From positions 186,001-250,000 of the forward strand of contig JAKOUY010000037.1 in the NCBI GenBank assembly GCA_029782355.1: 64,000 nucleotides of DNA. The letters are read 5' to 3'. Of the stretch, positions 1 through 64,000 are shown one piece after another. This DNA comes from Actinomycetes bacterium. Lineage in GTDB: Bacteria > Actinomycetota > Acidimicrobiia > Acidimicrobiales > Ilumatobacteraceae. The position numbers were made by a program, and so were the translations under genes. Position 1 is the stretch's first letter. Every line of letters starts with the position of its first letter. The notes below the pieces were generated by a model. The model was not told where the DNA came from. It was given only the letters and a program-made list of their open reading frames with translations, and searched no databases.

Positions 1-1015
1 AGATCGCCCCTTCCAGGGCGTACGCGGTGCTGCCGTCGGCCAGGGTCCAGGCCACCGTGGTCAACATGCCCTCGGTGGGCGGGGGGCAGCTCGACCCGAC
101 GTTCAGCAGGACGAAGCTGCCGGTCCCGTAGGTGTTCTTGGCCATGCCCGGCGTCAGGCAGGCCTGGCCGAACAGCGCGGCCTGCTGGTCGCCGGCGACG
201 CCGGAGATGGGGATCCCGGCCGGAACCCCGCAGGCCGCCGAGGTCAGCCCGAGTCGTCCGCTCGACGGGCGGACCTCGGCCAGGGCGTGCGCGGGGACGC
301 CGAACAGGTCGCACAGCTCGCCGGACCAGCGCAGCTCGCCGATGTCGTAGAGCATCGTCCGGCTGGCGTTGGTGGGGTCGGTGGCGTGCACCTCGCCGCC
401 CGTCAGGTTCCAGATCAGCCACGAGTCGACCGTGCCGAGGGCCAGCTCCGGGCCGGTGGGCAGGTCGCGGTGGCGCAGCATCCACTCGAACTTGCTGGCC
501 GTGAAGTACGGGTCGAGCACCAGCCCGGTGCGCGCCCGGACCACCGGGAGCAGGCCGAGGTCGTGCAACTCGGCGCAGCGCTCGGCCGTTCGCCGGTCTT
601 GCCAGACGATCGCCCGCCCGAAGGGTTGGCCGGTGCGGCGGTCCCAGGCCACGGCGGTCTCCCGCTGGTTGGTGATCCCGATGGCGGCGATCCGGCCCGG
701 CCCGACCTGGGCGGTGACGTCGTCGACGACGGCGTTCAGCGTGGCCACCACGGCCTGCCAGATCTCCCCGGCGTCGTGCTCGACCCAGCCGGGCTGCGGG
801 TAGTGCTGGGTGAACTCCTGGTAGCGGGCGGCCAGCTGGCCGCGGCCCGGAGCGATGGCCCGGGAGCGGACCCCGGTGGTGCCGGCGTCGATGGCGATCA
901 CGACGTCCGCTGTTGCCGGCTGCCCGGTGGCCGCGCCGGGTCCCGGCCGGCGCACCGTGCCGGGCACCTGGTCGCTCACCTCGTCGGACAGGACCTCGGT
1001 CACGTCGCCGCTCAC
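1..1015 (-). CDS. glpK: Glycerol kinase, C-terminus cut by the window edge
   Basis: FGGY-family kinase that phosphorylates glycerol to glycerol-3-phosphate in the cytoplasm. About 338 of the usual ~500 residues are visible; the C-terminal ATPase lobe lies beyond base 1. The phosphate-binding loop DAGTTG is at about residues 43-48, followed by TNQRET and WQDRRT, a TGLVLDPYF segment, and GVAGDQQAALFGQ with GTGSF further on, all GlpK hallmarks. The GTG at 1015 is chosen because TAGCGT lies exactly 7 bases upstream, as at other leaderless genes here, and no Shine-Dalgarno is seen. This start gives about 36 residues before the kinase fold. A GTG at 1024 is an alternative. Confidence 0.93.
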   Translation of the reverse strand, partial: MSGDVTEVLSDEVSDQVPGTVRRPGPGAATGQPATADVVIAIDAGTTGVRSRAIAPGRGQLAARYQEFTQHYPQPGWVEHDAGEIWQAVVATLNAVVDDVTAQVGPGRIAAIGITNQRETAVAWDRRTGQPFGRAIVWQDRRTAERCAELHDLGLLPVVRARTGLVLDPYFTASKFEWMLRHRDLPTGPELALGTVDSWLIWNLTGGEVHATDPTNASRTMLYDIGELRWSGELCDLFGVPAHALAEVRPSSGRLGLTSAACGVPAGIPISGVAGDQQAALFGQACLTPGMAKNTYGTGSFVLLNVGSSCPPPTEGMLTTVAWTLADGSTAYALEGAI

Positions 1016-1022
1016 ACCGAGC

Positions 1023-1028
1023 ACGCTA
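1023..1028 (-). promoter_or_regulatory. Predicted -10 hexamer of glpK (leaderless)
   Basis: TAGCGT read on the minus strand, followed by a 7-base spacer and the GTG at 1015. It fits the TANNNT-N6-8-start pattern seen at other genes in the window. No convincing -35 element was seen. Confidence 0.5.
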
Positions 1029-1123
1029 CTGGCCGGGTCCGCGGAGCACGTGGGTGACCTGGGGTGACGCGAGTCAACTGCCGAGACCGGGGGTCGGCGG
1101 TGGGGCGGGGCGCGGTCCGCCGG

Positions 1124-1495
1124 TCAGCGCCGCGAGCCGGGGGAGCGGGTTCCCTTGGGCGTCGTCCGCCGGGTCGGGGCCGGACCCGGCCGGTGCCCCG
1201 TCGCGGTGCCGGATGTCCGCCCGCTCCCGCCGCCGGCCGCGGCCCGCTTGGCCGCCTCCCGGGCCGCGGTCTCCGCCCGCAGCTGGCGCAGCGACTTGCG
1301 CTGGTAGCCGAACTTGGCCAGCACCGCACCCATCGCCACGTAGAACGACCCGCCGACCACCACGGCGATGGCGTTGGCCAGACGCTGCTCGGGCTTGGAG
1401 AGGGCCACGAGCACCGGCCCGGCGATGGCCGTCAGCAGGGCCCACTCGATGAGCAGACGCCGCCACGGGATCGGGCGGGAAGCATCCCACGCCAT
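1124..1495 (-). CDS. Small two-helix membrane protein of unknown function
   Basis: A 123-residue protein. Residues about 12-30 and 40-60 are hydrophobic and look like two transmembrane helices; the rest is a basic, Arg/Lys/Gly-rich cytoplasmic tail. I do not recognise a family. It begins 39 bases downstream of the phosphofructokinase stop on the same strand and is probably co-transcribed with it. The ATG at 1495 is the first start after that stop; no strong ribosome binding site is visible. It ends about 110 bases before glpK, which has its own promoter motif. Confidence 0.7.
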   Translation of the reverse strand: MAWDASRPIPWRRLLIEWALLTAIAGPVLVALSKPEQRLANAIAVVVGGSFYVAMGAVLAKFGYQRKSLRQLRAETAAREAAKRAAAGGGSGRTSGTATGHRPGPAPTRRTTPKGTRSPGSRR

Positions 1496-1534
1496 CGGCG
1501 ATCGTCCCCGGAACGGTCTTGGCTCGGCCGCCGG

Positions 1535-2854
1535 TCAGTGGGCCGGTCCGGTCGCCGCGCCGAGCGGCTGGCCGATCGAGGCGAGCATCTCGGTGAACCA
1601 CGGCTCGTCGACGTCGAAGTGCTTGCCGCCGGCAATGCGCTCGAACTCGATGGCCCGCAACTCGCCGCCGCGCTCGATGTCATGGCCGATCACCCCGGAC
1701 ACACCGGCCAGGGCCCGGTCGACGGCGAGTGCGGTCATCTCCTCGATCAGTGCCAGGTCGGCGGCGTTCGAGGCCGCCGAGCGGCTGAAGTAGCCGGACT
1801 TCTGGACCATGTGCTTCTGGGCGCCGAGGCGGGCGCTGAACTGCTTGGCGAACCACGAACCCGGGTTGATCGTGTCCAGCTTGACGTGGCCGAACGCATC
1901 GCGCTGGATCTGAGCGCCTTCGGCCTCCAGCTCGGCGATGACGTCCTCGACGCCGGCGCCCTCCGACAGGAAGATGTTCACCGAGCCGATCTCGTCCATG
2001 ATCGCCTTCAACCGCGCCGCCTCGGCGGCCAGATCGATGTGCAACTCGGGCACGTAGACCGCGTGGATCGACCACCGCTGCGGGGTCAGGCCGATCGAGG
2101 GCACCCACTGCTGCTCGGCGTGCCAGGCCAGGTACTTGCGGGCTGCCGCGGCGGTGAGCCACCCGCAGTTGCGACCCATCACCTCGTGGATGATCAGCAT
2201 CCGCGGGTTGGCGCCGTGCTCGGCGAGGATGTTGCGGGCGAACAGCGCAGTCTGCTCGGCGGCGGTGTCGGCGCCGAGGGTCTGGCGGATCGGCACGACG
2301 TCGTTGTCGATGGTCTTCGGCAGGCCGACGACGGTCAGGCCGTAGTCGTGGCGGGCGAGGAACGCCGCCAGGTCGGCCGCCGTCGTGTTGGTGTCGTCCC
2401 CACCGATGGTGTGCAGGACGTCGACGCCGTCGGCCTCGAGGCGCTCGGCGGCGACCCGCAGCGGGTCGTCTCCCTCGGACACGAGACCCTTCTTGACGCA
2501 GTCCTTGACGTTGGTCAGCTTGACCCGGCTGCTGCCGATCGGGCTCCCGCCGAAGCCGTACAGGCGGTCGATCGATACCCGCGCCGCCTGGTCGACCACG
2601 ATCGAGTCGCCCGCCAGCAGGCCGTGATAGCCGTGGCGGTAGGCGATGATCTCCACGTCCGGGGCCAGCTCGGTGTAGCGCCGGACCAACCCGGCGATGG
2701 CACTGGACAGGCATGGGGCGTAGCCGCCACCGGTCAGCAGGGCGACCCGCCGCACCGGCGACGACGCAGACGATGGTGACGACGATGGTGACGACGATGG
2801 TGACGACGCAGGTGACGGCGAGGACGTGGACGACGGCGACGACGAGGGGGCCAT
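1535..2854 (-). CDS. 6-phosphofructokinase, pyrophosphate-type
   Basis: Phosphorylates fructose-6-phosphate in glycolysis. The phosphoryl donor is inferred to be pyrophosphate because the second glycine-rich motif reads GGDD (about 151-154) rather than the GGDG of ATP-dependent enzymes. PKTIDND is at about 179-185 and MGRNCGWL follows. The predicted 439 residues begin with about 33 Ser/Pro residues encoded by a 12-bp tandem repeat, before the core starting RRVALLTGGG. The ATG at 2854 is chosen because TAGCAT lies exactly 7 bases upstream. An ATG at 2863 lies inside that hexamer, and a GTG at 2755 would remove the whole tail. Confidence 0.92.
   Translation of the reverse strand: MAPSSSPSSTSSPSPASSPSSSPSSSPSSASSPVRRVALLTGGGYAPCLSSAIAGLVRRYTELAPDVEIIAYRHGYHGLLAGDSIVVDQAARVSIDRLYGFGGSPIGSSRVKLTNVKDCVKKGLVSEGDDPLRVAAERLEADGVDVLHTIGGDDTNTTAADLAAFLARHDYGLTVVGLPKTIDNDVVPIRQTLGADTAAEQTALFARNILAEHGANPRMLIIHEVMGRNCGWLTAAAARKYLAWHAEQQWVPSIGLTPQRWSIHAVYVPELHIDLAAEAARLKAIMDEIGSVNIFLSEGAGVEDVIAELEAEGAQIQRDAFGHVKLDTINPGSWFAKQFSARLGAQKHMVQKSGYFSRSAASNAADLALIEEMTALAVDRALAGVSGVIGHDIERGGELRAIEFERIAGGKHFDVDEPWFTEMLASIGQPLGAATGPAH
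2769..2816. repeat. 12-bp tandem repeat in the 5' end of the phosphofructokinase gene
   Basis: Three perfect copies of gacgatggtgac (2769-2804) and a fourth with two mismatches (2805-2816). On the minus strand they encode part of a Ser/Pro-rich N-terminal tail. The unit is a multiple of three, so copy-number change would keep the reading frame. Confidence 0.9.
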
Positions 2855-2861
2855 GGCGGCC

Positions 2862-2867
2862 ATGCTA
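2862..2867 (-). promoter_or_regulatory. Predicted -10 hexamer of the phosphofructokinase gene (leaderless)
   Basis: TAGCAT on the minus strand, 7 bases before the ATG at 2854, inside the 44-base gap after the GerMN lipoprotein gene. It suggests a separate transcript for the kinase. Confidence 0.5.
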
Positions 2868-2898
2868 GGAGATGGGGCTCGCGCCGGGAGCGGGCCGG

Positions 2899-3534
2899 TC
2901 ACGCCGATGGGCCGGCCGTCGCCGGGTAGTCGGGCTGGCTCGACTCCACCAGACCGGGGAAGTCGAAGCGGGTCAGCGGATCGCTGCGCAGCTCGCCCGA
3001 TCCGTCCGGCCACTCGGTGGCCTGCCCCTCGACCAGGAGCCGGACCGAGCGCACCGTGGGGATCTCGGTCATGGTCAGCACCACCTGGGCCACGGCGTCG
3101 ATCAATGTCTCACCCGTGAGCTGATCGAGGGCCCCGGACAGGTCGACGTCGGCGACGCCGCCGCCGAGGCGCACGCCGCGCAGCTTGGTGCCGGCGGGCA
3201 GCGCCGTGCTCAACTGCGCCGCCTGCTCGCCGGCGTTGGGTCCGCCGAGCAACGCGGTGAGCAGGTCGGTGGGGGTCTCGTCGACGTCGCGGGTCACCGC
3301 CCGCAGCTGCCCCGGTGCCCCGGCCTGGCCGGGCAGGACCAGGTAGATGCGCGACGACCCGCTGGTGGCCCCGGCGACGTTGGCGTCCACCAGCAGGTCG
3401 CGCCGGGCGGCCCCGGTGATGTCCCGCGGGGCGTCGTCGGTGGGCACGCCGCACCCGGCCAGGATCGCCGCCACGGCGAACAGCCAGCCGCGAGTGGTCA
3501 TGCGGAACCGACGGGTGGAGCGAGGGCCGGTCAT
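2899..3534 (-). CDS. GerMN-domain lipoprotein of an MtrAB-type locus
   Basis: Predicted 211-residue exported lipoprotein. A short basic N-terminus and hydrophobic stretch end in the lipobox LAGC at about 25-28, so Cys28 would be lipidated. Residues about 50-150 resemble the GerMN sporulation/germination domain, including a DETPTDLLTALLGGP segment. The ATG at 3534 overlaps the sensor-kinase stop (ATGA). In mycobacteria the same position is held by LpqB, which modulates MtrAB, but LpqB is near 580 residues with a C-terminal beta-propeller. This protein keeps only the GerMN part. A role in sensing by the neighbouring kinase is inferred from context. Confidence 0.83.
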   Translation of the reverse strand: MTGPRSTRRFRMTTRGWLFAVAAILAGCGVPTDDAPRDITGAARRDLLVDANVAGATSGSSRIYLVLPGQAGAPGQLRAVTRDVDETPTDLLTALLGGPNAGEQAAQLSTALPAGTKLRGVRLGGGVADVDLSGALDQLTGETLIDAVAQVVLTMTEIPTVRSVRLLVEGQATEWPDGSGELRSDPLTRFDFPGLVESSQPDYPATAGPSA

Positions 3535-4997
3535 GGTTCCAACTCCTCGGCCGGGAGCTCGATGACGAACCGGGCGCCGGGGGCACCGTCGCCGCGGTCC
3601 TCGACCCACACCCGCCCACCGTGCATGCGGATGTGCTCGTCGACCAGGGCCAGCCCGAGGCCGGCACCATCGCTGGTCGCTCGCCGCCCGGCCATCGCCC
3701 CGCGGGCGAAGCGCTCGAACACCAAGGCCCGCTCCTCGGCCGGCACCCCCGGACCGTGATCCTCGACGGCGATGCGGACGTGCCCGGGCGAGACCCGGCG
3801 GCCACCGTGGGCCATCGCCTCGCCGTCGTCGATGTCCGGGCAGTCGACGGTGACCGCGGCGTCGCCACCGCCGTGGTTGCGGGCGTTGTCGATCAGGTTG
3901 GCGACGACCCGGGCCAGGCGGCGGCGATCGCCCTGGATCAGCAGGGCCTCGGCCGCCGGGGCGACGCGGACCGGGGTCGCCGGGGCCGACGACACGGCCA
4001 CCGCCTGGCGGACGAACTCGGCGACGAGCAGCTCCTCGAGGTTGAGGCGGATGGCGCCGGCGTCGAACCGGCTGATCTCCAGCAGGTCCTCGACCAGACC
4101 CTGGAAGCGGGTCACGTCGGCCACCAGCAGGTCGAGCGCGGCCTGGGCCCGTTCCGGCATCTCCTCCCGGCGGGCCTGCATGACCTCGACGCTGGCGGCC
4201 AGGGTCATCAGCGGGGAGCGCAGCTCGTGGCTGACGTCGCTGGCGAAGCGCCCCTCCCGCTCCACCTTGGCCTGCAGGGTGGCGGCCATCTCGTTGAACG
4301 CCGTCGTCAGGGCGCGCAGGTCCTGGTCCTCGGGTGGCTCGAGGCGGGTGTCGAGCCGCCCGGCCCCGAACGCCCGGGCGGCGCGGGCCGCGTCGGCCAG
4401 CGGGCGCACCGCTCGCCCGGCGGCCAGGGCCCCGAGGAACCCCCCGATCATCGTGGTGATCATCCCGCCGAACAGCAGGCTGAGCCGCACGGTGTTCAGC
4501 GTGCCGGCGCTGTCGGCGAGGTCGATGAACTCGAAGTAGGCACCGTTGGCCACCGTCAGCGGGATGCCGATGACCAGTACGGGCGTGCCGCCGATGCTGG
4601 TGGTCATCCGCGACGGAGTGCCTTCGTCGATCACCCGCTGGCGCAGCGCCAGCGGGATCGTGTCCTGGGTGAACCGGTTCGAGCTGCGCGCCCAGTCGCC
4701 GCGGACGAACGCCACCGAGCGGTTCAGCCCGAGGGCGCGCAGCTTGGCGATCACCGAGGAGGCGTTGGCCGACGCGGCGAGCAGCTCGTTCTGGGCGACC
4801 TGGGCGTTGCGGTAGGCCTGATCGACGCCACTGCGGTCGCGCTGGTTGAGCAGGCTGCTCCGGCTGAACGAGTAGGCCGTGGCGGCCAGGAACCCGGACA
4901 GCAGCAGGGCGCCGAGGGAGAAGACCAGGATCATCCGGGTCCGCAGGCCGAGGCGGCGGGGCCGCCAGCCGGCCAGACGATCGCGCCAGCGGTTCAC
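3531..4997 (-). CDS. mtrB: MtrB-like sensor histidine kinase
   Basis: Membrane sensor kinase, 488 residues from the chosen start. Transmembrane helix 1 is at about 22-45 and helix 2 at about 170-195, enclosing an extracytoplasmic sensor region of about 125 residues. A HAMP linker follows, then the H-box SDVSHELRSP with phospho-acceptor His257, the N-box NLIDNARNHG, and the G-boxes EDHGPGVP and GAGLGLAL. The GTG at 4997 is chosen because upstream open sequence in this frame is antiphase to the mtrA 3' end. It follows mtrA by 64 bases and overlaps the lipoprotein gene. Orthology to MtrB rests on this mtrA-mtrB-lipoprotein order. Confidence 0.92.
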   Translation of the reverse strand: MNRWRDRLAGWRPRRLGLRTRMILVFSLGALLLSGFLAATAYSFSRSSLLNQRDRSGVDQAYRNAQVAQNELLAASANASSVIAKLRALGLNRSVAFVRGDWARSSNRFTQDTIPLALRQRVIDEGTPSRMTTSIGGTPVLVIGIPLTVANGAYFEFIDLADSAGTLNTVRLSLLFGGMITTMIGGFLGALAAGRAVRPLADAARAARAFGAGRLDTRLEPPEDQDLRALTTAFNEMAATLQAKVEREGRFASDVSHELRSPLMTLAASVEVMQARREEMPERAQAALDLLVADVTRFQGLVEDLLEISRFDAGAIRLNLEELLVAEFVRQAVAVSSAPATPVRVAPAAEALLIQGDRRRLARVVANLIDNARNHGGGDAAVTVDCPDIDDGEAMAHGGRRVSPGHVRIAVEDHGPGVPAEERALVFERFARGAMAGRRATSDGAGLGLALVDEHIRMHGGRVWVEDRGDGAPGARFVIELPAEELEP

Positions 4998-5061
4998 GGT
5001 CGGGGGTCGGTGGCCGGGCTCGGCGCCGGGCTCTCGGTGGCGCGCACTCGGCCGGCTCGGC

Positions 5062-5748
5062 TCAGGACTGCAGGCGGTAGCCGAGACCGCGCACGGTGAC
5101 GACGTGGCGCGGGTTGGCCGGGTCGGACTCCACCTTGGTGCGCAACCGGCGGACGTGGACGTCGACCAGGCGACCGTCACCGAAGTAGTCGTAGCCCCAC
5201 ACCTTGTCGAGCAGCGCCTCACGAGAGAACACCCGGCCGGGGTTCTGGGCCAGCTCGCACAGCAGGCGGAACTCGGTCTTGGTCAGGTGCAACTCGGCGC
5301 CGGCGCGGGTCACCTTGCCCTCGTCGGGCACGATCTCCAGCTCGCCGAACACCAGCCGGGCGTGGGTCGGGCTGGCCGGGCGGACCCGGCGCAGCAGCGC
5401 CCGGATCCGGGCGGAGAGCTCCTTGGGGGCGAACGGCTTGGTCAGGTAGTCGTCGGCGCCGGCCTCCAGCCCGGCGACCACGTCGTGGGTGTCGTTGCGC
5501 GCCGTGACCATGATGATCGGGACCGCCGAGTGGCGCCGCAGCGTGCGGCACAGTTCGAACCCGTCCATGCCGGGCAGCATGATGTCGATCAGCACGACGT
5601 CGGGGTTGACCCGGTGGAAGGCCTCGATCGCCTCCTCCCCGCTGGCGGCGACCTCGACCGACCAGCCCTCGTCCTCGAGGGCCAGCTTGACGGCGGCGCG
5701 GATCCGCTCGTCGTCCTCCACCGAGAGAATCCGAGTACCCACGCTCAC
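5062..5748 (-). CDS. mtrA: MtrA-like OmpR-family response regulator
   Basis: DNA-binding response regulator of 228 residues. The receiver domain has acidic residues EDD at 11-13, the phosphorylation site Asp55 in LIDIMLPG, and Lys104 in LTKPFAP. The C-terminal winged helix ends with VDVHVRRLRTK and TVRGLGY, typical of OmpR/PhoB effectors. The GTG at 5748 overlaps the stop of the inositol-phosphatase gene (GTGA). MtrA controls cell-wall and division genes in mycobacteria; a similar role here is inferred from the adjacent kinase and GerMN lipoprotein. PhoP- or RegX-type names cannot be excluded from sequence alone. Confidence 0.93.
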   Translation of the reverse strand: MSVGTRILSVEDDERIRAAVKLALEDEGWSVEVAASGEEAIEAFHRVNPDVVLIDIMLPGMDGFELCRTLRRHSAVPIIMVTARNDTHDVVAGLEAGADDYLTKPFAPKELSARIRALLRRVRPASPTHARLVFGELEIVPDEGKVTRAGAELHLTKTEFRLLCELAQNPGRVFSREALLDKVWGYDYFGDGRLVDVHVRRLRTKVESDPANPRHVVTVRGLGYRLQS

Positions 5749-6554
5749 AGTGTGCCAGGAACGTCATCGGCGCGGGACGTGGCCTCGGCCAGCAGCCGCT
5801 GGAGGTCGTCGTACACGCCGGGCGCCGCGGCGACGACGCTGTCCGGGCGGAGCGGCCCGCCACCCACGGCGCCGAGCCGGCAGCCGGCCTCGGCGGCGAT
5901 CAACGAACCGGCGGCCATGTCCCACGGCGACAGCCCGACCTCGTAGTACGCGTCGACCCGCCCGCAGGCCGCGTAGCACAGGTCGGTGCTGGCCGCCCCG
6001 AGCCGGCGGATGTCGCGCACCCGCGGCAGCAGGTGGGCGACGACGGCCAGCTGGGTGCGACGCCGCTCCGGCCGGTAGCCGAACCCCGTGGCGACCAGGG
6101 CCAGCTCGAGGCGCGACTCGGTGGCGCAGCGGATCGGCTGGCCGTTGCGCGTCGCCCCGCCACCGCGGCGGGCGGCGAACAGCTCGTCGGTGGCGGGCAC
6201 GTACACCGCCCCGGCCAGGGATCCCGAGGGGTCGGTGGCGGCCACGCTGACCGCGTAGCCGGGCAGGTCGTAGACGAAGTTGGTGGTGCCGTCGATGGGA
6301 TCGATGACCCAGTCGATCCCGGTGGTGCCGCGCACCGCCGAGCCCTCCTCGGCGACGATGCCGTCGTGCGGACGTCGCCGAGCCAGCTCGCCGACGAGCA
6401 GGGCCTCGGCGGCCCGGTCCCACTCGGTCGCCACGTCGGTGGCCGTCGACTTCGTCCGGGCGTCGTGGACGCCCTGGCGGCGACCGTCGCGCACGAACCG
6501 CCCGGCGGTGGTGGCCAACTCGACCGCCAACTCGAGCAGGGTCGCGTCGCTCAC
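5745..6554 (-). CDS. Inositol monophosphatase family protein
   Basis: Mg-dependent, Li-sensitive-type sugar phosphatase of 269 residues. Metal ligands are visible as EE (about 69-70) and DPIDGTTNF (about 85-93), with the second signature SPWDMAAG near 220. It probably dephosphorylates myo-inositol-1-phosphate, but the family also hydrolyses PAP, fructose-1,6-bisphosphate and histidinol phosphate, so the substrate is open. The GTG at 6554 overlaps the stop of the upstream membrane-protein gene, and its own stop overlaps mtrA. This makes a tightly coupled unit with the two-component system. Confidence 0.9.
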   Translation of the reverse strand: MSDATLLELAVELATTAGRFVRDGRRQGVHDARTKSTATDVATEWDRAAEALLVGELARRRPHDGIVAEEGSAVRGTTGIDWVIDPIDGTTNFVYDLPGYAVSVAATDPSGSLAGAVYVPATDELFAARRGGGATRNGQPIRCATESRLELALVATGFGYRPERRRTQLAVVAHLLPRVRDIRRLGAASTDLCYAACGRVDAYYEVGLSPWDMAAGSLIAAEAGCRLGAVGGGPLRPDSVVAAAPGVYDDLQRLLAEATSRADDVPGTL

Positions 6555-6871
6555 GGGCGCCGCTTCCGGACCGGAACCTCGAGCTCGCGCCACTCGCCCA
6601 CGGCGCGCAGGACCAGGACGGCGACCACCGCCATGCCGAGCGCGGTGACCACCGCGCCGACCAGTGCCCCGACCCCCCGCTGCACCGCGCAGCCACCGCT
6701 GCACTGCAGTCGCACCAGGGTGTAGCCGATGGTCCCGCCGGCGAGGCCGGCCAGCAGGATGGCGGCGAACGCCACGGCTCGCGCCGCCGAGGAGGGCAGG
6801 GCCGACAGTGGGCGGTGCTCGGCAGGCCGGGCATCGCCGCCGGCGGGGTGCTGCGCAGCCGGCTCGTCCAT
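6551..6871 (-). CDS. Small membrane protein leading the IMPase-mtrAB operon
   Basis: A 106-residue protein. The N-terminal ~30 residues are polar. Two hydrophobic helices follow at about 32-52 and 65-88, the second after a CSGGC motif whose cysteines could pair outside the membrane. The C-terminus is short and basic. I do not recognise a family. The stop overlaps the IMPase GTG. The ATG at 6871 is chosen because the longer open frame upstream is antisense to pmt and dinB, and TACGCT lies 9 bases upstream. Function is unknown; a link to the two-component system is only suggested by coupling. Confidence 0.7.
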   Translation of the reverse strand: MDEPAAQHPAGGDARPAEHRPLSALPSSAARAVAFAAILLAGLAGGTIGYTLVRLQCSGGCAVQRGVGALVGAVVTALGMAVVAVLVLRAVGEWRELEVPVRKRRP

Positions 6872-6880
6872 CGCCGTGGC

Positions 6881-6886
6881 AGCGTA
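6881..6886 (-). promoter_or_regulatory. Possible -10 hexamer of the IMPase-mtrAB operon
   Basis: TACGCT on the minus strand, 9 bases before the ATG at 6871. The spacer is slightly longer than the 6-8 bases seen elsewhere. It shares the 150-base divergent intergenic region with the pmt promoter. Confidence 0.35.
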
Positions 6887-7008
6887 GCTGGCGGCCTCGG
6901 CGAGGAGCCGGTGGCGGGACCCGCCAGGCCGTCCCGCTGGCTGGCGCCCGGCGCCCGGCGCCCCGCCGACTGCACCGGACCGCGGCGGAGCCGTTCGAAC
7001 CCGCTCGG

Positions 7009-7014
7009 TAGGCT
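7009..7014 (+). promoter_or_regulatory. Predicted -10 hexamer of pmt (leaderless)
   Basis: TAGGCT followed by exactly 7 bases and the ATG at 7022. No Shine-Dalgarno sequence is present between them. Confidence 0.55.
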
Positions 7015-7021
7015 GACGCCG

Positions 7022-7759
7022 ATGCGCGCAACCGTGGTGGTCCCGACGTACAACGAGTCGGCCAACCTCCCCGCACTGGTCGATCAGGTGCGTGCCGCCG
7101 TCCCCGGGATCCGCATGCTGATCGTCGACGACGGGAGCCCGGACGGCACCGCCGATCTCGCCGAGCAGCTCGGACGGGAACGCGGCGGGATCGACGTGCT
7201 CCGGCGAACGTCGAAGGACGGCCTCGGCGCGGCGTATCGGGCCGGCCTGCGCCGGGCGATCGACGACGGTGCCGAGCTGTGCGTGCAGATGGATGCCGAC
7301 CTGTCCCACCCACCCTCGGCGCTCCCGGGCATGCTGGCCATCGCCGAGCACGACATCGACCTGGTGATCGGCAGCCGCTACGTGCCCGGGGGGCGCACGG
7401 TCGACTGGCCGTACACCCGCCGGCTGCTGTCCCGCTGGGGCAACCGGTACGCCTCCGGCGTGCTGGGGTTGGCGGTCAACGACGCCACCGCCGGCTACCG
7501 GGTGTACCGCACGAGCATCCTCACCCGGATGCAGTTCGAGACGGTGCAGGCCAATGGGTACGGGTTCCAGGTGGAGATGACCTACCGGTTGATCAACGCC
7601 GGAGGCAGCGTCGTGGAGTACCCGATCGCCTTCCGCGACCGCACCGCCGGTCAGTCGAAGATGTCCGGCGGGATCATCCGGGAGGCGTTCGGGCTGGTGC
7701 TCAAGCTGCGCGCCGAGCACTGGCGGCGGCGCCATGAGCGCCGCAGCCAGGGCGGCTGA
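7022..7759 (+). CDS. Polyprenol-phosphate mannosyltransferase (GT2)
   Basis: Cytoplasmic-face glycosyltransferase that moves mannose from GDP-mannose to polyprenyl phosphate, feeding lipoglycan and protein mannosylation. The 245-residue GT-A domain starts VVVPTYNESANL, has VDDGSPDGT at about 36-43, and the metal/nucleotide motif DADLSHPP at 91-98. FRDRTAGQSKMS near the C-terminus is typical of DPM1/Ppm1 proteins. It has no C-terminal membrane domain, so any membrane anchor or Lnt-like partner must be encoded elsewhere. dinB begins 24 bases downstream, probably on the same transcript. Related GT2 activities such as glucosyl transfer cannot be ruled out. Confidence 0.88.
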   Translation: MRATVVVPTYNESANLPALVDQVRAAVPGIRMLIVDDGSPDGTADLAEQLGRERGGIDVLRRTSKDGLGAAYRAGLRRAIDDGAELCVQMDADLSHPPSALPGMLAIAEHDIDLVIGSRYVPGGRTVDWPYTRRLLSRWGNRYASGVLGLAVNDATAGYRVYRTSILTRMQFETVQANGYGFQVEMTYRLINAGGSVVEYPIAFRDRTAGQSKMSGGIIREAFGLVLKLRAEHWRRRHERRSQGG

Positions 7760-7783
7760 CGCCCGGCGGGACGCGTCGCCACC

Positions 7784-9097
7784 GTGCCCACCAGCGCGCC
7801 GCGTCGGGTCATCCTGCACGTCGACATGGATGCCTTCTACGCCAGCGTCGAGTTGCGCCGGCACCCTGAGCTGGCCGGCAAGCCGGTGGCGGTCGGTGGC
7901 ACCGGGCGCCGCGGGGTCATTGCCGCGGCCTCCTACGAGGCCCGCCGCTACGGCGTGCGCTCGGCGATGCCGACGGTCACCGCCCAGCGCGCCTGCCCCG
8001 GCCTGGTGCTCCTGGCCGGCGACCACCAGCACTACGCCGAGGTCAGCGAGCAGGTCCAGGCCATCTTCGCCACGATCACCCCACTGGTGGAGCCGTTGGC
8101 CCTCGACGAGGCGTTCCTCGACGTCACCGGTTCCCGTCGTCGGGCCGGATCGGCGGCTGCGCTGGCGGCCGAGCTTCGCCGGCGGATCGACGCCGAGCTC
8201 GGCCTGGCGTGCTCGGTCGGGGTGGCTCCGAACAAGTTCCTCGCCAAGCTGGCCTCCAAGGCGGCCAAGCCGGTGAGCACGCCGACGGGGGTCCGAGCCG
8301 GTCCTGGCGTGGTCGAGATCCGCCCCGGCGAGGAGCTGACCTTCCTGCACCCGTTGGCCGTCGAGGCACTGTGGGGCGTCGGGCCGGCGACGCTGGCCAA
8401 GCTCGACCGGCTCGGGGTCCGCACCGTCGGCGACCTTGCCGCTCTCGATCGACGCGCCGTGGTCGCCGCCCTCGGGCGGGCGGTCGGCGACCACCTCCAC
8501 GACCTGGCCTGGGGGCGCGACGAGCGCCCGGTCGAGCCGCAGCGGGTGGTCAAGTCGATCGGTCACGAGGAGACCTTCGCCACGGATCGGTTCACGGCCG
8601 ACGAGCTGCGGGTCGAGCTGGTCCGCCTGGCCGACGGGGTGGCCGGCCGGCTGCGTGGGGCCGGACTGGCGGCGCGAACGCTGACGCTGAAGGTCCGCTT
8701 CGCCGGATTCGACACGATCACCCGCTCGGTCACCGTGACCACGCCCGTGGACACCGCCCATGGGGTGGTCCGTGCCGTCGACCCGTTGCTGGCGGCGATC
8801 GACCCGAGCCCCGGGGTGCGCCTGCTGGGGGTCAGCGCGGCGAACTTCACCGCCCCGCACCAGCAGCTGCAGTTGGGCCTCGACGCCACCCCCGGTCGGG
8901 CAGCCGCCGAGGCATCCGGGTGGCACGACGCCGAGCAGGCCGTCGATCGCATCCGGGCCCGCTACGGCAGCACGGCGATCGGCGCGGCCAGTGCCCTGGA
9001 GGCGGCGCCGGGCGCCGCCGGACCGGGCTCCGGTCGGGCCCGGCGGGCGCTGCGCGTCGTGCGCCGTGGCGCCCAGCAGTGGGGTCCGGACGGCTGA
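7784..9097 (+). CDS. dinB: DNA polymerase IV (Y-family)
   Basis: Error-prone translesion polymerase of 437 residues from a GTG start. The catalytic palm motifs HVDMDAFYASVE (about 12-23) and LDEAFLDVT supply the metal-binding acidic residues. The helix-hairpin-helix thumb segment LWGVGPATLAKL and a complete little-finger domain follow. The extreme C-terminus is a basic Arg-rich tail and no clear beta-clamp-binding motif was recognised. It follows pmt closely, and I see no LexA-type box upstream, so SOS control is not evident. Confidence 0.93.
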   Translation: MPTSAPRRVILHVDMDAFYASVELRRHPELAGKPVAVGGTGRRGVIAAASYEARRYGVRSAMPTVTAQRACPGLVLLAGDHQHYAEVSEQVQAIFATITPLVEPLALDEAFLDVTGSRRRAGSAAALAAELRRRIDAELGLACSVGVAPNKFLAKLASKAAKPVSTPTGVRAGPGVVEIRPGEELTFLHPLAVEALWGVGPATLAKLDRLGVRTVGDLAALDRRAVVAALGRAVGDHLHDLAWGRDERPVEPQRVVKSIGHEETFATDRFTADELRVELVRLADGVAGRLRGAGLAARTLTLKVRFAGFDTITRSVTVTTPVDTAHGVVRAVDPLLAAIDPSPGVRLLGVSAANFTAPHQQLQLGLDATPGRAAAEASGWHDAEQAVDRIRARYGSTAIGAASALEAAPGAAGPGSGRARRALRVVRRGAQQWGPDG

Positions 9098-9106
9098 GTC
9101 GTCGCG

Positions 9107-9135
9107 TTGTCCGATCCGGTGATTCGTGTCAAGAT
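9107..9135 (+). promoter_or_regulatory. Possible promoter of the DUF3040 gene
   Basis: TTGTCC (9107-9112) and CAAGAT (9130-9135) are separated by 17 bases and sit about 50 bases before the ATG at 9185. This is reasonable sigma70-like geometry with weak hexamers. Confidence 0.3.
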
Positions 9136-9184
9136 GAGCGGGTGGCGGGGTCACCCGCTCAGCCGTGGGACTGCTGGAGGGTCC

Positions 9185-9520
9185 ATGCCGCTTTCCGAAC
9201 ACGAACAGCGCATCCTTCGCCAGATCGAGGAGCACCTCCAGCGTGACCACACCTTCGCCCGCGACCTGCGCCCCGGCAGCCCGGTGGTCCGTCATCGGCT
9301 GGTCGGCTGGATCGCCGCCACGGTCGCGCTGTTCGTCGCCGCGGTGTTCGGGATGATGGTGCACCCGCTGGTCGGGTTCGCCCTGTTCGTCGGGGCGGTG
9401 GCCGCGGCGCTGATGGTCGAGGCCCAGGTCCGCGAGGTCGCCGATCAGCGCCTGGCCGGTCTGGCCGAGGCGGCCCGGGCCCGGCGGGCGAAGTCCAACG
9501 CCCCGACCGATCCGGACTGA
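9185..9520 (+). CDS. DUF3040 family membrane protein
   Basis: A 111-residue protein beginning with the characteristic LSEHEQRIL, an amphipathic helix. Two transmembrane helices lie at about 42-60 and 63-80, followed by a charged tail. DUF3040 proteins are common in Actinobacteria, often near the mraZ/dinB region, and their function is unknown. The ATG at 9185 is supported by a GGAGG ribosome binding site at about 9176-9180. An upstream in-frame start at 9107 would add 26 residues with no support. The gene ends 22 bases from the convergent transglutaminase gene. Confidence 0.85.
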   Translation: MPLSEHEQRILRQIEEHLQRDHTFARDLRPGSPVVRHRLVGWIAATVALFVAAVFGMMVHPLVGFALFVGAVAAALMVEAQVREVADQRLAGLAEAARARRAKSNAPTDPD

Positions 9521-9526
9521 GCGGAC

Positions 9527-9542
9527 CCGGCTCGCTGGCCGG
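9527..9542. terminator. Hairpin in the convergent gap after the DUF3040 gene
   Basis: CCGGC (9527-9531) and GCCGG (9538-9542) enclose a 6-base loop between two convergent genes. There is no T-tract, so it is only a candidate bidirectional terminator. Confidence 0.35.
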
Positions 9543-11792
9543 CTAGAGGACCTGGCGGGGGTCCAGCAGCCCGCGCAGCCGCTGGCGCCACGGCAGTGCC
9601 CGGCGGCAGTCGTCGCGGATGTGCGCGGCGAGGGCCTCGCTCTCGGCCACCTGATCCGGGGACGGCTCGCCGCCGCTGTACATCGCCACGGTGACCTGAT
9701 CGGCCAGACGGGCAACCGCCCGGGCGTCGACCGTGCGGGCGTGCAGGTTGGCGCACGACTGGGCGACCGACGGGGCCGGCAGGCCGGGATCGTGCCCGGC
9801 ACCGACGCGCGACATCGCCCGCTCGGCCTCGTGCCAGGCCGCCAGGATCCGGTCGGCCGGGTCGGGGCCGTACCGGGCCCGGCGCCGGCGGCGAACCAGC
9901 TCGGGCATCGCCAGCAGCCAGCCGGCCACCGCGGCGGCGGCGATGGCCAGCCACCACCATGGGCTGAAGCTGCTGTCGTGCGCCGTCGCCGGGTCGGCGG
10001 CGACCGTGGGTGGGGTGGGCGGGTTGGCCTGGTCGGGCGGCGGCTCCGCCGCCTGGGGCGTCGAGTCCGCCGGCACGCTGTCGGGCGGCTGGGTGTCGGC
10101 CGTCTGCTGATCGGGCGGCGGCGCCTGGCCGTCCTGCTGGGCGCTGATCCCGGTCACCGCCTCGTTGCCGGGTTCACCGCGACCCGGTGTCGGTTCGAAG
10201 GCGACCCAGCCGATGCCGTCGAACCACACCTCCGGCCAGGCGTGGGCGTACCGGCCGGCCACGTGGTACAGGCCGTCGGCGCCCAACTCGCCCGGGGTGA
10301 AGCCGACGGCCACCCGGGCGGGCAGCCCCATCATCCGGGCGATGGTGGCGTAGGTGGCCGAGAACTGCTCGCAGTACCCGGTGCGGATCTCCAGGAACTG
10401 GCGCATCGCGTCGGCGCTGTGGCCGCGGGGCACGTTGACGCTGTAGGTGAAGTGGTCGCGGAAGAACGACTGCAGGGCGAGGGCCTCGTCGTAGGGCGTC
10501 GAGGCGCTGGCCGCGATCTGCCGGGCGATGTCGGCGGCCTCACGCGGCAGGCCGTCGGGCAGGCGGAGGTAGATCGGGTCGGGGGGTCGTGACGCCGTGG
10601 CCGCGGCCAGGCGGGCAGGGTCGGTGGACGGTTGCACCGAGTCGACGACGAAGCGATCGCCGCGCTGCAACGGCTGATCGTTGAGGGTCAGGAGCGACTG
10701 CGAATCGCCGGCCCACTGCAGATCGACGGCGGTGTCCACGGCGACGGCGTGGAACGCCGCCGGCACGATCTTGCCGCGCAGCGCGCCGATCGTGATGGTC
10801 TGCTCGATGTGGTGACCGTCCGGGCTCCCGCCGAACTGCCCTGTCGCGTCGGACAGCGACTCCGGTGCCGGGCTCCAGGTGTTGCCGTCGAACTCGGCGA
10901 GCCCCATCAGCCGCCAGTAGGCGGCGTGGTCGGCACGCACCGAGAACATCTCGACGTTGGACTGGTTGACCAGATGGGGGCGGACCTCGACCAGTGGACT
11001 GACGATGGTGGTGGTCTCGGCGTGCCGCCGGCGGGTGTCGAGCAGGCTGCGCTGGCGGGCACCGGGCAGGTGCGGGGCGGCGGCCGCCGCCGCCGTGGCG
11101 CACAGCGCGGCGATGGCCACCACAGCGGGCGCCAGGCGGGCCAAGCGTGGCCGTCGCCCGCCGACCCACGGTTCCTGCTGGGCGCGGTGGGCGCTGCGCA
11201 GGATGGCCGTGACGACCACGGCCGAGGCGATCCACGCCGCGGCCATCGGGATCCGCAGGCGATCGGCGCCGAGTGCCGAGGTGAACACGAAGACGACGAG
11301 CGTGGGCACGACGGCTTCGCCCCGACCGTAGGCCCGGAAGGCGAAGGCGTCGGCCAGCGGGGCACACACCCCGACCAGCGCGGCGGCGGCCGTGGCGAAG
11401 GCGCCACGGCCCACCACCGGGGCGACGGTGGCCGAGAACTGGTCGAGGACCAGGCGCAGGTCGGCGCGCAGGGCCGAGATCGTGTCGGCCGAGGGCAGGA
11501 TGCCGCCGAGCGCCGTGCGCGGGTGGAAGACCACGCCGGCGGCGGCCACCGTGCCGGCCACGGCGATCGGCAGGGCCAGGACGATGGGGACGCGCAGCGC
11601 CCGCCCGAGCGCCGCCAGGGCGTGCCCGACGACCACCACGGCCAGCATCGGGGCGAGGTACGACCAGCCGGTGAACAGCCGGCACATCGACACCGCGGTC
11701 ACTGCGGTGAGCCCGGTGAGGGCCAACGTGGCCCAGGTGTGGAACGGCCGGCCGCCACCATCGACGGCACCGGCGCCGGCGCGACCGCTCAC
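9543..11792 (-). CDS. TgpA-like membrane transglutaminase (DUF3488/DUF4129)
   Basis: Membrane protein of 749 residues. The N-terminal third has several hydrophobic helices (DUF3488/TgpA type). An extracytoplasmic transglutaminase-like domain follows, with Cys in RTGYCEQFSATY (about 472), His in YAHAWPEVW (about 518) and Asp in WFDGIGW as the likely catalytic triad. A Pro/Asp-rich linker, one transmembrane helix and a cytoplasmic DUF4129-like domain complete it. The GTG at 11792 overlaps the DUF58 stop (GTGA). MoxR-DUF58-TgpA operons are widespread; the natural substrate of the transglutaminase domain is unknown. Confidence 0.88.
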   Translation of the reverse strand: MSGRAGAGAVDGGGRPFHTWATLALTGLTAVTAVSMCRLFTGWSYLAPMLAVVVVGHALAALGRALRVPIVLALPIAVAGTVAAAGVVFHPRTALGGILPSADTISALRADLRLVLDQFSATVAPVVGRGAFATAAAALVGVCAPLADAFAFRAYGRGEAVVPTLVVFVFTSALGADRLRIPMAAAWIASAVVVTAILRSAHRAQQEPWVGGRRPRLARLAPAVVAIAALCATAAAAAAPHLPGARQRSLLDTRRRHAETTTIVSPLVEVRPHLVNQSNVEMFSVRADHAAYWRLMGLAEFDGNTWSPAPESLSDATGQFGGSPDGHHIEQTITIGALRGKIVPAAFHAVAVDTAVDLQWAGDSQSLLTLNDQPLQRGDRFVVDSVQPSTDPARLAAATASRPPDPIYLRLPDGLPREAADIARQIAASASTPYDEALALQSFFRDHFTYSVNVPRGHSADAMRQFLEIRTGYCEQFSATYATIARMMGLPARVAVGFTPGELGADGLYHVAGRYAHAWPEVWFDGIGWVAFEPTPGRGEPGNEAVTGISAQQDGQAPPPDQQTADTQPPDSVPADSTPQAAEPPPDQANPPTPPTVAADPATAHDSSFSPWWWLAIAAAAVAGWLLAMPELVRRRRRARYGPDPADRILAAWHEAERAMSRVGAGHDPGLPAPSVAQSCANLHARTVDARAVARLADQVTVAMYSGGEPSPDQVAESEALAAHIRDDCRRALPWRQRLRGLLDPRQVL

Positions 11793-13006
11793 CGACCCGC
11801 TCCCGGGCGGGACCGCATGGCACCGAGCGAGACATCCCCGACCAGGCGGTTCCACGATGCGGCCAGGTTGGCCAGCGACGAGCCGTCGACCGTCAGCGCG
11901 CCACTGGCCGCGCCGGCGACCGCAGCGGAGGGGCCGGGGGCGCCGGCCCCGGGCCCGCCGGCCGCCGGCGAGCCGGCCGCAGCGGTGGTGATGGTGACCA
12001 CGGTCTGGTTGCGGCCGAGCTGGGCGCGTGCCGCTCCGACGAACGCGCTGGCGGGCTGATCGGTGACCAGGACGACGACTCCCAGGCCCTCCGGCGTCGA
12101 CGGACCGGGCGGGACCGGCGCCGGGCCGCGCGCCGGCTCGATCAGCGCCAGGCCGCGCATGGCCACCCGCAGGACGTCCGGCCCCCGCCAATCGGCGTCC
12201 TGGCTGACGACCCGCAGCTCCAACTCGGTGGGGGCGCAGGCCGCCAGCACGCTGGCCGCGGCCGACACGGCGCGCTCGAAGGCGTCGTGATCGGCGATCA
12301 GCGCGTCGAGGGCGATGGTCACCCGGCGCAACTCGTCGTCGGCGTGCTCGCGCACCAGCAGGTTGGTCGACCGGGCGCTGTGCTTCCAGCTGATCTTGCG
12401 CGGTTCGTCGCCGGGGGCGTAGTCGCGCAGGCCGTGGAAGTCGATCCCGCCCTGGGCCACGGCCTTGGCCTTCAGCAGCTGCCCGAGCACCCCGGGCGAG
12501 CCGATGCGCGGTGGGGCGAGGGTCACCGTGACGGGCAGGACGACGACCTCGTCGACCTCGGCGAGTCGATGGGTGCGCGACGCCAGACCCAGCGGGTCGG
12601 TCCGCCGGGCCTGCAGCGGGCCGCAGCGCAGCACGCCGCGGCGGGTTGCCGGGATCGAGTACGTCGCGTCGGTGGACTGCCCGGCGCCGAGCGGGGCCAG
12701 CGTCATCGTCGCCCCGCCCATGCCGTCGACCCGTTCCCACAGGGACAGCTCGGGGGAGCGATGGGCGCCGCGCTGAGTGACGGTCATCGTCACCGAGATC
12801 GGCGAGCCGGCCACCGGCGACGGCGGGTCGGTGGCGCGCGAGACGGACAGTCGCGGGCGGCGGGTGTTGGCCACGACGACGGCCACGAGCACGGTGGCGA
12901 CCAACGCCGCACCGATCACGTACATCTCGATCAGCCCGAAGACCCGGCCGGTGGCGAAGGCCGCGGCAGCGGCCAGCAGTGCCGCCACGCCGTGGCGGCC
13001 CGGCAT
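11789..13006 (-). CDS. DUF58 protein with vWA-like fold
   Basis: A 405-residue protein. Two hydrophobic helices at about 5-20 and 27-45 anchor it. A beta-rich region follows, and then the DUF58 signature LRDYAPGDEPRKISWK, usually preceding a von Willebrand A-like domain. The C-terminal part contains an Ala/Gly/Pro-rich low-complexity insert (about 340-375). The ATG at 13006 shares one base with the MoxR stop (TGATG). DUF58 proteins act with MoxR ATPases in assembly or envelope functions; the exact role here is not shown by the sequence. Confidence 0.87.
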   Translation of the reverse strand: MPGRHGVAALLAAAAAFATGRVFGLIEMYVIGAALVATVLVAVVVANTRRPRLSVSRATDPPSPVAGSPISVTMTVTQRGAHRSPELSLWERVDGMGGATMTLAPLGAGQSTDATYSIPATRRGVLRCGPLQARRTDPLGLASRTHRLAEVDEVVVLPVTVTLAPPRIGSPGVLGQLLKAKAVAQGGIDFHGLRDYAPGDEPRKISWKHSARSTNLLVREHADDELRRVTIALDALIADHDAFERAVSAAASVLAACAPTELELRVVSQDADWRGPDVLRVAMRGLALIEPARGPAPVPPGPSTPEGLGVVVLVTDQPASAFVGAARAQLGRNQTVVTITTAAAGSPAAGGPGAGAPGPSAAVAGAASGALTVDGSSLANLAASWNRLVGDVSLGAMRSRPGAGR

Positions 13007-14001
13007 CAGCGGGCCTCCGGCACCGGCACCCTGGCGAGGATCTCGTTGATCGCCGAGGCGCCGGTGAACCCGCGCCCGGCCGCGTCGCCGCGGACGATGA
13101 CCCGGTGGGCGAGCACCGCCTGGGCGACGTCGTGGACGTCGCCGGGCACCACGAAGTCGCGACCGCGGGTGGCGGCGCACGCCTGGGCGGCACGGGCCAG
13201 CTGCAGCGTGCCACGGGGGGACACCCCGAGCAGGAACGCCGGGTGACGCCGGCTGGCTTCGGCCAGGTCGACCAGGTAGGCCTTGACGCCCGAGGCCATG
13301 CGGACGTTGCGCACCGCCCCGATCATCGCCCGGACCTCGGCGGCCGACACCACCGGGCGGACCGTGGCGGCCGCCGTGGTGGTCGAGCCGAGGATGTCCA
13401 ACTCGGCGCTGCGATCGGGGTAGCCGAGCGACAGGCGCATCAGGAAGCGGTCGAGCTGGCTCTCCGGCAGGCGGAAGGTGCCCTCGTGCTCGACCGGGTT
13501 CTGGGTCGCCACGACCATGAACGGGCGGGACAGCGGGTGCGAGGTGCCGTCGGCGGAGACCTGACGCTCCTCCATCGCCTCGAGCAGCGCCGACTGGGTC
13601 TTCGGCGAGGCTCGGTTGATCTCGTCGGCCAGGACGATGTTGGCGAAGATCGGGCCGGGTTGGAACACGAAGCTGTCCGTGGCCCGCTGCAGGATGCTGA
13701 CCCCGATGAGGTCGCCCGGCAGCATGTCCGGGGTGAACTGGACCCGCTTCCAGGTGCACTCGATCGAGCCGGCCAGGGCCTTGGCCAAGCTGGTCTTGCC
13801 GACGCCGGGAACGTCCTCGATCAGCAGGTGACCTTCGGCCAGCAGGCACACCACGGCCAGGTCGACCTGGGACTTCTTGCCGAGCAGGACCGAGCAGATG
13901 TTGCTGGTGATCGCCTCGAACAACGAGGAGAAGGTCCGTGGCGGTGCCGAGGGGGGCGCGGTGGTCGGCGCAGCGGTCGGCGCGGAGGACGGGGCGGTCA
14001 C
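13006..14001 (-). CDS. MoxR-family AAA+ ATPase
   Basis: Cytoplasmic AAA+ chaperone-like ATPase of 331 residues. The Walker A motif VPGVGKT is at about 64-70, the Walker B VLADEINRA near 123-131, and ATQNPVEHEGTF is the family sensor-1 region. The first 22 residues are Ala/Pro/Thr-rich. It leads a three-gene operon with DUF58 and TgpA-like genes. The GTG at 14001 is 8 bases after a TACCCT hexamer, and no ribosome binding site is seen. Confidence 0.93.
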   Translation of the reverse strand: MTAPSSAPTAAPTTAPPSAPPRTFSSLFEAITSNICSVLLGKKSQVDLAVVCLLAEGHLLIEDVPGVGKTSLAKALAGSIECTWKRVQFTPDMLPGDLIGVSILQRATDSFVFQPGPIFANIVLADEINRASPKTQSALLEAMEERQVSADGTSHPLSRPFMVVATQNPVEHEGTFRLPESQLDRFLMRLSLGYPDRSAELDILGSTTTAAATVRPVVSAAEVRAMIGAVRNVRMASGVKAYLVDLAEASRRHPAFLLGVSPRGTLQLARAAQACAATRGRDFVVPGDVHDVAQAVLAHRVIVRGDAAGRGFTGASAINEILARVPVPEAR

Positions 14002-14009
14002 GGCCAGAC

Positions 14010-14015
14010 AGGGTA
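14010..14015 (-). promoter_or_regulatory. Predicted -10 hexamer of the moxR operon (leaderless)
   Basis: TACCCT on the minus strand, 8 bases before the GTG at 14001, divergent from the ROK kinase promoter about 65 bases away. Confidence 0.42.
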
Positions 14016-14080
14016 GACGTCGCCGGTGGGGATTCCCGTGCAGTCGATCGGCCGCGAGCCCACGTGACGGCGAGGACTTG

Positions 14081-14086
14081 TACGGT
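14081..14086 (+). promoter_or_regulatory. Predicted -10 hexamer of the ROK kinase gene (leaderless)
   Basis: TACGGT followed by exactly 7 bases and the GTG at 14094. Confidence 0.55.
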
Positions 14087-14093
14087 GTCGGTC

Positions 14094-15008
14094 GTGAGCC
14101 GCTGCTACCTCGCCGTGGTCATCGGGGGGACTCGGCTCCTGGCGGGCGTGGTCGACGACACCGGTCAGGTGGTGGTCCGCGATCGCATCGGGACCCCCCA
14201 GCGCGACGTCTGGTCGGCGCTGCGCCGCCTGGTGCTCCGGGTCATCGCCGCCGCCCCGGAGCCTCCGGTGGCCTGCGGGATCGGCTGTGGCGGACCGATG
14301 AACCCGGTGGACCGCACGGTCAGCCCGCTGCACATCCCGTCGTGGGTCGACTTCCCGCTGGCGGACCAGCTCGAGGGTGCCACCCAGCTGGCGGCCGTGC
14401 TGGACAACGACGCCAAGGCGATGGCGCTCGGCGAGCGGTGGTGCGGGGCCGCGGTCGGCATCGACGACTTCGTCGGGGTGGTCATCGGCGCCGGAGTCGG
14501 TGGCGGCATCGTCAGCGGTGGGCGCCTGCTGCGTGGCCGGATGGGCAACGCCGGGCACATCGGCCACGTGATCGTCGAGCCCGGCGGGCGTCCGTGCCCG
14601 TGCGGGGGCACCGGATGCCTGGAGGCCTACTGCAGCGGGTCGGCGATCGAGCAGGAGACCGGACGCTCGCCGCTGCGCGCCTCCGCCGCCATCGTCGAGC
14701 GCACCGGGTTGCTGGTCGGGCGGGCCGTTGCCAGCGTGGCGCCGCTCCTCGACACCCGCCTCGCCGTGGTCGGTGGCACCATCGCCCTGTCGTACGGCGA
14801 GCCGTTCTTCGCCGCGGCCAACGCCGAGCTGGCCGGGCGGGCCAAGCTGTCGTTCCTGGCCGGCCTGCAGGTCGTCCCGTCGCTGCTCGGCACCGCGGCA
14901 CCCCTGGTCGGTGCGGCGTCGCTGGCCCGCTCGCTGGCCGACGGCACGCCCACGCCGGCGGCGGCCGGCCCGGGAACTCCGCCCAGCGCTCCCGGCGGGG
15001 CGCTCTAG
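14094..15008 (+). CDS. ROK-family sugar kinase, probably glucokinase
   Basis: Cytoplasmic hexokinase-fold protein of 304 residues. VIGGTRLLAGVVD near the N-terminus is the ATP phosphate loop; the usual acidic residue before IGG is replaced by Val in this reading. The catalytic Asp lies in LDNDAKAMALGE. The ROK zinc motif is intact as GHIGH followed by CPCGGTGCLE. Glucokinase is the commonest actinobacterial activity for this type, but fructokinase, N-acetylmannosamine kinase or a DNA-binding-free ROK regulator are alternatives. The GTG at 14094 is supported by the TACGGT motif; an earlier start would overlap the moxR gene. Confidence 0.85.
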   Translation: MSRCYLAVVIGGTRLLAGVVDDTGQVVVRDRIGTPQRDVWSALRRLVLRVIAAAPEPPVACGIGCGGPMNPVDRTVSPLHIPSWVDFPLADQLEGATQLAAVLDNDAKAMALGERWCGAAVGIDDFVGVVIGAGVGGGIVSGGRLLRGRMGNAGHIGHVIVEPGGRPCPCGGTGCLEAYCSGSAIEQETGRSPLRASAAIVERTGLLVGRAVASVAPLLDTRLAVVGGTIALSYGEPFFAAANAELAGRAKLSFLAGLQVVPSLLGTAAPLVGAASLARSLADGTPTPAAAGPGTPPSAPGGAL

Positions 15009-15011
15009 TCT
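15006..15011 (+). promoter_or_regulatory. Predicted -10 hexamer before the small protein-HNH-ligase operon
   Basis: TAGTCT overlaps the ROK kinase stop (TAG) and is followed by exactly 7 bases and the GTG at 15019. Confidence 0.55.
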
Positions 15012-15018
15012 GACCGCC

Positions 15019-15285
15019 GTGTGGCTGCGGATCGCCTGGGCAGTGGTGCGCCGCCCGCGGTTGTGGCCGACCGCGGTGCGCCAGGTCCGCCGGCTGGCCC
15101 CGACCGGGTGGTGGCGGCGACGCCCGTTCCTGCCCGTCCCGTCACCCGCCTACGTGGCCTTCCGCGCCGTCACCCAGCACGGTGGTGACCCGCCGTCCGG
15201 CACCGCTCGGTCCGCCGCCGCCACGATGACGGCGGACGACGTCGTCGACTACCTCCGCTGGTGCCGGCTCGGAGCCCGATCGTGA
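15019..15285 (+). CDS. Small basic protein upstream of HNH nuclease, unknown function
   Basis: An 88-residue Arg/Trp/Pro-rich protein with no signal peptide or clear membrane helix. Visible segments are RQVRRLAPTGWWRRRPFLP in the middle and DDVVDYLRWCR at the C-terminus. I believe similar short proteins ending in YLRWCR occur next to HNH genes in other actinobacteria, but I cannot search. The stop overlaps the HNH GTG (GTGA), so the two are translationally coupled. The GTG start is supported by the upstream TAGTCT. Confidence 0.72.
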   Translation: MWLRIAWAVVRRPRLWPTAVRQVRRLAPTGWWRRRPFLPVPSPAYVAFRAVTQHGGDPPSGTARSAAATMTADDVVDYLRWCRLGARS

Positions 15286-15782
15286 CCAAGGCATTGGTCC
15301 TCAACTCGACGTACGAGCCGCTGTCGGTGGTGCCGACCCGGCGAGCGGCGTGCCTGGTCCTGCTGGACAAGGCCGAGTTGGTGGCCGACGACGGCAGCGT
15401 GCTGCGCTCGGCCCGGCTGGCCATCCCGGCCCCGTCGGTGGTCCGCTTGCGGACCATGGTGCGGATCCCGTTCCAGCGAGCGGTGACGATGTCCCGCCGG
15501 GCCGTGTTCACCCGTGACGACCATCGCTGCCAGTACTGCGGCGGGCCGGCCGACTCGATCGACCACATCGTGCCGCGGTCGCGAGGCGGGCTGCACGAGT
15601 GGGACAACGTCGCCGCGGCGTGCCGGCCCTGCAACCTGTCCAAGCGCGATCGGACCCCACGAGAGGCCGGGATGGTCCTGGCCCGTCCGGCGCGGGCGCC
15701 GCGCCATCCGTCGTGGGTGGTGGTGGTCGCGGCCGGTGTGGTGCCCGAGGCGTGGAAGCCGTACCTGGCGCTGGCCAGTTGA
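15282..15782 (+). CDS. HNH endonuclease family protein
   Basis: A 166-residue protein. The first ~75 residues (starting TKALVLNSTYEPLSVV) are the N-terminal part typical of chromosomal actinobacterial HNH proteins. The HNH/zinc core lies at about 85-130: CQYCGG, DSIDHIVPRSRGG, WDNVAAACRPCN, with two CxxC zinc pairs and the DH catalytic pair. The natural DNA or RNA substrate is unknown; this kind of stand-alone HNH is not a homing or restriction enzyme by context. It overlaps genes on both sides (GTGA upstream, TTGA downstream). Confidence 0.88.
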   Translation: MTKALVLNSTYEPLSVVPTRRAACLVLLDKAELVADDGSVLRSARLAIPAPSVVRLRTMVRIPFQRAVTMSRRAVFTRDDHRCQYCGGPADSIDHIVPRSRGGLHEWDNVAAACRPCNLSKRDRTPREAGMVLARPARAPRHPSWVVVVAAGVVPEAWKPYLALAS

Positions 15783-16492
15783 GCGTTCCGGCCCGCCTGG
15801 TCGAGCTGCCCGGGACGGTCGGCGAGCTGCACGACCGACGGGCGGACGACGCCGATCTCGCTCGATGGCCGGTGCAGTGGTGGTGGTGCCGGCCGCGCAC
15901 CGCGGCGCTCGTGCTCGGGAGCGCGCAACCGGTCGAGGCCGTCGACGGCGAGGCCTGCGCGTCGGCCGGCGTCGAGGTCGTCCGCCGGCGCAGCGGCGGC
16001 AGCGCCGTGCTGGTGGTGCCGGGCGAGGTGGTGTGGGTCGATCTCGTCGCCTCGACCGCCGTCGCCGACCGTCTCGGATGGCTCGCCGACCTGCGGGCGA
16101 CGATGATCGCGGTCGGCGAGTGCTGGGCTGGCGCCCTGGAGTCGGTTGGTGTCGCCGGGGTGGTGCACCGCGGCGGCATGGTCCGCCCGCCGGCCAGCGA
16201 GCAGGTGTGCTTCGCCGGCGTCGGTCCCGGTGAGGTCCTCGACCGGCGCGGCGTCAAGCTGGTCGGCATCTCTCAGCGGCGGACCTCGTCGTCGGTGCGG
16301 GTCCAGGCGATGTGCCATCGGGTGTGGCGGGCCGAGCGCTATGCCGCCCTGCTGCGCGGCGGTCTGGCCGGCACGACCCCGCCGGTGACCTCCACCACCG
16401 CCGCCGTCGTCGACGTCGCCGAGGAGCGGCTGGTGCGGGCGCTGGTCGCCGCCGCCACCACCGTGCTGGACGTCGTCACCGTCGACGGCTGA
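15779..16492 (+). CDS. Lipoate-protein-ligase-like (LplA/BPL family) protein
   Basis: A 237-residue protein of the lipoyl/biotinyl transferase fold. RRRSGGSAVLV at about 70-80 matches the RRxSGGG substrate loop. KLVGISQRR near 160 contains the lysine expected to contact lipoyl-AMP. It lacks the C-terminal accessory domain of E. coli LplA. Ligase, octanoyltransferase or a sulfur-metabolism (sLpl-like) role cannot be told apart from sequence. The TTG at 15779 is chosen because it overlaps the HNH stop (TTGA) and the protein fold begins within 10 residues; start confidence is moderate. Confidence 0.72.
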   Translation: MSVPARLVELPGTVGELHDRRADDADLARWPVQWWWCRPRTAALVLGSAQPVEAVDGEACASAGVEVVRRRSGGSAVLVVPGEVVWVDLVASTAVADRLGWLADLRATMIAVGECWAGALESVGVAGVVHRGGMVRPPASEQVCFAGVGPGEVLDRRGVKLVGISQRRTSSSVRVQAMCHRVWRAERYAALLRGGLAGTTPPVTSTTAAVVDVAEERLVRALVAAATTVLDVVTVDG

Positions 16493-16620
16493 TCGCCCCC
16501 GGCCACGGGTCGGGACCGGCCCGCGGCGCTGACCGCCTGACCTCCCCACGTGTGGTGATCCTCGACGACCGACGGACCCGCCGGCCCATCGTCCCGCCCG
16601 CACGCTCCCGCCCATCGGCC

Positions 16621-16639
16621 GGGCCGGCCGCGCCGGCCC
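16621..16639 (+). terminator. GC-rich hairpin after the lipoate-ligase-like gene
   Basis: GGGCCGG (16621-16627) and CCGGCCC (16633-16639) form a perfect 7-bp stem with a 5-base loop, about 130 bases after the upstream stop codon. There is no T-tract; a terminator role is tentative. Confidence 0.35.
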
Positions 16640-16730
16640 CATCGTCCGGCGCGCGCGAGTGCCCGTTCGACTGCCGCTGGTGGGCGACATCGCCGCGATC
16701 GCCGGTGATCGGGGGTGACGTGGGGGATTG

Positions 16731-16780
16731 GTGGGGAGAAGTGGGTCGAAATGGTTGACAGTGGGGAGAAGTGGGGACAG
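16731..16780 (+). promoter_or_regulatory. MraZ operator: five 10-bp direct repeats
   Basis: Five consecutive 10-base units start at 16731, 16741, 16751, 16761 and 16771. Each carries TGG at its second base; four read GTGGG and the middle one ATGGT. MraZ of E. coli and other bacteria binds TGGGN direct repeats with 10-bp periodicity, so this is very probably the autoregulatory operator. It overlaps the -35 hexamer and the promoter spacer, which would allow repression of the whole dcw cluster. Confidence 0.85.
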
Positions 16781-16783
16781 AAT
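16755..16783 (+). promoter_or_regulatory. Main dcw promoter (TTGACA-N17-CAGAAT)
   Basis: A consensus -35 TTGACA (16755-16760), a 17-base spacer and CAGAAT (16778-16783), giving transcription from about 16790. The spacer contains two MraZ boxes. Confidence 0.72.
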
Positions 16784-16898
16784 GGCGCCCGGCGGGGAAC
16801 GCGACTGGTCGCGGCCCTCGTCGCCGGGGACGCCGCTGGCGGTGTCAGCGGATGTCCGACACACACACGCCGAGAACCACGCAGGGAGGTGAGCGCAG

Positions 16899-17324
16899 GT
16901 GGCTGCTGGTCTCTTGATCGGCACGTTCGAGCGACAGCTCGACGCCAAGGGCCGCCTGGCCCTGCCCTCCGATCTGCGCCGCCTGCTCGGCGACGACTGC
17001 TACCTGGTGCGCGGCGAAGCCCGCTGCGTCGACGTCGTTCCCGCAGCCGACTTCGAGCGCCAGGTCGACGAACTGATGGCCGCCGTCCGCCAGGGCGACC
17101 GGACGATGAACGAGCGGCGCGCCGTGGCCGGCTCGGCGACCCACGTCATCCTCGACAAGCAGGGCCGGGTGACCATCGACGAGCGCCTGCGGAACTACGC
17201 CGGGCTCAACCTCGGCGACAGCCTGGTGGTCGCCGGCAACCTCGACCGGGTCGAGATCTGGTCGGTCGAGCGCCATGAGCGGATCGACGCCGCCGGCACC
17301 GAGCGTCTGGCCGGTGACGAGTGA
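16899..17324 (+). CDS. mraZ: MraZ, transcriptional regulator of the dcw cluster
   Basis: AbrB/SpoVT-type DNA-binding protein of 141 residues with two tandem half-domains. The first has FERQLDAKGRLALPS (about 10-24), the second DKQGRVTIDERL (about 85-96), matching the MraZ signature. It forms ring oligomers in other species that bind TGGG repeats. The GTG start is preceded by AGGGAGGTGAG. Its stop is overlapped by a GTG that opens a possible 60-codon ORF. It should repress its own promoter through the boxes at 16731-16780. Confidence 0.96.
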   Translation: MAAGLLIGTFERQLDAKGRLALPSDLRRLLGDDCYLVRGEARCVDVVPAADFERQVDELMAAVRQGDRTMNERRAVAGSATHVILDKQGRVTIDERLRNYAGLNLGDSLVVAGNLDRVEIWSVERHERIDAAGTERLAGDE

Positions 17325-17503
17325 CCCGGCCGACCCATCTCCTTGCCCGCCGCCCGGAGGGACCGGCGCGGTTGTGCACTCTCCCGGGGCACCGGATGGA
17401 CAGCCCCTTCTCCGCCCGCTTCCGTCTTGCCGACCGGGGAGACATCCCGGCGGCGCACGTGTCCCGGGGGAGTGCACAGTCGCGCCAGGAGCGTGCCCGG
17501 TGA
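17321..17503 (+). CDS. Possible 60-residue basic protein between mraZ and rsmH
   Basis: An open frame whose GTG overlaps the mraZ stop (GTGA) and whose TGA overlaps the rsmH GTG (GTGA), matching the coupling style of this operon. The product would be Arg-rich (about 13 of 60) with no recognised domain. Third-position GC is about 83%, somewhat low for this genome. The frame also contains a large nested inverted repeat. It may be a real small protein, a passive read-through frame that keeps ribosomes on the message, or coincidence. Confidence 0.35.
   Translation: MTRPTHLLARRPEGPARLCTLPGHRMDSPFSARFRLADRGDIPAAHVSRGSAQSRQERAR
17374..17477 (+). repeat. Nested inverted repeat in the mraZ-rsmH gap
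   Basis: The 19-base arms at 17374-17392 and 17459-17477 pair at every position in RNA, with only two G-U pairs. Inside them, CCGGATG (17392-17398) can pair with CATCCCGG (17443-17450) apart from one bulge, and CCCC (17404-17407) with GGGG (17436-17439). The outer arm ends 9 bases before the rsmH AGGAG ribosome binding site. It could be an attenuator, RNA processing site or translational control element. Confidence 0.8.
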
Positions 17504-18582
17504 GCGCCGTCGCCCCGGAGCCGTTCGAGCACGACCCGGTGATGGTCGAGGAGATCACCGCGGCGTTCGCCCCGGTCCCCGACGGCGTGGTCGTCGACGC
17601 CACCCTCGGCGGTGGCGGGCACAGCCAGGCGTTGCTCGAGCGCTACCCCGGGCTGTCGGTGCTGGGCCTCGACCGCGACGCCGACGCGCTGCGCGCCGCC
17701 ACCTCCCGCCTCGCGCGCTACGGCGACCGGCTGCGGACCCACCAGTGCCGCTTCGACGACCTCGACGAGGCACTCGAAGCCCACCGGGTGGCCCAGATCT
17801 CCGGAGCGGTCTTCGACCTCGGCGTCAGCTCGCCGCAGTTCGACCGCGCCGAGCGAGGGTTCTCGTACCGCCACGACGGCCCGCTGGACATGCGCATGGA
17901 CCGCAGCCAGACCTGGTCGGCCGACGACGTCGTCAACGGCTACGACGTCGACCGCTTGGCAGCGATCCTGGCCCGGCTGGGCGACGAGCGCTTCGCCGGG
18001 CGCATCGCCCGGGCGATCGTCGCCGCCCGGCCGATCGAGTCGACCACCCGGCTGGCCGAGGTCGTGGTCACGGCGATCCCCGCCGCTGCCCGGCGGACCG
18101 GGGGGCACCCGGCCAAGCGGACCTTCCAGGCGATCCGCATGGAGGTCAACGCCGAGCTCGAGGCGCTGCCCGCGGCCCTCGACGCGGCCATCGAGCGCAC
18201 CGTGCCAGGTGGGCGCATCGCCGTGCTGGCCTACCACTCCGGCGAGGACCGGATGGTGAAGCAGCGCTTCACCCAGGCTGCGACGGGCGGCTGTCTCTGC
18301 CCACCCGAGCTGCCCTGCGTGTGCGACGCGGTGCAGACCGTGCGCGTCGTGCGCGGCCTCCCCAAGCGGCCGTCGGCGGGGGAGCGTCAGCGCAACCGGC
18401 GTGCCGCCAGCGCCCGGTTGCGGGTCGTCGAGCGGATCGCGCCGCAGCGCCGCCCCGACCGTGACGGCCTGGTCGTCGATCGCTCGACGTCGACCGAGAC
18501 CTCGACCTCGACCAGGGCCTCGGCCACCACGACGGCCAGCCGGGCGGCCACGGCGGCACCCCGCGGCGATGGGCGGCACTGA
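17500..18582 (+). CDS. rsmH: 16S rRNA (cytosine(1402)-N(4))-methyltransferase
   Basis: SAM-dependent methyltransferase (MraW/RsmH) of 360 residues that modifies C1402 in the ribosomal P site. HDPVMVEEI opens the protein, the SAM loop DATLGGGGHS is at about 33-42, and FDLGVSSPQFD follows. The late region carries a CLCPPELPCVC cysteine cluster often seen in actinobacterial members. The last ~35 residues are a Ser/Thr/Ala-rich tail of unknown role. The GTG at 17500 has AGGAG about 9 bases upstream. The stop overlaps the ftsL ATG (TGATG). Confidence 0.95.
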   Translation: MSAVAPEPFEHDPVMVEEITAAFAPVPDGVVVDATLGGGGHSQALLERYPGLSVLGLDRDADALRAATSRLARYGDRLRTHQCRFDDLDEALEAHRVAQISGAVFDLGVSSPQFDRAERGFSYRHDGPLDMRMDRSQTWSADDVVNGYDVDRLAAILARLGDERFAGRIARAIVAARPIESTTRLAEVVVTAIPAAARRTGGHPAKRTFQAIRMEVNAELEALPAALDAAIERTVPGGRIAVLAYHSGEDRMVKQRFTQAATGGCLCPPELPCVCDAVQTVRVVRGLPKRPSAGERQRNRRAASARLRVVERIAPQRRPDRDGLVVDRSTSTETSTSTRASATTTASRAATAAPRGDGRH

Positions 18583-19115
18583 TGGCCGTCGTCCAGCACG
18601 TCCGCCACAACGCGCCGCGACCCCTGGCCCGCCGGGCCGATGCGGTGCAGCGCGACCTGGTGCCCGACCCGCTCCTGCGCCGCGCCGGTGTGGTCACCGG
18701 GGAGACTCGCCGTCCACCGCTGCACATCGTCCAGCGGCGCCAGCGGGCGCTGCACTGGCTGGTCGCCTTCGGCGTCGTCGTCGGCTCGATCATGATCGGA
18801 TCGGCGTGGTTCCAGACCCGTCTCGCCCAGCGCCAGAAGGTCCTCGACCAGATCGACCGCCAGGTGCGCATCGAGGCCCAGCACCACGACGAATTGGTCG
18901 AGGCCCGCAGCGCCCTGCTGGCACCGGCGCGGCTGATCAACCGGGCCGCCCAGCTGGGCATGAGCCCGGGTGTCAAGGCGCGGATCATGCACATCGGTGC
19001 CGAGACCGCTGCCTACCTCGAGCTGTTCGCCCCCGAACCGTCGCCACAGCGCCCCGCCGGTGATCCGCTCGACGACGGCGGGGCGGTCAAGGCCGCGGTC
19101 GGGGCCAACCGGTGA
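18582..19115 (+). CDS. ftsL: FtsL-like septal membrane protein
   Basis: Bitopic protein of 177 residues. A basic cytoplasmic N-terminus (about 1-55) precedes one transmembrane helix (about 58-80). A periplasmic coiled coil follows (QRQKVLDQIDRQVRIEAQHH and onward), then an LGM-containing segment. FtsL forms a complex with FtsB and FtsQ and activates FtsWI. Identification rests on topology, size and position between rsmH and ftsI, because FtsL sequences diverge quickly. The ATG shares a base with the rsmH stop and the 3' end overlaps ftsI (GTGA). Confidence 0.85.
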   Translation: MAVVQHVRHNAPRPLARRADAVQRDLVPDPLLRRAGVVTGETRRPPLHIVQRRQRALHWLVAFGVVVGSIMIGSAWFQTRLAQRQKVLDQIDRQVRIEAQHHDELVEARSALLAPARLINRAAQLGMSPGVKARIMHIGAETAAYLELFAPEPSPQRPAGDPLDDGGAVKAAVGANR

Positions 19116-21280
19116 GCCGAGCCGACCGTCACCTGCACCTGGTCGGCGGCGAGGAGCCCAGGCCGCGCCGCCGCGGTCGCCACGCGGCCCCGCCGCCGCG
19201 CCCGCCGCGCCGCGCCGGGCGGGCCGACCCTCGCCCGGCCCCACCCGTGATCGGGCGCACCGGCTCGGCCCGGGCCCGGCGGGCGTCGGCCGGACGGTCA
19301 CCGGGAGGCCAGGCGTCACCGGGTCGCTCGCCGAGCGGCCGGCCGCGCTCGACCCCGCGGGTCGCCCCCGTCGCCGCCGCAGGCCGCCGCGCCCAGCGAC
19401 CACCGCGCCGGGTCCGACGCCACGACGCCGGCCCGGTCACCTCGCGGCGGCGATCGGCGCCGGATCGTCGCATGCACGCCGAGCGCCGCCCGCTGGTCCG
19501 CCGGGTCCGCCGCCCACCCCGCCCGGCACGAGTTCGCTTCCGTGCCGGGGACCTCGCCGGACGGATGCGCGCCGTGTTCGTGGTCAGCGCGGTGCTCCTC
19601 GCCGCGGTCATGGTCCGGGTGGTGCTGCTGCAGACCGTGCAGGCCGACGGGCTGCTGCGCGTCGCCCGCTCGCAACGGTTCACCGAGCGGATCCTCCACG
19701 CCCGGCGGGGCACCATCTACGCGGCCAACGGCACCGCGCTGGCCGTATCCGTGCAAGCCCCCACGGTCGTGGCCAACCCGCAGCTGGTCCTCGACCCGCC
19801 CGGGGTCTCGGCGGCGCTGGCCAGCGTGCTCGACCTGCCGCCGGCTCGGCGCGACGCGCTGCGCGTCGCCTTCGAGGCCAAGTCGAAGAGCTTCGTCTAC
19901 GTCGCCCGGCAGGTGACCCGCTCGGCCGCCGACGCGGTGATGGCCCTCAAGCTGCCGGGCATCGACGTCTACGACGAGCCCAGCCGGGCCCATCCCCAGG
20001 GAGCCCTGGCCAGCAGCGTGGTCGGGCTGACCGACACCGACGGCACCGGGATCTCCGGGCTGGAGCTGGCCGACCAGGCGGTGTTGGCCGGCAAGGACGG
20101 GGAACGCACCCGCTTGCACGACAAGGACGGGCGAACCATCGCCGGGCAGGTGACCACCCAGCCGTCGCAACCCGGCACCGACCTGATGCTGACCATCGAC
20201 CCCGTCCTGCAGTACCTGGTGGAGGACGCCCTGCTGTCGCGCGTCGACGCCCTGAAGGCCCGCGGTGGCACGGTGATCGTCATGGACACCCGCAGCGGGC
20301 AGATCCTCGCCCTGGCCAACGCCCGCCGCTCGGCGACTGGCGCGCCAGCCATCACGGCCGGCAACCTCGCCGCGGTCGAGGCCCACGATCCCGGGTCGGT
20401 GGCCAAGGCGTTCAGCCTGGCCGCAGCCGTGGACCAGGGCGTGGTCGACCCGACCACCATGTTCTACGTCCCGAGTACGTGGGTGTTCGACCCGGGCAAG
20501 CCGTACTCGAAGACCATCCACGACGCCGAGAAGCACGCGCCGAACCTGTCGGTCCGCCAGATCGTGACGATCTCGTCGAACATCGGCACGATGCTGATCG
20601 CCGACAAGATCGGCAGCCAGAAGCTCAACGAGTACCACCGCCTGTTCGGCTTCGGTGCGCCCACCAACGCCGGCGTCCCCAACGAGACCAAGGGCCTGCT
20701 CAAGCCGTGGGACAAGCTGCGTGGCTCGGAGAAGGGCACGGTGGCCTACGGCTACGGCTACTCCGTGTCGTCGCTGCAGCTGATCGCGGCGATGAACGCC
20801 CTGGCCAACGGCGGGACGTACGTGGCGCCCAGCCTGGTTACCGCGACCCGTGACGCCAACGGAGTCACCCACCGCCAACCGGCCCCGGCCACCCGCCGGG
20901 TGGTGTCCGCCGAGACTGCGTCCACCATGGCCGGGTTGCTGACCAGCGTGGTCTGCTCCGGCACGGCCAAGGCCGCCCAGCTCCCGGGGATGTCCGTGGC
21001 CGGCAAGACCGGCACGGCCTACAAGATCCAGGCCAACGGGACCTACGCGGCCGACGACGGCAAGACGCGCAGCTACTTCTCCAGCTTCGTCGGCTACTTC
21101 CCGGCGGGCAACCCGCAGCTGACCATCCTGGTGTCGATCGACGAGCCCGACGCCAACAGCAACGAGCGCTTCGGCGGGACCGCGGCCGCGCCGCTGTTCA
21201 AGCAGGTCGCCCAGATCGCCCTGCAGCGCACGGACGTGACCCCGGTCGACGGCGACCGCGGCTGCCCGCGAGGCAAGTGA
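19112..21280 (+). CDS. ftsI: Septal peptidoglycan transpeptidase FtsI (PBP3, class B)
   Basis: Penicillin-binding protein of 722 residues cross-linking septal peptidoglycan. An unusual ~148-residue Arg/Pro-rich cytoplasmic tail precedes the transmembrane helix (about 152-172). The dimerisation domain follows (GTIYAANGTALA). The transpeptidase motifs are SVAK with nucleophile Ser429, SSN at 488-490, and KTG at 632-634. There are no PASTA repeats. The GTG at 19112 overlaps the ftsL stop and the TGA overlaps the murE ATG. An internal start that removes the tail is possible but has no ribosome-site support. Confidence 0.95.
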   Translation: MSRADRHLHLVGGEEPRPRRRGRHAAPPPRPPRRAGRADPRPAPPVIGRTGSARARRASAGRSPGGQASPGRSPSGRPRSTPRVAPVAAAGRRAQRPPRRVRRHDAGPVTSRRRSAPDRRMHAERRPLVRRVRRPPRPARVRFRAGDLAGRMRAVFVVSAVLLAAVMVRVVLLQTVQADGLLRVARSQRFTERILHARRGTIYAANGTALAVSVQAPTVVANPQLVLDPPGVSAALASVLDLPPARRDALRVAFEAKSKSFVYVARQVTRSAADAVMALKLPGIDVYDEPSRAHPQGALASSVVGLTDTDGTGISGLELADQAVLAGKDGERTRLHDKDGRTIAGQVTTQPSQPGTDLMLTIDPVLQYLVEDALLSRVDALKARGGTVIVMDTRSGQILALANARRSATGAPAITAGNLAAVEAHDPGSVAKAFSLAAAVDQGVVDPTTMFYVPSTWVFDPGKPYSKTIHDAEKHAPNLSVRQIVTISSNIGTMLIADKIGSQKLNEYHRLFGFGAPTNAGVPNETKGLLKPWDKLRGSEKGTVAYGYGYSVSSLQLIAAMNALANGGTYVAPSLVTATRDANGVTHRQPAPATRRVVSAETASTMAGLLTSVVCSGTAKAAQLPGMSVAGKTGTAYKIQANGTYAADDGKTRSYFSSFVGYFPAGNPQLTILVSIDEPDANSNERFGGTAAAPLFKQVAQIALQRTDVTPVDGDRGCPRGK

Positions 21281-22725
21281 TGAGCGCCGGGTCGTCGGGT
21301 GTTGCCCTCGATGCCGTGGTCGGCGCCGCCGGGTACGGGGCGCGGGTCCAGGGCGACGGGTCCGTGCGGTGCACGGGGGTGACCCACGACTCCCGCCGGG
21401 TCGAGCCGGGCTGGCTGTTCTGCTGCGTGCCCGGGGCCACGGTCGACGGGCACGACTTCGCCGAGACCGCGGTCCGGCGCGGCGCAGCCGCCCTGCTGGT
21501 CGACCACCCGCTGACCGACCGGGCGGTGCTCGGCACTCCCCAGCTCGTGGTCGGCTCCGTCCGGGACGCCATGGGGCCCGTGGCCGCAGCCATCCACGGG
21601 CACCCCGCCCGGCGCCTGACGATGGTCGGGGTCACCGGCACCAACGGCAAGACCACGGTGACCCAGATGATCGCCACGGTGCTGCGCGCCACCGGCCGGC
21701 ATCCCGGGGTGATCGGCACCCTGACCGGCACGCACACCACGCCCGAGGCCCCCGACCTGCAGCGCCGCCTGGCCGAGCTGGCGGACAGCGGCCACGACGC
21801 GGTCGTCATGGAGGTCAGCTCCCACGCCCTCGCCCTGCGGCGGGTCGACGGGGCGCGGTTCGACGTTGCCGTGTTCACCAACCTCGGGCGCGATCACCTC
21901 GACCTGCACGGCACCGTCGAGCGCTACTTCGCCGCCAAGGCGCTGCTGTTCCGGGCCGGGCTGGCCGAGCGGGGCGTGGTCAACCTCGACGACCGTCACG
22001 GCCGGTTGATCGCCGATGCCGCCGACATCCCGGTGGTCGGGTACCGCCGCGCCGATGCCTCCGAGGTCGAGGTGTCCGCCGAGCGGATGCGCTTCACCTG
22101 GCGCGGCCAGCGCCTGGACGTCCCCCTCGGTGGCGACTTCAACGTCGACAACGCCCTCGCCGCGGCCACGGCCTGCGCCGAGTTGGGCGTCGCCGAGGCG
22201 GAGATCGCCGCCGCGCTGGCCACCCTGGACCCGGTCCCCGGGCGGTTCGAGGCGGTGCGCGCCGGGCAGGACTTCGACGTCATCGTCGACTTCGCCCACA
22301 CCCCCGACGGCCTGCACGCCAGCCTTGCCGCAGCCCGCCGGGCGGCCCGCGAGCGGGTGGTGGTCGTGTTCGGAGCGGGGGGCGACCGCGACCCGGACAA
22401 GCGCCCGCTGATGGGCGCGGCGGCGGCCGCGTGGGCCGACGTGATCGTCGTCACCTCGGACAATCCCAGGTCAGAGGACCCGCAGGCGATCATCGATGCC
22501 ATCCGATCGGGCATCCCGGGCGATTACCCTGGCCAGGTCGTCACCCAGCCCGACCGCCGGCGGGCGTTCATCGAGGCGTGTGCCGTGGCTCGACCCGGCG
22601 ACGTCGTGGTGATCGCCGGAAAGGGCCACGAGACGACGCAGACCATAGGGAACACCGTGTACGAATTCGACGACCGCGCCGTGGCGCACGAGGTGCTGCG
22701 CCAGCAGCTGGAGGCCGCCCGATGA
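21280..22725 (+). CDS. murE: UDP-MurNAc-tripeptide synthetase (meso-DAP adding)
   Basis: Mur ligase of 481 residues that adds the third amino acid to UDP-MurNAc-L-Ala-D-Glu. The ATP loop GTNGKTT is at 120-126. DNPRSEDP at 394-401 carries the DNPR motif that selects meso-diaminopimelate over lysine, so A1gamma-type peptidoglycan is expected. The ATG at 21280 overlaps the ftsI stop. Its stop overlaps the mraY ATG (ATGA), leaving no room for murF, which normally follows murE. The length is normal, so murF is not fused here. Confidence 0.95.
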   Translation: MSAGSSGVALDAVVGAAGYGARVQGDGSVRCTGVTHDSRRVEPGWLFCCVPGATVDGHDFAETAVRRGAAALLVDHPLTDRAVLGTPQLVVGSVRDAMGPVAAAIHGHPARRLTMVGVTGTNGKTTVTQMIATVLRATGRHPGVIGTLTGTHTTPEAPDLQRRLAELADSGHDAVVMEVSSHALALRRVDGARFDVAVFTNLGRDHLDLHGTVERYFAAKALLFRAGLAERGVVNLDDRHGRLIADAADIPVVGYRRADASEVEVSAERMRFTWRGQRLDVPLGGDFNVDNALAAATACAELGVAEAEIAAALATLDPVPGRFEAVRAGQDFDVIVDFAHTPDGLHASLAAARRAARERVVVVFGAGGDRDPDKRPLMGAAAAAWADVIVVTSDNPRSEDPQAIIDAIRSGIPGDYPGQVVTQPDRRRAFIEACAVARPGDVVVIAGKGHETTQTIGNTVYEFDDRAVAHEVLRQQLEAAR

Positions 22726-23795
22726 TCGCCTTGATGATCGCCGGCGCGGCATCGATGGCCCTGTCGCTGGCCCTGACCCGGTTCCTGGCCCGCTTCTTCC
22801 GCACCCGGGGCCGCGGCCAGCCGATCCTCGGCAAGGAGGACCTCGGGCCCGAGCACCACATGCACAAGCAGGGCACCCCGACGATGGGTGGGCTGGCGAT
22901 CATCACCGCGGCCTTCTTCGGCTGGGGAGTGGCCCACGTCCGCCCCGGGCTGGCGTTCTCCAACCAGGCCCTGATCATGTGGATCGGGGTGCTGGCAATG
23001 GCCGCGATGGGCCTGCTCGACGACTACATCAAGGTCACCAAGCGGCACAACCGCGGGATCTTCTGGAAGAAGAAGAACGTCCTGACCTTCCTGATGTCGA
23101 TGGGCCTGGCGTGGTGGCTGGTCTCGGTGACGAACATCTCCAAGACGCTGTCGCTGACCCGCGCCGACCTGCCCGGCTGGCGGCTGCCGACGATCGTCTA
23201 CGTCGTCCTCGCCGGGTTGATCATCTGGGCGACGACCAATGCCGTGAACGTCACCGACGGCCTCGACGGGTTGGCGGGCGGATCGGCGCTGCTCGGCTTC
23301 CTGGCCTTCGCGATCATCGCCTACTGGTCGTTCCGCTACCACGACGTCGCCGCCTACCGCTTCGCCTACGGCGCGACGGTGAACCCGCTCGACCTGGCCG
23401 CCACCGCGGCGGCGTTCGCCGGGGCGTGCGGCGGCTTCCTGTGGTTCAACTCGGCCCCGGCCAGCATCATCATGGGCGACGTCGGCGCCCTGGGCATCGG
23501 CGCCGCGCTGGCCCTGCTGGCGCTGACCACCAACACCCAGCTGTTGCTGGTGCTGATCTGCGGCCTGAACGTCATGGAGGCCGGTTCGGTCGCCGTCCAG
23601 ATGGTGGTGTTCAAGGCGTCCGGGCGCAAGAAGCGGCTGTTCAAGATGTCGCCGATCCACCACCACTTCGAGCTCTCCGGCTGGCCGGAGACCAAGGTGA
23701 TCATCCGCTTCTGGATCATCTCGGGCATGTGCGTGGCCGCCGCGCTGGCCCTGTTCATCGGCGACTTCACCCGTCTGGACAAGTTGCGCCGGTGA
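22722..23795 (+). CDS. mraY: Phospho-MurNAc-pentapeptide transferase (lipid I synthase)
   Basis: Polytopic inner-membrane enzyme of 357 residues that couples UDP-MurNAc-pentapeptide to undecaprenyl phosphate. KQGTPTMGG and the aspartates in GLLDDYIKV (active-site DD pair), NVTDGLDGLAGG, and the SPIHHHFE histidine motif are all present. The pattern of about ten hydrophobic helices fits the family. ATGA overlap with murE and GTGA overlap with murD show tight coupling. Confidence 0.96.
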   Translation: MIALMIAGAASMALSLALTRFLARFFRTRGRGQPILGKEDLGPEHHMHKQGTPTMGGLAIITAAFFGWGVAHVRPGLAFSNQALIMWIGVLAMAAMGLLDDYIKVTKRHNRGIFWKKKNVLTFLMSMGLAWWLVSVTNISKTLSLTRADLPGWRLPTIVYVVLAGLIIWATTNAVNVTDGLDGLAGGSALLGFLAFAIIAYWSFRYHDVAAYRFAYGATVNPLDLAATAAAFAGACGGFLWFNSAPASIIMGDVGALGIGAALALLALTTNTQLLLVLICGLNVMEAGSVAVQMVVFKASGRKKRLFKMSPIHHHFELSGWPETKVIIRFWIISGMCVAAALALFIGDFTRLDKLRR

Positions 23796-25222
23796 GCGCG
23801 AGCGCCATCGACGCGCGTGGCATGACCACCCTGGTCTACGGCCTGGCCCTCACCGGCGAGGCCGTGGTGGCCGAACTGTGCCGTCGCGGCGACGAGGTCC
23901 TCGTCGCCGACGACGCGGCCGACGAGGCGAGCGTCGATGCCAAGCGCCGCCGGGCCGCCGAGTTGGGCGCCCGGTGGATCGAGCGCCCGGCCACCGCAGC
24001 GGCCGACGCCGTCGACCAGATGCTCGACGGGGTCGACCGGCTGTGCCCGGCGCCGGGCGTCCCGGAAACGCACCCGGTGATCGTCGCCGCCGAACGGCGC
24101 CGGGTCCCGATCCGCACCGAGATCGACCTGGCCTACGAGTTCGAGCAGCACCGCCCGGGCGGACCGCGCCCGATCCTGGCGGTCACCGGCACGGACGGCA
24201 AGACGACGACCACCGAGCTGGCCACCCACCTGCTGCGCCGGGCCGGCCGGCGGGCGGTGGCCGTCGGCAACACCGAGGTGCCGTTCCTGGCCGAGCTGGG
24301 TGGCGACGCCGAGGTCTTCGTCGTCGAGTGCAGCAGCTTCCGGCTGAACTGGCTGGACTCGTTCCGGGCCGAGGCCTCGGTGTGGCTCAACCTGGCGCCC
24401 GATCACCAGAACTGGCACCGCAGCCTGGCGGCGTACCGGGCGGCCAAGGCGCGGATGTGGTCGCACGTCCGCCCCACCGACGTGGCCATCGGGGCGCTGG
24501 ACGAGGCCGAGGTCCTCGACGAACTGGCCCGGGTCGCGTGCCGCCGGGTCACCTTCGGGCTCCACGCCCACGGCCGGACCGTGCCCGACTACCGGCTGGC
24601 GGGCACCACCCTGGTCGGCCCCCACGGGCCGATCATCGATCGGGCGTCGATGAGTCGCGACCTGCCCCACGACGTCAGCAACGCCCTGGCGGCGTGTGCC
24701 CTGGTGGTCGAGTCCGGGCTCCTGGCGACGGATCAGCTGGCGGCCGGCCTGGCCGACTTCCGCCACCCCGACCACCGCATCCAGCTGGTCGGCGAGGCCG
24801 ACGGCGTGCGCTGGTACAACGACTCCAAGGCCACCAGCCCGCACGCCGTCCTGCCGGCGATCCGCAGCTTCCCCTCGGTCGTGCTCATCGCCGGCGGGCG
24901 CAACAAGGGCCTCGACCTGGGGGAGTTGGCAGGCGCGGCCGGCCACGTGCATGCCGTGGTGGCCGTCGGCGAGGCCGCGGCCGAGGTCGCCGCGGCGTTC
25001 GCCGGGACCTGCCCGGTGACCACCGTGACCGCGCCGACCCGCGCCGGCATGGCCGAGGCGGTCGACGCCGCCGCGGCCCTCGCCCGACCCGGCGACGTGG
25101 TCCTGCTGTCGCCCGGGTGCGCCAGCTTCGATTGGTATCCCGAGGGCGGGTACCCGGCCCGCGGCCGCGACTTCGCCCGGCTGGTCACCGACCGCCTGCA
25201 GCGCTCGGGGGCCGGCCGATGA
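23792..25222 (+). CDS. murD: UDP-MurNAc-L-alanine:D-glutamate ligase
   Basis: Cytoplasmic Mur ligase of 476 residues adding D-Glu. The ATP loop is GTDGKTT at 133-139; the middle-domain segment LAPDHQNWH and the C-terminal YNDSKATSPHA are MurD signatures (NDSKAT). The N-terminal nucleotide-binding domain starts TTLVYGLALTG. The GTG at 23792 overlaps mraY. The third codon onward reads SASAIDARG, so the true start could also be the Met at residue 11. Confidence 0.94.
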   Translation: MSASAIDARGMTTLVYGLALTGEAVVAELCRRGDEVLVADDAADEASVDAKRRRAAELGARWIERPATAAADAVDQMLDGVDRLCPAPGVPETHPVIVAAERRRVPIRTEIDLAYEFEQHRPGGPRPILAVTGTDGKTTTTELATHLLRRAGRRAVAVGNTEVPFLAELGGDAEVFVVECSSFRLNWLDSFRAEASVWLNLAPDHQNWHRSLAAYRAAKARMWSHVRPTDVAIGALDEAEVLDELARVACRRVTFGLHAHGRTVPDYRLAGTTLVGPHGPIIDRASMSRDLPHDVSNALAACALVVESGLLATDQLAAGLADFRHPDHRIQLVGEADGVRWYNDSKATSPHAVLPAIRSFPSVVLIAGGRNKGLDLGELAGAAGHVHAVVAVGEAAAEVAAAFAGTCPVTTVTAPTRAGMAEAVDAAAALARPGDVVLLSPGCASFDWYPEGGYPARGRDFARLVTDRLQRSGAGR

Positions 25223-26424
25223 CGGCGCGCACCACGGTGCTCGGCGACCGCCGGCCGCGGGCGGCCGAGCGGGCCGGCTCGCGCCGCCGCCACCCGGCCC
25301 GTGGCGGCGACCACGTCCGCCCGCCGGCGCGCACGCCGACGGTGTACTTCTTCGTCCTGGCCGCGGTCGTGACCGTCTTCCTGTTGCTCGGCCTGGTCAT
25401 GGTCATGTCGGCCAGCTCGATCAGCGAGGTCAACCGGGGTCGCTCCCCATGGCGGATCTTCCAGCGCCAGGCGATGTGGGCGGCGTTCGGCGTGGTGGGG
25501 ATGTGGGCGACGATGCGCGTGCCGATGCACGTCGTCCGCCGGATCGTCCCGCTGCTCCTGGCCGGCTGCGCCGGGCTGATGCTGCTCCCGTTCGTCCCCG
25601 GCCTCGGGTACGCGGTCAACGGGGCCCGGGCCTGGGTGTCGGTCGGGCCGATCACCTTCCAACCGTCCGAGTTCGCCAAGCTCGGGGTCCTGCTGTTCAC
25701 CGCCCACCTGCTGTCCAAGCGGGCGACGGAGATGCATCTGGTCAAGCGGACCCTGGTGCCCGTGCTGGTGGTGGCCGGCGCCGGTGCCGGGATGTGCCTG
25801 GTCCAGGGTGACCTGGGGTCGGCCATCGTCCTGGCCGTCATCGTCTTCGCCGTGGCCCTGGTGGCCGGGGCACCCCTGACCCCGCTGGGCCTGTTCGGTG
25901 GCGCCGGCGCGGCGGCTGCCCTGGGCTTCGCCCTGTCCACGCCGTACCGCCGCGACCGGTTCACCGCCTTCCTGGACATCGCCGCCCACAAGGACTACCT
26001 GAGCTATCAGACCTTCCAGGCGATGATCGCCTTGGCCAACGGAGGCTGGACCGGCCAGGGAGTCGGGCGCGGCGCCAGCAAGCTCGGCGACTACCTGCCC
26101 CTGGCCTACAGCGACTTCATCTTCGCGGTCATCGCCGAGGAGCTCGGGTTCATCGGCATCTTCGCCGTGGTCGGCGGCTTCCTGGTCATCGCCTACTGCG
26201 GCATGCAGGTCGCCCTGGCCGCTCCCGACCGGTTCAGCAAGCTGGTCGCCGGCGGGGTGGTCAGCTGGTTCGTCGTCCAGGCGTTCATCAACATCGGCGG
26301 GGTCATCGGGCTGATGCCGGTCACCGGGCTGACCCTGCCGTTCTTCTCGTCCGGCGGCAGCAGCCTGTTCGTCACCCTCACCGCCAGCGGGTTGTTGCTG
26401 AACGTCGCCGGCAACCTGAAGTGA
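25219..26424 (+). CDS. ftsW: Septal peptidoglycan polymerase FtsW (SEDS family)
   Basis: Integral membrane glycosyltransferase of 401 residues that polymerises lipid II with FtsI. After a basic ~40-residue N-terminus there are about ten transmembrane helices. FQPSEFAKLG, the loop after TPYRRDRFTAFLD, YSDFIFAVIAEELGFIG and PFFSSGGSS are characteristic SEDS/FtsW motifs. The ATG overlaps the murD stop. murG begins 7 bases after its stop, one of the few real gaps in the cluster. Confidence 0.95.
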   Translation: MTARTTVLGDRRPRAAERAGSRRRHPARGGDHVRPPARTPTVYFFVLAAVVTVFLLLGLVMVMSASSISEVNRGRSPWRIFQRQAMWAAFGVVGMWATMRVPMHVVRRIVPLLLAGCAGLMLLPFVPGLGYAVNGARAWVSVGPITFQPSEFAKLGVLLFTAHLLSKRATEMHLVKRTLVPVLVVAGAGAGMCLVQGDLGSAIVLAVIVFAVALVAGAPLTPLGLFGGAGAAAALGFALSTPYRRDRFTAFLDIAAHKDYLSYQTFQAMIALANGGWTGQGVGRGASKLGDYLPLAYSDFIFAVIAEELGFIGIFAVVGGFLVIAYCGMQVALAAPDRFSKLVAGGVVSWFVVQAFINIGGVIGLMPVTGLTLPFFSSGGSSLFVTLTASGLLLNVAGNLK

Positions 26425-26431
26425 GGGCTCG

Positions 26432-27541
26432 GTGAGCTCCGGCTGCGTCGCCGTGGTCACCGGTGGGGGAACGGCCGGCCACGTCCTGCCCGCCCTGGCC
26501 ATCGCCGAGGGCCTGATCGACGCCGGGGTGCCGGCCGACGCGGTGCACTACGTGGGCACGACCCGTGGTCAAGAGCGCACCCTCGTGCCCCCATCCGGGC
26601 TGGCGGCGACGTACCTCGACGTCGTCGGGGTCCAGCGCAGCCTGAGCCGACGCAACCTGGCGGTGATCCCCAAGGCGGTCGGGGCCACCTGGGCAGCCCG
26701 TCGCCTGCTGCGCCGGCTGCGCCCCGGTGTGGTCGTCAACGTGGGCGGCTACGGCTCGTTCCCGGCCACCCTGGCGGCCCGTTTGGCCCGCATCCCCACG
26801 GTGGTGGTCAGCTACGACCGGCGACCCGGGCTGGTGTCCAGGCTGTTCGCCCGCGGCGCCCGGCTGGTCGCCGTCGGCTTTCCCGACTCGACCCTGCCCA
26901 ACGCCCGGTTCACCGGCCCGCCGGTCCGCCGCGCCGTCCTGGCCGTCGACCGGGCCACCCAGCGCACGGGCGCCCGCGCCGCGCTCGACCTGCCGGGCGA
27001 TCGCTTCGTGGTCGTCGTCGCCTGCGGGTCGCTCGGCTCGCAAGCGGTCAACCGCGCGGTCGGGGCGATGGTCGAGCTGTGCCACGACCGGGACGATCTC
27101 GCCGTCGTCCACCTCGTCGGCGAGCGGAACCTGGCCGATGCCGCGCCCGAGCGGGACGGATCGGCGGGCATCCTGTATCGCGTGATCGGGTTCAGTTCGG
27201 ACATGCCCCGGCTGTATGCCGCGGCCGACCTGCTGGTCACCCGCGGCGGCGCCGGGACCGTGGCCGAGCTGGCCGCCACCGGGTCACCGGCCATCGTCGT
27301 GCCGTGGCCCGGCGCTGCGGCCAACCACCAGGTCGACAACGTCCGCCAGCTCGTCGAGCGTGGTGGGGCCGTGCTCGTCGAGGAGGCCGACCTGACCCCG
27401 GCGCGCCTGGCGGCGGAGATCGACCGGCTGGGCGGCGACCGTCAGGCCCTGGACGCAATGGCGGCTGCCGCGAACGCCGTCGGCGCCGCGCACCGCAGCG
27501 GGGCGCTGGTCGCGGCGATCCTCGAGGTGGCCCGGCGGTGA
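26432..27541 (+). CDS. murG: UDP-GlcNAc:lipid I N-acetylglucosaminyltransferase
   Basis: Peripheral membrane GT28 enzyme of 369 residues that makes lipid II. The lipid-I-binding glycine loop GGGTAGHVLPALA is at about 10-22, NVGGYGSFPA is the second G-loop, and the UDP-GlcNAc pocket appears as TRGGAGTVAEL. The GTG start lies 7 bases after ftsW, and the stop overlaps murC (GTGA). Confidence 0.95.
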   Translation: MSSGCVAVVTGGGTAGHVLPALAIAEGLIDAGVPADAVHYVGTTRGQERTLVPPSGLAATYLDVVGVQRSLSRRNLAVIPKAVGATWAARRLLRRLRPGVVVNVGGYGSFPATLAARLARIPTVVVSYDRRPGLVSRLFARGARLVAVGFPDSTLPNARFTGPPVRRAVLAVDRATQRTGARAALDLPGDRFVVVVACGSLGSQAVNRAVGAMVELCHDRDDLAVVHLVGERNLADAAPERDGSAGILYRVIGFSSDMPRLYAAADLLVTRGGAGTVAELAATGSPAIVVPWPGAAANHQVDNVRQLVERGGAVLVEEADLTPARLAAEIDRLGGDRQALDAMAAAANAVGAAHRSGALVAAILEVARR

Positions 27542-28971
27542 GCGGTCGCCCCGGACTCCTCCGCACCGTGCCGGTGGACCTCTCCCACCGGCAGCGGCTG
27601 CACCTCGTGGGCGTCGGCGGCCCGGGCATGAGCGCCATCGGCATCGTGCTGGCGGAGATGGGCCACGAGGTCACCGGCAGCGACATCCGCGAGCGCCCGA
27701 TCCTCGACCGGCTGCGCGCCGCCGGGGTGACGGTCAACGTCGGCCACGATCGTCGGGTGGTCCACGGTGCGGCGGCGGTGACGGCCTCGACGGCCATCCC
27801 GCCGACGAACATCGAGGTGGCCGAGGCCGAGGCGATCGGCGTGCCGGTCCTGCGCCGCGGCGGCATCCTCGGGTCGATCTGCGCGATGGCCACCAGCCTG
27901 GGTGTCGCCGGTACCCACGGCAAGACGACGACGACGTCGATGCTGATGTTGATCCTCGCCGAGGCCGGGTGGCGGCCCAGCTTCGTCATCGGCGGGGACG
28001 TCACCGACGCCGGGACCGGTGCCCAGTGGACGGGCGGGCCGTGGCTGGTGGTCGAGGCCGACGAGAGCGACCGGACCCACGAGGACCTCCCGCTGCACGG
28101 CACGATCCTGACCAACGTGGACGGCGATCTGCTGGACCACTACCAGTCCAACGCCGAGGTCGTCGACAGCTTCGCCGCGTACCTCGACGGCATCGCCGGC
28201 CCGAAGGTGCTGTGCGCCGACGACCCGACCTGCGCCCGGCTCGCCGAGCGCTGCCGGGAGCATGGCGACCCCTCCACGACGATCACCTACGGGGCGAACG
28301 CCGGGGCCGACGTCGTGGCCGACGAGATCGTGGCCGACCGCGGCTCGATGCACTTCCGGATCCGCCGCGGCGAGCGGGTGTGGGGGCGGATCGACCTGCC
28401 ACTGCGTGGCGTGCACAACGTGCTGAACGCCACGGCGGCCGTGACCATGGCCGAGGCCGTCGGCGTCCCGTTCGACGCCGCCGCCCGGGCCCTCGCCAAG
28501 TTCGGCGGCGTCGCCAGGCGCTTCGACATCCGCGGTCACGTCGGCGGGGCGACGTTGGTGGACGACTACGCCCACCTGCCGGCGGAGATCGCCGCCGTGC
28601 TGGCCGCGGCCCGGCGCAGCGACGACGGCTGGTCGCGCTGCATCGCCGTGTTCCAGCCGAATCGCTACAACCGGATGAGCGAGATGTCCGCCGACTACGC
28701 CGACTCCTTCGTCGACGCCGACGTCGTGGTGCTCACCGACATCTACGCCTCGGGGACCACCCCGATCCCCGGGGTCACGGGCAAGCTGGTGGTCAACGCG
28801 GTCGCGGACGCCCACCCCCGCCAACGGGTGGTGTGGCTGCCGCGGCGCCACGACCTGATCGAGTTCCTGGCCGGCGAGCTGCGGCCGGGCGACGTGTGCG
28901 TGTCGATGGGCTGCGGGGACATCGCCGATCTTCCCGACGAGATCCTGGCCCGGGCTGGGGCGAACGGATGA
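27538..28971 (+). CDS. murC: UDP-N-acetylmuramate:L-alanine ligase
   Basis: Mur ligase of 477 residues adding L-Ala to UDP-MurNAc. The N-terminal motif HLVGVGGPGMSAIG, the ATP loop GTHGKTT at 125-131, and EADESDRT followed by TNVDGDLLDHY identify it as MurC (MurC normally has TNIDxDHLDxY). VFQPNRYNRM matches the C-terminal HQPHRYTR region with substitutions. The GTG at 27538 overlaps murG; the stop overlaps murB (ATGA). Confidence 0.95.
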   Translation: MSGRPGLLRTVPVDLSHRQRLHLVGVGGPGMSAIGIVLAEMGHEVTGSDIRERPILDRLRAAGVTVNVGHDRRVVHGAAAVTASTAIPPTNIEVAEAEAIGVPVLRRGGILGSICAMATSLGVAGTHGKTTTTSMLMLILAEAGWRPSFVIGGDVTDAGTGAQWTGGPWLVVEADESDRTHEDLPLHGTILTNVDGDLLDHYQSNAEVVDSFAAYLDGIAGPKVLCADDPTCARLAERCREHGDPSTTITYGANAGADVVADEIVADRGSMHFRIRRGERVWGRIDLPLRGVHNVLNATAAVTMAEAVGVPFDAAARALAKFGGVARRFDIRGHVGGATLVDDYAHLPAEIAAVLAAARRSDDGWSRCIAVFQPNRYNRMSEMSADYADSFVDADVVVLTDIYASGTTPIPGVTGKLVVNAVADAHPRQRVVWLPRRHDLIEFLAGELRPGDVCVSMGCGDIADLPDEILARAGANG

Positions 28972-29945
28972 GCGCGCTCGTCTCGACGGCGGCGTCGGAC
29001 GATGCACTCGGTGCGCAGCTCGCCGCCGAGCTGGGAGCCATGGCTCGCCCGAACGTCGCGCTGGCCCCGCTGACCACCTACCGGGTGGGCGGCGAGGCCC
29101 TGGCGCTGGCTGCGCCGGCCTCGATCGACGACCTGGCGCGCATCGCCGAGGTCGCCCGCCGTCACCGTCTGCCCACGATGGTGGTCGGGCGCGGGTCGAA
29201 CATGCTGGTCGCCGACTCCGGTTTCCACGGCATCGCCTACACGCTGAACGCGATGGGTGAGCACATCGACATCCACGGCACGACGGTGATCGTCAGCGGA
29301 GGCTCCGCCCTCCCGGTGGTGGCCCGGCGGGTCAGCGCCGCCGGGCTGACCGGCTTCGAGTGGGCCGTCGGGGTACCCGGCAGCATCGGTGGGGCGGTGC
29401 GGATGAACGCCGGCGGTCACGGCTCGGACATGGCCGCCTGCCTGACGAGGGTCCATCTGTTCGACGTGCGCATCGGTCAGCATGGGTGGGTGCCGGTCGA
29501 ACGCCTGGGGTTGCGCTTCCGCGCCAGTGATGTCGCCGACCACCAGGTGGTCATCGAGGCCGAGCTGCACCTCCGCCCGGGCGACCCGGCGGCATCGGAG
29601 GCGGCGATCGCCGAGATCGTCCGTTGGCGGCGCGAGCACCAGCCGGGCGGGCAGAACTGCGGCTCGGTGTTCGTCAACCCGATCCCCGGCGAGCTCGCCG
29701 CGGCGCAGCTGATCGACGGGCTCGGCCTGCGCGGCCGGCGGGTCGGCGGGGCGTACGTGTCGGAGAAGCACGCCAACTTCATCCAGGCCGGTGACGGGGC
29801 CACGGCCGCCGACGTGCGCGCCCTGATCGAGGAGATCCGCGGCATCGTCGCCGCCGAGCGCGGCATCGTGCTGCGCAGCGAGGTCCGCCTGGTCGGCTTC
29901 GACGATGCCGACTCGACCGACGTCGGATCGGGTGTGGCGCTGTGA
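28968..29945 (+). CDS. murB: UDP-N-acetylenolpyruvoylglucosamine reductase
   Basis: FAD-dependent reductase of 325 residues that makes UDP-MurNAc. TTYRVGGEA at about 38-46, GRGSNMLV, GVPGSIGGAVRMNAGG and the catalytic serine region NCGSVFVNP are typical; the final catalytic Glu is in RSEVRLVGF. Short type I/II length with no unusual insert. The murC-murB-ftsQ order is as in many actinobacteria. The stop overlaps the ftsQ GTG. Confidence 0.95.
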   Translation: MSALVSTAASDDALGAQLAAELGAMARPNVALAPLTTYRVGGEALALAAPASIDDLARIAEVARRHRLPTMVVGRGSNMLVADSGFHGIAYTLNAMGEHIDIHGTTVIVSGGSALPVVARRVSAAGLTGFEWAVGVPGSIGGAVRMNAGGHGSDMAACLTRVHLFDVRIGQHGWVPVERLGLRFRASDVADHQVVIEAELHLRPGDPAASEAAIAEIVRWRREHQPGGQNCGSVFVNPIPGELAAAQLIDGLGLRGRRVGGAYVSEKHANFIQAGDGATAADVRALIEEIRGIVAAERGIVLRSEVRLVGFDDADSTDVGSGVAL

Positions 29946-31411
29946 GCGACCACCAGCCCGACGCACCGGATCCGGGCACCCACCCGGACGATCACGTCCC
30001 GCCGGAGGTCCTCGACGAGCTAACCGCGGCCTTCGCCGAGCCGCCGGCCGACGTCCCGGCCGACCTCGACGACACCCGGGGCGCGATGCCCGGCGAGCCG
30101 AGCTCCGCGACCGTGCACGAGCCGGCCGCCGTGCCACCGGCCCGTCCGCCCGGCGACCCGGTCGGCGACCCGGCCGGCGGGGGGGAGGTGCCGGTGTACG
30201 ACCTCGACGATCCGAACATCGATGCCCTGCTCGGCATTGCCCCCGAGCAGGTCCCGATCGACGCCGCTACCGCTGCTGCTGCTGCCGCCGCCGCCGGTGC
30301 CGACGTCGCGCCGCCGCCCGCCGATCCGCCGGACCAGCCTGGCGTCCCGCCCGCCGACCCGGCCCTCCGCCCGGCCATCGATCCTGGACTGGTGGGAGCC
30401 CCGGCGGGGGCGGCCTCCGGCGCGGGCGTCCCGGCGGGGACGGGTGCCACCGCCGGGCGGGATCCGTCGGGTGAGTCGGGACCGCGCCGGATCGTCATCG
30501 AGGAGACCGACCTGCCCGATGCGGTGTACCTCGACGAGGAGGCCGAGACCCGCCTGCGCCAGGTCCACGGGCACCTGACCGAGGATCCGGTCACCACCAT
30601 CGTCATCGGTGACGCCGACACGGACGCCGGGCGGCCGATCGAACAGGTTCCGACGACCTCGCGGCCGACGATCGACCCGCGGGTCCGGGCCCGGCGGATC
30701 GCCGTCGGCCGGGCGCGCGGCCGCCGCCGGCTGTGGGTCGTGCTCGCCGCCCTGAGCGTGCTGGCCGTGCTCGTCGCCGGGCTGGCCGTGCTCGGATCGT
30801 CGTGGTTCGAGGTCACCCAGGTGGACGTGCAGGGCTCGTCCTACAGCAAGCCCGACGTCGACCAGGTGCTGGAGTCGGTGCGCGGCCGTCCGGTGCTGCT
30901 GGTCGACACCGTCCAGCTGGAGCATCGCCTCGAAGCGACGCCATGGGTCGAGATGGCCTCGGTGTCGACCGACTTCCCGCACGGCCTGTTCGTCGACATC
31001 CGCGAGCGCCGTCCGGTGGCCTACTACCTCGGCTCGGATCACCGCGCCCGGGCCATCGATCGCGACGCCCGGGTGATCGCCGTGCTCGATGGCGTCCCCC
31101 TCGACTATCCGGAGATCACCGGCTCGGCCCCCGATCTCGGTCCGGGCCAGTCGGCCGGGGCGACCTTCGCCGGGGCGGCCGAGGTGATCCTGTCGCTGCC
31201 CCCGGAGCTGCGGGCGCAGATGGACACGGTGGGGGCCGACGCCTCGGCCGGGGTCGTGTCGCTGCGGCTGAAGACGGGAGCCATCGTCCGGCTCGGTGCG
31301 CCCACCGACCTGACCCGCAAGCTGGCCCGGTTGCTGATCGTCGTCCGCCTGCCGGGGTTCAAGAAGCTGCGGATCATCGACGTCAGCACGACCGACGTGT
31401 CGACGTCCTGA
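29942..31411 (+). CDS. ftsQ: FtsQ division protein with a long acidic cytoplasmic tail
   Basis: Bitopic divisome protein of 489 residues. About 255 residues of Asp/Glu/Pro/Ala-rich, probably disordered cytoplasmic sequence precede a basic RARRIAVGRARGRRR patch and one transmembrane helix (about 263-283). The extracytoplasmic POTRA domain starts FEVTQVDVQGSSYS, followed by the FtsQ beta domain. Typical FtsQ tails are under 150 residues, so this one is long. No ftsA follows, as usual in actinobacteria. The GTG overlaps murB. Confidence 0.92.
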   Translation: MSDHQPDAPDPGTHPDDHVPPEVLDELTAAFAEPPADVPADLDDTRGAMPGEPSSATVHEPAAVPPARPPGDPVGDPAGGGEVPVYDLDDPNIDALLGIAPEQVPIDAATAAAAAAAAGADVAPPPADPPDQPGVPPADPALRPAIDPGLVGAPAGAASGAGVPAGTGATAGRDPSGESGPRRIVIEETDLPDAVYLDEEAETRLRQVHGHLTEDPVTTIVIGDADTDAGRPIEQVPTTSRPTIDPRVRARRIAVGRARGRRRLWVVLAALSVLAVLVAGLAVLGSSWFEVTQVDVQGSSYSKPDVDQVLESVRGRPVLLVDTVQLEHRLEATPWVEMASVSTDFPHGLFVDIRERRPVAYYLGSDHRARAIDRDARVIAVLDGVPLDYPEITGSAPDLGPGQSAGATFAGAAEVILSLPPELRAQMDTVGADASAGVVSLRLKTGAIVRLGAPTDLTRKLARLLIVVRLPGFKKLRIIDVSTTDVSTS

Positions 31412-31447
31412 GCGGCCCCGTTCCACGGATCACCCGTCGGGCCTGGC

Positions 31448-31453
31448 TACACT
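31448..31453 (+). promoter_or_regulatory. Possible -10 hexamer of ftsZ
   Basis: TACACT lies within the 183-base ftsQ-ftsZ gap, which suggests ftsZ has its own promoter with a leader of about 135 bases. No clear -35 element is seen. The rest of the gap holds only the ribosome binding site. Confidence 0.4.
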
Positions 31454-31594
31454 TTCGCCGAGGCCCGTCGCCGGTCGTCGAGCCCAGTTCACCATGACTC
31501 TCGCGCCCACGACTCTCGTGTCCCTGTCACGCCGCATGCCGACAGCACCCGGCCACCGGCGGGTGGGCTCGTCTTCACCTTCGGAGGATTCCTG

Positions 31595-32707
31595 ATGGCC
31601 GCCGCCCCGCAGAACTATCTGGCCGTCATCAAGGTGATCGGCGTGGGAGGCGGCGGCGTCAACGCCGTCAACCGGATGATCGATGCCGGCCTGAAGGGCG
31701 TGGAGTTCATCGCCGTCAACACCGACGCCCAAGCGCTCCTGATGAGCGACGCCGACGTCAAGTTGGACATCGGTCGTGATCTCACCCGCGGGCTGGGCGC
31801 CGGCAGCGACCCGGAGGTCGGACGCAACGCCGCCGAGGCCCACCGGGAAGAGATCGAGGAGATGATCAAGGGCTCGGACATGGTGTTCATCACCGCCGGC
31901 GAGGGCGGTGGCACCGGGACGGGCGCGGCCCCGGTCATCGCCGACCTGGCCCGCTCGATGGGCGCGCTGACCATCGGTGTGGTGACCCGGCCGTTCAGCT
32001 TCGAGGGTCGCCGCCGGGCGGTGCAGGCCGACAGCGGCGTGCAGCGACTGAAGGAGAAGGTCGACACCCTCATCGTCATCCCCAACGACCGCTTGCTCAC
32101 CGTGGCCAACGAGAAGACGAGCGTGCTCAACGCGTTCAAGATGGCCGACGAGGTCCTGCTGCAGGGCGTGTCCGGCATCACCAACCTGATCACCACGCCC
32201 GGCCTGATCAACACCGACTTCGCCGACGTGAAGATGATCCTGTCCAGTGCCGGATCGGCGTTGATGGGCATCGGCCACGCCAGCGGCGAGAACCGCGCCG
32301 TGACCGCGGCGAAGGCGGCGATCTCCAGCCCGCTGCTGGAGGCGGCCATCGACGGCGCCCGCGGCATCCTGCTGAACATCACCGGCCCGTCCAGCATGGG
32401 CCTGTTCGAGATGAACGCCGCCGCCGAGATCATCCACGGCGTGGCCCACCAGGACTCCAACATCATCTTCGGCACCGTCATCGACGACGAGCTCGGCGAC
32501 GAGGTCAAGGTCACCGTCATCGCCGCCGGCTTCGACCGTTGGGACGGTCCGGCCGGGTCGGCCCCGGGGACCCGGCCGCAGCTGCGCCCCGTGGAGCCGC
32601 CCCCCACCACGTCGCTGAAGGACCTGTTCGCCGAGCCGGCCGCCCCGGCCGATGATCCGCTCGACGACGGCGACGACGACTTCGACGTCCCGTCCTTCCT
32701 GCGCTAG
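31595..32707 (+). CDS. ftsZ: Cell division GTPase FtsZ
   Basis: Tubulin-like GTPase of 370 residues that forms the Z-ring. The nucleotide-binding motifs are [12 protein letters not shown], the tubulin signature GGGTGTG at 104-110 and NFADV-type [10 protein letters not shown]. The C-terminal linker is short and acidic, ending in the conserved peptide FDVPSFLR that should bind SepF. The ATG at 31595 has GGAGG at about 31584-31588. Its own upstream gap sets it apart from the overlapped mur genes. Confidence 0.98.
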
Positions 32708-32717
32708 GCCGGCGATC

Positions 32718-32723
32718 TAGTCT
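32718..32723 (+). promoter_or_regulatory. Possible -10 hexamer of the secreted-protein gene
   Basis: TAGTCT lies 11 bases after the ftsZ stop, giving a leader of about 57 bases that includes the hairpin at 32729-32745. Confidence 0.38.
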
Positions 32724-32728
32724 GGCCC

Positions 32729-32745
32729 GGCGGACGGTATCCGCC
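32729..32745 (+). other. Hairpin between ftsZ and the secreted-protein gene
   Basis: GGCGGA (32729-32734) and TCCGCC (32740-32745) form a perfect 6-bp stem with a 5-base loop. There is no T-tract. It may be a weak ftsZ terminator or part of the next leader. Confidence 0.45.
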
Positions 32746-32787
32746 GTCGCACGGGCAGGGGCCTCGGCCCCGAGAAGGACGGACAAG

Positions 32788-33183
32788 ATGGGAACGATTG
32801 CTCGCCGGGCGCGGCGCGCCCTGGTCGCCGTGACGATGGTGGGGGCCCTGGGCGTCGCCCAGGATGCGTCGGCCGCGACACGTGAGTGGCACAACATGGT
32901 CGACCCGACCCACAGCCTGCCGGTGAACGTGCGCGGCACGGCCTGCACGGCGCCGTTCACGGTGTCGCGGACGAAGTGGAACACGATCATCGGGTGCAAC
33001 CCGTACTTCACCTCGACGGGCACGGTGGCCATGCACTGGTCGTTCCTGCGCATCGACGTCAACTCCGGCGACCTCTGCACGTCGGACGGCTGGTTGTACC
33101 CGGCGTCTTCGCTCACCCGCACCTACATGGGGAACTGCGCCGGGATCCACGGGCCACGGGTCCCCTGGCCGCCGATCACTTGA
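32788..33183 (+). CDS. Secreted cysteine-containing protein of unknown function
   Basis: A 131-residue protein with a clear Sec signal peptide: basic start (RRARR), hydrophobic core VAVTMVGALGV, and likely cleavage after ASA at about residues 28-30. The mature ~100 residues contain four cysteines (about 53, 70, 97 and 117), suggesting two disulfides, and many Trp/Tyr/Thr residues. I do not recognise a family. In Streptomyces the place between ftsZ and the yggS-type gene is held by ylmD. The ATG has AAGGA upstream. Its stop overlaps the TTG of the next gene. Confidence 0.78.
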   Translation: MGTIARRARRALVAVTMVGALGVAQDASAATREWHNMVDPTHSLPVNVRGTACTAPFTVSRTKWNTIIGCNPYFTSTGTVAMHWSFLRIDVNSGDLCTSDGWLYPASSLTRTYMGNCAGIHGPRVPWPPIT

Positions 33184-33899
33184 GCGACGCCGACGATGGC
33201 GATCCCCGGCGGGAGGAACCCGCCGGGACCATCGCCGATCGGCTGGCCGCCATCCACGAGCGGATCCGGCGCGCCGGCGGAACGGACGTCCTGGTGGTCG
33301 GGGTGGCCAAGGGCCACCCGATCGGCCAGGTCGAGGCGGCCCTGGCCGCCGGGCTGACCACGGTGGGGGAGAGCTACGTCCAGGAGCTGGTCGGCAAGTA
33401 CCCCTCCGGCTGGGCGGCGCAGGGCGACGCCGCGGTGGAGATGCAGTTCATCGGCCACCTGCAGACCAACAAGGTCCGTGCGCTGGCCGGCCGGGTCGAC
33501 CTCGTCGCCAGCGTCGACCGGCCGGCGCTGGTGGCCGAGCTGGCCAGGCGGCTGCCCGGCTCCCGGGTGTTGGTCCAACCCAATCTGACGGGCGAGGCCA
33601 GCAAGACCGGCTGCCGGCCCGAGGATCTGGACGGACTGGTGGAGTCCTGCCAGGATGCCGGCCTGGTGGTCGACGGGCTGATGACCATCGGTCCGGCGTC
33701 GGGTGAGGGACGCGAGACCCGCCGAGTGTTCGCCGCGCTGCGCCGCTCCGTGGACCGCCTGGGTCTGCGGCACTGCTCGATGGGCATGTCCGACGACCTC
33801 GAGATCGCCGTCGGGGAGGGGTCCACGCAGGTGCGCATCGGCACCGCGCTGTTCGGCCCCCGGCCCGGGGTGCGCCCGCGCCCGGGCCGATCCGGCTAG
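33180..33899 (+). CDS. YggS-family PLP-binding protein
   Basis: Pyridoxal-phosphate homeostasis protein (YlmE/YggS/PLPBP) of 239 residues. The PLP lysine is in VGVAKGHP, GHLQTNKVRAL is present, and the phosphate-binding C-terminus reads GMSDDLEIAVGEGST then VRIGTALFG. The family binds PLP without catalysis and is commonly encoded beside sepF in Gram-positive bacteria. The TTG at 33180 overlaps the upstream stop (TTGA); the protein core starts at about residue 20, so a later start cannot be excluded. Confidence 0.9.
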   Translation: MSDADDGDPRREEPAGTIADRLAAIHERIRRAGGTDVLVVGVAKGHPIGQVEAALAAGLTTVGESYVQELVGKYPSGWAAQGDAAVEMQFIGHLQTNKVRALAGRVDLVASVDRPALVAELARRLPGSRVLVQPNLTGEASKTGCRPEDLDGLVESCQDAGLVVDGLMTIGPASGEGRETRRVFAALRRSVDRLGLRHCSMGMSDDLEIAVGEGSTQVRIGTALFGPRPGVRPRPGRSG

Positions 33900-33902
33900 C
33901 AT
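33897..33902 (+). promoter_or_regulatory. Possible -10 hexamer of sepF
   Basis: TAGCAT overlaps the YggS-type gene's stop codon; about 23 bases separate it from the sepF ATG. A ribosome binding site (GAGGAGG) lies between, so a short leader is expected. Confidence 0.4.
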
Positions 33903-33925
33903 TTTCGCCCGAGGAGGCATCGCCC

Positions 33926-34504
33926 ATGTGGAAGAAGGCCATGGACTATCTCGGGTTGGGGCCCGACGACGCGTACGACGACTACGACGCCGAGCCGGAA
34001 CCCGCACCCCGTGGTCGCGGTCGTGGTCCTCGGGAGCGTGACAGCCGCGATCCACGCGACGCCCGCGACTACGACACGGGCGCCCAGCCGCGCTACGCCG
34101 ACTACGACGAGGCTCCGAGCCGCTCCTCGCAGCGCCCCAGCTTTCCCCAGCGGGAGAGCGACGTGGTCGTCCGCCGCCCGGCGCCGGCCCCGGACGACTC
34201 CTCGGTCCAGCCCCGACCGCTCAACCCGCCACCGGTGCGACCCCAGCCGGTGCGCAGCTCCCCGGGCCCGATGGCCGAGCCGCACTCGGTCCGGCCGCGC
34301 CGCTTCGACGCCGCTCAGGAGGTGGCCGACAAGTTCAAGGAGGGTTCGCCGGTCATCATGAACCTGGAGGGGTGCGAGCGCGACGTCGCCCGGCGGTTGA
34401 TCGACTTCGCCAGCGGCATCTGCTACGCCCTCAACGGCAGCATGGAGAAAGTCGCCACCGGCGTCTACCTGCTGAAGCCGTACGGGTCGAACCACCACGG
34501 CTGA
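33926..34504 (+). CDS. sepF: SepF, membrane anchor of the Z-ring
   Basis: A 192-residue protein. The N-terminus MWKKAMDYLGLG is the amphipathic membrane-binding helix. A ~110-residue Pro/Arg/Asp-rich linker leads to the conserved SepF domain (about 125-192) with VIMNLEGCERDVARRLIDF and the dimer region. SepF tethers the FtsZ C-terminal peptide to the membrane and substitutes for FtsA, which is absent here. The ATG is preceded by GAGGAGG. ylmG (yggT), which often follows sepF, is not present. Confidence 0.95.
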   Translation: MWKKAMDYLGLGPDDAYDDYDAEPEPAPRGRGRGPRERDSRDPRDARDYDTGAQPRYADYDEAPSRSSQRPSFPQRESDVVVRRPAPAPDDSSVQPRPLNPPPVRPQPVRSSPGPMAEPHSVRPRRFDAAQEVADKFKEGSPVIMNLEGCERDVARRLIDFASGICYALNGSMEKVATGVYLLKPYGSNHHG

Positions 34505-34558
34505 CCGTCAGCCCGCGCGCTGACCACCGGGTCCGGACCGGCGTCCGGCGCGTCTCGC

Positions 34559-34564
34559 TAGTGT
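34559..34564 (+). promoter_or_regulatory. Predicted -10 hexamer of divIVA (leaderless)
   Basis: TAGTGT followed by exactly 7 bases and the ATG at 34572. Confidence 0.55.
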
Positions 34565-34571
34565 GTCGCCC

Positions 34572-35483
34572 ATGGAGTTGAGCCCCCACCTGGCCCGCAC
34601 GATCGCCTTCCGCACCGTCCGCAAGGGCTACGACCCGGCCGAGGTCGACGCCTTTCGCGAGCAGGCCGCGTCGGCCATCGAGAACGCCCAGAACCAGGCC
34701 ACGGCCATGGAGGCCCGCGCCCGGGCGGCCATCGCCAAGCTGCAGGAGGCCACCCAGGCTGCCGCCGAGCGACCGGCCGCCGCCGCCGTTGCACCGGCTC
34801 CGGCTGCCGAGCCGGCCGCCGCGCCGGATCGAGGGGCGACGCCCGAGCGCCCGCCCGCCCGCGAGGTCGCGGCCACGGCGAACGATGCCGAGACGATCAG
34901 CCGGACCCTGCTGCTGGCCCAGCGGACCGCCGAGAACACCGTCGCCGAGGCCAAGTCCTCGGCCGAGTCGATCGTCAGCGAGGCCCGGGCCACCGCCGCA
35001 GCCGAGATCCACGAGGCCCGCTCGGAGACCACTCGGCTGATCGACGAGGCCAAGGCCGAGGCCCGCCGCCAGGCCGAGTCCGAGCGGGTCGCCGCCGAGA
35101 ACGAGGTCCAGGCGCTGCTGGCCCGGCGCGAGTTCCTCCTGTCCGACGTGGAGTACCTCGAGCAGCACATCGCCGCGCAGCGCCAGCGGGTCAAGGGGGC
35201 GGCCGATTCGCTGCTGGACATCGTCGAGCGCCAGCCATCCGGGCTGGCCGAGGCCCGCCGCCCGCTGCTGTCGGCCTCGGCCGATCCCGAGCCGACGCCT
35301 GCCGGAGATCGTGGTCCCGCCGCCACGCCGCCGGGCTGGGACGGCAACGGCACGATGCCCGACGAGGAGGTTGCCGTCGACCACGGGGCGCCCGGCCAGG
35401 GCGGTGGGGAGCTGCTCGAGCCGACCCCGGTGCACCAGGAGGCCCTGCTCGAATTCGGCGACGAGGACTCGACCGAGCACTAG
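34572..35483 (+). CDS. divIVA: DivIVA/Wag31-like polar-growth protein
   Basis: Coiled-coil protein of 303 residues. The N-terminal membrane-curvature domain includes FRTVRKGYDPAEVDAFR, the DivIVA hallmark. Long Ala/Glu/Arg heptad regions lie at about 25-65 and 110-210, separated by an Ala/Pro-rich linker. The C-terminal ~80 residues are acidic and disordered. It should mark curved or polar membrane and recruit wall synthesis. The ATG at 34572 is 7 bases after TAGTGT; a GTG at 34563 inside that region is less likely. Confidence 0.92.
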   Translation: MELSPHLARTIAFRTVRKGYDPAEVDAFREQAASAIENAQNQATAMEARARAAIAKLQEATQAAAERPAAAAVAPAPAAEPAAAPDRGATPERPPAREVAATANDAETISRTLLLAQRTAENTVAEAKSSAESIVSEARATAAAEIHEARSETTRLIDEAKAEARRQAESERVAAENEVQALLARREFLLSDVEYLEQHIAAQRQRVKGAADSLLDIVERQPSGLAEARRPLLSASADPEPTPAGDRGPAATPPGWDGNGTMPDEEVAVDHGAPGQGGGELLEPTPVHQEALLEFGDEDSTEH

Positions 35484-35486
35484 GCT
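35481..35486 (+). promoter_or_regulatory. Possible -10 hexamer of ileS
   Basis: TAGGCT overlaps the divIVA stop codon; the ileS start lies about 70 bases downstream. No T-box or other leader RNA was recognised in the short gap. Confidence 0.35.
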
Positions 35487-35556
35487 GAACGGTCCCCAGC
35501 CCGCCGTCGCCTGAGCTCCCATCGTGGGTCGCACGAGGTGCGGCCGAAGAGTCACC

Positions 35557-38500
35557 GTGCCGTATCCCACCATCCCCGCGCAACCATCGTTCCCCGAGCT
35601 CGAGCGTCAGGTCCTGGCGTTCTGGGATGCCGATGCCACCTTCGAGGCCTCGATCGCCGAGCGCCAGGGGGACGACGAGTACGTCTTCTACGACGGCCCG
35701 CCGTTCGCCAACGGGTTGCCGCACTACGGCCACCTGCTGACCGGGTTCGTCAAGGACGCGGTCCCGCGCTACCGGACCATGCGCGGCCAGCAGGTCCATC
35801 GCCGGTTCGGCTGGGACTGCCACGGTCTGCCGGCCGAGGTCGTCGCCGAGCAGGAGCTGGGCATCAGCGGCCACCCGGCGATCACCGCCTTCGGCATCGA
35901 TCGGTTCAACGACGCCTGCCGGCGCAGCGTCCTGCAGTTCACCGATGACTGGCACCGCTACGTCACCCGCCAGGCCCGCTGGGTCGACTTCGCCCACGAC
36001 TACAAGACCCTCGACACGGACTACATGGAGAGCGTCATGTGGGCCTTCAAGTCGTTGTGGGATCGCGGCCTGATCTACGAGGGCCACCGCGTCCTGGCCT
36101 ACTGCTGGCGGTGCGAGACCCCGCTCAGCAACACCGAGACGCGGATGGACGACGTCTACCGCGATCGTCAGGACCCGGCGGTCACGGTCATGTTCACCCT
36201 CGACAACGGCGACCAGTTGCTGGCCTGGACCACCACCCCGTGGACGCTGCCGTCGAACCTGGCGCTGGCCGTCGGCCCGGACATCGACTACGCGGTGATG
36301 GAGGAGCACGGACGGCGCTACATCCTGGCCGATGCCCGGGTGGGGGCCTACGAGCGCGAGCTGGCTGGCGCGACGCGGGTGGGCACTCTCACCGGTGCCG
36401 AGCTGGTCGGGCGGACCTACACCCCGCTGTTCCCGTTCCTGACCGAGACCCCCAACGCGTTCCGGGTCCTGGCTGGCGACTTCGTCAGCACCGAGGACGG
36501 CACGGGCGTGGTGCACATGTCGCCAGGCCACGGCGAGGACGACCAGAACGTGTGCAACGCCGCCGGCATCCCCACCGTGGTGCCGATGGACGAGCACGGT
36601 CGGTACACCGCCGAGATCACCCCGTGGGCCCACGTCCACGTGTTCGACGCCAACCCGCTGGTGATCAAGGATCTCAAGCAGCGTGGGGTGCTGGTCCGCC
36701 ACGACAGCTACGTGCACGCCTACCCGCACTGCTGGCGCTGCGCCGAGCCGCTCGTCTACCGGGCCATCGGCTCGTGGTTCGTCCAGGTCACCGCGTTCCG
36801 CGACCGGATGGTCGAGCTCAACCAGCAGATCACCTGGGTGCCCGAGCACGTCAAGGACGGCAGCTTCGGCAAGTGGCTGGCCAACGCCCGGGACTGGTCG
36901 ATCAGCCGCAATCGCTTCTGGGGCTCGCCGATCCCGGTGTGGAAGAGCGACGACCCGGCCTACCCGCGCGTCGACGCCTACGGGTCGATCGCCGAGCTGG
37001 AGCGGGACTTCGGGGTCGCCGTCGCCGACCTGCATCGCCCGTTCGTCGACCAGTTGGTCCGACCGAACCCCGACGACCCGACCGGCCGTTCGATGATGCG
37101 CCGGGTCCCCGAGGTGCTGGACTGCTGGTTCGAGTCCGGCTCGATGCCCTACGCCCAGGTGCACTACCCGTTCGAGAACCGCGAGTGGTTCGACAGCCAC
37201 TACCCGGGCGACTTCATCGTCGAGTACATCGGCCAGACCCGCGGCTGGTTCTACACCCTGCACGTCCTGGCCACCGCCCTGTTCGACCGGCCGGCCTTCA
37301 GCACCTGCGTCAGCCACGGCATCGTCCTCGGCGACGACGGCCAGAAGATGTCGAAGAGCCTGAAGAACTACCCCGACCCGATGGTCATGTTCGACACCTA
37401 CGGCAGCGACGCGATGCGCTGGTACCTGCTGTCCAGCACCATCCTGCGTGGCACGGACCTGGCGGTGACCGAGGACGGCATCCGCGACAGCGTCCGTCAC
37501 GTGCTCCTGCCGATCTGGAACACCTGGTACTTCCTGGCGCTGTACGCCAATGCCGGCGGGTGCACCGGGACCTGGCGGACCGATTCGACCGATGTCCTCG
37601 ACCGCTACGTGCTGGCCAAGACCGGTGCGCTGATCCGCCAGGTCACCGCGGCCATGGACGACTACGACCTGTTCGCCGCGTGCGGAGCGATCCGCAGCTT
37701 CCTCGACGCCCTGACCAACTGGTACGTGCGCCGCAGCCGGGAGCGGTTCTGGTCCGCCGACCAGCAGGCGGTCGACACGCTGCACACCGTGCTGGCCACG
37801 CTGTGCCAGGTGGCCGCTCCGTTGCTGCCGCTGACGGCCGAGGCGGTCCACCGTGACCTGACCGGCCAGCGCAGCGTGCACCTCACCGACTGGCCCTCGG
37901 CGGACGCCTTCCCGGAGGATGCCGAGCTGATCGGGTCGATGGACCTCGTCCGGGACGTGTGCTCCTCGGCGCTGCGGGTGCGCAAGTCGCACCAGCTGCG
38001 CGTCCGCCAGCCGCTCGGGGCGATGACCGTGGCGGTGGCCGATGCCGACCGGCTGGCCCCCTTCGTCGAGTTGATCACCGACGAGACGAACATCAAGCGC
38101 GTCGAGCTGACCGGTGACGTCGATCGGGTGGCCCGCTACGACCTCCAGCCCGTACCAGCGGCGCTGGGGCCGAGGCTCGGTGGAGCGACCCAACAGGTGA
38201 TCAAGGCGATCAAGTCCGGCGACTGGCAGCGCACGGCCGACGGGGTCGTCGCCGGCGGCGTGGCGCTGCTCGACGGCGAGTACCAGCTGCGCCTGGTGGT
38301 CGACGGCGACGGCGCCAGCGGGGCGCTGGGCGCTGCCGATGGCGTGGTCGTGCTCGATACCACGGTGACCGACGAGCTGCGCGCCGAGGGCGTGACGCGC
38401 GACGTGATCCGTCTGGTCCAGCAGGCCCGCCGGGATGCCGGCCTGCACGTCAGCGACCGGATCGCCCTGACGCTCGTCACGACCGACGAGCTGGGTGCCC

Positions 38501-38676
38501 AGATCGAGGCCCATGCCGACCTGCTGCGCGCCGCCACCCTGGCGACCGCGCTGCACCTCGACACTGCCGGTGCGGCACCAGCGGGCGACGACCGCCCGGT
38601 GGGCGCCGGCTCGGTCCAGGCCGAGTTGGACGGGGTCCCGATCGAGATCGGGATCACCGTCACGGCCACTCCCTGA
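35557..38676 (+). CDS. ileS: Isoleucyl-tRNA synthetase
   Basis: Class I aminoacyl-tRNA synthetase of 1039 residues. The HIGH motif reads HYGH at 56-59 after PPFANGLP, the CP1 editing domain includes [13 protein letters not shown] and GHGEDD, and KMSKS is at 597-601. The C-terminal anticodon-binding part is the long, eukaryote-like IleRS type common in actinobacteria; no C-terminal zinc finger is seen. The GTG at 35557 gives the usual start [15 protein letters not shown]; a GTG at 35524 would add 11 residues. Confidence 0.96.
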
Positions 38677-38687
38677 GTCTTCCCCGG

Positions 38688-38693
38688 TAGCAT
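38688..38693 (+). promoter_or_regulatory. Possible -10 hexamer of the DksA/TraR-like gene
   Basis: TAGCAT lies 12 bases after the ileS stop, with a leader of about 65 bases before a GGGAGGAG ribosome binding site and the ATG at 38768. Confidence 0.4.
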
Positions 38694-38767
38694 CCCCCGA
38701 TCGTCGTCCCCGGTGGTCCGCCACCGCGGCCGGCACGTCCGAGGATCACGTCGAGGGAGGAGCGTCG

Positions 38768-40150
38768 ATGGCGTCCAAGCAGGTGGCCAGGTCCACGTCG
38801 AAGCCGGCCGGCAAGCCGAGCACCGCCCGCGCCGGCGCCACGGCGGCGACGGCAGCCAAGGCGGCCAAGCCGGCGACCGGCCGGGCGGCACCGGCGTCGT
38901 CCGCCCCGGCGTCCGCCCCGACGTCCAGGGCCGGATCCAGCGCGGCGTCGAAGGGGGCGTCCAAGGGGGCGTCCAAGGGGGCGTCCAAGGGGACGTCCAA
39001 GGGGGCATCGACGTCGGTCCCCACGGCCACACCCAAGCCGTCCGCCTCCCCGGCGGCGACCCAGAAGACCGCCACGTCCACGTCGGCCGCGTCGAAGACG
39101 GCCGCGTCCACGTCGGCCGCGTCCAAGACCGCAGCGCCCAAGTCGGTCGCGTCCAAGACGGCCGCGTCCACGTCGGCCGCCTCCAAGCCGGCCGCGTCCA
39201 AGACCGCAGCGTCCAAGACCGCAGCGTCCAAGACCGCAGCGTCCAAGACCGCAGCGTCGAAGTCGGCCGCGTCCAAGACGGCCGCGTCGACGAAGGCCGT
39301 GGCACCCAAGCCTGCCCCATCCAAGACGGCGGCTGCCAAGACGGCGGCTCCGAAGACGGCGGCATCCGAGACGGCGGCTGCCAAGACGGCATCCAAGGCC
39401 GCAGCGGCGAAGGCGGCGGCATCCCAGCACGTCGCCACCACGAGCTCGGCCAGCAAGCGGTCGGCGGCGGCGACGGCACCCACGGTCACCCGCGGGTCCT
39501 CCAAGACCGATGCAGCGACGGCCACCACGACGGCGGCGACCAAGCCGACCAAGCCGACCAAGCCGGGGGCGGCCACGCCGTCGGCTGGATCGCCGGCAGG
39601 GGGAACGACGCCGGCCAGGCCGGGCTCGGGAGCCTCGTCCGCTGCGGCGCCAACCTCCACCTCGGGCCCGGCGGCGGCCCCCACCGCCCGTCCGGCCAAG
39701 GCCCCGGCCAAGCCGGCCCCGGCCGGGCCGCCACCGGTGAAGGGGGTCACCAAGGACGGCATCGCCTACACCAAGGACTTCGACGCCAAGTTCCTGAGCG
39801 CCCAGCGTGACGCCCTCCTGGCGCAGAAGAAGATGCTGCTCGGCCAAGCCGATTGGCTGGAGGCCGAAGCCCATCACCTGATCGAGGAACAGGAGATGGG
39901 CGACGTGCAGTTCGACGACGAGGGCGGAGAGGGGGACGCGATGGTCATCGAGCGCGAGCGTGACCTGGCCCTGTCGGCCCAGGCCCGCCAGGAGATCGAA
40001 GACATCGACGCCGCCCTGGCCCGCCTCACCGCGGGCACCTATGGCTACTCGGTCGAGTCGGCCCGGCCGATCCCGCGAGAGCGACTCGAGGCCATCCCGT
40101 GGGCGACGGTGCTGGTCGAGGAGAAGGCCGGCGGGATCGGGCGTCGGTGA
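38768..40150 (+). CDS. DksA/TraR-like protein with histone-H1-like tail and no zinc cysteines
   Basis: A 460-residue two-part protein. Residues 1 to about 322 are almost only Ala, Lys, Ser, Thr and Pro with SKGA and SKTAA repeats, like histone H1/HctB tails. Residues about 323-460 match DksA/TraR: a coiled coil ([16 protein letters not shown]) and [20 protein letters not shown] followed by LEAIPWATV. In this family the segment after GTYG normally has CxxC, with a second CxxC after the RLEA segment; here all four zinc cysteines are replaced. The gene sits between ileS and lspA as in Streptomyces. A role in DNA or RNA polymerase binding is inferred. The ATG has GGGAGGAG upstream. Confidence 0.88.
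38953..39000 (+). repeat. 12-bp coding tandem repeat (SKGA units)
   Basis: Four adjacent copies of gggggcgtccaa, the last with one change, followed by a degenerate fifth. They encode Ser-Lys-Gly-Ala/Thr units in the tail of the DksA/TraR-like protein. Confidence 0.9.
39200..39259 (+). repeat. 15-bp coding tandem repeat (SKTAA units)
   Basis: Four adjacent copies of aagaccgcagcgtcc, with one change at the end of the last. They sit in a wider field of diverged copies from about 39060 to 39420, all in frame with the protein. Confidence 0.9.
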
Positions 40151-40662
40151 GTTCACCGGCGGCCGGGGCCGCGCCGGGTCGGGCCCTGCGGGTCGCCGTT
40201 CCCGTCGCCGCGGGTGTGGTCGTCGTCGATCAACTGGCCAAGCACTGGGCGGTCGGCTCGCTCGGGGCGAGGCCCCGTCACGTGTGGTGGACCCTGCAGT
40301 GGAACCTGTCCTACAACCGGGGGATGGCCTTCTCGACCGGGCAGAACGCCGGGGTGCTCATCGGCCTGGTCGCCCTGGCGGTAGTGGCCGCGGTCGTCGT
40401 GGCCCTCGCCCGGCAGCGGGTCACGCCGGGCGTGGTGGCGGTCGCCGCCGGGCTGGTGATCGGTGGCGCGCTGGGCAACGTCGCCGATCGGCTGTTCCGC
40501 GGTCGCGGCTGGTTGCACGGCTCGGTGGTCGACTTCATCGACTTCCAGTGGTTCCCGATCTTCAACCTGGCTGACGCGGCCATCAACGTCGGCGCGGCCC
40601 TCTACCTGATCTGGGCGGTCGTCGCCGACCGGCGTTCCCCCGCCCGGTCGGATGCGCCGTGA
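40147..40662 (+). CDS. lspA: Lipoprotein signal peptidase (signal peptidase II)
   Basis: Membrane aspartic protease of 171 residues that removes lipoprotein signal peptides. Four hydrophobic helices are visible. The two catalytic aspartates lie in GNVADRL and [20 protein letters not shown] matches the conserved NxGxAF motif. It overlaps the DksA/TraR-like gene (GTGA) and rluD. Substrates in this window would include the GerMN lipoprotein. Confidence 0.95.
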
Positions 40663-41606
40663 TCGACGAGACCATCCCGGCCGCGCTGGACGGCGAGCGG
40701 CTCGACCGCATCGTCGCGCTGTCCACCGGGTGCACCCGTGCCGAGGCTGCCGCGCTGGTCCGTGACGGGGGAGCGGAGCTGGACGGGTGCGTCGTCACGG
40801 TGGGCAAGCAGCGGGTCCGCGCCGGCCAGCAGATGCGCATCGATCCCCGGCTGATCCCCCGGGCCGTCGGTCCGCAGCCCGATCCGACCGTTGAGGTGCC
40901 GGTGGTGTACGAAGACGCTGCGGTGATCGTCGTCGACAAGCCGGCCGGCCTGGTGGTCCATCCGGGCTCGGGTCGCCCGGATGGCACCCTGGTCAACGGA
41001 CTGCTGGCCCGCTATCCCGAGCTGGCCGGGGTCGGCGAGGAGCATCGGCCGGGCATCGTCCACCGCCTCGACGCCGGGACGTCGGGGCTGATGGTCGTCG
41101 CCCGGACCGCCGCCGCGGCCACGGCACTGGTCGACGCCCTGTCCCGGCGACTGGTCCGGCGGGTCTACCGAACCCTGGTCTGGGGCCACCTCGCGCATGC
41201 CAATGGGGTGATCGAGGCCCCCATCGGCCGCGACCCGCGCCTCGCCCAGCGGATGGCGGTGGTGGTGGACGGCAAGCCGGCGCGCACCGAGTACGCCGTG
41301 GACGACTGCTTCGACGTGGTGCGTGGTCCCGACGGCGAGACGCCGCTCGACACGGCGTTGCTGACCTGCCGGTTGGAGACCGGGCGGACCCACCAGATCC
41401 GGGTTCACCTGTCTGCCGCCGGGCATCCGGTCGTTGGCGACCCAACCTATGGCGGTGTGCGCCCGGGGCTGCAGCTCGACCGCCCGTTCCTGCACGCCGC
41501 CGAGCTGAGCTTCGCCCACCCGACCGACGGCACGATGTTGTCCGTCGTCTCGCCGTTGCCGGCCGACCTCGTCGCCGTGCTCGACCGGCTGGGACGCGGC
41601 CCGTGA
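40659..41606 (+). CDS. rluD: RluD-type 23S rRNA pseudouridine synthase
   Basis: A 315-residue protein. An S4-like RNA-binding domain (about 10-70) is followed by the RluA/RluD catalytic domain with [10 protein letters not shown] (catalytic Asp) and [12 protein letters not shown]. The activity is pseudouridylation of helix 69 of 23S rRNA, though related specificities occur. The GTG start overlaps lspA, matching the lspA-rluD pair of many bacteria. Confidence 0.94.
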
Positions 41607-41643
41607 CGCGCTGGCCGACGTCGCTGGCGCGCCGGTGGGGCCG

Positions 41644-41808
41644 ATGGAGCGCGTCGTCGCCGGCGAGGGCGTCATCTACTGGCGATGCCCGGTCGGTTCG
41701 ACACTGACCACGCCGTTCGCCGCCGTGCTGGCCCATCGGCGGCTGCGGGCGCGGACCACGACGCGCAACCTGACCACGCTGGAGAAGATGGTCACGCCGG
41801 TGGGTTGA
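41644..41808 (+). CDS. Candidate small protein after rluD
   Basis: A 54-codon ATG frame between rluD and the convergent GNAT gene, overlapping the latter's 3' end by 17 bases. About nine in ten codons end in G or C, as expected for real genes here. A GTG at 41635 could extend it by three residues. The product contains one Cys and several Arg/Thr residues and matches nothing I recognise. No ribosome binding site is obvious, so support is moderate at best. Confidence 0.38.
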   Translation: MERVVAGEGVIYWRCPVGSTLTTPFAAVLAHRRLRARTTTRNLTTLEKMVTPVG

Positions 41809-42343
41809 CCGGTGCCGCAGCCGGTCCGGCGCCGTCCCCGGCGACCCACGCCCACTCGTGCTCCCCGTCGACGGAACGCCCGGTGGGCCGCATCCCGCAC
41901 GCCGCAGCGACGCGCTCGGACGGCACGTGTCCGGGTTGGACGTGGGCGAGCAGGCGAGGCGCGCCACCACCACGGAGCTCGCCGGCCAGTGCCTGCGCCG
42001 CCTCGCTGGCGAACCCTCGTCCCTGCCATGGGGTGCCGATCACCAAGGCGAGCTCCACCGCGCCCGTGGCACGGTCACGCGTCGCCTGGACGTACCCGAC
42101 GGCCCGGGGCGCGTCGGTGGTGCGAACGATCCAGTTGTGCCAGTCCTGCCGGCCGCGGGGATCACCGGCGAGCTGCCGTTCGTAGCGACGCCGCAACGCC
42201 GACAACCCCGGTGGGTCCCCGCCGATGACCGAGTAGAGCGCCGGGTCGCCGAGCACCTCGACCATCTCGTCGGCATCCTCGACACGGAGCGGATCGAGTT
42301 GCACCCGCCGGGCGACGATCGACGCTGGGGAACGAGCCGTCAC
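41792..42343 (-). CDS. GNAT-family N-acetyltransferase
   Basis: A 183-residue acetyltransferase of the RimJ/RimL-like group. The opening RRVQLDPLRVEDADEM, the central ELALVIG strand, and the acetyl-CoA loop PWQGRGFASEAA are the family features. Substrate is unknown. It lies 6 bases downstream of the Rrf2 regulator gene and is probably co-transcribed and co-regulated with it. Confidence 0.85.
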   Translation of the reverse strand: MTARSPASIVARRVQLDPLRVEDADEMVEVLGDPALYSVIGGDPPGLSALRRRYERQLAGDPRGRQDWHNWIVRTTDAPRAVGYVQATRDRATGAVELALVIGTPWQGRGFASEAAQALAGELRGGGAPRLLAHVQPGHVPSERVAAACGMRPTGRSVDGEHEWAWVAGDGAGPAAAPVNPPA

Positions 42344-42349
42344 GTCGAG

Positions 42350-42817
42350 CTAGACCGACGTGACCAGGTCGGCCACGGACAGGTCCGGGAGGGCCGCCCG
42401 ACCCTGGGCGGCATCGGCCACGGACTGCAGGGTGTAGCCGTCGAGCAAGCGACGCATGTGCTCGCTGGCGGCCTTCCAGATGGTCAGCAGCACGCACTGG
42501 CCCTCGTGGTTGCACGACCCGTCCTGGTGGGGTTCGCCGAAGTCGCCGACGCTGATCGGCCCGTCGACGGCGCTGAGGATCTCGCTGAGCTTGATGTCCT
42601 GCGGGCTCCGAGCCAGGACGTACCCGCCGCCGACGCCGCGTTTGGAGCGCACCAGGCCGGCGCCCTTCAGGGCGAGGAGGATCTGCTCCAGGTACGGCTG
42701 GGGGATCGCCGTCCGTTCGGCGATGTCGCGCACCGACGTGGGCCCGCCGTCGTCGAGATGGAGCGTCAGGGACAGCAGGGCCCGGCAGGCGTAGTCACCC
42801 TTGCTGGAAACCCTCAC
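42350..42817 (-). CDS. Rrf2-family transcriptional regulator
   Basis: A 155-residue winged-helix regulator. SSKGDYACRALLSL, then IAERTAIPQPYLEQIL (recognition helix region) and KRGVGGGYVLAR (wing) are diagnostic. The sensor segment has only a Cx5C pair (GSCNHEGQC); the third ligand cysteine of IscR/NsrR-type cluster proteins is not evident. Another Cys sits near the N-terminus. It may bind an Fe-S cluster with other ligands or sense thiols like CymR. The GTG at 42817 is 6 bases after TACGAT. Confidence 0.9.
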   Translation of the reverse strand: MRVSSKGDYACRALLSLTLHLDDGGPTSVRDIAERTAIPQPYLEQILLALKGAGLVRSKRGVGGGYVLARSPQDIKLSEILSAVDGPISVGDFGEPHQDGSCNHEGQCVLLTIWKAASEHMRRLLDGYTLQSVADAAQGRAALPDLSVADLVTSV

Positions 42818-42823
42818 GCCGCC

Positions 42824-42829
42824 ATCGTA
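42824..42829 (-). promoter_or_regulatory. Predicted -10 hexamer of the rrf2-GNAT operon (leaderless)
   Basis: TACGAT on the minus strand, 6 bases before the GTG at 42817. It shares two base pairs with the opposite TAGGGT hexamer. Confidence 0.5.
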
Positions 42830-42833
42830 GGGT
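42828..42833 (+). promoter_or_regulatory. Predicted -10 hexamer of the phosphodiesterase gene
   Basis: TAGGGT, 8 bases before an in-frame TTG at 42842 and 17 bases before the ATG at 42851. It overlaps the divergent TACGAT hexamer. Confidence 0.42.
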
Positions 42834-42841
42834 GCGCCCCC

Positions 42842-43942
42842 TTGGATCCGATGCACGCCGCCGAGCCCCGGCCGCTCCTGGCCCGCTACACCGGCGACTG
42901 CGTTCGCGGCCTGGTGCCCGATCTCCTGGCACCCCACCGACCGGCGTGGTGCCCGCCGGGTCCGGTCGTGCTGCTGGTGCTCGACGGGCTGGGGTGGGAG
43001 CAGTTCGACGCCCGCCGCCGGCTGATGCCCACCCTGGCCGGCTTCGCCGGATCGCCCCTGGTGACCGTGGCTCCGTCGACGACGGCGACGGCGCTGACCT
43101 CGATCACCACCGGGCTGACGCCGGGCGAGCACGGCCTGGTCGGCTACCGGGTGCTGCTGGGTGGCGACGTGGTCAACACGCTGCGGTGGTCGAGCGGCCG
43201 CGGCGACGTGCGCACCCTGCACCCACCGGCCGCGGTCCAGCCCTTCGACCCGTTCCTCGGCCACGACGTGGTCGTGGTCACCCGCCGCGGCTTCGAGGGC
43301 AGCGGGTTCACCGAGGCCCACCTGCGCGGCGCCCGGGCCCGGCTGTGGTCGGAGCCGTCCAACCTCGCCGTCCACGTCGCTCGGGCCCTGGCCGAGGGGG
43401 AGGGCTTCGTCTACGCCTACTACGACGGCATCGACCACGTCGCCCACGAGTACGGCTTCGGCGAGTTCTACGACGCCGAGCTGCGCAGCGCCGACGCCGT
43501 GGTGGGCGCCGTGGCCGAGGCGCTGCCCACGGGGTGCTCGCTGGTGGTGACCGCCGATCACGGCCAGGTGGAGGTGGGCGAGCGGGTGCTGACGCTCGAT
43601 CGTTCCGTGGGCGGCCTGGTGCGGACCATGTCCGGCGAGGGCCGGTTCCGCTGGCTGCACGCCCGCCCGGGCGCCGCCGCCGACCTGCTGGCTGCGGCCA
43701 CCCACCGGTACGGCGACGTGGCCTGGGTGGTCAGCCGCGAGCAGGTGCTGGCCGACGGCTGGTTCGGGCCCGTGGTCAGCCCCCCGGTGGCCGCCCGCCT
43801 CGGCGATGTGGCCCTCGTGGCCCACCAGCCGGTCAGCTTCGAGGACCCGGCCGAGCGCACCGCGGTCCCGCTCGTGTGTCGACACGGGTCGCTCACGTCT
43901 GCTGAGATGCTGGTTCCGCGACTCGTGTACACCCGTCCCTAG
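42842..43942 (+). CDS. Alkaline-phosphatase-superfamily phosphodiesterase
   Basis: Metal-dependent nucleotide pyrophosphatase/phosphodiesterase-like protein of 366 residues from the TTG (363 from the ATG at 42851). Two-metal site motifs are visible: LLVLDGLGW (first Asp), the nucleophile Thr in PSTTATALTS, YYDGIDHVAHEYG (Asp and His), TADHGQ (Asp-His) and CRHGSL (His). No signal peptide is seen, so it is probably cytoplasmic. The substrate is unknown. bpa follows 8 bases downstream. Confidence 0.87.
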   Translation: MDPMHAAEPRPLLARYTGDCVRGLVPDLLAPHRPAWCPPGPVVLLVLDGLGWEQFDARRRLMPTLAGFAGSPLVTVAPSTTATALTSITTGLTPGEHGLVGYRVLLGGDVVNTLRWSSGRGDVRTLHPPAAVQPFDPFLGHDVVVVTRRGFEGSGFTEAHLRGARARLWSEPSNLAVHVARALAEGEGFVYAYYDGIDHVAHEYGFGEFYDAELRSADAVVGAVAEALPTGCSLVVTADHGQVEVGERVLTLDRSVGGLVRTMSGEGRFRWLHARPGAAADLLAAATHRYGDVAWVVSREQVLADGWFGPVVSPPVAARLGDVALVAHQPVSFEDPAERTAVPLVCRHGSLTSAEMLVPRLVYTRP

Positions 43943-43950
43943 GAGATCTC

Positions 43951-44520
43951 ATGCGCGATGCCCCCGACCCGACCGCCGACCGACCGGACGACGGCGGTGA
44001 GGTGCTGGTCCCCGGTGAGGTCCTGGTGCCCGAGGAGGTGACCGCTCCGGGTGAGGCGGCGGAGGCCGAGCCGCCCTCGCCCACCGAGACGATCACCGAG
44101 CCGGCCAAGGTGATGCGCATCGGCTCGATGGTCAAGCAGCTGCTGGAGGAGGTCCGTGGCGGCACCCTCGACGAAGCCAGCCGGGAGCGCTTGGCGGAGA
44201 TCTACGAACGCTCGATCGTCGAGCTCTCCGAGGCCCTCTCCCCGGACCTCCAGCAGGAGCTGAAGATGCTGGCCCTGCCGTTCCGTGACGACGCCGTGCC
44301 CAGCGAGGGCGAGCTGCGCATCGCCAAGGCCCAGCTGGTGGGCTGGCTGGAGGGGCTGTTCCACGGCATCCAGGCGACGCTGTTCGCCCAGCAGGCCATG
44401 GCCCGCCAGCAGCTCGAGCAGATGCGCGGCCAGCTCATGCAGGGCCAGGAGATGCCGCCCGGCCAGCCGCCGCGGCCTGGCGACGGCAGCGCCGCCGATC
44501 GCCCCGGGACCTACCTCTAG
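43951..44520 (+). CDS. bpa: Bacterial proteasome activator Bpa
   Basis: ATP-independent activator of the 20S proteasome, 189 residues. The core four-helix domain spans about 55-160 with MRIGSMVKQLLEEVR, ERSIVELSEAL and VGWLEGLFHGIQATLFAQQ, closely matching the DUF2587/Bpa family. The C-terminus is GTYL, corresponding to the GQYL-type tail that docks in the proteasome alpha-ring and opens its gate. The presence of Bpa predicts prcBA elsewhere in the genome. The ATG at 43951 has AGGAG at about 43941-43945. Confidence 0.92.
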   Translation: MRDAPDPTADRPDDGGEVLVPGEVLVPEEVTAPGEAAEAEPPSPTETITEPAKVMRIGSMVKQLLEEVRGGTLDEASRERLAEIYERSIVELSEALSPDLQQELKMLALPFRDDAVPSEGELRIAKAQLVGWLEGLFHGIQATLFAQQAMARQQLEQMRGQLMQGQEMPPGQPPRPGDGSAADRPGTYL

Positions 44521-44566
44521 CAGCGTCCCGGTCGACGGCTCGTTTTCCCGATCGCCTCGGTGCGGG

Positions 44567-44572
44567 TAGGGT
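44567..44572 (+). promoter_or_regulatory. Possible -10 hexamer of dnaE
   Basis: TAGGGT in the 119-base bpa-dnaE gap, about 67 bases before the GTG at 44640. A GGGAGGATCC ribosome site precedes that start. Confidence 0.38.
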
Positions 44573-44639
44573 CGAAGAACTACATCGCTGTGATCCGCCC
44601 GGGGCCGGGTGATCACTCGGCCGGGAGGATCCTTCGACC

Positions 44640-47600
44640 GTGGGCGACAGCTTCACCCACCTGCACGTGCACACCGAGTACTCGATGCTCGACGGTGCGG
44701 CGCGGCTGGAGGAGCTCGTCGCCAAGGCGGCCTCCGACGGCCAGCCGGCCCTCGGGATCACCGACCACGGCAACATGTACGGGGTCCTCGAGTTCTTCAA
44801 GGAGTGCAACAAGCAGGGCGTCAAGCCGATCCTGGGGACCGAGGCCTACCTGGCCTACGAGACCCGCCGGGAGCGCCCGGCCCGCCGTGGCCGGCTGGAC
44901 GACTCCGGCGGCGACACCGAGGGTGGCAAGAAGCTCTACTACCACCTGACCCTGCTGGCCGAGACCAACGAGGGCTACCGCAACCTGATCCAGCTGGCCA
45001 GCACGGCCTTCCTGGAGGGCTACTACTACAAGCCGCGGATGGACTGGGAGCTGCTCGAGCGCCACCACCACGGGCTCATCGCCACCACCGGGTGCCTCGG
45101 TGGGCACGTCCTCCAGGCGCTGATGCAGGGCGACCGCAAGGGGGCGCTGGAGAAGGCCGCCCGGCTGCAGGACATCTTCGGGCGCGACCATCTGTTCGTC
45201 GAGCTGCAGGACCACGGTCTGGAGGCCCAGCGGCACACCAACCCGCAGCTGCTGGAGATCGCCAAGACCATCGGGGCGCCGATCCTGGCCACCAACGACT
45301 CGCACTACGTCCAGCGCAACGACCACGAGGCCCACGACGCCCTGCTCTGCGTGCAGACCGGGGCGTTGCTGAGCGACAGCAACCGCTTCAAGTTCGAGGG
45401 CCAGGAGCACTACCTGAAGTCGGCGGCGGAGATGCGCCACCTGTTCCGCGACCTCCCCGAGGCCTGTGACAACTCGCTGTGGATCGCCGAGCGGGCGGAC
45501 GTGACCATCGAGTTCGGCAAGCCGCAGCTGCCCAACTTCCCGCTGCCCGAGGGGTTCACCGACGACGCCCACTACCTGGAGCACCTGACCTGGGAGGGGG
45601 CCGCCAAGCGGTGGGGGGAGCAGCTCCCGACTGCCGTCAAGGACCGCCTGCGCTTCGAGCTGAACACGATCACCTCGATGGGCTTCGCCTCCTACTTCCT
45701 CATCGTCTGGGACCTCATCCAGCACGCCCGCGACGTCGGCTGCCGGGTCGGTCCGGGGCGTGGCTCGGCGGCCGGGTGTGCCGTGGCCTACTGCCTGTGG
45801 ATCACCGACCTCGACCCGATCAAGTACGACCTGCTCTTCGAGCGGTTCCTCAACCCCAGCCGGATCTCGATGCCGGACATCGACATGGACTTCGACTCCC
45901 GCTACCGGGACGAGATGATCCGCTACGCGGCGGAGACCTACGGCCGCGACCACGTCGCCCAGATCATCACGTTCGGCACCATCAAGGCACGCAACGCGGT
46001 ACGGGACGCGGCCCGCGTGCTCGGCCTGCCGTACGCCGTGGGCGACAAGATCGCCAAGGCCATGCCGCCGCTGGTCATGGGCCGGGACACGCCGCTGCGC
46101 TACTGCCTGGAGGAGCACCCCACGTATCTCGACGGCTTCAAGGCCGCCGCCGAGCTGCGGGCGATGTACCAGGCCGACCCCGACGTGGCCCGGGTGGTCG
46201 ACGTGGCCCGTGGCCTGGAGGGCCTGAAGCGCAGCGACGGCATCCACGCCGCAGCGGTGGTGATCACCAAGGATCCGCTGACTACCTACCTGCCGATCCA
46301 ACGCAAGCCGGAGTCCGGCGCCAACCCGGAGGACGCCCCGGTCGTCACCCAGTTCGAGATGCACGGGGTCGAGGAGCTCGGCCTGCTGAAGATGGACTTC
46401 CTCGGGCTGCGCAACCTCGACGTCATCACCGACACGGTGGAGATGGTCCGGGCCACCAAGGACCCCGAGCTGGACATCGACACCGTCCCGCTCGACGACG
46501 CCGAGGTCTTCGCCCTGATGGCCAGGGGCGACACGATGGGGGTGTTCCAGCTGGAGTCACCGCCGATGCGGGCGCTGATGCGCTCGCTGGCGCCGACCAG
46601 CTTCGACGACGTGGCCGCGCTCGTCGCCCTGTACCGGCCGGGGCCGATGGCGGCGAACATGCACAACGACTACGCCGACTACAAGAACGAGCGCAAGCCA
46701 CGCAAGGAGATCCATCCCGAGCTCAGCGAGTTGCTGGCCGACACCTACTCGTTGATGATCTACCAGGAGTCGATGATGCGGGTGGCCCAGAAGTTCGCCG
46801 GCTACTCCCTGGCCGACGCCGACAACCTGCGCAAGGCGTGCGGAAAGAAGGACCGGGCGCTGATCGCCAAGGAGCGGGCCAAGTTCATCGCCGGCACGGC
46901 GTCCACCGGGTACGGGGAGCTGCTCGGCAACCAGCTGTTCGACATCATCGAGCCCTTCGCCGACTACGCCTTCAACAAGAGCCACGCCTTCGGCTACGGC
47001 CTGATCGCCTACCAGACCGCGTACCTGAAGGCCCACTACCCGGTGGAGTACTTCGCCTGCCTGTTGACCAGCGTCAAGAGCAACCTCGACAAGGCAGCCG
47101 TCTACCTGGCCGACGCCCGGGCCAGCGGCGTGAAGGTGCTGACGCCGGACATCAACCGTTCGGTGACCAACTTCGCCACCCTGGCCCCCGACGAGATCCC
47201 CGCCGATCTGGCGCTCCCGGCGGACAGTCCCGGGGTGATCACCTTCGGCCTCTCGGCGGTGCGCAACGTCGGCGAGGCGCTGGTCGAGCTGCTGCTGCGC
47301 GAGCGTGCCGAATACGGCCCGTACGACTCGTTCCACCACTTCGTCGAGCGGGCCCCGGAAGCGGTGCTGAACAAGCGCACCGTCGAGTCCTTGATCAAGG
47401 CCGGGGCGTTCGACAGCCTCGGCCACCCGCGCCGCGGTCTGCTGGTCGTCTTCGAGCAGATCATCGACGCCACCCTGGTCCGCCGTCGCGAGCGCGACCA
47501 GGGGGTGATGAGCCTGTTCGGCGACGTCGGCGACGCCGGCACGGCCTTCGACGAGCGGGTGGCGATCCCGCCGGTCGAGTTCGACAAGGGGGACCGGTTG

Positions 47601-48203
47601 CGCTTCGAGAAGGAGATGCTCGGCCTGTACATCTCCGATCACCCGCTGATGGGAGTGGAGACGGCCGTGCGCCGGCGGGTGGACTGCAGCATCCTCGGCG
47701 GCGTCGAGCGCGACGACGGGGCGATGTTCACCCTCGGCGGGGTGATCACCGGCCTGGCCCGCAAGGTGACCAAGCGTGGCGACCACATGGCCACCTTCGT
47801 CCTCGAGGACCTCGAAGCCTCGATCGAGGTGACCGTGTTCCCCCGCTCGCTCCTCGAGCACGGCCACAAGCTGCGCGACGACGCCATCGTCACGGTGCGC
47901 GGTCGTCTGGACAAGCGCGACGAGGCCCGGGTCGGGTTCATGGCCCAGGACATCACCGTGCTCGACGACCTGGTCACCGGCACCGCTCCACCGCTGCGGC
48001 TGAAGATCCCGGCCCACGCGCTGAACGAATGGAAGGTCCATCAACTGCGCCGAGTGCTGCGCGACCACCCAGGCGATTCACCGGTGTTCGTCAACCTCGG
48101 ACCGGGCAAGGTGCTCCGCCTGGCCGACGAGTTCTGCGTCGATCTGGACCGGGTGGTCGGCGAGTTGCGCATGGTCCTCGGGCACGACGCCGTCGATCTG
48201 TGA
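44640..48203 (+). CDS. dnaE: DNA polymerase III alpha subunit DnaE1
   Basis: Replicative polymerase of 1187 residues. The PHP domain starts HLHVHTEYSMLDG and keeps metal ligands (HxH, ITDHGNM, ATTGCLGG, TNDSHY), consistent with a proofreading PHP exonuclease as in mycobacterial DnaE1. The palm catalytic aspartates are in PDIDMDFD at about 412-419. Helix-hairpin-helix, beta-clamp-binding, and OB domains follow, the OB domain beginning near GGVITGLARKVTKRG. The GTG start is supported by GGGAGG. The length is normal. Confidence 0.97.
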   Translation: MGDSFTHLHVHTEYSMLDGAARLEELVAKAASDGQPALGITDHGNMYGVLEFFKECNKQGVKPILGTEAYLAYETRRERPARRGRLDDSGGDTEGGKKLYYHLTLLAETNEGYRNLIQLASTAFLEGYYYKPRMDWELLERHHHGLIATTGCLGGHVLQALMQGDRKGALEKAARLQDIFGRDHLFVELQDHGLEAQRHTNPQLLEIAKTIGAPILATNDSHYVQRNDHEAHDALLCVQTGALLSDSNRFKFEGQEHYLKSAAEMRHLFRDLPEACDNSLWIAERADVTIEFGKPQLPNFPLPEGFTDDAHYLEHLTWEGAAKRWGEQLPTAVKDRLRFELNTITSMGFASYFLIVWDLIQHARDVGCRVGPGRGSAAGCAVAYCLWITDLDPIKYDLLFERFLNPSRISMPDIDMDFDSRYRDEMIRYAAETYGRDHVAQIITFGTIKARNAVRDAARVLGLPYAVGDKIAKAMPPLVMGRDTPLRYCLEEHPTYLDGFKAAAELRAMYQADPDVARVVDVARGLEGLKRSDGIHAAAVVITKDPLTTYLPIQRKPESGANPEDAPVVTQFEMHGVEELGLLKMDFLGLRNLDVITDTVEMVRATKDPELDIDTVPLDDAEVFALMARGDTMGVFQLESPPMRALMRSLAPTSFDDVAALVALYRPGPMAANMHNDYADYKNERKPRKEIHPELSELLADTYSLMIYQESMMRVAQKFAGYSLADADNLRKACGKKDRALIAKERAKFIAGTASTGYGELLGNQLFDIIEPFADYAFNKSHAFGYGLIAYQTAYLKAHYPVEYFACLLTSVKSNLDKAAVYLADARASGVKVLTPDINRSVTNFATLAPDEIPADLALPADSPGVITFGLSAVRNVGEALVELLLRERAEYGPYDSFHHFVERAPEAVLNKRTVESLIKAGAFDSLGHPRRGLLVVFEQIIDATLVRRRERDQGVMSLFGDVGDAGTAFDERVAIPPVEFDKGDRLRFEKEMLGLYISDHPLMGVETAVRRRVDCSILGGVERDDGAMFTLGGVITGLARKVTKRGDHMATFVLEDLEASIEVTVFPRSLLEHGHKLRDDAIVTVRGRLDKRDEARVGFMAQDITVLDDLVTGTAPPLRLKIPAHALNEWKVHQLRRVLRDHPGDSPVFVNLGPGKVLRLADEFCVDLDRVVGELRMVLGHDAVDL

Positions 48204-48311
48204 GCCACGAGCGGCGCGCTGCGCCTATCCGATTCGGCCGATTTCCTGGCAGACTGAGGAGCCCAGTCACTGCGCACTGATCGCCCGACCCGACGGAGGA
48301 GTGTTCCGGAC
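48204..48311. other. Gap between dnaE and the next gene
   Basis: It contains a small hairpin, GACTG (48252-48256) with CAGTC (48264-48268), and a GGAGGAG ribosome binding site near 48295-48301. No promoter with good hexamers could be assigned. Confidence 0.5.
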
Positions 48312-48968
48312 ATGCCGATCCAGGTGGAGACCAGGGACTGCGCGGCGCTGACCGACACGGACCTGGACGAGATGGCCTCGATGGGCGGGGCGTTCGACAT
48401 CGGCGCCCTGTCGAAGGCCAAGGAGGATTGGGTGCTGTGCACCACGGCCCGCTCCGAGGGCAAGCTCCACGGGGTGATGTTCGCCACCCTGGAGCGCATC
48501 GGCGGCACGCCGTGCGTGCTCATCGGCCTGCTCAGCGTGAAGCGCTCGGCCAAGCGCGACCAGGCCCTCAAGGGGCTGATGGGCGAGGCCTACCACCGGG
48601 CGCTGATGGCCTTTCCCGACGAGGACGTCGTCGTCGGCTCGCGCTTCGTGCGCCCGGACGCGCTCGAGGCCGTCAAGCAGCTCGACGAGCAGATCCCCCG
48701 CCCCGGTCATCGCGCCGTCGGGGAGGAGCGAGCCTGGGGCCGGCGCCTGGCCAAGCGGTTCGCCGTCGACGGCCAGTACGACGAGCAGACCTTCGTCGTC
48801 AGGGCCAACGGCCAGGCCGGGTTCATCGACCACGAGTCGACCAAGGCCGATCGCATCGCTCCGGGCGTCGCCCAGCTGTTCGAGCAGGTCCGCCCGGACA
48901 AGGGCGGCTCACTGATCCTCCACGGCTGGGTGATGACCGAGGACCTGGTCAAGCTCGGCGCCCGCTGA
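48312..48968 (+). CDS. Hypothetical protein with possible acetyltransferase-like fold
   Basis: A 218-residue soluble protein. The central part (FATLERIGGTPCVLIG then LSVKRSAKRDQALKGLMGEA and YHRALMAFPDEDVVVGSRF) resembles the strand-loop-helix pattern of a GNAT fold, but the acetyl-CoA loop is not a clear match, so no activity is assigned. It has no signal peptide or membrane helix. The ATG has a good GGAGGAG upstream. It follows dnaE by 108 bases and precedes the nitroreductase by 14 bases. Confidence 0.78.
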   Translation: MPIQVETRDCAALTDTDLDEMASMGGAFDIGALSKAKEDWVLCTTARSEGKLHGVMFATLERIGGTPCVLIGLLSVKRSAKRDQALKGLMGEAYHRALMAFPDEDVVVGSRFVRPDALEAVKQLDEQIPRPGHRAVGEERAWGRRLAKRFAVDGQYDEQTFVVRANGQAGFIDHESTKADRIAPGVAQLFEQVRPDKGGSLILHGWVMTEDLVKLGAR

Positions 48969-48982
48969 ACCGGGCGGTCCGG

Positions 48983-49600
48983 GTGACGGCCGACCCGCTG
49001 GCCGGGCTGACCCGGATCATCGCCGCCCGGCGGATGACCCGCCGCTTCGACGGCTCGCCGCTGCCCGACGGGCTGCTCGACCGGCTGCTCGACACCGCCC
49101 GGCGGGCGCCGACGGCCGGCTTCAGCCAGGGCTGCCACTTCCTCGCGCTGCAGGGGCCGGCGCTGCAGCGCTGGTGGGAGCTGACCGTCGAGCCGGGGTG
49201 GGCCGACCGGATCGCCGCCGGCGTCGGCCGAGCCGGCGCGGTGGTCATCCCGGTGGCCGACCCGGTGGCCTACACCACCCGCTACGCCGCGCCCGACAAG
49301 CAGCACACCGGGCTGGCCGAGCGATCGGCCTGGCCGGTCCCGTTCTGGTTGACCGATACCGCGATGGCCACCCAGAACCTCCTGCTCCTGGCCGAGGCGG
49401 CCGGACTCGGCGCCCTGCTGTACGGCCTGTTCGGCACCGAGCGGGCCGTGCTCCAGGACACCTTCGGCGTGCCCGAGACGATGGAGCCGCTCGGGGTGGT
49501 GGCCCTCGGTGGGCGGTCCGGCGACGATCGGCCGAGCGGCTCGCCGACCCGTCGGCCGCGCCGGCCGACCGCCGAGGTCGTCCATCACGACCACTGGTGA
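48983..49600 (+). CDS. Nitroreductase family protein
   Basis: FMN-binding oxidoreductase of 205 residues. The N-terminal RRMTRRFDG (FMN phosphate contacts) and RRAPTAGFSQG are typical, as are the central helix DTAMATQNLLLLAEAAGLG and the late PLGVVALGG. A basic Arg/Pro segment and HHDHW finish the protein. The substrate (nitroaromatic, quinone, or flavin-linked dehalogenation-type reactions) is unknown. The GTG at 48983 is the best start and gives the fold with a minimal leader. Confidence 0.87.
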   Translation: MTADPLAGLTRIIAARRMTRRFDGSPLPDGLLDRLLDTARRAPTAGFSQGCHFLALQGPALQRWWELTVEPGWADRIAAGVGRAGAVVIPVADPVAYTTRYAAPDKQHTGLAERSAWPVPFWLTDTAMATQNLLLLAEAAGLGALLYGLFGTERAVLQDTFGVPETMEPLGVVALGGRSGDDRPSGSPTRRPRRPTAEVVHHDHW

Positions 49601-49652
49601 GCGCAGCTCGGGGTTCGGCCCGGCCGATTCGCCGGGCCCGCCGCCCCGTCCG

Positions 49653-49658
49653 TACGCT
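49653..49658 (+). promoter_or_regulatory. Predicted -10 hexamer of the DUF35-thiolase operon (leaderless)
   Basis: TACGCT followed by exactly 7 bases and the ATG at 49666. Confidence 0.55.
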
Positions 49659-49665
49659 CGACGGC

Positions 49666-50058
49666 ATGTCCGCCCAGATCCCCCTCGTCGACTACCTGGC
49701 GCTCGGCGACCGGCCGCACCTCGTCGCCCACGAGTGCACCGCCTGCGGCGCCCGGTTCTTCGACCGGCGCAATGCCTGCGCCTCGTGCTCGGCCACCGAG
49801 TTCCGTGACGCCGACGTGGCGACCGACGGCGAGCTGCGCGCCTACACGATCGTCAGCTTCGCCGCCCCGGGCATCCCCGTGCCGTTCGTCGCCGGCGTCG
49901 TCGACTGCGCCGGGACCAGCGTGCGCAGCAACATCATCAACGTCGACCCGACGCCCGAGGCGGTCCGGCTGGGCATGCCCGTCCGCCTGGCGACGTACTC
50001 CCTCGGCATCGACGACGACGGCGTCGAGGCCATCGGCTTCGGCTTCGAGCCGGCGTGA
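49666..50058 (+). CDS. DUF35 zinc-ribbon/OB-fold acyl-CoA-binding protein
   Basis: A 130-residue protein. The zinc ribbon has CTACG and CASC (four Cys at about 24-27 and 39-42), followed by an OB-fold. DUF35 proteins are obligate partners of SCP2-type thiolases and related acyl-CoA enzymes, guiding CoA substrates or stabilising the complex. The thiolase gene follows 40 bases downstream, matching that pairing. The ATG is supported by the TACGCT hexamer. Confidence 0.9.
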   Translation: MSAQIPLVDYLALGDRPHLVAHECTACGARFFDRRNACASCSATEFRDADVATDGELRAYTIVSFAAPGIPVPFVAGVVDCAGTSVRSNIINVDPTPEAVRLGMPVRLATYSLGIDDDGVEAIGFGFEPA

Positions 50059-50098
50059 CCGACCGACGAACACCCACCAGCACAGGAGCAGCACGACG

Positions 50099-51301
50099 AT
50101 GAGCGACGCAGTCTGGATCCTCGGGATCACGATGACCAAGTTCGGCAAGCACGCCGACAAGGACGTCATCGACCTGGCCGCGGAGGCCGCCCTCGGCGCC
50201 CTGGCCGACGGTGGGGTGTCGATGACCGACATCGGCGTGCTCGCCGCCGGCAACCTGATGGGCGGCGGCGCCCCGACCGGCCAGCTGATCCAGAAGCAGA
50301 TCGGCCAGACCGGGATCCCCGTGTTCAACGTATCCAACGCCTGTGCCACCGGCGCCACCGCACTGCGCACGACGATCATGGCGATCAAGGCCGGCGAGTG
50401 CGACATGGGCTTGGCCGTCGGGGTCGAGAAGCTGGCCGGCGCCGGGCTGCTGGCCGGTGGGTCGGCCAAGACGGACGGCAACCACTGGACCCCCAGGGGG
50501 CGGTACGGATCGGTGGCCGGGGTCGACGGTCGGATCGGCACGGACACGATGCCGGGCACCTTCGCCCAGATCGGGATGGAGTACGGCCACCGCTACGGTG
50601 GCGCCAGCTTCGAGCTGTTCGCCCGGATCAGCGAGAAGAACCATGCGCACAGCACGCTGAACCCGCTTGCCGCCTACACCAAGGCGATGAGCCTCGAGCA
50701 GATCATGGGCGACGTGATGATCGCCTACCCGAACACCCGGCCGATGTGCAGCGCCAACTGCGACGGCGCGGCGGCCGCCGTGGTGGTCAGCGACGCCAAG
50801 CTGAAGACCCTGTCCGCCGAGCAGCGCCGCCGGGCGGTCAAGGTGGCCGCCTCCGTGCTGACCTCGGACCCGTGGGAGGAGGCCTGCCAGATCCTGCCGA
50901 ACGTCAACACCCTGACCCGCAACGCCGCCCGCCAGGCCTACGAGCAGGCCGGCGTCGGCCCCGAGGATCTCGACCTCGTCGAGCTGCACGACTGCTTCGC
51001 CACCGCCGAGCTGGTCCACTACGACAACCTGATGCTGTGTCCCGAGGGCGGGGCGGTCGACTTCTTCAACTCCGGCGCCCCCTGGCGCGACGGGTCGACC
51101 CCGGTCAACGTGTCCGGTGGGCTGCAGTCCAAGGGCCACCCGATCGCCGCTACGGGCATCGCCAACATCTGGGAGATCTGCCACCACCTCCGCGGCGAGG
51201 CCGGACCCCGCCAGATCGAGGGCGCCCGGGTCGGTCTGGCCCACGTCATCGGCCTCGGCTCGGCCTGCGGCGTGCACATCCTGGAGCGCTCGGCGGCCTG
51301 A
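50099..51301 (+). CDS. SCP2-type thiolase (lipid-transfer-protein family)
   Basis: Thiolase-fold protein of 400 residues acting on acyl-CoA. The nucleophile Cys is in SNACATGATAL at about 83-93. The later catalytic region has LHDCFATAELVHYDN (the SCP-x/LTP type) and GGLQSKGHPIAATG (catalytic His). With the DUF35 partner it resembles steroid or acyl-CoA retro-aldol/thiolytic enzymes such as Ltp2; the direction and substrate are unknown. The ATG has AGGAG at about 50084-50088. Confidence 0.9.
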   Translation: MSDAVWILGITMTKFGKHADKDVIDLAAEAALGALADGGVSMTDIGVLAAGNLMGGGAPTGQLIQKQIGQTGIPVFNVSNACATGATALRTTIMAIKAGECDMGLAVGVEKLAGAGLLAGGSAKTDGNHWTPRGRYGSVAGVDGRIGTDTMPGTFAQIGMEYGHRYGGASFELFARISEKNHAHSTLNPLAAYTKAMSLEQIMGDVMIAYPNTRPMCSANCDGAAAAVVVSDAKLKTLSAEQRRRAVKVAASVLTSDPWEEACQILPNVNTLTRNAARQAYEQAGVGPEDLDLVELHDCFATAELVHYDNLMLCPEGGAVDFFNSGAPWRDGSTPVNVSGGLQSKGHPIAATGIANIWEICHHLRGEAGPRQIEGARVGLAHVIGLGSACGVHILERSAA

Positions 51302-51341
51302 CCCGCGGCCCGCGGCAGCGGGGTGCGCCAGTCGGTGCCGC

Positions 51342-51347
51342 TAGTCT
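51342..51347 (+). promoter_or_regulatory. Predicted -10 hexamer of the methylated-amine operon (leaderless)
   Basis: TAGTCT followed by 6 bases and the ATG at 51354. It starts a six-gene overlapping operon. Confidence 0.52.
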
Positions 51348-51353
51348 CCGGCG

Positions 51354-53834
51354 ATGCCCGAGCTGCCGTCGTCGGCCCAGGTGGTGGTCGTCGGGGGCGG
51401 GATCGTCGGCTGCTCGACCGCCTACCACCTCGCCCGGCTCGGCCTGACCGACACCGTCCTGGTCGAGCAGCACCAGCTGACCTCCGGTTCGACGTTCCAC
51501 GCCGCCGGTCTGGTCGGTCAGCTGCGCACCTCGGCCAACATCACCCAGCTGCTCGGCTCGTCGATCGAGCTGTATCGCACGCTGGAGGCCGAGACCGGCC
51601 AGGCGACCGGGTGGAAGATGAACGGCGGGCTGCGCCTGGCGTGCAACCCCGAGCGGTGGACCGAGGTCCGCCGCCAGGCGACCACCGCGGCCAGCTTCGG
51701 CTTGGAGATGCACCTGCTGTCCGCCGCCGAGGCCCAGGCCCTGTGGCCGCTGATGGAGGTCGACGACGTCGTCGGCGCAGCGTTCCTGCCGACCGACGGC
51801 CAGGCCAATCCGAGCGACATCACCATGGCCCTGGCCCGCGGCGCCCGCCAGGCCGGGGTGACCATCGCCGAGCACACCGAGGTCCGCTCGATCGAGGTGG
51901 AGCGCGGCGTGATCCGCGCCGTCGTCACCGATCGCGGCCGGATCGAGTGCGAGAAGGTGGTCATCTGCGCCGGGCAGTGGACCCGGGCGCTGGCTGCCAC
52001 CGTGGGCGTCAACGTCCCGCTGGTCAGCGTCCAGCACCACTACCTGATCACCGAGCCGTTCGACCCGCCGGTGCCGCGAACCCTGCCGACGCTGCGCGAC
52101 CCGGACCGGCTGACCTACTTCAAAGAGGAGGTCGGCGGGCTGGTGATGGGCGGCTACGAGCCCGACCCGGTGCCGTGGGCGATCGGCGGGATCCCCCGGC
52201 CCTTCCACTTCCAGCTGCTCGAGCCGGACGTCGACCACGTCGCGCCGATCATGGACGCGGCCTGCCGGCGAGTCCCGGCCCTCGCCGACGCCGGCATCCG
52301 CCAGCTGATCAACGGTCCGGAGAGCTTCACCCCGGACGGCAACTTCATCCTCGGCGAGGCCCCCGAGCTGGCCAACCTGTTCGTCGGCGCCGGGTTCAAC
52401 GCCTTCGGCATCGCCGCCGGCGGTGGGGCAGGCATGGCCCTGGCGGAGTGGGTCCAGACCGGCCGACCACCGTACGACCTGTGGGTGGTGGACATCCGCC
52501 GCTTCGGCAGCGGGCACCGCGACACGGCCTGGGTGCGGTCGCGCACGCTGGAGGCCTACGCCAAGCACTACACCATGGCCTGGCCGTTCGAGGAGCACCG
52601 CAGCGGGCGCCCGCTGCGGACCTCACCGCTCTACGAACGGCTGGCCCGGCGCGGGGCGTGCTTCGGCGAGAAGCTCGGTTGGGAACGGCCCAACTGGTTC
52701 GCCAATCCGGCCCGCGGCGAGGAACCGGTGGACCGCTACACGTACGGCCGGCAGAACTGGTTCGATGCAGTGCGCCGCGAGCACCTGGCCTGCCGGGAGG
52801 CGGCGGTGCTGATCGACCAGACCAGCTTCGCCAAGTACGTGCTGCGCGGTCCGGATGCCGGCGCGGCGTTGCAGTGGGTGTGCGCCAACGACCTCGACAA
52901 GCCGGCGGGCGCGCTGACCTACACCCAGCTGCTCGACGAGCGCGGCGGGATCCAGTGCGATCTCACCGTGGCCCGGGTGGCCGACGACGAGTGGTACCTG
53001 GTCACCGGCACCGGCTTTGCCACCCACGATGCCCACTGGATCCGCACCAACCTGCCGGCCGGCGCCCGAGCCGAGCTGGTCGACGTGACCTCGGCGTGGT
53101 CAGTGCTGAGCCTGATGGGCCCGAACAGCCGGTCGATCCTCGCCGGGTTGCTCGATGCCGGCGACGAGCCCGGCGATCAGCTCGGCAACGAGCGGTTCCC
53201 CTTTGCCACGATGCGCCACCTGGGCGTCGCCGGGTGCCCGGTGCGCGCCCTGCGGATCACCTACCTGGGCGAGCTCGGCTGGGAGTTGCACGTGCCCGTC
53301 GAGTACGCCCCGCGCCTGTACGACGCGCTGATCGATGCCGGCCGGGACCACGGTCTGGTCGATGCCGGCTACCGGGCGATCGAGAGCTGCCGGCTGGAGA
53401 AGGGCTACCGGGCGTGGGGCAGCGACATCGGCCCCGACCACACCCCACTGGAGGCCGGACTGGGCTGGGCGGTCCGCCGCCGCGGCCCGGACTTCCTCGG
53501 CCGAGCGGCCATCGACGCCCAGCGCGACCACGGGATCGGCAAGCTGCTGGCCACGTTCACCACCGACCCGGACGCCGTCCTGCTGGGCCGGGAGACGATC
53601 CTGCGCGACGGCCAGCGCGTCGGTTGGCTGACCAGCGCCGGCTACGGCTACACCGTCGAGCGCTCGATCGGCCTCGGCTACGTCCGCCGGCCGACCGCCC
53701 CGGCACCGCCGGCCGAGTTCGCCCGGTGGGTCTTGGCCGGCGACTACCAGCTGGACGTCGCCGGCCAGCGGGTCCCGGCGCAGGTCACCCTGCGCCCGCT
53801 GTACGACCCCGAGCACACCCGGGTCCGTGGATGA
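51354..53834 (+). CDS. FAD/GcvT fusion dehydrogenase (dimethylglycine/sarcosine dehydrogenase-like), copy 1
   Basis: An 826-residue protein. The N-terminal FAD-dependent oxidoreductase domain has the dinucleotide motif VVVGGGIVGCSTAYHL at about 10-25. GSTFHAAG places His49 where the DMGDH/SARDH family binds FAD covalently. The C-terminal half (from about 430) is an FAO_M/GcvT tetrahydrofolate-binding aminomethyltransferase region with DQTSFAKYVL and LGELGWELH. Family chemistry is N-demethylation with transfer of formaldehyde to tetrahydrofolate. Which amine is used is not shown. Its stop overlaps the next gene (ATGA). Confidence 0.92.
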   Translation: MPELPSSAQVVVVGGGIVGCSTAYHLARLGLTDTVLVEQHQLTSGSTFHAAGLVGQLRTSANITQLLGSSIELYRTLEAETGQATGWKMNGGLRLACNPERWTEVRRQATTAASFGLEMHLLSAAEAQALWPLMEVDDVVGAAFLPTDGQANPSDITMALARGARQAGVTIAEHTEVRSIEVERGVIRAVVTDRGRIECEKVVICAGQWTRALAATVGVNVPLVSVQHHYLITEPFDPPVPRTLPTLRDPDRLTYFKEEVGGLVMGGYEPDPVPWAIGGIPRPFHFQLLEPDVDHVAPIMDAACRRVPALADAGIRQLINGPESFTPDGNFILGEAPELANLFVGAGFNAFGIAAGGGAGMALAEWVQTGRPPYDLWVVDIRRFGSGHRDTAWVRSRTLEAYAKHYTMAWPFEEHRSGRPLRTSPLYERLARRGACFGEKLGWERPNWFANPARGEEPVDRYTYGRQNWFDAVRREHLACREAAVLIDQTSFAKYVLRGPDAGAALQWVCANDLDKPAGALTYTQLLDERGGIQCDLTVARVADDEWYLVTGTGFATHDAHWIRTNLPAGARAELVDVTSAWSVLSLMGPNSRSILAGLLDAGDEPGDQLGNERFPFATMRHLGVAGCPVRALRITYLGELGWELHVPVEYAPRLYDALIDAGRDHGLVDAGYRAIESCRLEKGYRAWGSDIGPDHTPLEAGLGWAVRRRGPDFLGRAAIDAQRDHGIGKLLATFTTDPDAVLLGRETILRDGQRVGWLTSAGYGYTVERSIGLGYVRRPTAPAPPAEFARWVLAGDYQLDVAGQRVPAQVTLRPLYDPEHTRVRG

Positions 53835-56305
53835 ACGACGACGGCCGCCATCACCCGGAGCCGGCGCTGCCCGATCGGGCGCGCCTCGTGATCGTCGGCG
53901 GGGGGATCCTCGGCTGCTCGATCGCCTACTGGCTGACGGCGTACGGCGAGACCGACGTGGTCCTGCTGGAGCGCCACCAGTTGACCGACGGGGCCACCTG
54001 GCACGCCGCCGGGCTGGTGGGCCAGCTGCGCTCGTCGCGCAACACGACGCGCATGCTGGAGATGTCGGTGGAGATGTACCGCGGCCTGGAGGCCGAGACC
54101 GGTCAGGCCGTCGACTGGCACGAGACCGGCAGCCTGCGCCTGTCGTGCAGCCCGGAGCGGACCATGGAGCTGCGCCGGCTGGCGACGATGGCCAAGTCGT
54201 TCGGCCTGCCGATGGACCTCGTCTCGCCGGCGGAGGCTCAGGCGTTGTTCCCGCTGATGAGCACCGACGGGGTCGAGGCGGCCTGCTTCCTGCCGACTGA
54301 CGGGTACATCGATCCGGCGTCGGTCACCCAGGCCATCGCCCGCGGCGCCCGCCAGCGTGGCGCCCGGATCGCCGAGCACACCGAGGTGACTGCGATCGAG
54401 GTCGATGGACGGCGGTGCACGGCGGTGCGCACCGCCGGCGGGCAGCGGATCGAGTGCGAGATGGTGGTCAACGCCGCCGGCATGTGGGGCATGGAGTTGG
54501 GCCGGATGGTGGGAGCCCGGGTCCCAGCGGTGGCCGTCGAGCACCAGTACCTGCTGTCCGGCCCGATCGACGGCTGGACCCCGGTGGAGCTGGGCCGGCT
54601 GCCGACGATGCGCGACCCCGATCACCTCGTCTACTACAAGCCCGACGGGCCCGGCCTGCTGGTGGGAGGGTACGAGCCGGACACGATCGCCTTCGGGGTC
54701 GACCAGGACATCCCCGCGCCGTTCCGCCGCCGGCTGTTCGAGCCCAACGTCGAGCGCTTCGCCCAGCTGGCCGAGCTGGCCGCCCGGCGCACGCCCGTGC
54801 TGGAGGCCGCCGGGATCCGCAGCCTGATCAACGGGCCGATCCCGTACTCGGCCGACGCCGACTTCGTCATGGGTCGGGTTCCGGAACTCGACAACTTCTA
54901 CGCGGCCACCGGCTTCCTGTACGGCATCGCCGCCGGCGGTGGCGCCGGGCGGATGATGGCCGAATGGATGCTGGAGGGCCGTCCGTCGCTGGACCTGTGG
55001 CCGCTCGACGTGCGCCGCTTCGCCTTCCACCACACCACCCGGCACTTCCTCGGCCGGCGACTGGTGGAGCTGTACGGCCATCACTACCGGCTGGCCGCCC
55101 CCGGGACCGAGCACGTCACCGCCCGGGGCATCCGCCGCAGCCCGTTGCACGACCGCCTCGCCGGACGCGGCGCGGTGTTCGGTTCGCGCGGTGGCTGGGA
55201 GCGTCCGAACTGGTTCGCCCCGCCCGGGGTCGAGGCCGTCGACCGCCCGTCGTTCACCGGCGGCAACTCGTGGGAGCACGTCGCCGCCGAGGCCATCGCC
55301 GTGCGCTCCGGCGTCGGCCTGATCGACCAGACCAGCTTCGCCAAGTTCGAGCTGAGCGGGCCGGGTGCGCTGGCGACGGTGCAGTGGCTGTCCGTCGCCG
55401 ACATGGACCGCCCGGTCGGCACGGTGACCTACACCCAGCTGTGCAACGAGCGCGGTGGCATCGAGTGCGATCTCACCATGGCCCGCATCGCCGCCGACAC
55501 CTGGTACGTCGTCACCGGTGCGGCGTTCGGCGCCCACGACATCGGCTGGATCCGCGCCCACGCCCCGACCGACGGTTCGGTGCAGATCCGCGACGTGACG
55601 TCGGCCCACGCGGTGCTCAACCTGTGCGGGCCACGGGCCCGGGACGTGCTGGCGGCGGTGTGCGAGGACGACGTGTCCAACGCCGCCTTCCGCTATGGGC
55701 AGGCCCGCCGGTTGACGGTCGGGTCGGCGCCCGTCCTGGCGCTGCGGGTCGGGTACACGGGCGAGCTCGGCTGGGAGCTGCACGTGCCCACGGAGTATGC
55801 CGGGCACCTCGACGAGGTCCTGCGCGCCGCCGGCGAGGCCCACGGCCTCGTCGACGTCGGCTACCGGGCCGTCGACCGGCTGCGGGTGGAGAAGGGCTAC
55901 GTCTACTGGTCGACCGACGTCACCCCGGACACCACCCCGCTGGAGGCCGGCCTGGGTTGGCGGATCGCCTGGGACCGCGGCGACTTCTGCGGGCGGGAGG
56001 CGCTCGTGGCCCAGCGGGCCGCCGGCGTCACCCGCCGGCTGTGCACCTACACGCTGGAGCTACCGCCCGGGGAGATGGCCCACCCGGTGGGCGGCGAGGC
56101 GATCCTGTCGGGCGGCGAGGTCATCGGCTTCACCACCACGGCGAACTTCGGCCACGCGGTGGGCAAGCCGGTGGTCTATGGCTACGTGCCGATCGAGCAG
56201 GCCGTGGCCACCGACGCGGTCGTCGAGGTGTACGGCGTGCCGATCCCGGCTCGGCGCCATGACGGCCCGCTGTACGATCCCGCCGGGGAACGACTGCGCG
56301 CATGA
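53831..56305 (+). CDS. FAD/GcvT fusion dehydrogenase, copy 2
   Basis: An 824-residue paralogue of the preceding protein with the same architecture. The dinucleotide motif is VIVGGGILGCSIAYWL at about 20-35; WHAAGLVGQLRSS puts the covalent-FAD histidine at 58. The GcvT half has DQTSFAKFEL and TGELGWELH and ends normally. The two copies agree through most motifs but differ in the N-terminus and in many pocket residues, so they may act on successive methyl groups or on different amines. ATGA overlaps occur on both sides. Confidence 0.92.
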   Translation: MNDDGRHHPEPALPDRARLVIVGGGILGCSIAYWLTAYGETDVVLLERHQLTDGATWHAAGLVGQLRSSRNTTRMLEMSVEMYRGLEAETGQAVDWHETGSLRLSCSPERTMELRRLATMAKSFGLPMDLVSPAEAQALFPLMSTDGVEAACFLPTDGYIDPASVTQAIARGARQRGARIAEHTEVTAIEVDGRRCTAVRTAGGQRIECEMVVNAAGMWGMELGRMVGARVPAVAVEHQYLLSGPIDGWTPVELGRLPTMRDPDHLVYYKPDGPGLLVGGYEPDTIAFGVDQDIPAPFRRRLFEPNVERFAQLAELAARRTPVLEAAGIRSLINGPIPYSADADFVMGRVPELDNFYAATGFLYGIAAGGGAGRMMAEWMLEGRPSLDLWPLDVRRFAFHHTTRHFLGRRLVELYGHHYRLAAPGTEHVTARGIRRSPLHDRLAGRGAVFGSRGGWERPNWFAPPGVEAVDRPSFTGGNSWEHVAAEAIAVRSGVGLIDQTSFAKFELSGPGALATVQWLSVADMDRPVGTVTYTQLCNERGGIECDLTMARIAADTWYVVTGAAFGAHDIGWIRAHAPTDGSVQIRDVTSAHAVLNLCGPRARDVLAAVCEDDVSNAAFRYGQARRLTVGSAPVLALRVGYTGELGWELHVPTEYAGHLDEVLRAAGEAHGLVDVGYRAVDRLRVEKGYVYWSTDVTPDTTPLEAGLGWRIAWDRGDFCGREALVAQRAAGVTRRLCTYTLELPPGEMAHPVGGEAILSGGEVIGFTTTANFGHAVGKPVVYGYVPIEQAVATDAVVEVYGVPIPARRHDGPLYDPAGERLRA

Positions 56306-57203
56306 ACGATTCGGCCGACACGTGGGACGAGGTGCTGCGGCGCGTCCCGTGGCTGGCCGGGCTCGGCCACCGGCAACGTCTGGCCGGGCTGACCAACGTC
56401 AACCATCGGGTCGGGCCGTACGTCGTCCGCCAGGCCGGGGCCGGCACCGCCGAGTACATCGATCGCCGGGCCGAAGAGGTCGCCGCCCGCTCGGCGGCGG
56501 CCGCCGGGGTCAATGCCGAGGTGCGGTTCTTCGACCCGTCGGACGGTCTGATGGTCACCGCGTATCTGGAGGGGACGCGCCCGATGACCGTCGACGCGTT
56601 CCGTGCCGACGACGGAGCCGTGGCCCGTGCCGCCGACGTGCTCCGCCGGCTGCACACCCGCGCCGCCCCCTTCGCCATCGACTTCCGGCTGTTCGAAGCG
56701 ATCGACGAGTACCGGGCGCTGCTCGACGCCAAGGGGGCGACGCTGCCCGACGGCTACGCCGAGGTGCGCGACGCCTCGGAGACGGCCCGGGCCGCCCTGG
56801 CCCGCCACCCGGTCGCCGCGGTCCCGAGCCACTGCGACCCGCTGTGCGAGAACTTCCTCGACGACGGGACGCGCATGTACCTGATCGACTACGAGTACGC
56901 CGGCAACTTCGACCCGATGTGGGACCTCGGCGACCTCAGCGTGGAGGCCGGGTTCGACGAACGCCAGGACGACCTGCTGCTGGCCGCGTACTTCGACGGG
57001 GCGGTTCCCGCGCCGGAGCGGGCCCGGATGGTGGTGTACCAGGCGATGTGCGATCTGCTGTGGTCGCTGTGGGGCATCCTCCAGCACGTCAACGACAACC
57101 CGGCCGAGGACTTCTGGGTCTACGGCTGCGGGCGCCTGGCGCGCTGCCGGACCCTGATGGCCACGACTCGCTATGCCGACAGCATCGCCACCCTGGAGGC
57201 CGG

Positions 57204-57207
<4 letters not shown>
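56302..57207 (+). CDS. Choline/ethanolamine-kinase-like phosphotransferase
   Basis: Protein-kinase-like (APH/ChoK) phosphotransferase of 301 residues. The glycine-rich region LAGLTNVNHRVG, the catalytic loop SHCDPLCENFL (Asp and Asn), and the metal Asp in LIDYEYAG followed by NFDPMWDLGD match choline kinase/LicA more closely than aminoglycoside kinases. It probably phosphorylates choline or a related amino alcohol. Its place between the dehydrogenases and the transporter supports a role in amine handling, with aminoglycoside kinase unlikely. Confidence 0.85.
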
Positions 57208-58288
<1,081 letters not shown>

Positions 58289-58292
<4 letters not shown>

Positions 58293-60232
58293 CCCGCCGC
58301 CGGCCGATGGTGGCCGCCGGGGTGGCCGCGGCCATCGTCGTGGCCGCCGTGCTGGCCAGCTGGTGGCTCGGCAGCGAGGTGCCGACGTGGTGGAACAGCC
58401 ACCTGCAGCCGTGGGCCCGGGACACCTTCCGCTGGATCAGCCGCAATCGAACCCACCACTGGCTGTTCGTCGACGTCTTCACCCCACTGGCCCGGGCGAT
58501 GAGCTCGATGGTCGACGCCGTGCTGTGGACGCTGCGCTCGCTGCGCTGGCCGGGACTCGCCGCCGTCGTCGGCGTGGTCGCGTGGCGAACCGGCGGATGG
58601 ACGGCGGCGGCGGTCAGCCTCGGGTCGCTGGCGGTGATCGGTGTCGTCGGCTACTGGAGCCTGACGATGATCACCCTGGCGATCATGATCGTGGCCATCG
58701 TCGTGGCGATGCTGATCGGCGTGCCGCTCGGCATCTGGAGCGCCCGCTCGCCGCGTGTCAGCGCCCTGCTGCAACCGGTGCTGGACACCGCCCAGGTGAT
58801 CCCGGCGTTCTCCTACCTCGGCCTGTTGACGTTGGCCTTCGGCATCAAGTCGCCGCCGGTCATCGCCGCCACGGTGATCTACGCCGTGCCTCCGGCGGTG
58901 CGGATCACCGCCCTCGGCATCCGCCAGGTGCCCGTCGTGCTGAACGAGGTCGGGTCCAGCTTCGGCGCCACGCCCCGCCAGCACCTGCGCAAGGTGCAGT
59001 TGCCGGTGGCCCGCCGAACCCTGCTGCTCGGGCTCAACCAGGTGATCATGATGGCCTTCGGCATCGTCGTCATCGGCTCGCTGCTCGGCACCGGCGACAC
59101 CGGCAACGAGGTGCTGCGCGGCCTGCAGAAGCTCGATGTCGGCAAGGCCACCGCCGCGGGTCTCGCCATCGTCGCCGCCGCCGTCATGCTCGATCGGGCG
59201 ACGACCGGCCAGCGCCTCGGGCGCCCGCCGGCCCACGGGCGAGCGATCGTCGGCGGCGGGTTGGTCCTCGCCGTCCTCGGTGCGCTGGTCGCCAAGCTCG
59301 GTGGGTGGGCGCCGTTTCCCACCGCCTGGGTGGTCGACATCACCGGCAGCGTCAAGCACGCCTCGACGTGGGTCCAGGAGCACCTGCGCAACGGGATCCC
59401 TCTGATCGGCGGCACCGAGGCGATCTCCCGGGTCCTGGTCGTCGACGTGCTCGAGCCGTTGCGCAAGCTGCTCACCTGGTTGCCCTGGCTGGTCGTCGTC
59501 GGCCTGTTCGCCGCGGCCGGGTGGCTCAGCAAGGGGTGGCGGCTGGCCGTCGTGCTGGTCGGCTGCTTGGCGGCCATTGCGGCGATGGGTGACGTGGCCG
59601 GCGGCGGCGTGGGGCGCAACCCGATGTGGGACCTGGCGATGGACACCCTGAGCCAGGTGGTGGTCGCCGTGCTGATCAGCCTGGTCATCGCCGTACCGCT
59701 CGGGATCCTGGCCGGCCGCTCCCGGGTGGTCCACGCCGTGCTCCGCCCGGTGCTGGACCTGGCCCAGGTCATGCCGCAGTTCGTCTACCTGGTGCCGGTG
59801 CTGTTCCTGTTCAACGCCGGGCGGTCGGCCGGCGTCGTCGCCTGCGTGGTCTACGCCGTGCCGCCCGGCATCCGCCTGACCGCCCTCGGCCTGCGCGAAG
59901 TGCCGGTGACCCCGCGTGAGGCAGCGATCTCCTTCGGGGCGACCTCCGGTCAGGAGCTGCGCAAGGTGCAGTTGCCGCTGGCGATGCGCTCCGTCCTCCT
60001 CGGCATCAACCAGACGGTGCTCCTGGCCCTGGCCACGGTGGTCATCGCCGCGCTGATCGGTGCGGGCGGTCTGGGGCTGACCTCACTGGGCGGGATGATC
60101 AAGCAACAGCAGAACTTCGGTCCCGGCCTGGCGGCGGGGTTGAGTATTGTGCTGCTGGCCGTCGCCCTCGATCGCCTGACGCAGGCGTGGGGCCAGGGCG
60201 GGCCAACCAGTTCAGGGGGAACCAACACATGA
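58289..60232 (+). CDS. Double permease of the quaternary-amine ABC transporter
   Basis: A 647-residue membrane protein containing two ProW/OpuAB-type permease domains in one chain. The first EAA-like coupling loop is SFGATPRQHLRKVQLP at about 230-245; the second is SFGATSGQELRKVQLP at about 550-565. Each half has its own set of helices, with a hydrophobic linker between. Normal ProW-like permeases have one domain and form a homodimer, so this fusion would be a covalent heterodimer. It is overlapped by ATPase and binding-protein genes. Confidence 0.9.
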
Positions 60233-61296
60233 AGTCTCGTCGTGCCATTCTCGGCACCGCCGCCGCCGTGTGCGTCGCCGGTGCGCTGTCCGGCGTTGCC
60301 CGGGCGACCACCCCGCCCGCCGGGAGCACGCCGTCGCCGGAGGCGACGGTGGCCCCGCTGACCACCGAGCAGCCGTTGACCAAGGCCAAGGTGACCCTCG
60401 CGGTCAACCCGTGGACCGGGTCGGCGGTGAACGCCAACATCGCCAAGGTCGTCCTGGAGTCCAAGCTGGGCACCCCGGTCGAGCTGGTCGACATCGACGA
60501 GAACGCCTCGTGGCCGGGCCTCGACGACGGCTCGATCGACGCCAATCTGGAGATCTGGCCGTCCGGCCACGCCGCCGACTACGAGACGTACATCACCCAG
60601 AACCAGTCGGTCGTCGACCTCGGCCCGCTCGGCCCGCAGGCCAAGATCGGCTGGTACGTGCCCAAGTTCGTGGTCGACGCCCACCCCGAGTTGGCCACGT
60701 GGGAGGGGTTCAAGGATCCGGCATTGGCCAAGCTGTTCGCCACGCCGGAGACCGGAGAGCTCGGCCAGTTCCTGATGGGCGATCCCTCGTACGTGACCTA
60801 CGACGAGCAGATCATCAAGAACCTCAAGCTGCCCCTGAAGTACGTGGTCGGCGGCTCCGAGGCCGCGCTGCTGTCGGCCATCGACAAGGCCGTCGCCGAT
60901 CAGACGCCGCTGCTCTTCCAGTTCTGGAAGCCGCACTGGAAGCAGCTCGAGGTCCCGCTGGTGGAGGTCAAGCTGCCGGACGTGACCCCGGAGTGTCTCG
61001 CCTCGGCCAAGGCCGCTGACGGCAACTATGCCTGCGACTACGCCCCGGACAACCTCTACAAGGCGGCGTCGGCCAAGCTGAAGGACAAGAACCCCGACGC
61101 CTGGGCGCTCCTCAGCAACCTGAAGCTGACCACCGAGCAGCAGTCCGAGGTGGCCGGATGGATCGACCGCGACAAGATGAGCCCAGCGGCCGCCGCGGCG
61201 CGCTTCGTCACCGCTCACGCCGACGTCGTCGCCGGGTGGTTGGCTGGCGGGTCCACGCCCGGAACGACCGCCGGCACCACCGCCAGCACCGGCTGA
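60229..61296 (+). CDS. Substrate-binding protein of the quaternary-amine transporter (OpuAC/ProX-like)
   Basis: Exported binding protein of 355 residues. The signal peptide starts KSRRAILGTAAAV, with a twin-arginine-like pair and likely cleavage after ARA at about 26. There is no convincing lipobox. The mature domain begins KVTLAVNPWTGS, and Trp residues in ENASWPGL, LEIWPSGHAADY and FQFWKPHWK could supply the aromatic cage that holds quaternary ammonium ligands. The last ~20 residues are a Gly/Thr-rich tail. The ATG overlaps the permease stop; GGGGGA lies upstream. Confidence 0.9.
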   Translation: MKSRRAILGTAAAVCVAGALSGVARATTPPAGSTPSPEATVAPLTTEQPLTKAKVTLAVNPWTGSAVNANIAKVVLESKLGTPVELVDIDENASWPGLDDGSIDANLEIWPSGHAADYETYITQNQSVVDLGPLGPQAKIGWYVPKFVVDAHPELATWEGFKDPALAKLFATPETGELGQFLMGDPSYVTYDEQIIKNLKLPLKYVVGGSEAALLSAIDKAVADQTPLLFQFWKPHWKQLEVPLVEVKLPDVTPECLASAKAADGNYACDYAPDNLYKAASAKLKDKNPDAWALLSNLKLTTEQQSEVAGWIDRDKMSPAAAAARFVTAHADVVAGWLAGGSTPGTTAGTTASTG

Positions 61297-61304
61297 CTGG
61301 CCGC

Positions 61305-61318
61305 GCCGGGTTGCCGGC
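61305..61318. terminator. Hairpin in the convergent gap after the transporter operon
   Basis: GCCGG (61305-61309) and CCGGC (61314-61318) with a 4-base loop, in the 30-base gap between convergent stops. There is no T-tract; it is a candidate bidirectional terminator. Confidence 0.35.
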
Positions 61319-61326
61319 AGGTTCGG

Positions 61327-61986
61327 TCAGCCCGGCAGGGCGATGACGTGCTCGACCACGTCGAGCACCAGGGCGTGCGGGTCGAGGGCCACCAGGACGT
61401 CGTGGACCGCGGCGGCGTCGGGTCCCCAGGCCTCCACCACCGCGGCCAGCGGTGGGGCGTCCGCCGTTCGAGCGTCGATCACCCGGTGGACGATCGCGGC
61501 GCCGATCCCTTCACGAACGGCCACCAGGGCCGGATCGACGAGCGTCTGCATGCGGGCGACGACCTTGGCCAGCGGCCCGGACCCGGGCGCCGGACGTGAG
61601 CCGCCCGGGGCCGTCAGATAGGCGTCCATCCGGCCGATGAAGGTGGCGTGGTCGTCCATCAGCGTCCGGGCGTCCTCGGCACTGGCGAAGGCCCGGCGGG
61701 GATCGAAGAAGGCGTCGACGTCGGCGACGTCGATCACAGTGATGGCGTCGTGGGGGTCGTCCAGCAGGGCGTCGTCGAGGTGGCCGACCCGGGCCAGGTT
61801 GACCACGTAGCGGCGCATGCCCCGAGTCAGCCGGGCGCCGAGCGGGGCGTGGGTCTCGAGGTAGTGGCGCTCGAAGCCGGCATGGTCGAGGCCGGCGGCC
61901 CGCTGGAAGCAGAACACCAGCGTGCCCGGCCGGTTCCCCGAGCCGCTGGCCGGCGGGGTGGCGGCGTGGTCGCCGATCTCGTTCAT
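61327..61986 (-). CDS. EthD-domain (dimeric alpha/beta barrel) protein
   Basis: A 219-residue soluble protein. The first ~110 residues match EthD: GTLVFCFQRAAGLDHAGFER then HYLETHAPLGARL and a late MDAYLTA. The C-terminal half looks like a second, diverged ferredoxin-like unit. EthD proteins support P450 or polyketide-type reactions in some clusters, but no such partner is here. The ATG overlaps the acyltransferase stop (ATGA) and has GGGAGG upstream, so it is translationally coupled to that gene. Confidence 0.78.
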   Translation of the reverse strand: MNEIGDHAATPPASGSGNRPGTLVFCFQRAAGLDHAGFERHYLETHAPLGARLTRGMRRYVVNLARVGHLDDALLDDPHDAITVIDVADVDAFFDPRRAFASAEDARTLMDDHATFIGRMDAYLTAPGGSRPAPGSGPLAKVVARMQTLVDPALVAVREGIGAAIVHRVIDARTADAPPLAAVVEAWGPDAAAVHDVLVALDPHALVLDVVEHVIALPG

Positions 61987-63998
61987 CGCGATCCTCCCTC
62001 GATCCGGGTGTGCTGGCGGGCCTCGAGACCGTCGAGCGCGCCGCGCAGCGCGTCGAGCTCGTGGAACTGGCGGTCCGGCGCGTCGATCACGGTCAGGGCG
62101 TTCTCGAACAGCAGGGCCGACACCGAGTCCGAGCCCCCGATCCGCCCCTGCAGCAGCAGCTGGCGGCCGTGGCCGAGGCAGGCGGTCACCGTCTCGTCAC
62201 GACCGGCAGAGGCCCCGACCGCCCCGCGGCGCAGCGTTGCCGCGACCACCCAGTAGGCATCGACGATGGAGCGCAGGACCACGGGCGCGAGCAGGGGAGT
62301 CCAGCCGTCGAGCAGCGTGGCCGCCGCCTCGGCCCGTGGACCGCGGCGCAACCGGGCCCGCCAGGTGCGTGCCCGGCGGGTGAGGGTGGCGTCCAGCCGG
62401 CGTCGGCAGGCGGCATCGTCGGGGAAGAAGAACTCGGCGCGCAGCAGTCGGCGAATCGCCGCGGCCCGGGCATGCACGGCGTCGACCGGATCGTCGTCGG
62501 CCGGGCCGGGGCCGCCGCCGGCCAGCGCATCGCCGTCGATCAGCTGCTGCAGCGCGACCTGGGCGATGGCCGTGTCGACGAAGTGGTGCAGCACGGTGTT
62601 GCGGTAGTAGGAGGCGACCAGCCGTTGGTCGTCGGTGATCGCGTAGACCTCGTGGTGCCCGCCGGTGACCCGGGTCAAGCCGTCGTGGCGCAGCAGCGGT
62701 TCCAGTGCCGACTCGACCGCGGCATTGGTGGCCAGCCCGTCCGGGTCGGTGAGGGGCAGCCCGGCGTCGTCGATCTCGGCGACGAGCGCGTCCAGTGCGA
62801 GGCGCAGCTCGCCGAGGGTGACGGCGCGCCGCTCGGCCAGCAGGACCAGCGCCACCAGTGCAGTCGGGGTGATCGGGGAGACGTCGTTGATCCGTACGGC
62901 CACCTCATGGGCCAGGGCGCGCAACTGGTCGCGGTGGCGATCCGGGTCGACGGCGTGCGGTGGGCCGAGCTGGGCGCGCAGGGAGACCGGGGGAGCGAAG
63001 CGGACGTGCATGTCGCCGAGGCCGTAGAACTCGCGGTTGCGGCGGACGTAGCCGACGAAGGAGCGAACCGACTCGGACCGCTTGGTGGAGCCGCGGGCGT
63101 AGCGGGCGAACTCCTCGACGTCGATCAGCTCGTCGTAGGTGATCGCCACCGGGATCAGCTGGTAGTCGGCGCAGCGTCCCTCGAGGTAGGCGTCGACCAC
63201 GTAGGCCAGGAGGCCGAGCTTGGGTGGGCCGAGCTTGCCGGTGCGGCTGCGAGTCCCTTCGATGTTCCACTCCAGGCTGAAGCGCTTGCTGGCCAGGTAG
63301 CCGAGGTACTCGCGCAGCACCCATTTGTAGACCTCGTTGTCGCGGAAGCTGCGCCGGATGTAGATGATCCCGTTGCGCCGGCCGATGGCGCCGAACGGGC
63401 CGACGGCCATGTTGGCCCCGCCGAGGCGGTGGTTCGGTGGCAGCCCGTGGTCGCGCAGGACGATGGCCAGAACGGTGGCGTCGAGGTACGAGCGATGGTT
63501 GGAGAGGAACACCGTCGGGTGGGTGGCGGCCGCCTCGGTGACCATGGCGATCTGCGCCGGGTCGGTGTGCACCCGGCCGCGCATGCCGGTGCGGTGGTAC
63601 AGCCGGGCCACCTCGGCGGTGATGTCCACGGCGTGGCGGTTGAGCGTGGCGACCATCTCGTCGAGGTAGGCGGTGGCTTCGGCGCGCACCTCGGCAACGG
63701 TCCGCCCGCTGGCTGCGGCCAGGCGGGCCACGCCGGCGTCGAACCGACCCTGCTCGGTGACCTCGGCCCGCACCTCGATGGGCACCTTGTGGGCGGCACC
63801 GTGGCGGCGGGTGACCTCGCGCTGGAGGGCGACGCGCGCCTGGCGGGACAGGAAGGAGCGGAACCGGCCGGGCCGGGCCGACCCGGGTCGATCGCCGGCG
63901 CTCGAGCGATCGTCGCCGGGCGGGTGCGGGCCGGCGGCGCGGTCGGTCTCGATCCAGCGCTGGCGGACCTCGGACAGTCGCGCCGGCTCGGCCACCAC
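61983..63998 (-). CDS. plsB: PlsB-like glycerol-3-phosphate 1-O-acyltransferase, start near the window edge
   Basis: Membrane-associated acyltransferase, at least 671 residues. The acyl-transfer block is NHRSYLD at 167-173 (the HX4D catalytic pair), followed by FGAIGRRNGIIYIRRSF and EWNIEGTRSRTGKL (glycerol-phosphate binding). This matches the long PlsB/GPAT type rather than PlsC. The GTG at 63998 is the first in-frame start before the window ends; the true start may lie beyond base 64000. It would begin phospholipid synthesis using glycerol-3-phosphate, the product of the glycerol kinase at the other end of the window. Confidence 0.88.
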   Translation of the reverse strand: MVAEPARLSEVRQRWIETDRAAGPHPPGDDRSSAGDRPGSARPGRFRSFLSRQARVALQREVTRRHGAAHKVPIEVRAEVTEQGRFDAGVARLAAASGRTVAEVRAEATAYLDEMVATLNRHAVDITAEVARLYHRTGMRGRVHTDPAQIAMVTEAAATHPTVFLSNHRSYLDATVLAIVLRDHGLPPNHRLGGANMAVGPFGAIGRRNGIIYIRRSFRDNEVYKWVLREYLGYLASKRFSLEWNIEGTRSRTGKLGPPKLGLLAYVVDAYLEGRCADYQLIPVAITYDELIDVEEFARYARGSTKRSESVRSFVGYVRRNREFYGLGDMHVRFAPPVSLRAQLGPPHAVDPDRHRDQLRALAHEVAVRINDVSPITPTALVALVLLAERRAVTLGELRLALDALVAEIDDAGLPLTDPDGLATNAAVESALEPLLRHDGLTRVTGGHHEVYAITDDQRLVASYYRNTVLHHFVDTAIAQVALQQLIDGDALAGGGPGPADDDPVDAVHARAAAIRRLLRAEFFFPDDAACRRRLDATLTRRARTWRARLRRGPRAEAAATLLDGWTPLLAPVVLRSIVDAYWVVAATLRRGAVGASAGRDETVTACLGHGRQLLLQGRIGGSDSVSALLFENALTVIDAPDRQFHELDALRGALDGLEARQHTRIEGGSR

Positions 63999-64000
63999 CA

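What the first reader, a model, noticed from the sequence alone, without database searches (positions are those of the whole stretch)
51354..61296. Six-gene ATGA-chained operon for import and demethylation of a methylated amine
Seen: two FAD/GcvT dehydrogenases, a choline-kinase-like protein, and ATPase, double permease and binding protein, each overlapping the next by ATGA, behind one predicted promoter. Known: DMGDH/SARDH enzymes release one-carbon units to tetrahydrofolate; ProX/OpuAC proteins bind quaternary amines by aromatic cages. Inference: the cell takes up choline, betaine or a related osmolyte, phosphorylates some, and oxidises methyl groups from the rest. This combination with a kinase is unfamiliar to me as a described operon.
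Basis: partly seen in the sequence, partly recalled or inferred. Interest (0 to 1): 0.55.

Follow-up and report, generated by a model that had tools for sequence, protein, structure and literature searches.

The report
Operon stripping methyls from phosphorylated ethanolamines
A six-gene bacterial operon probably imports methylated relatives of ethanolamine (the amine found in cell-membrane lipids), tags them with phosphate and then removes their methyl groups one at a time, a food route that appears not to have been described before.

Summary
In detail: six genes at 51354-61296, all five junctions being ATGA overlaps. They encode two DMGDH-like FAD/GcvT proteins (A, B), a choline-kinase-fold protein (K), a ProV-like ATPase, a two-domain permease and an OpuAC-type binding protein. 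I found no plus-strand promoter match. The set is conserved, not scattered. The inference that choline or betaine is split between kinase and demethylases is only partly right. The evidence favours a series: K phosphorylates an N-methylated ethanolamine, then B and A demethylate the phosphate ester to phosphoethanolamine, passing methyl groups to folate. (i) K keeps the LicA choline pocket. (ii) Kinases with that full pocket adjoin B-type dehydrogenases (43 pairs), altered-pocket kinases adjoin A-type (47), with no cross-pairs. (iii) Twice on the dehydrogenase tree the kinase is missing and 2-aminoethylphosphonate genes lie nearby; a phosphonate needs no kinase. (iv) Salipiger and two actinobacterial relatives carry ethanolamine gamma-glutamylation genes beside the module; a phosphatase recurs. 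Nothing has been assayed, and my literature searches found no such pathway.

The parts
51354..53834 (+). FAD/GcvT dehydrogenase A (F1 type), 826 aa; covalent-FAD His49, Arg58 in the GLVGQLR motif, dyad His228/Tyr255, folate-site Asp536
   Evidence: Pfam; DMGDH and DMGO as closest solved structures; residues; F1 clade
53831..56305 (+). FAD/GcvT dehydrogenase B (F2 type), 824 aa; His58, Arg67, dyad His238/Tyr268, Asp547
   Evidence: Pfam; alignment with DMGO incl. Asp552; residues; F2 clade
56302..57207 (+). Choline-kinase-like phosphotransferase K, 301 aa, full aromatic ammonium pocket (Tyr199, Trp254, Trp257, Tyr274, Glu215) and catalytic Asp179/Asn184/Asp196
   Evidence: Pfam Choline_kinase; 3dxq and LicA as closest structures; pocket
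57204..58292 (+). ABC transporter ATPase, ProV-like
   Evidence: TIGR01186 proV 345.7 bits, over its cut-off 326.6
58289..60232 (+). Double ABC permease, two ProW-like domains in one chain
   Evidence: two BPD_transp_1 stretches; TIGR03416 392.9 bits, over its cut-off 363
60229..61296 (+). Substrate-binding protein, OpuAC fold; aromatic box Trp62, Trp110, Tyr188, Trp233
   Evidence: Pfam OpuAC; alignment with 4xz6 read against the TmoX pocket; residues

Best explanation
The operon encodes import and stepwise, phosphorylation-first N-demethylation of methylated ethanolamines. The ABC importer (V, W, X) brings in a small quaternary or tertiary amino alcohol, most likely N,N-dimethylethanolamine, with choline or N-methylethanolamine possible. 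K phosphorylates the hydroxyl group. B and A, FAD/GcvT dehydrogenases related to dimethylglycine dehydrogenase, then oxidise the N-methyl groups in turn and pass each as methylene to tetrahydrofolate (dimethyl- to monomethyl- to phosphoethanolamine). The phosphate takes the place of the carboxylate that DMGDH uses. Phosphoethanolamine goes to lipid or is dephosphorylated to ethanolamine, which in relatives enters the gamma-glutamyl route to glycine, serine and pyruvate. Shown by sequence: gene set, domains, catalytic residues, kinase pocket, pairing rule, conservation, neighbours. Inferred: substrate identity, order of kinase before dehydrogenase, which dehydrogenase takes which methyl, role of Arg58/Arg67, direction of carbon flow in this organism.
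For: Kinase pocket: the LicA choline site is Tyr197, Trp251, Trp254, Tyr268, Glu213, Asp176 (PMC4364537, passages); by the alignment the window kinase has Tyr199, Trp254, Trp257, Tyr274, Glu215, Asp179, invariant in A1 and in 80 of 80 genome loci. Pairing: kinases with Glu215/Trp254 adjoin F2-type dehydrogenases in 43 pairs, kinases with Asn215/Glu254 adjoin F1-type in 47, no cross-pairs. Phosphonate exchange: 7 FAD/GcvT genes in 6 loci lie within about 1-12 kb of PhnW/PhnA/PhnY with no kinase found there; the tree needs two separate changes to that label, both inside the 42-row clade of 28 kinase-linked, 7 phosphonate-linked and 7 unlinked rows. Product: in Salipiger (L091) the module is followed by EtfBA, FolD, PurU and an amidohydrolase / GS-like / aldehyde DH / Fe-ADH set whose GS orthologues (68 and 66%) sit in the gene order of the characterised Phaeobacter ethanolamine operon; GS-like and aldehyde DH genes lie beside A-B-K in L098 and beside a FAD-kinase pair in L063; EutH follows the module in Nitratireductor. 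Dephosphorylation: the IMPase beside the module in Ruegeria AD91A is 67% identical to one in an R. conchae operon with the ethanolamine gene set. Catalysis: DMGO His225, Tyr259 and Asp552 correspond to A 228/255/536 and B 238/268/547. Motif GLVGQLR (or close form): 118 of 125 kinase-linked, 7 of 7 phosphonate-linked, 14 of 40 other FAD/GcvT sequences; absent from rat DMGDH and DMGO.
Against: No activity was measured and no structure was modelled, so Arg58/Arg67 as phosphate ligand is a guess. Five kinase-adjacent dehydrogenases lack the GQLR motif (L061, L080-L083), and a sub-clade with the motif has neither kinase nor phosphonate genes. Sixteen kinases of one family (L064-L079; 43-51% identical) have no adjacent dehydrogenase of this kind, 12 of them following a methyltransferase gene, so the kinase is not tied to demethylation everywhere. 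The window itself has no DeoR, phosphatase or ethanolamine genes next to the operon. Its genome has no EutB, and its nearest GS-like gene (44%) stands alone on another contig. No Rieske oxygenase is next to the operon, so choline would need a first demethylation by another enzyme. The dehydrogenases are homologues of DMGDH throughout, and the sequences counted share ancestry.
Confidence: 0.62

Rival explanations
1. The dehydrogenases work on free N-methylated ethanolamines and the kinase acts last, trapping ethanolamine as phosphoethanolamine for phospholipid synthesis.
For: The same genes and product are explained; 16 kinases of one family lie away from such dehydrogenases, so the kinase has other uses.
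Against: A full aromatic ammonium box suits a quaternary or tertiary amine better than ethanolamine. Kinase type tracks dehydrogenase type. Near phosphonate genes the dehydrogenase stands without a kinase, where its likely substrate already bears an anionic phosphorus group.
Confidence: 0.15
2. Ordinary glycine betaine / dimethylglycine / sarcosine catabolism with a betaine importer; the kinase is incidental or feeds choline to lipid synthesis.
For: Closest solved relatives are DMGDH and DMGO; the importer is of the choline/betaine type.
Against: Dimethylglycine has no hydroxyl group to phosphorylate. The dehydrogenases form a clade apart from the kinase-free rows outside it, which carry other residues at the GQLR site. 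Neighbours in relatives are ethanolamine genes, EutH and phosphonate genes, and the strict kinase-dehydrogenase pairing would be unexplained.
Confidence: 0.13
3. Same logic, different amino alcohol: a longer or branched N-methylated amino alcohol is phosphorylated and demethylated.
For: Pocket residues report the ammonium head more than the chain; the best NCBIfam kinase model is GntI, a kinase of another small molecule, well under its cut-off.
Against: 2-Aminoethylphosphonate is a near-isostere of ethanolamine phosphate, and the linked Salipiger genes match the ethanolamine route.
Confidence: 0.1

Closest known systems
Dimethylglycine dehydrogenase / dimethylglycine oxidase (rat DMGDH 4p9s, Arthrobacter DMGO 1pj5)
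   Same: Domain order FAD + central + GcvT; covalent-FAD His (by homology), His-Tyr dyad and folate-site Asp kept
   Different: Own clade, GLVGQLR motif, fixed kinase or phosphonate partnership; substrate probably carries phosphate instead of carboxylate
Choline kinase LicA (4r77) and Mesorhizobium 3dxq
   Same: Kinase fold motifs; the LicA choline pocket is conserved; 3dxq is a close family member (E 2.5e-153)
   Different: LicA feeds cell-wall phosphocholine; this kinase lies in a catabolic operon, and the paralogous F1-linked kinase has Glu and Asn in two pocket positions
ProU/ChoXWV/Tmo-type ABC importers
   Same: ATPase and permease each pass one curated ProU/ChoXWV-family cut-off; the binding protein keeps an aromatic box
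   Different: Two fused permease domains; the TMAO-binding Glu131 of TmoX is Ile140 here, so TMAO itself is unlikely
Ethanolamine gamma-glutamyl pathway of Phaeobacter MED193 (PMC10132767)
   Same: Its catabolic gene set directly follows the demethylation module in Salipiger
   Different: Starts from free ethanolamine taken up by a TRAP transporter; no demethylation or kinase described there in the passages seen
PbfC/PbfD FAD enzymes of phosphonate degradation (PMC10590968)
   Same: FAD enzymes of the DAO group that act on N-methyl-2-aminoethylphosphonate
   Different: They give phosphonoacetaldehyde and methylamine; the text has no mention of GcvT or tetrahydrofolate (term counts). The genes here would give AEP and methylene-folate

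Membership tests
DMGDH/DMGO-type FAD/GcvT enzymes | DAO + FAO_M + GCV_T + GCV_T_C domains in one chain | tested here: met
   both proteins, all four over Pfam cut-offs
DMGDH/DMGO-type FAD/GcvT enzymes | His-Tyr catalytic dyad and folate-site Asp of DMGO | tested here: met
   alignment with 1pj5 and 3gsi, positions checked
DMGDH/DMGO-type FAD/GcvT enzymes | acts on N-methylated glycine | not testable with these tools
   needs assay; clade and context argue against
Choline kinase (LicA-like) | phosphotransferase motif HxDxxxxN plus second Asp | tested here: met
   His177-Asp179-Asn184 and Asp196
Choline kinase (LicA-like) | aromatic choline pocket and Glu | tested here: met
   six of six LicA residues (Tyr197, Trp251, Trp254, Tyr268, Glu213, Asp176) matched
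NCBIfam kinase equivalogs GntI and thiamine kinase | score over curated cut-off | tested here: not met
   132.7 of 357 and 40.9 of 299.45 bits
ChoXWV choline ABC transporter | all three subunits over curated cut-offs | tested here: not met
   permease met (392.9 of 363), ATPase 343.2 of 483.75, binding protein 73.3 of 379.05
TMAO transporter TmoX | aromatic box plus Glu131 | tested here: not met
   four aromatic positions kept (one Trp to Tyr), Glu131 is Ile140
Ethanolamine gamma-glutamyl pathway in the window's genome | GS-like gene linked to aldehyde DH and Fe-ADH | tested here: inconclusive
   a 44% GS homologue exists on another contig; no marker partner within the 19.5 kb read

The most novel reading that the evidence does not exclude
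A widespread, plasmid-borne and chromosomal catabolic pathway in which the amine is phosphorylated first so that phosphate serves as the handle for folate-linked N-demethylation. Two kinase-dehydrogenase pairs are tuned to different methylation states (full aromatic pocket for the more methylated, Glu-substituted pocket for the less methylated ethanolamine), and the dehydrogenases were recruited twice to demethylate N-methylated 2-aminoethylphosphonates, where no kinase is needed.
Probability: 0.5. Interest if true: 0.72.

Novelty: new variant of a known kind. Interest (0 to 1): 0.62.

Why it matters
If true, methylated head-groups of phospholipids and methylated aminophosphonates are consumed by one shared enzyme logic, linking lipid nitrogen, one-carbon units and phosphorus. 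It would give a function to many genes annotated only as FAD-dependent oxidoreductase or choline/ethanolamine kinase family protein, including the choline/ethanolamine kinase family structure 3dxq and a gene on pSymB of Sinorhizobium meliloti 1021. The pairing rule makes sharp predictions that simple enzyme assays can test.

Tried and rejected
Parallel fates (kinase for some substrate, demethylase for the rest): dropped because of the strict pairing and the phosphonate exchange. TMAO as substrate: the TmoX Glu is not kept. EutBC route in this genome: no EutB. Class III aminotransferase (possible phosphoethanolamine phospho-lyase): eight hits, none near the operon; two of the regions were read with markers only, so undecided. 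GbcA-like Rieske in this genome: matches under the cut-off, none beside the operon. Reading a large composite ORF list for high-GC loci gave mostly spurious antisense frames; I used marker matches instead. Literature: (open-licence PMC only) returned no paper describing kinase-linked FAD/GcvT demethylation; I saw listings and, for PMC10590968, PMC5082570, PMC10132767, PMC8918994, PMC4744692 and PMC4364537, passages only. Structure prediction and fold search were not run, because sequence matches already fix the folds and I expected no coordinates to measure.
Full report
WHAT IS THERE. The window (GC 0.73) holds six genes on the + strand at 51354-61296, each starting inside the end of the one before through an ATGA overlap, five of five junctions. 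Genes A and B carry DAO, FAO_M, GCV_T and GCV_T_C; K is a Choline_kinase-family protein; then come an ABC ATPase, a permease with two membrane domains, and an OpuAC binding protein. A thiolase gene on the same strand ends 52 bases upstream, preceded by a ChsH2-like OB-fold protein. The scan found no + strand promoter match between 49000 and 61900, so 'one predicted promoter' is not confirmed.

CONSERVATION. In the 45 loci with at least 9 kb on each side, 36 have a FAD/GcvT gene within 3 kb, 38 the three transporter genes, 33 both. The closest relatives of A, B and K are in Actinomycetota MAGs (for example L098 at 71, 76 and 62%; L104 at 76, 74 and 63%), with the transporter downstream (L098, L101) or divergent (L102, L104, L105). 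Rhizobiaceae and roseobacters carry the same modules, often on plasmids: Rhizobium rosettiformans has DeoR, binding protein, ATPase, double permease, kinase K1, dehydrogenase F1, dehydrogenase F2, kinase K2; Ruegeria AD91A carries kinase-F1 and F2-kinase at separate sites of one plasmid. A is of F1 type, B of F2 type, and K is the K2-type kinase.

THE KINASE. Its family includes the solved structure 3dxq (E 2.5e-153) and LicA (6.4e-44). LicA binds choline with Tyr197, Trp251, Trp254, Tyr268 and Glu213, with Asp176 on the hydroxyl (PMC4364537, passages). Read through the alignment, the window kinase has Tyr199, Trp254, Trp257, Tyr274, Glu215 and Asp179, all invariant in the six-sequence alignment and in 80 of 80 genome loci. 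The other kinase type, K1, has Asn for the Glu (47 of 47) and Glu for the first Trp (47 of 47). Of 179 kinases, 116 have Glu215 and Trp254, 59 the Asn/Glu form, 4 something else. In the plasmid loci, the 80 genome loci and the window, same-strand neighbours within 150 bases pair box kinases with F2 43 times and Asn/Glu kinases with F1 47 times, never crosswise. My reading is that the two pairs serve different methylation states; the window has F1 and F2 but only the box kinase, as expected if a phosphorylated intermediate passes from B to A.

THE DEHYDROGENASES. Best solved relatives are DMGDH and DMGO. The DMGO residues His225, Tyr259 and Asp552 (the last seen as Ala in chain 3gsi) fall on A His228, Tyr255, Asp536 and B His238, Tyr268, Asp547 (the functional role of Asp552 is recalled, the His-Tyr dyad is in PMC5082570, passages), and the His that carries FAD in DMGDH (position recalled) aligns with A His49 and B His58. 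Both have GLVGQLR after that His; rat DMGDH has LTTYFHP and DMGO LVFQTNP there. Across 172 FAD/GcvT sequences the motif is in 118 of 125 that are kinase-linked, 7 of 7 phosphonate-linked and 14 of 40 others. Of the seven kinase-linked without it, two are incomplete at that point (L055, L174) and five are second dehydrogenases in L061 and L080-L083. These rows share ancestry, and the role of the Arg is a guess.

THE PHOSPHONATE EXCHANGE. FAD/GcvT genes of the same clades lie without a kinase near PhnW, PhnA and PhnY in Ensifer, Phyllobacterium, two Aminobacter, Hoeflea YIM 152468 and S. meliloti 1021, one of them (L097) also beside a Rieske oxygenase and reductase. On a 49-row tree (ultrafast bootstrap and SH-aLRT) the phosphonate label needs two changes, both inside a clade with support 100/100 that holds all 28 kinase-linked rows chosen, the 7 phosphonate-linked rows and 7 rows with neither; the nearest relatives of the main phosphonate group, L044 and L050, have a kinase next door. 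The five f21-type kinase-adjacent dehydrogenases without the motif were left out of this tree; they branch apart. Ethanolamine phosphate and 2-aminoethylphosphonate are near-isosteres, so the simplest reading is that these dehydrogenases see an N-methyl-2-aminoethyl group ending in phosph(on)ate, and that the kinase supplies the phosphate where the substrate lacks it. The known FAD enzymes acting on N-methyl-AEP give phosphonoacetaldehyde and methylamine (PMC10590968, passages).

THE PRODUCT. In Salipiger abyssi the module is followed by EtfBA, FolD, PurU, an N-formylglutamate-amidohydrolase-like protein, a GS-like protein, aldehyde DH, Fe-ADH, GlyA and serine deaminase. The same four-enzyme set with a TRAP transporter is the ethanolamine operon of Phaeobacter MED193 (PMC10132767, passages), and orthologues in strain SC52 and Marinovum (GS 68 and 66% identical) keep that order. 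GS-like (46%) and aldehyde DH (54%) genes lie beside A-B-K in L098, an aldehyde DH in L099, and GS-like and aldehyde DH genes beside a FAD-kinase pair in L063. EutH follows kinase-FAD/GcvT in Nitratireductor. An inositol-monophosphatase-family protein beside kinase-F1 in Ruegeria AD91A is 67% identical to one in an R. conchae operon with the ethanolamine set, a plausible phosphoethanolamine phosphatase. GlyA would join glycine with the methylene-folate made by demethylation; that is inference.

THE IMPORTER. ATPase and permease each pass one betaine/choline-family cut-off; the binding protein does not. By the alignment with TmoX 4xz6 and its published pocket (PMC8918994, passages) the aromatic box is kept (Trp62, Trp110, Tyr188, Trp233), while Glu131, Phe106 and Phe220 are Ile140, His114 and Gln231. 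This fits a methylated ammonium compound other than TMAO.

AGAINST. Sixteen related kinases in one family (L064-L079) have no adjacent FAD/GcvT gene of this kind and mostly follow a methyltransferase gene (12 of 16). A sub-clade with the motif lacks kinase and phosphonate genes; one member lies by an IMPase and an AEP-type ABC transporter. The window has no DeoR, IMPase or ethanolamine gene beside the operon, no EutB in the genome, and an unlinked GS homologue. [quoted passage not shown] none is beside this operon.

VERDICT. Observation confirmed; interpretation partly supported and refined. Best reading, 0.62: serial import, phosphorylation and folate-linked demethylation of N-methylated ethanolamines. 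Enzyme kinds are known; the combination is, as far as the searches listed in Tried and rejected reach, undescribed.

Noticed in passing
L097:3376-8204 (Aminobacter niigataensis plasmid): Rieske oxygenase, reductase and an F2-clade FAD/GcvT gene near a phosphonate operon: a candidate full demethylation route for N-trimethyl-2-aminoethylphosphonate, different from the published one.
   Followed up: partly
L064-L079 (16 kinase loci of one family in the phylum): Choline-kinase-like gene following a SAM-dependent methyltransferase gene in 12 of 16 loci, without FAD/GcvT; possibly the reverse direction, methylation of phosphoethanolamine.
   Followed up: partly
L113:9236-9907 (-) and about 20 similar loci: A class I methyltransferase gene divergent from the K2 kinase in 21 of 80 loci, mostly where F2 is missing.
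   Followed up: partly
L224, L226, L227, L229, L230, L234-L236, L243, L247: Tandem pair of FAD/GcvT genes (one with GQLR, one without), sometimes near Rieske or EtfBA genes, no kinase: a second, unidentified demethylation system.
   Followed up: partly
L062:7781-10764: EutH gene overlapping a gene for a fused nucleotidyltransferase-choline kinase.
   Followed up: no
window 49174-51301: ChsH2-like OB-fold/zinc-ribbon protein and a thiolase directly upstream on the same strand, possibly co-transcribed with the operon.
   Followed up: no
window 61327-63998 (-): EthD-domain gene and a GPAT-like acyltransferase gene, overlapping by 4 bases, convergent with the operon.
   Followed up: no
L009, L011, L012, L013 (own genome): The window's genome has further FAD/GcvT or GcvT-domain paralogues on three contigs, including a tandem pair at C35:211557-214660 and a SoxA-like gene.
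   Followed up: partly
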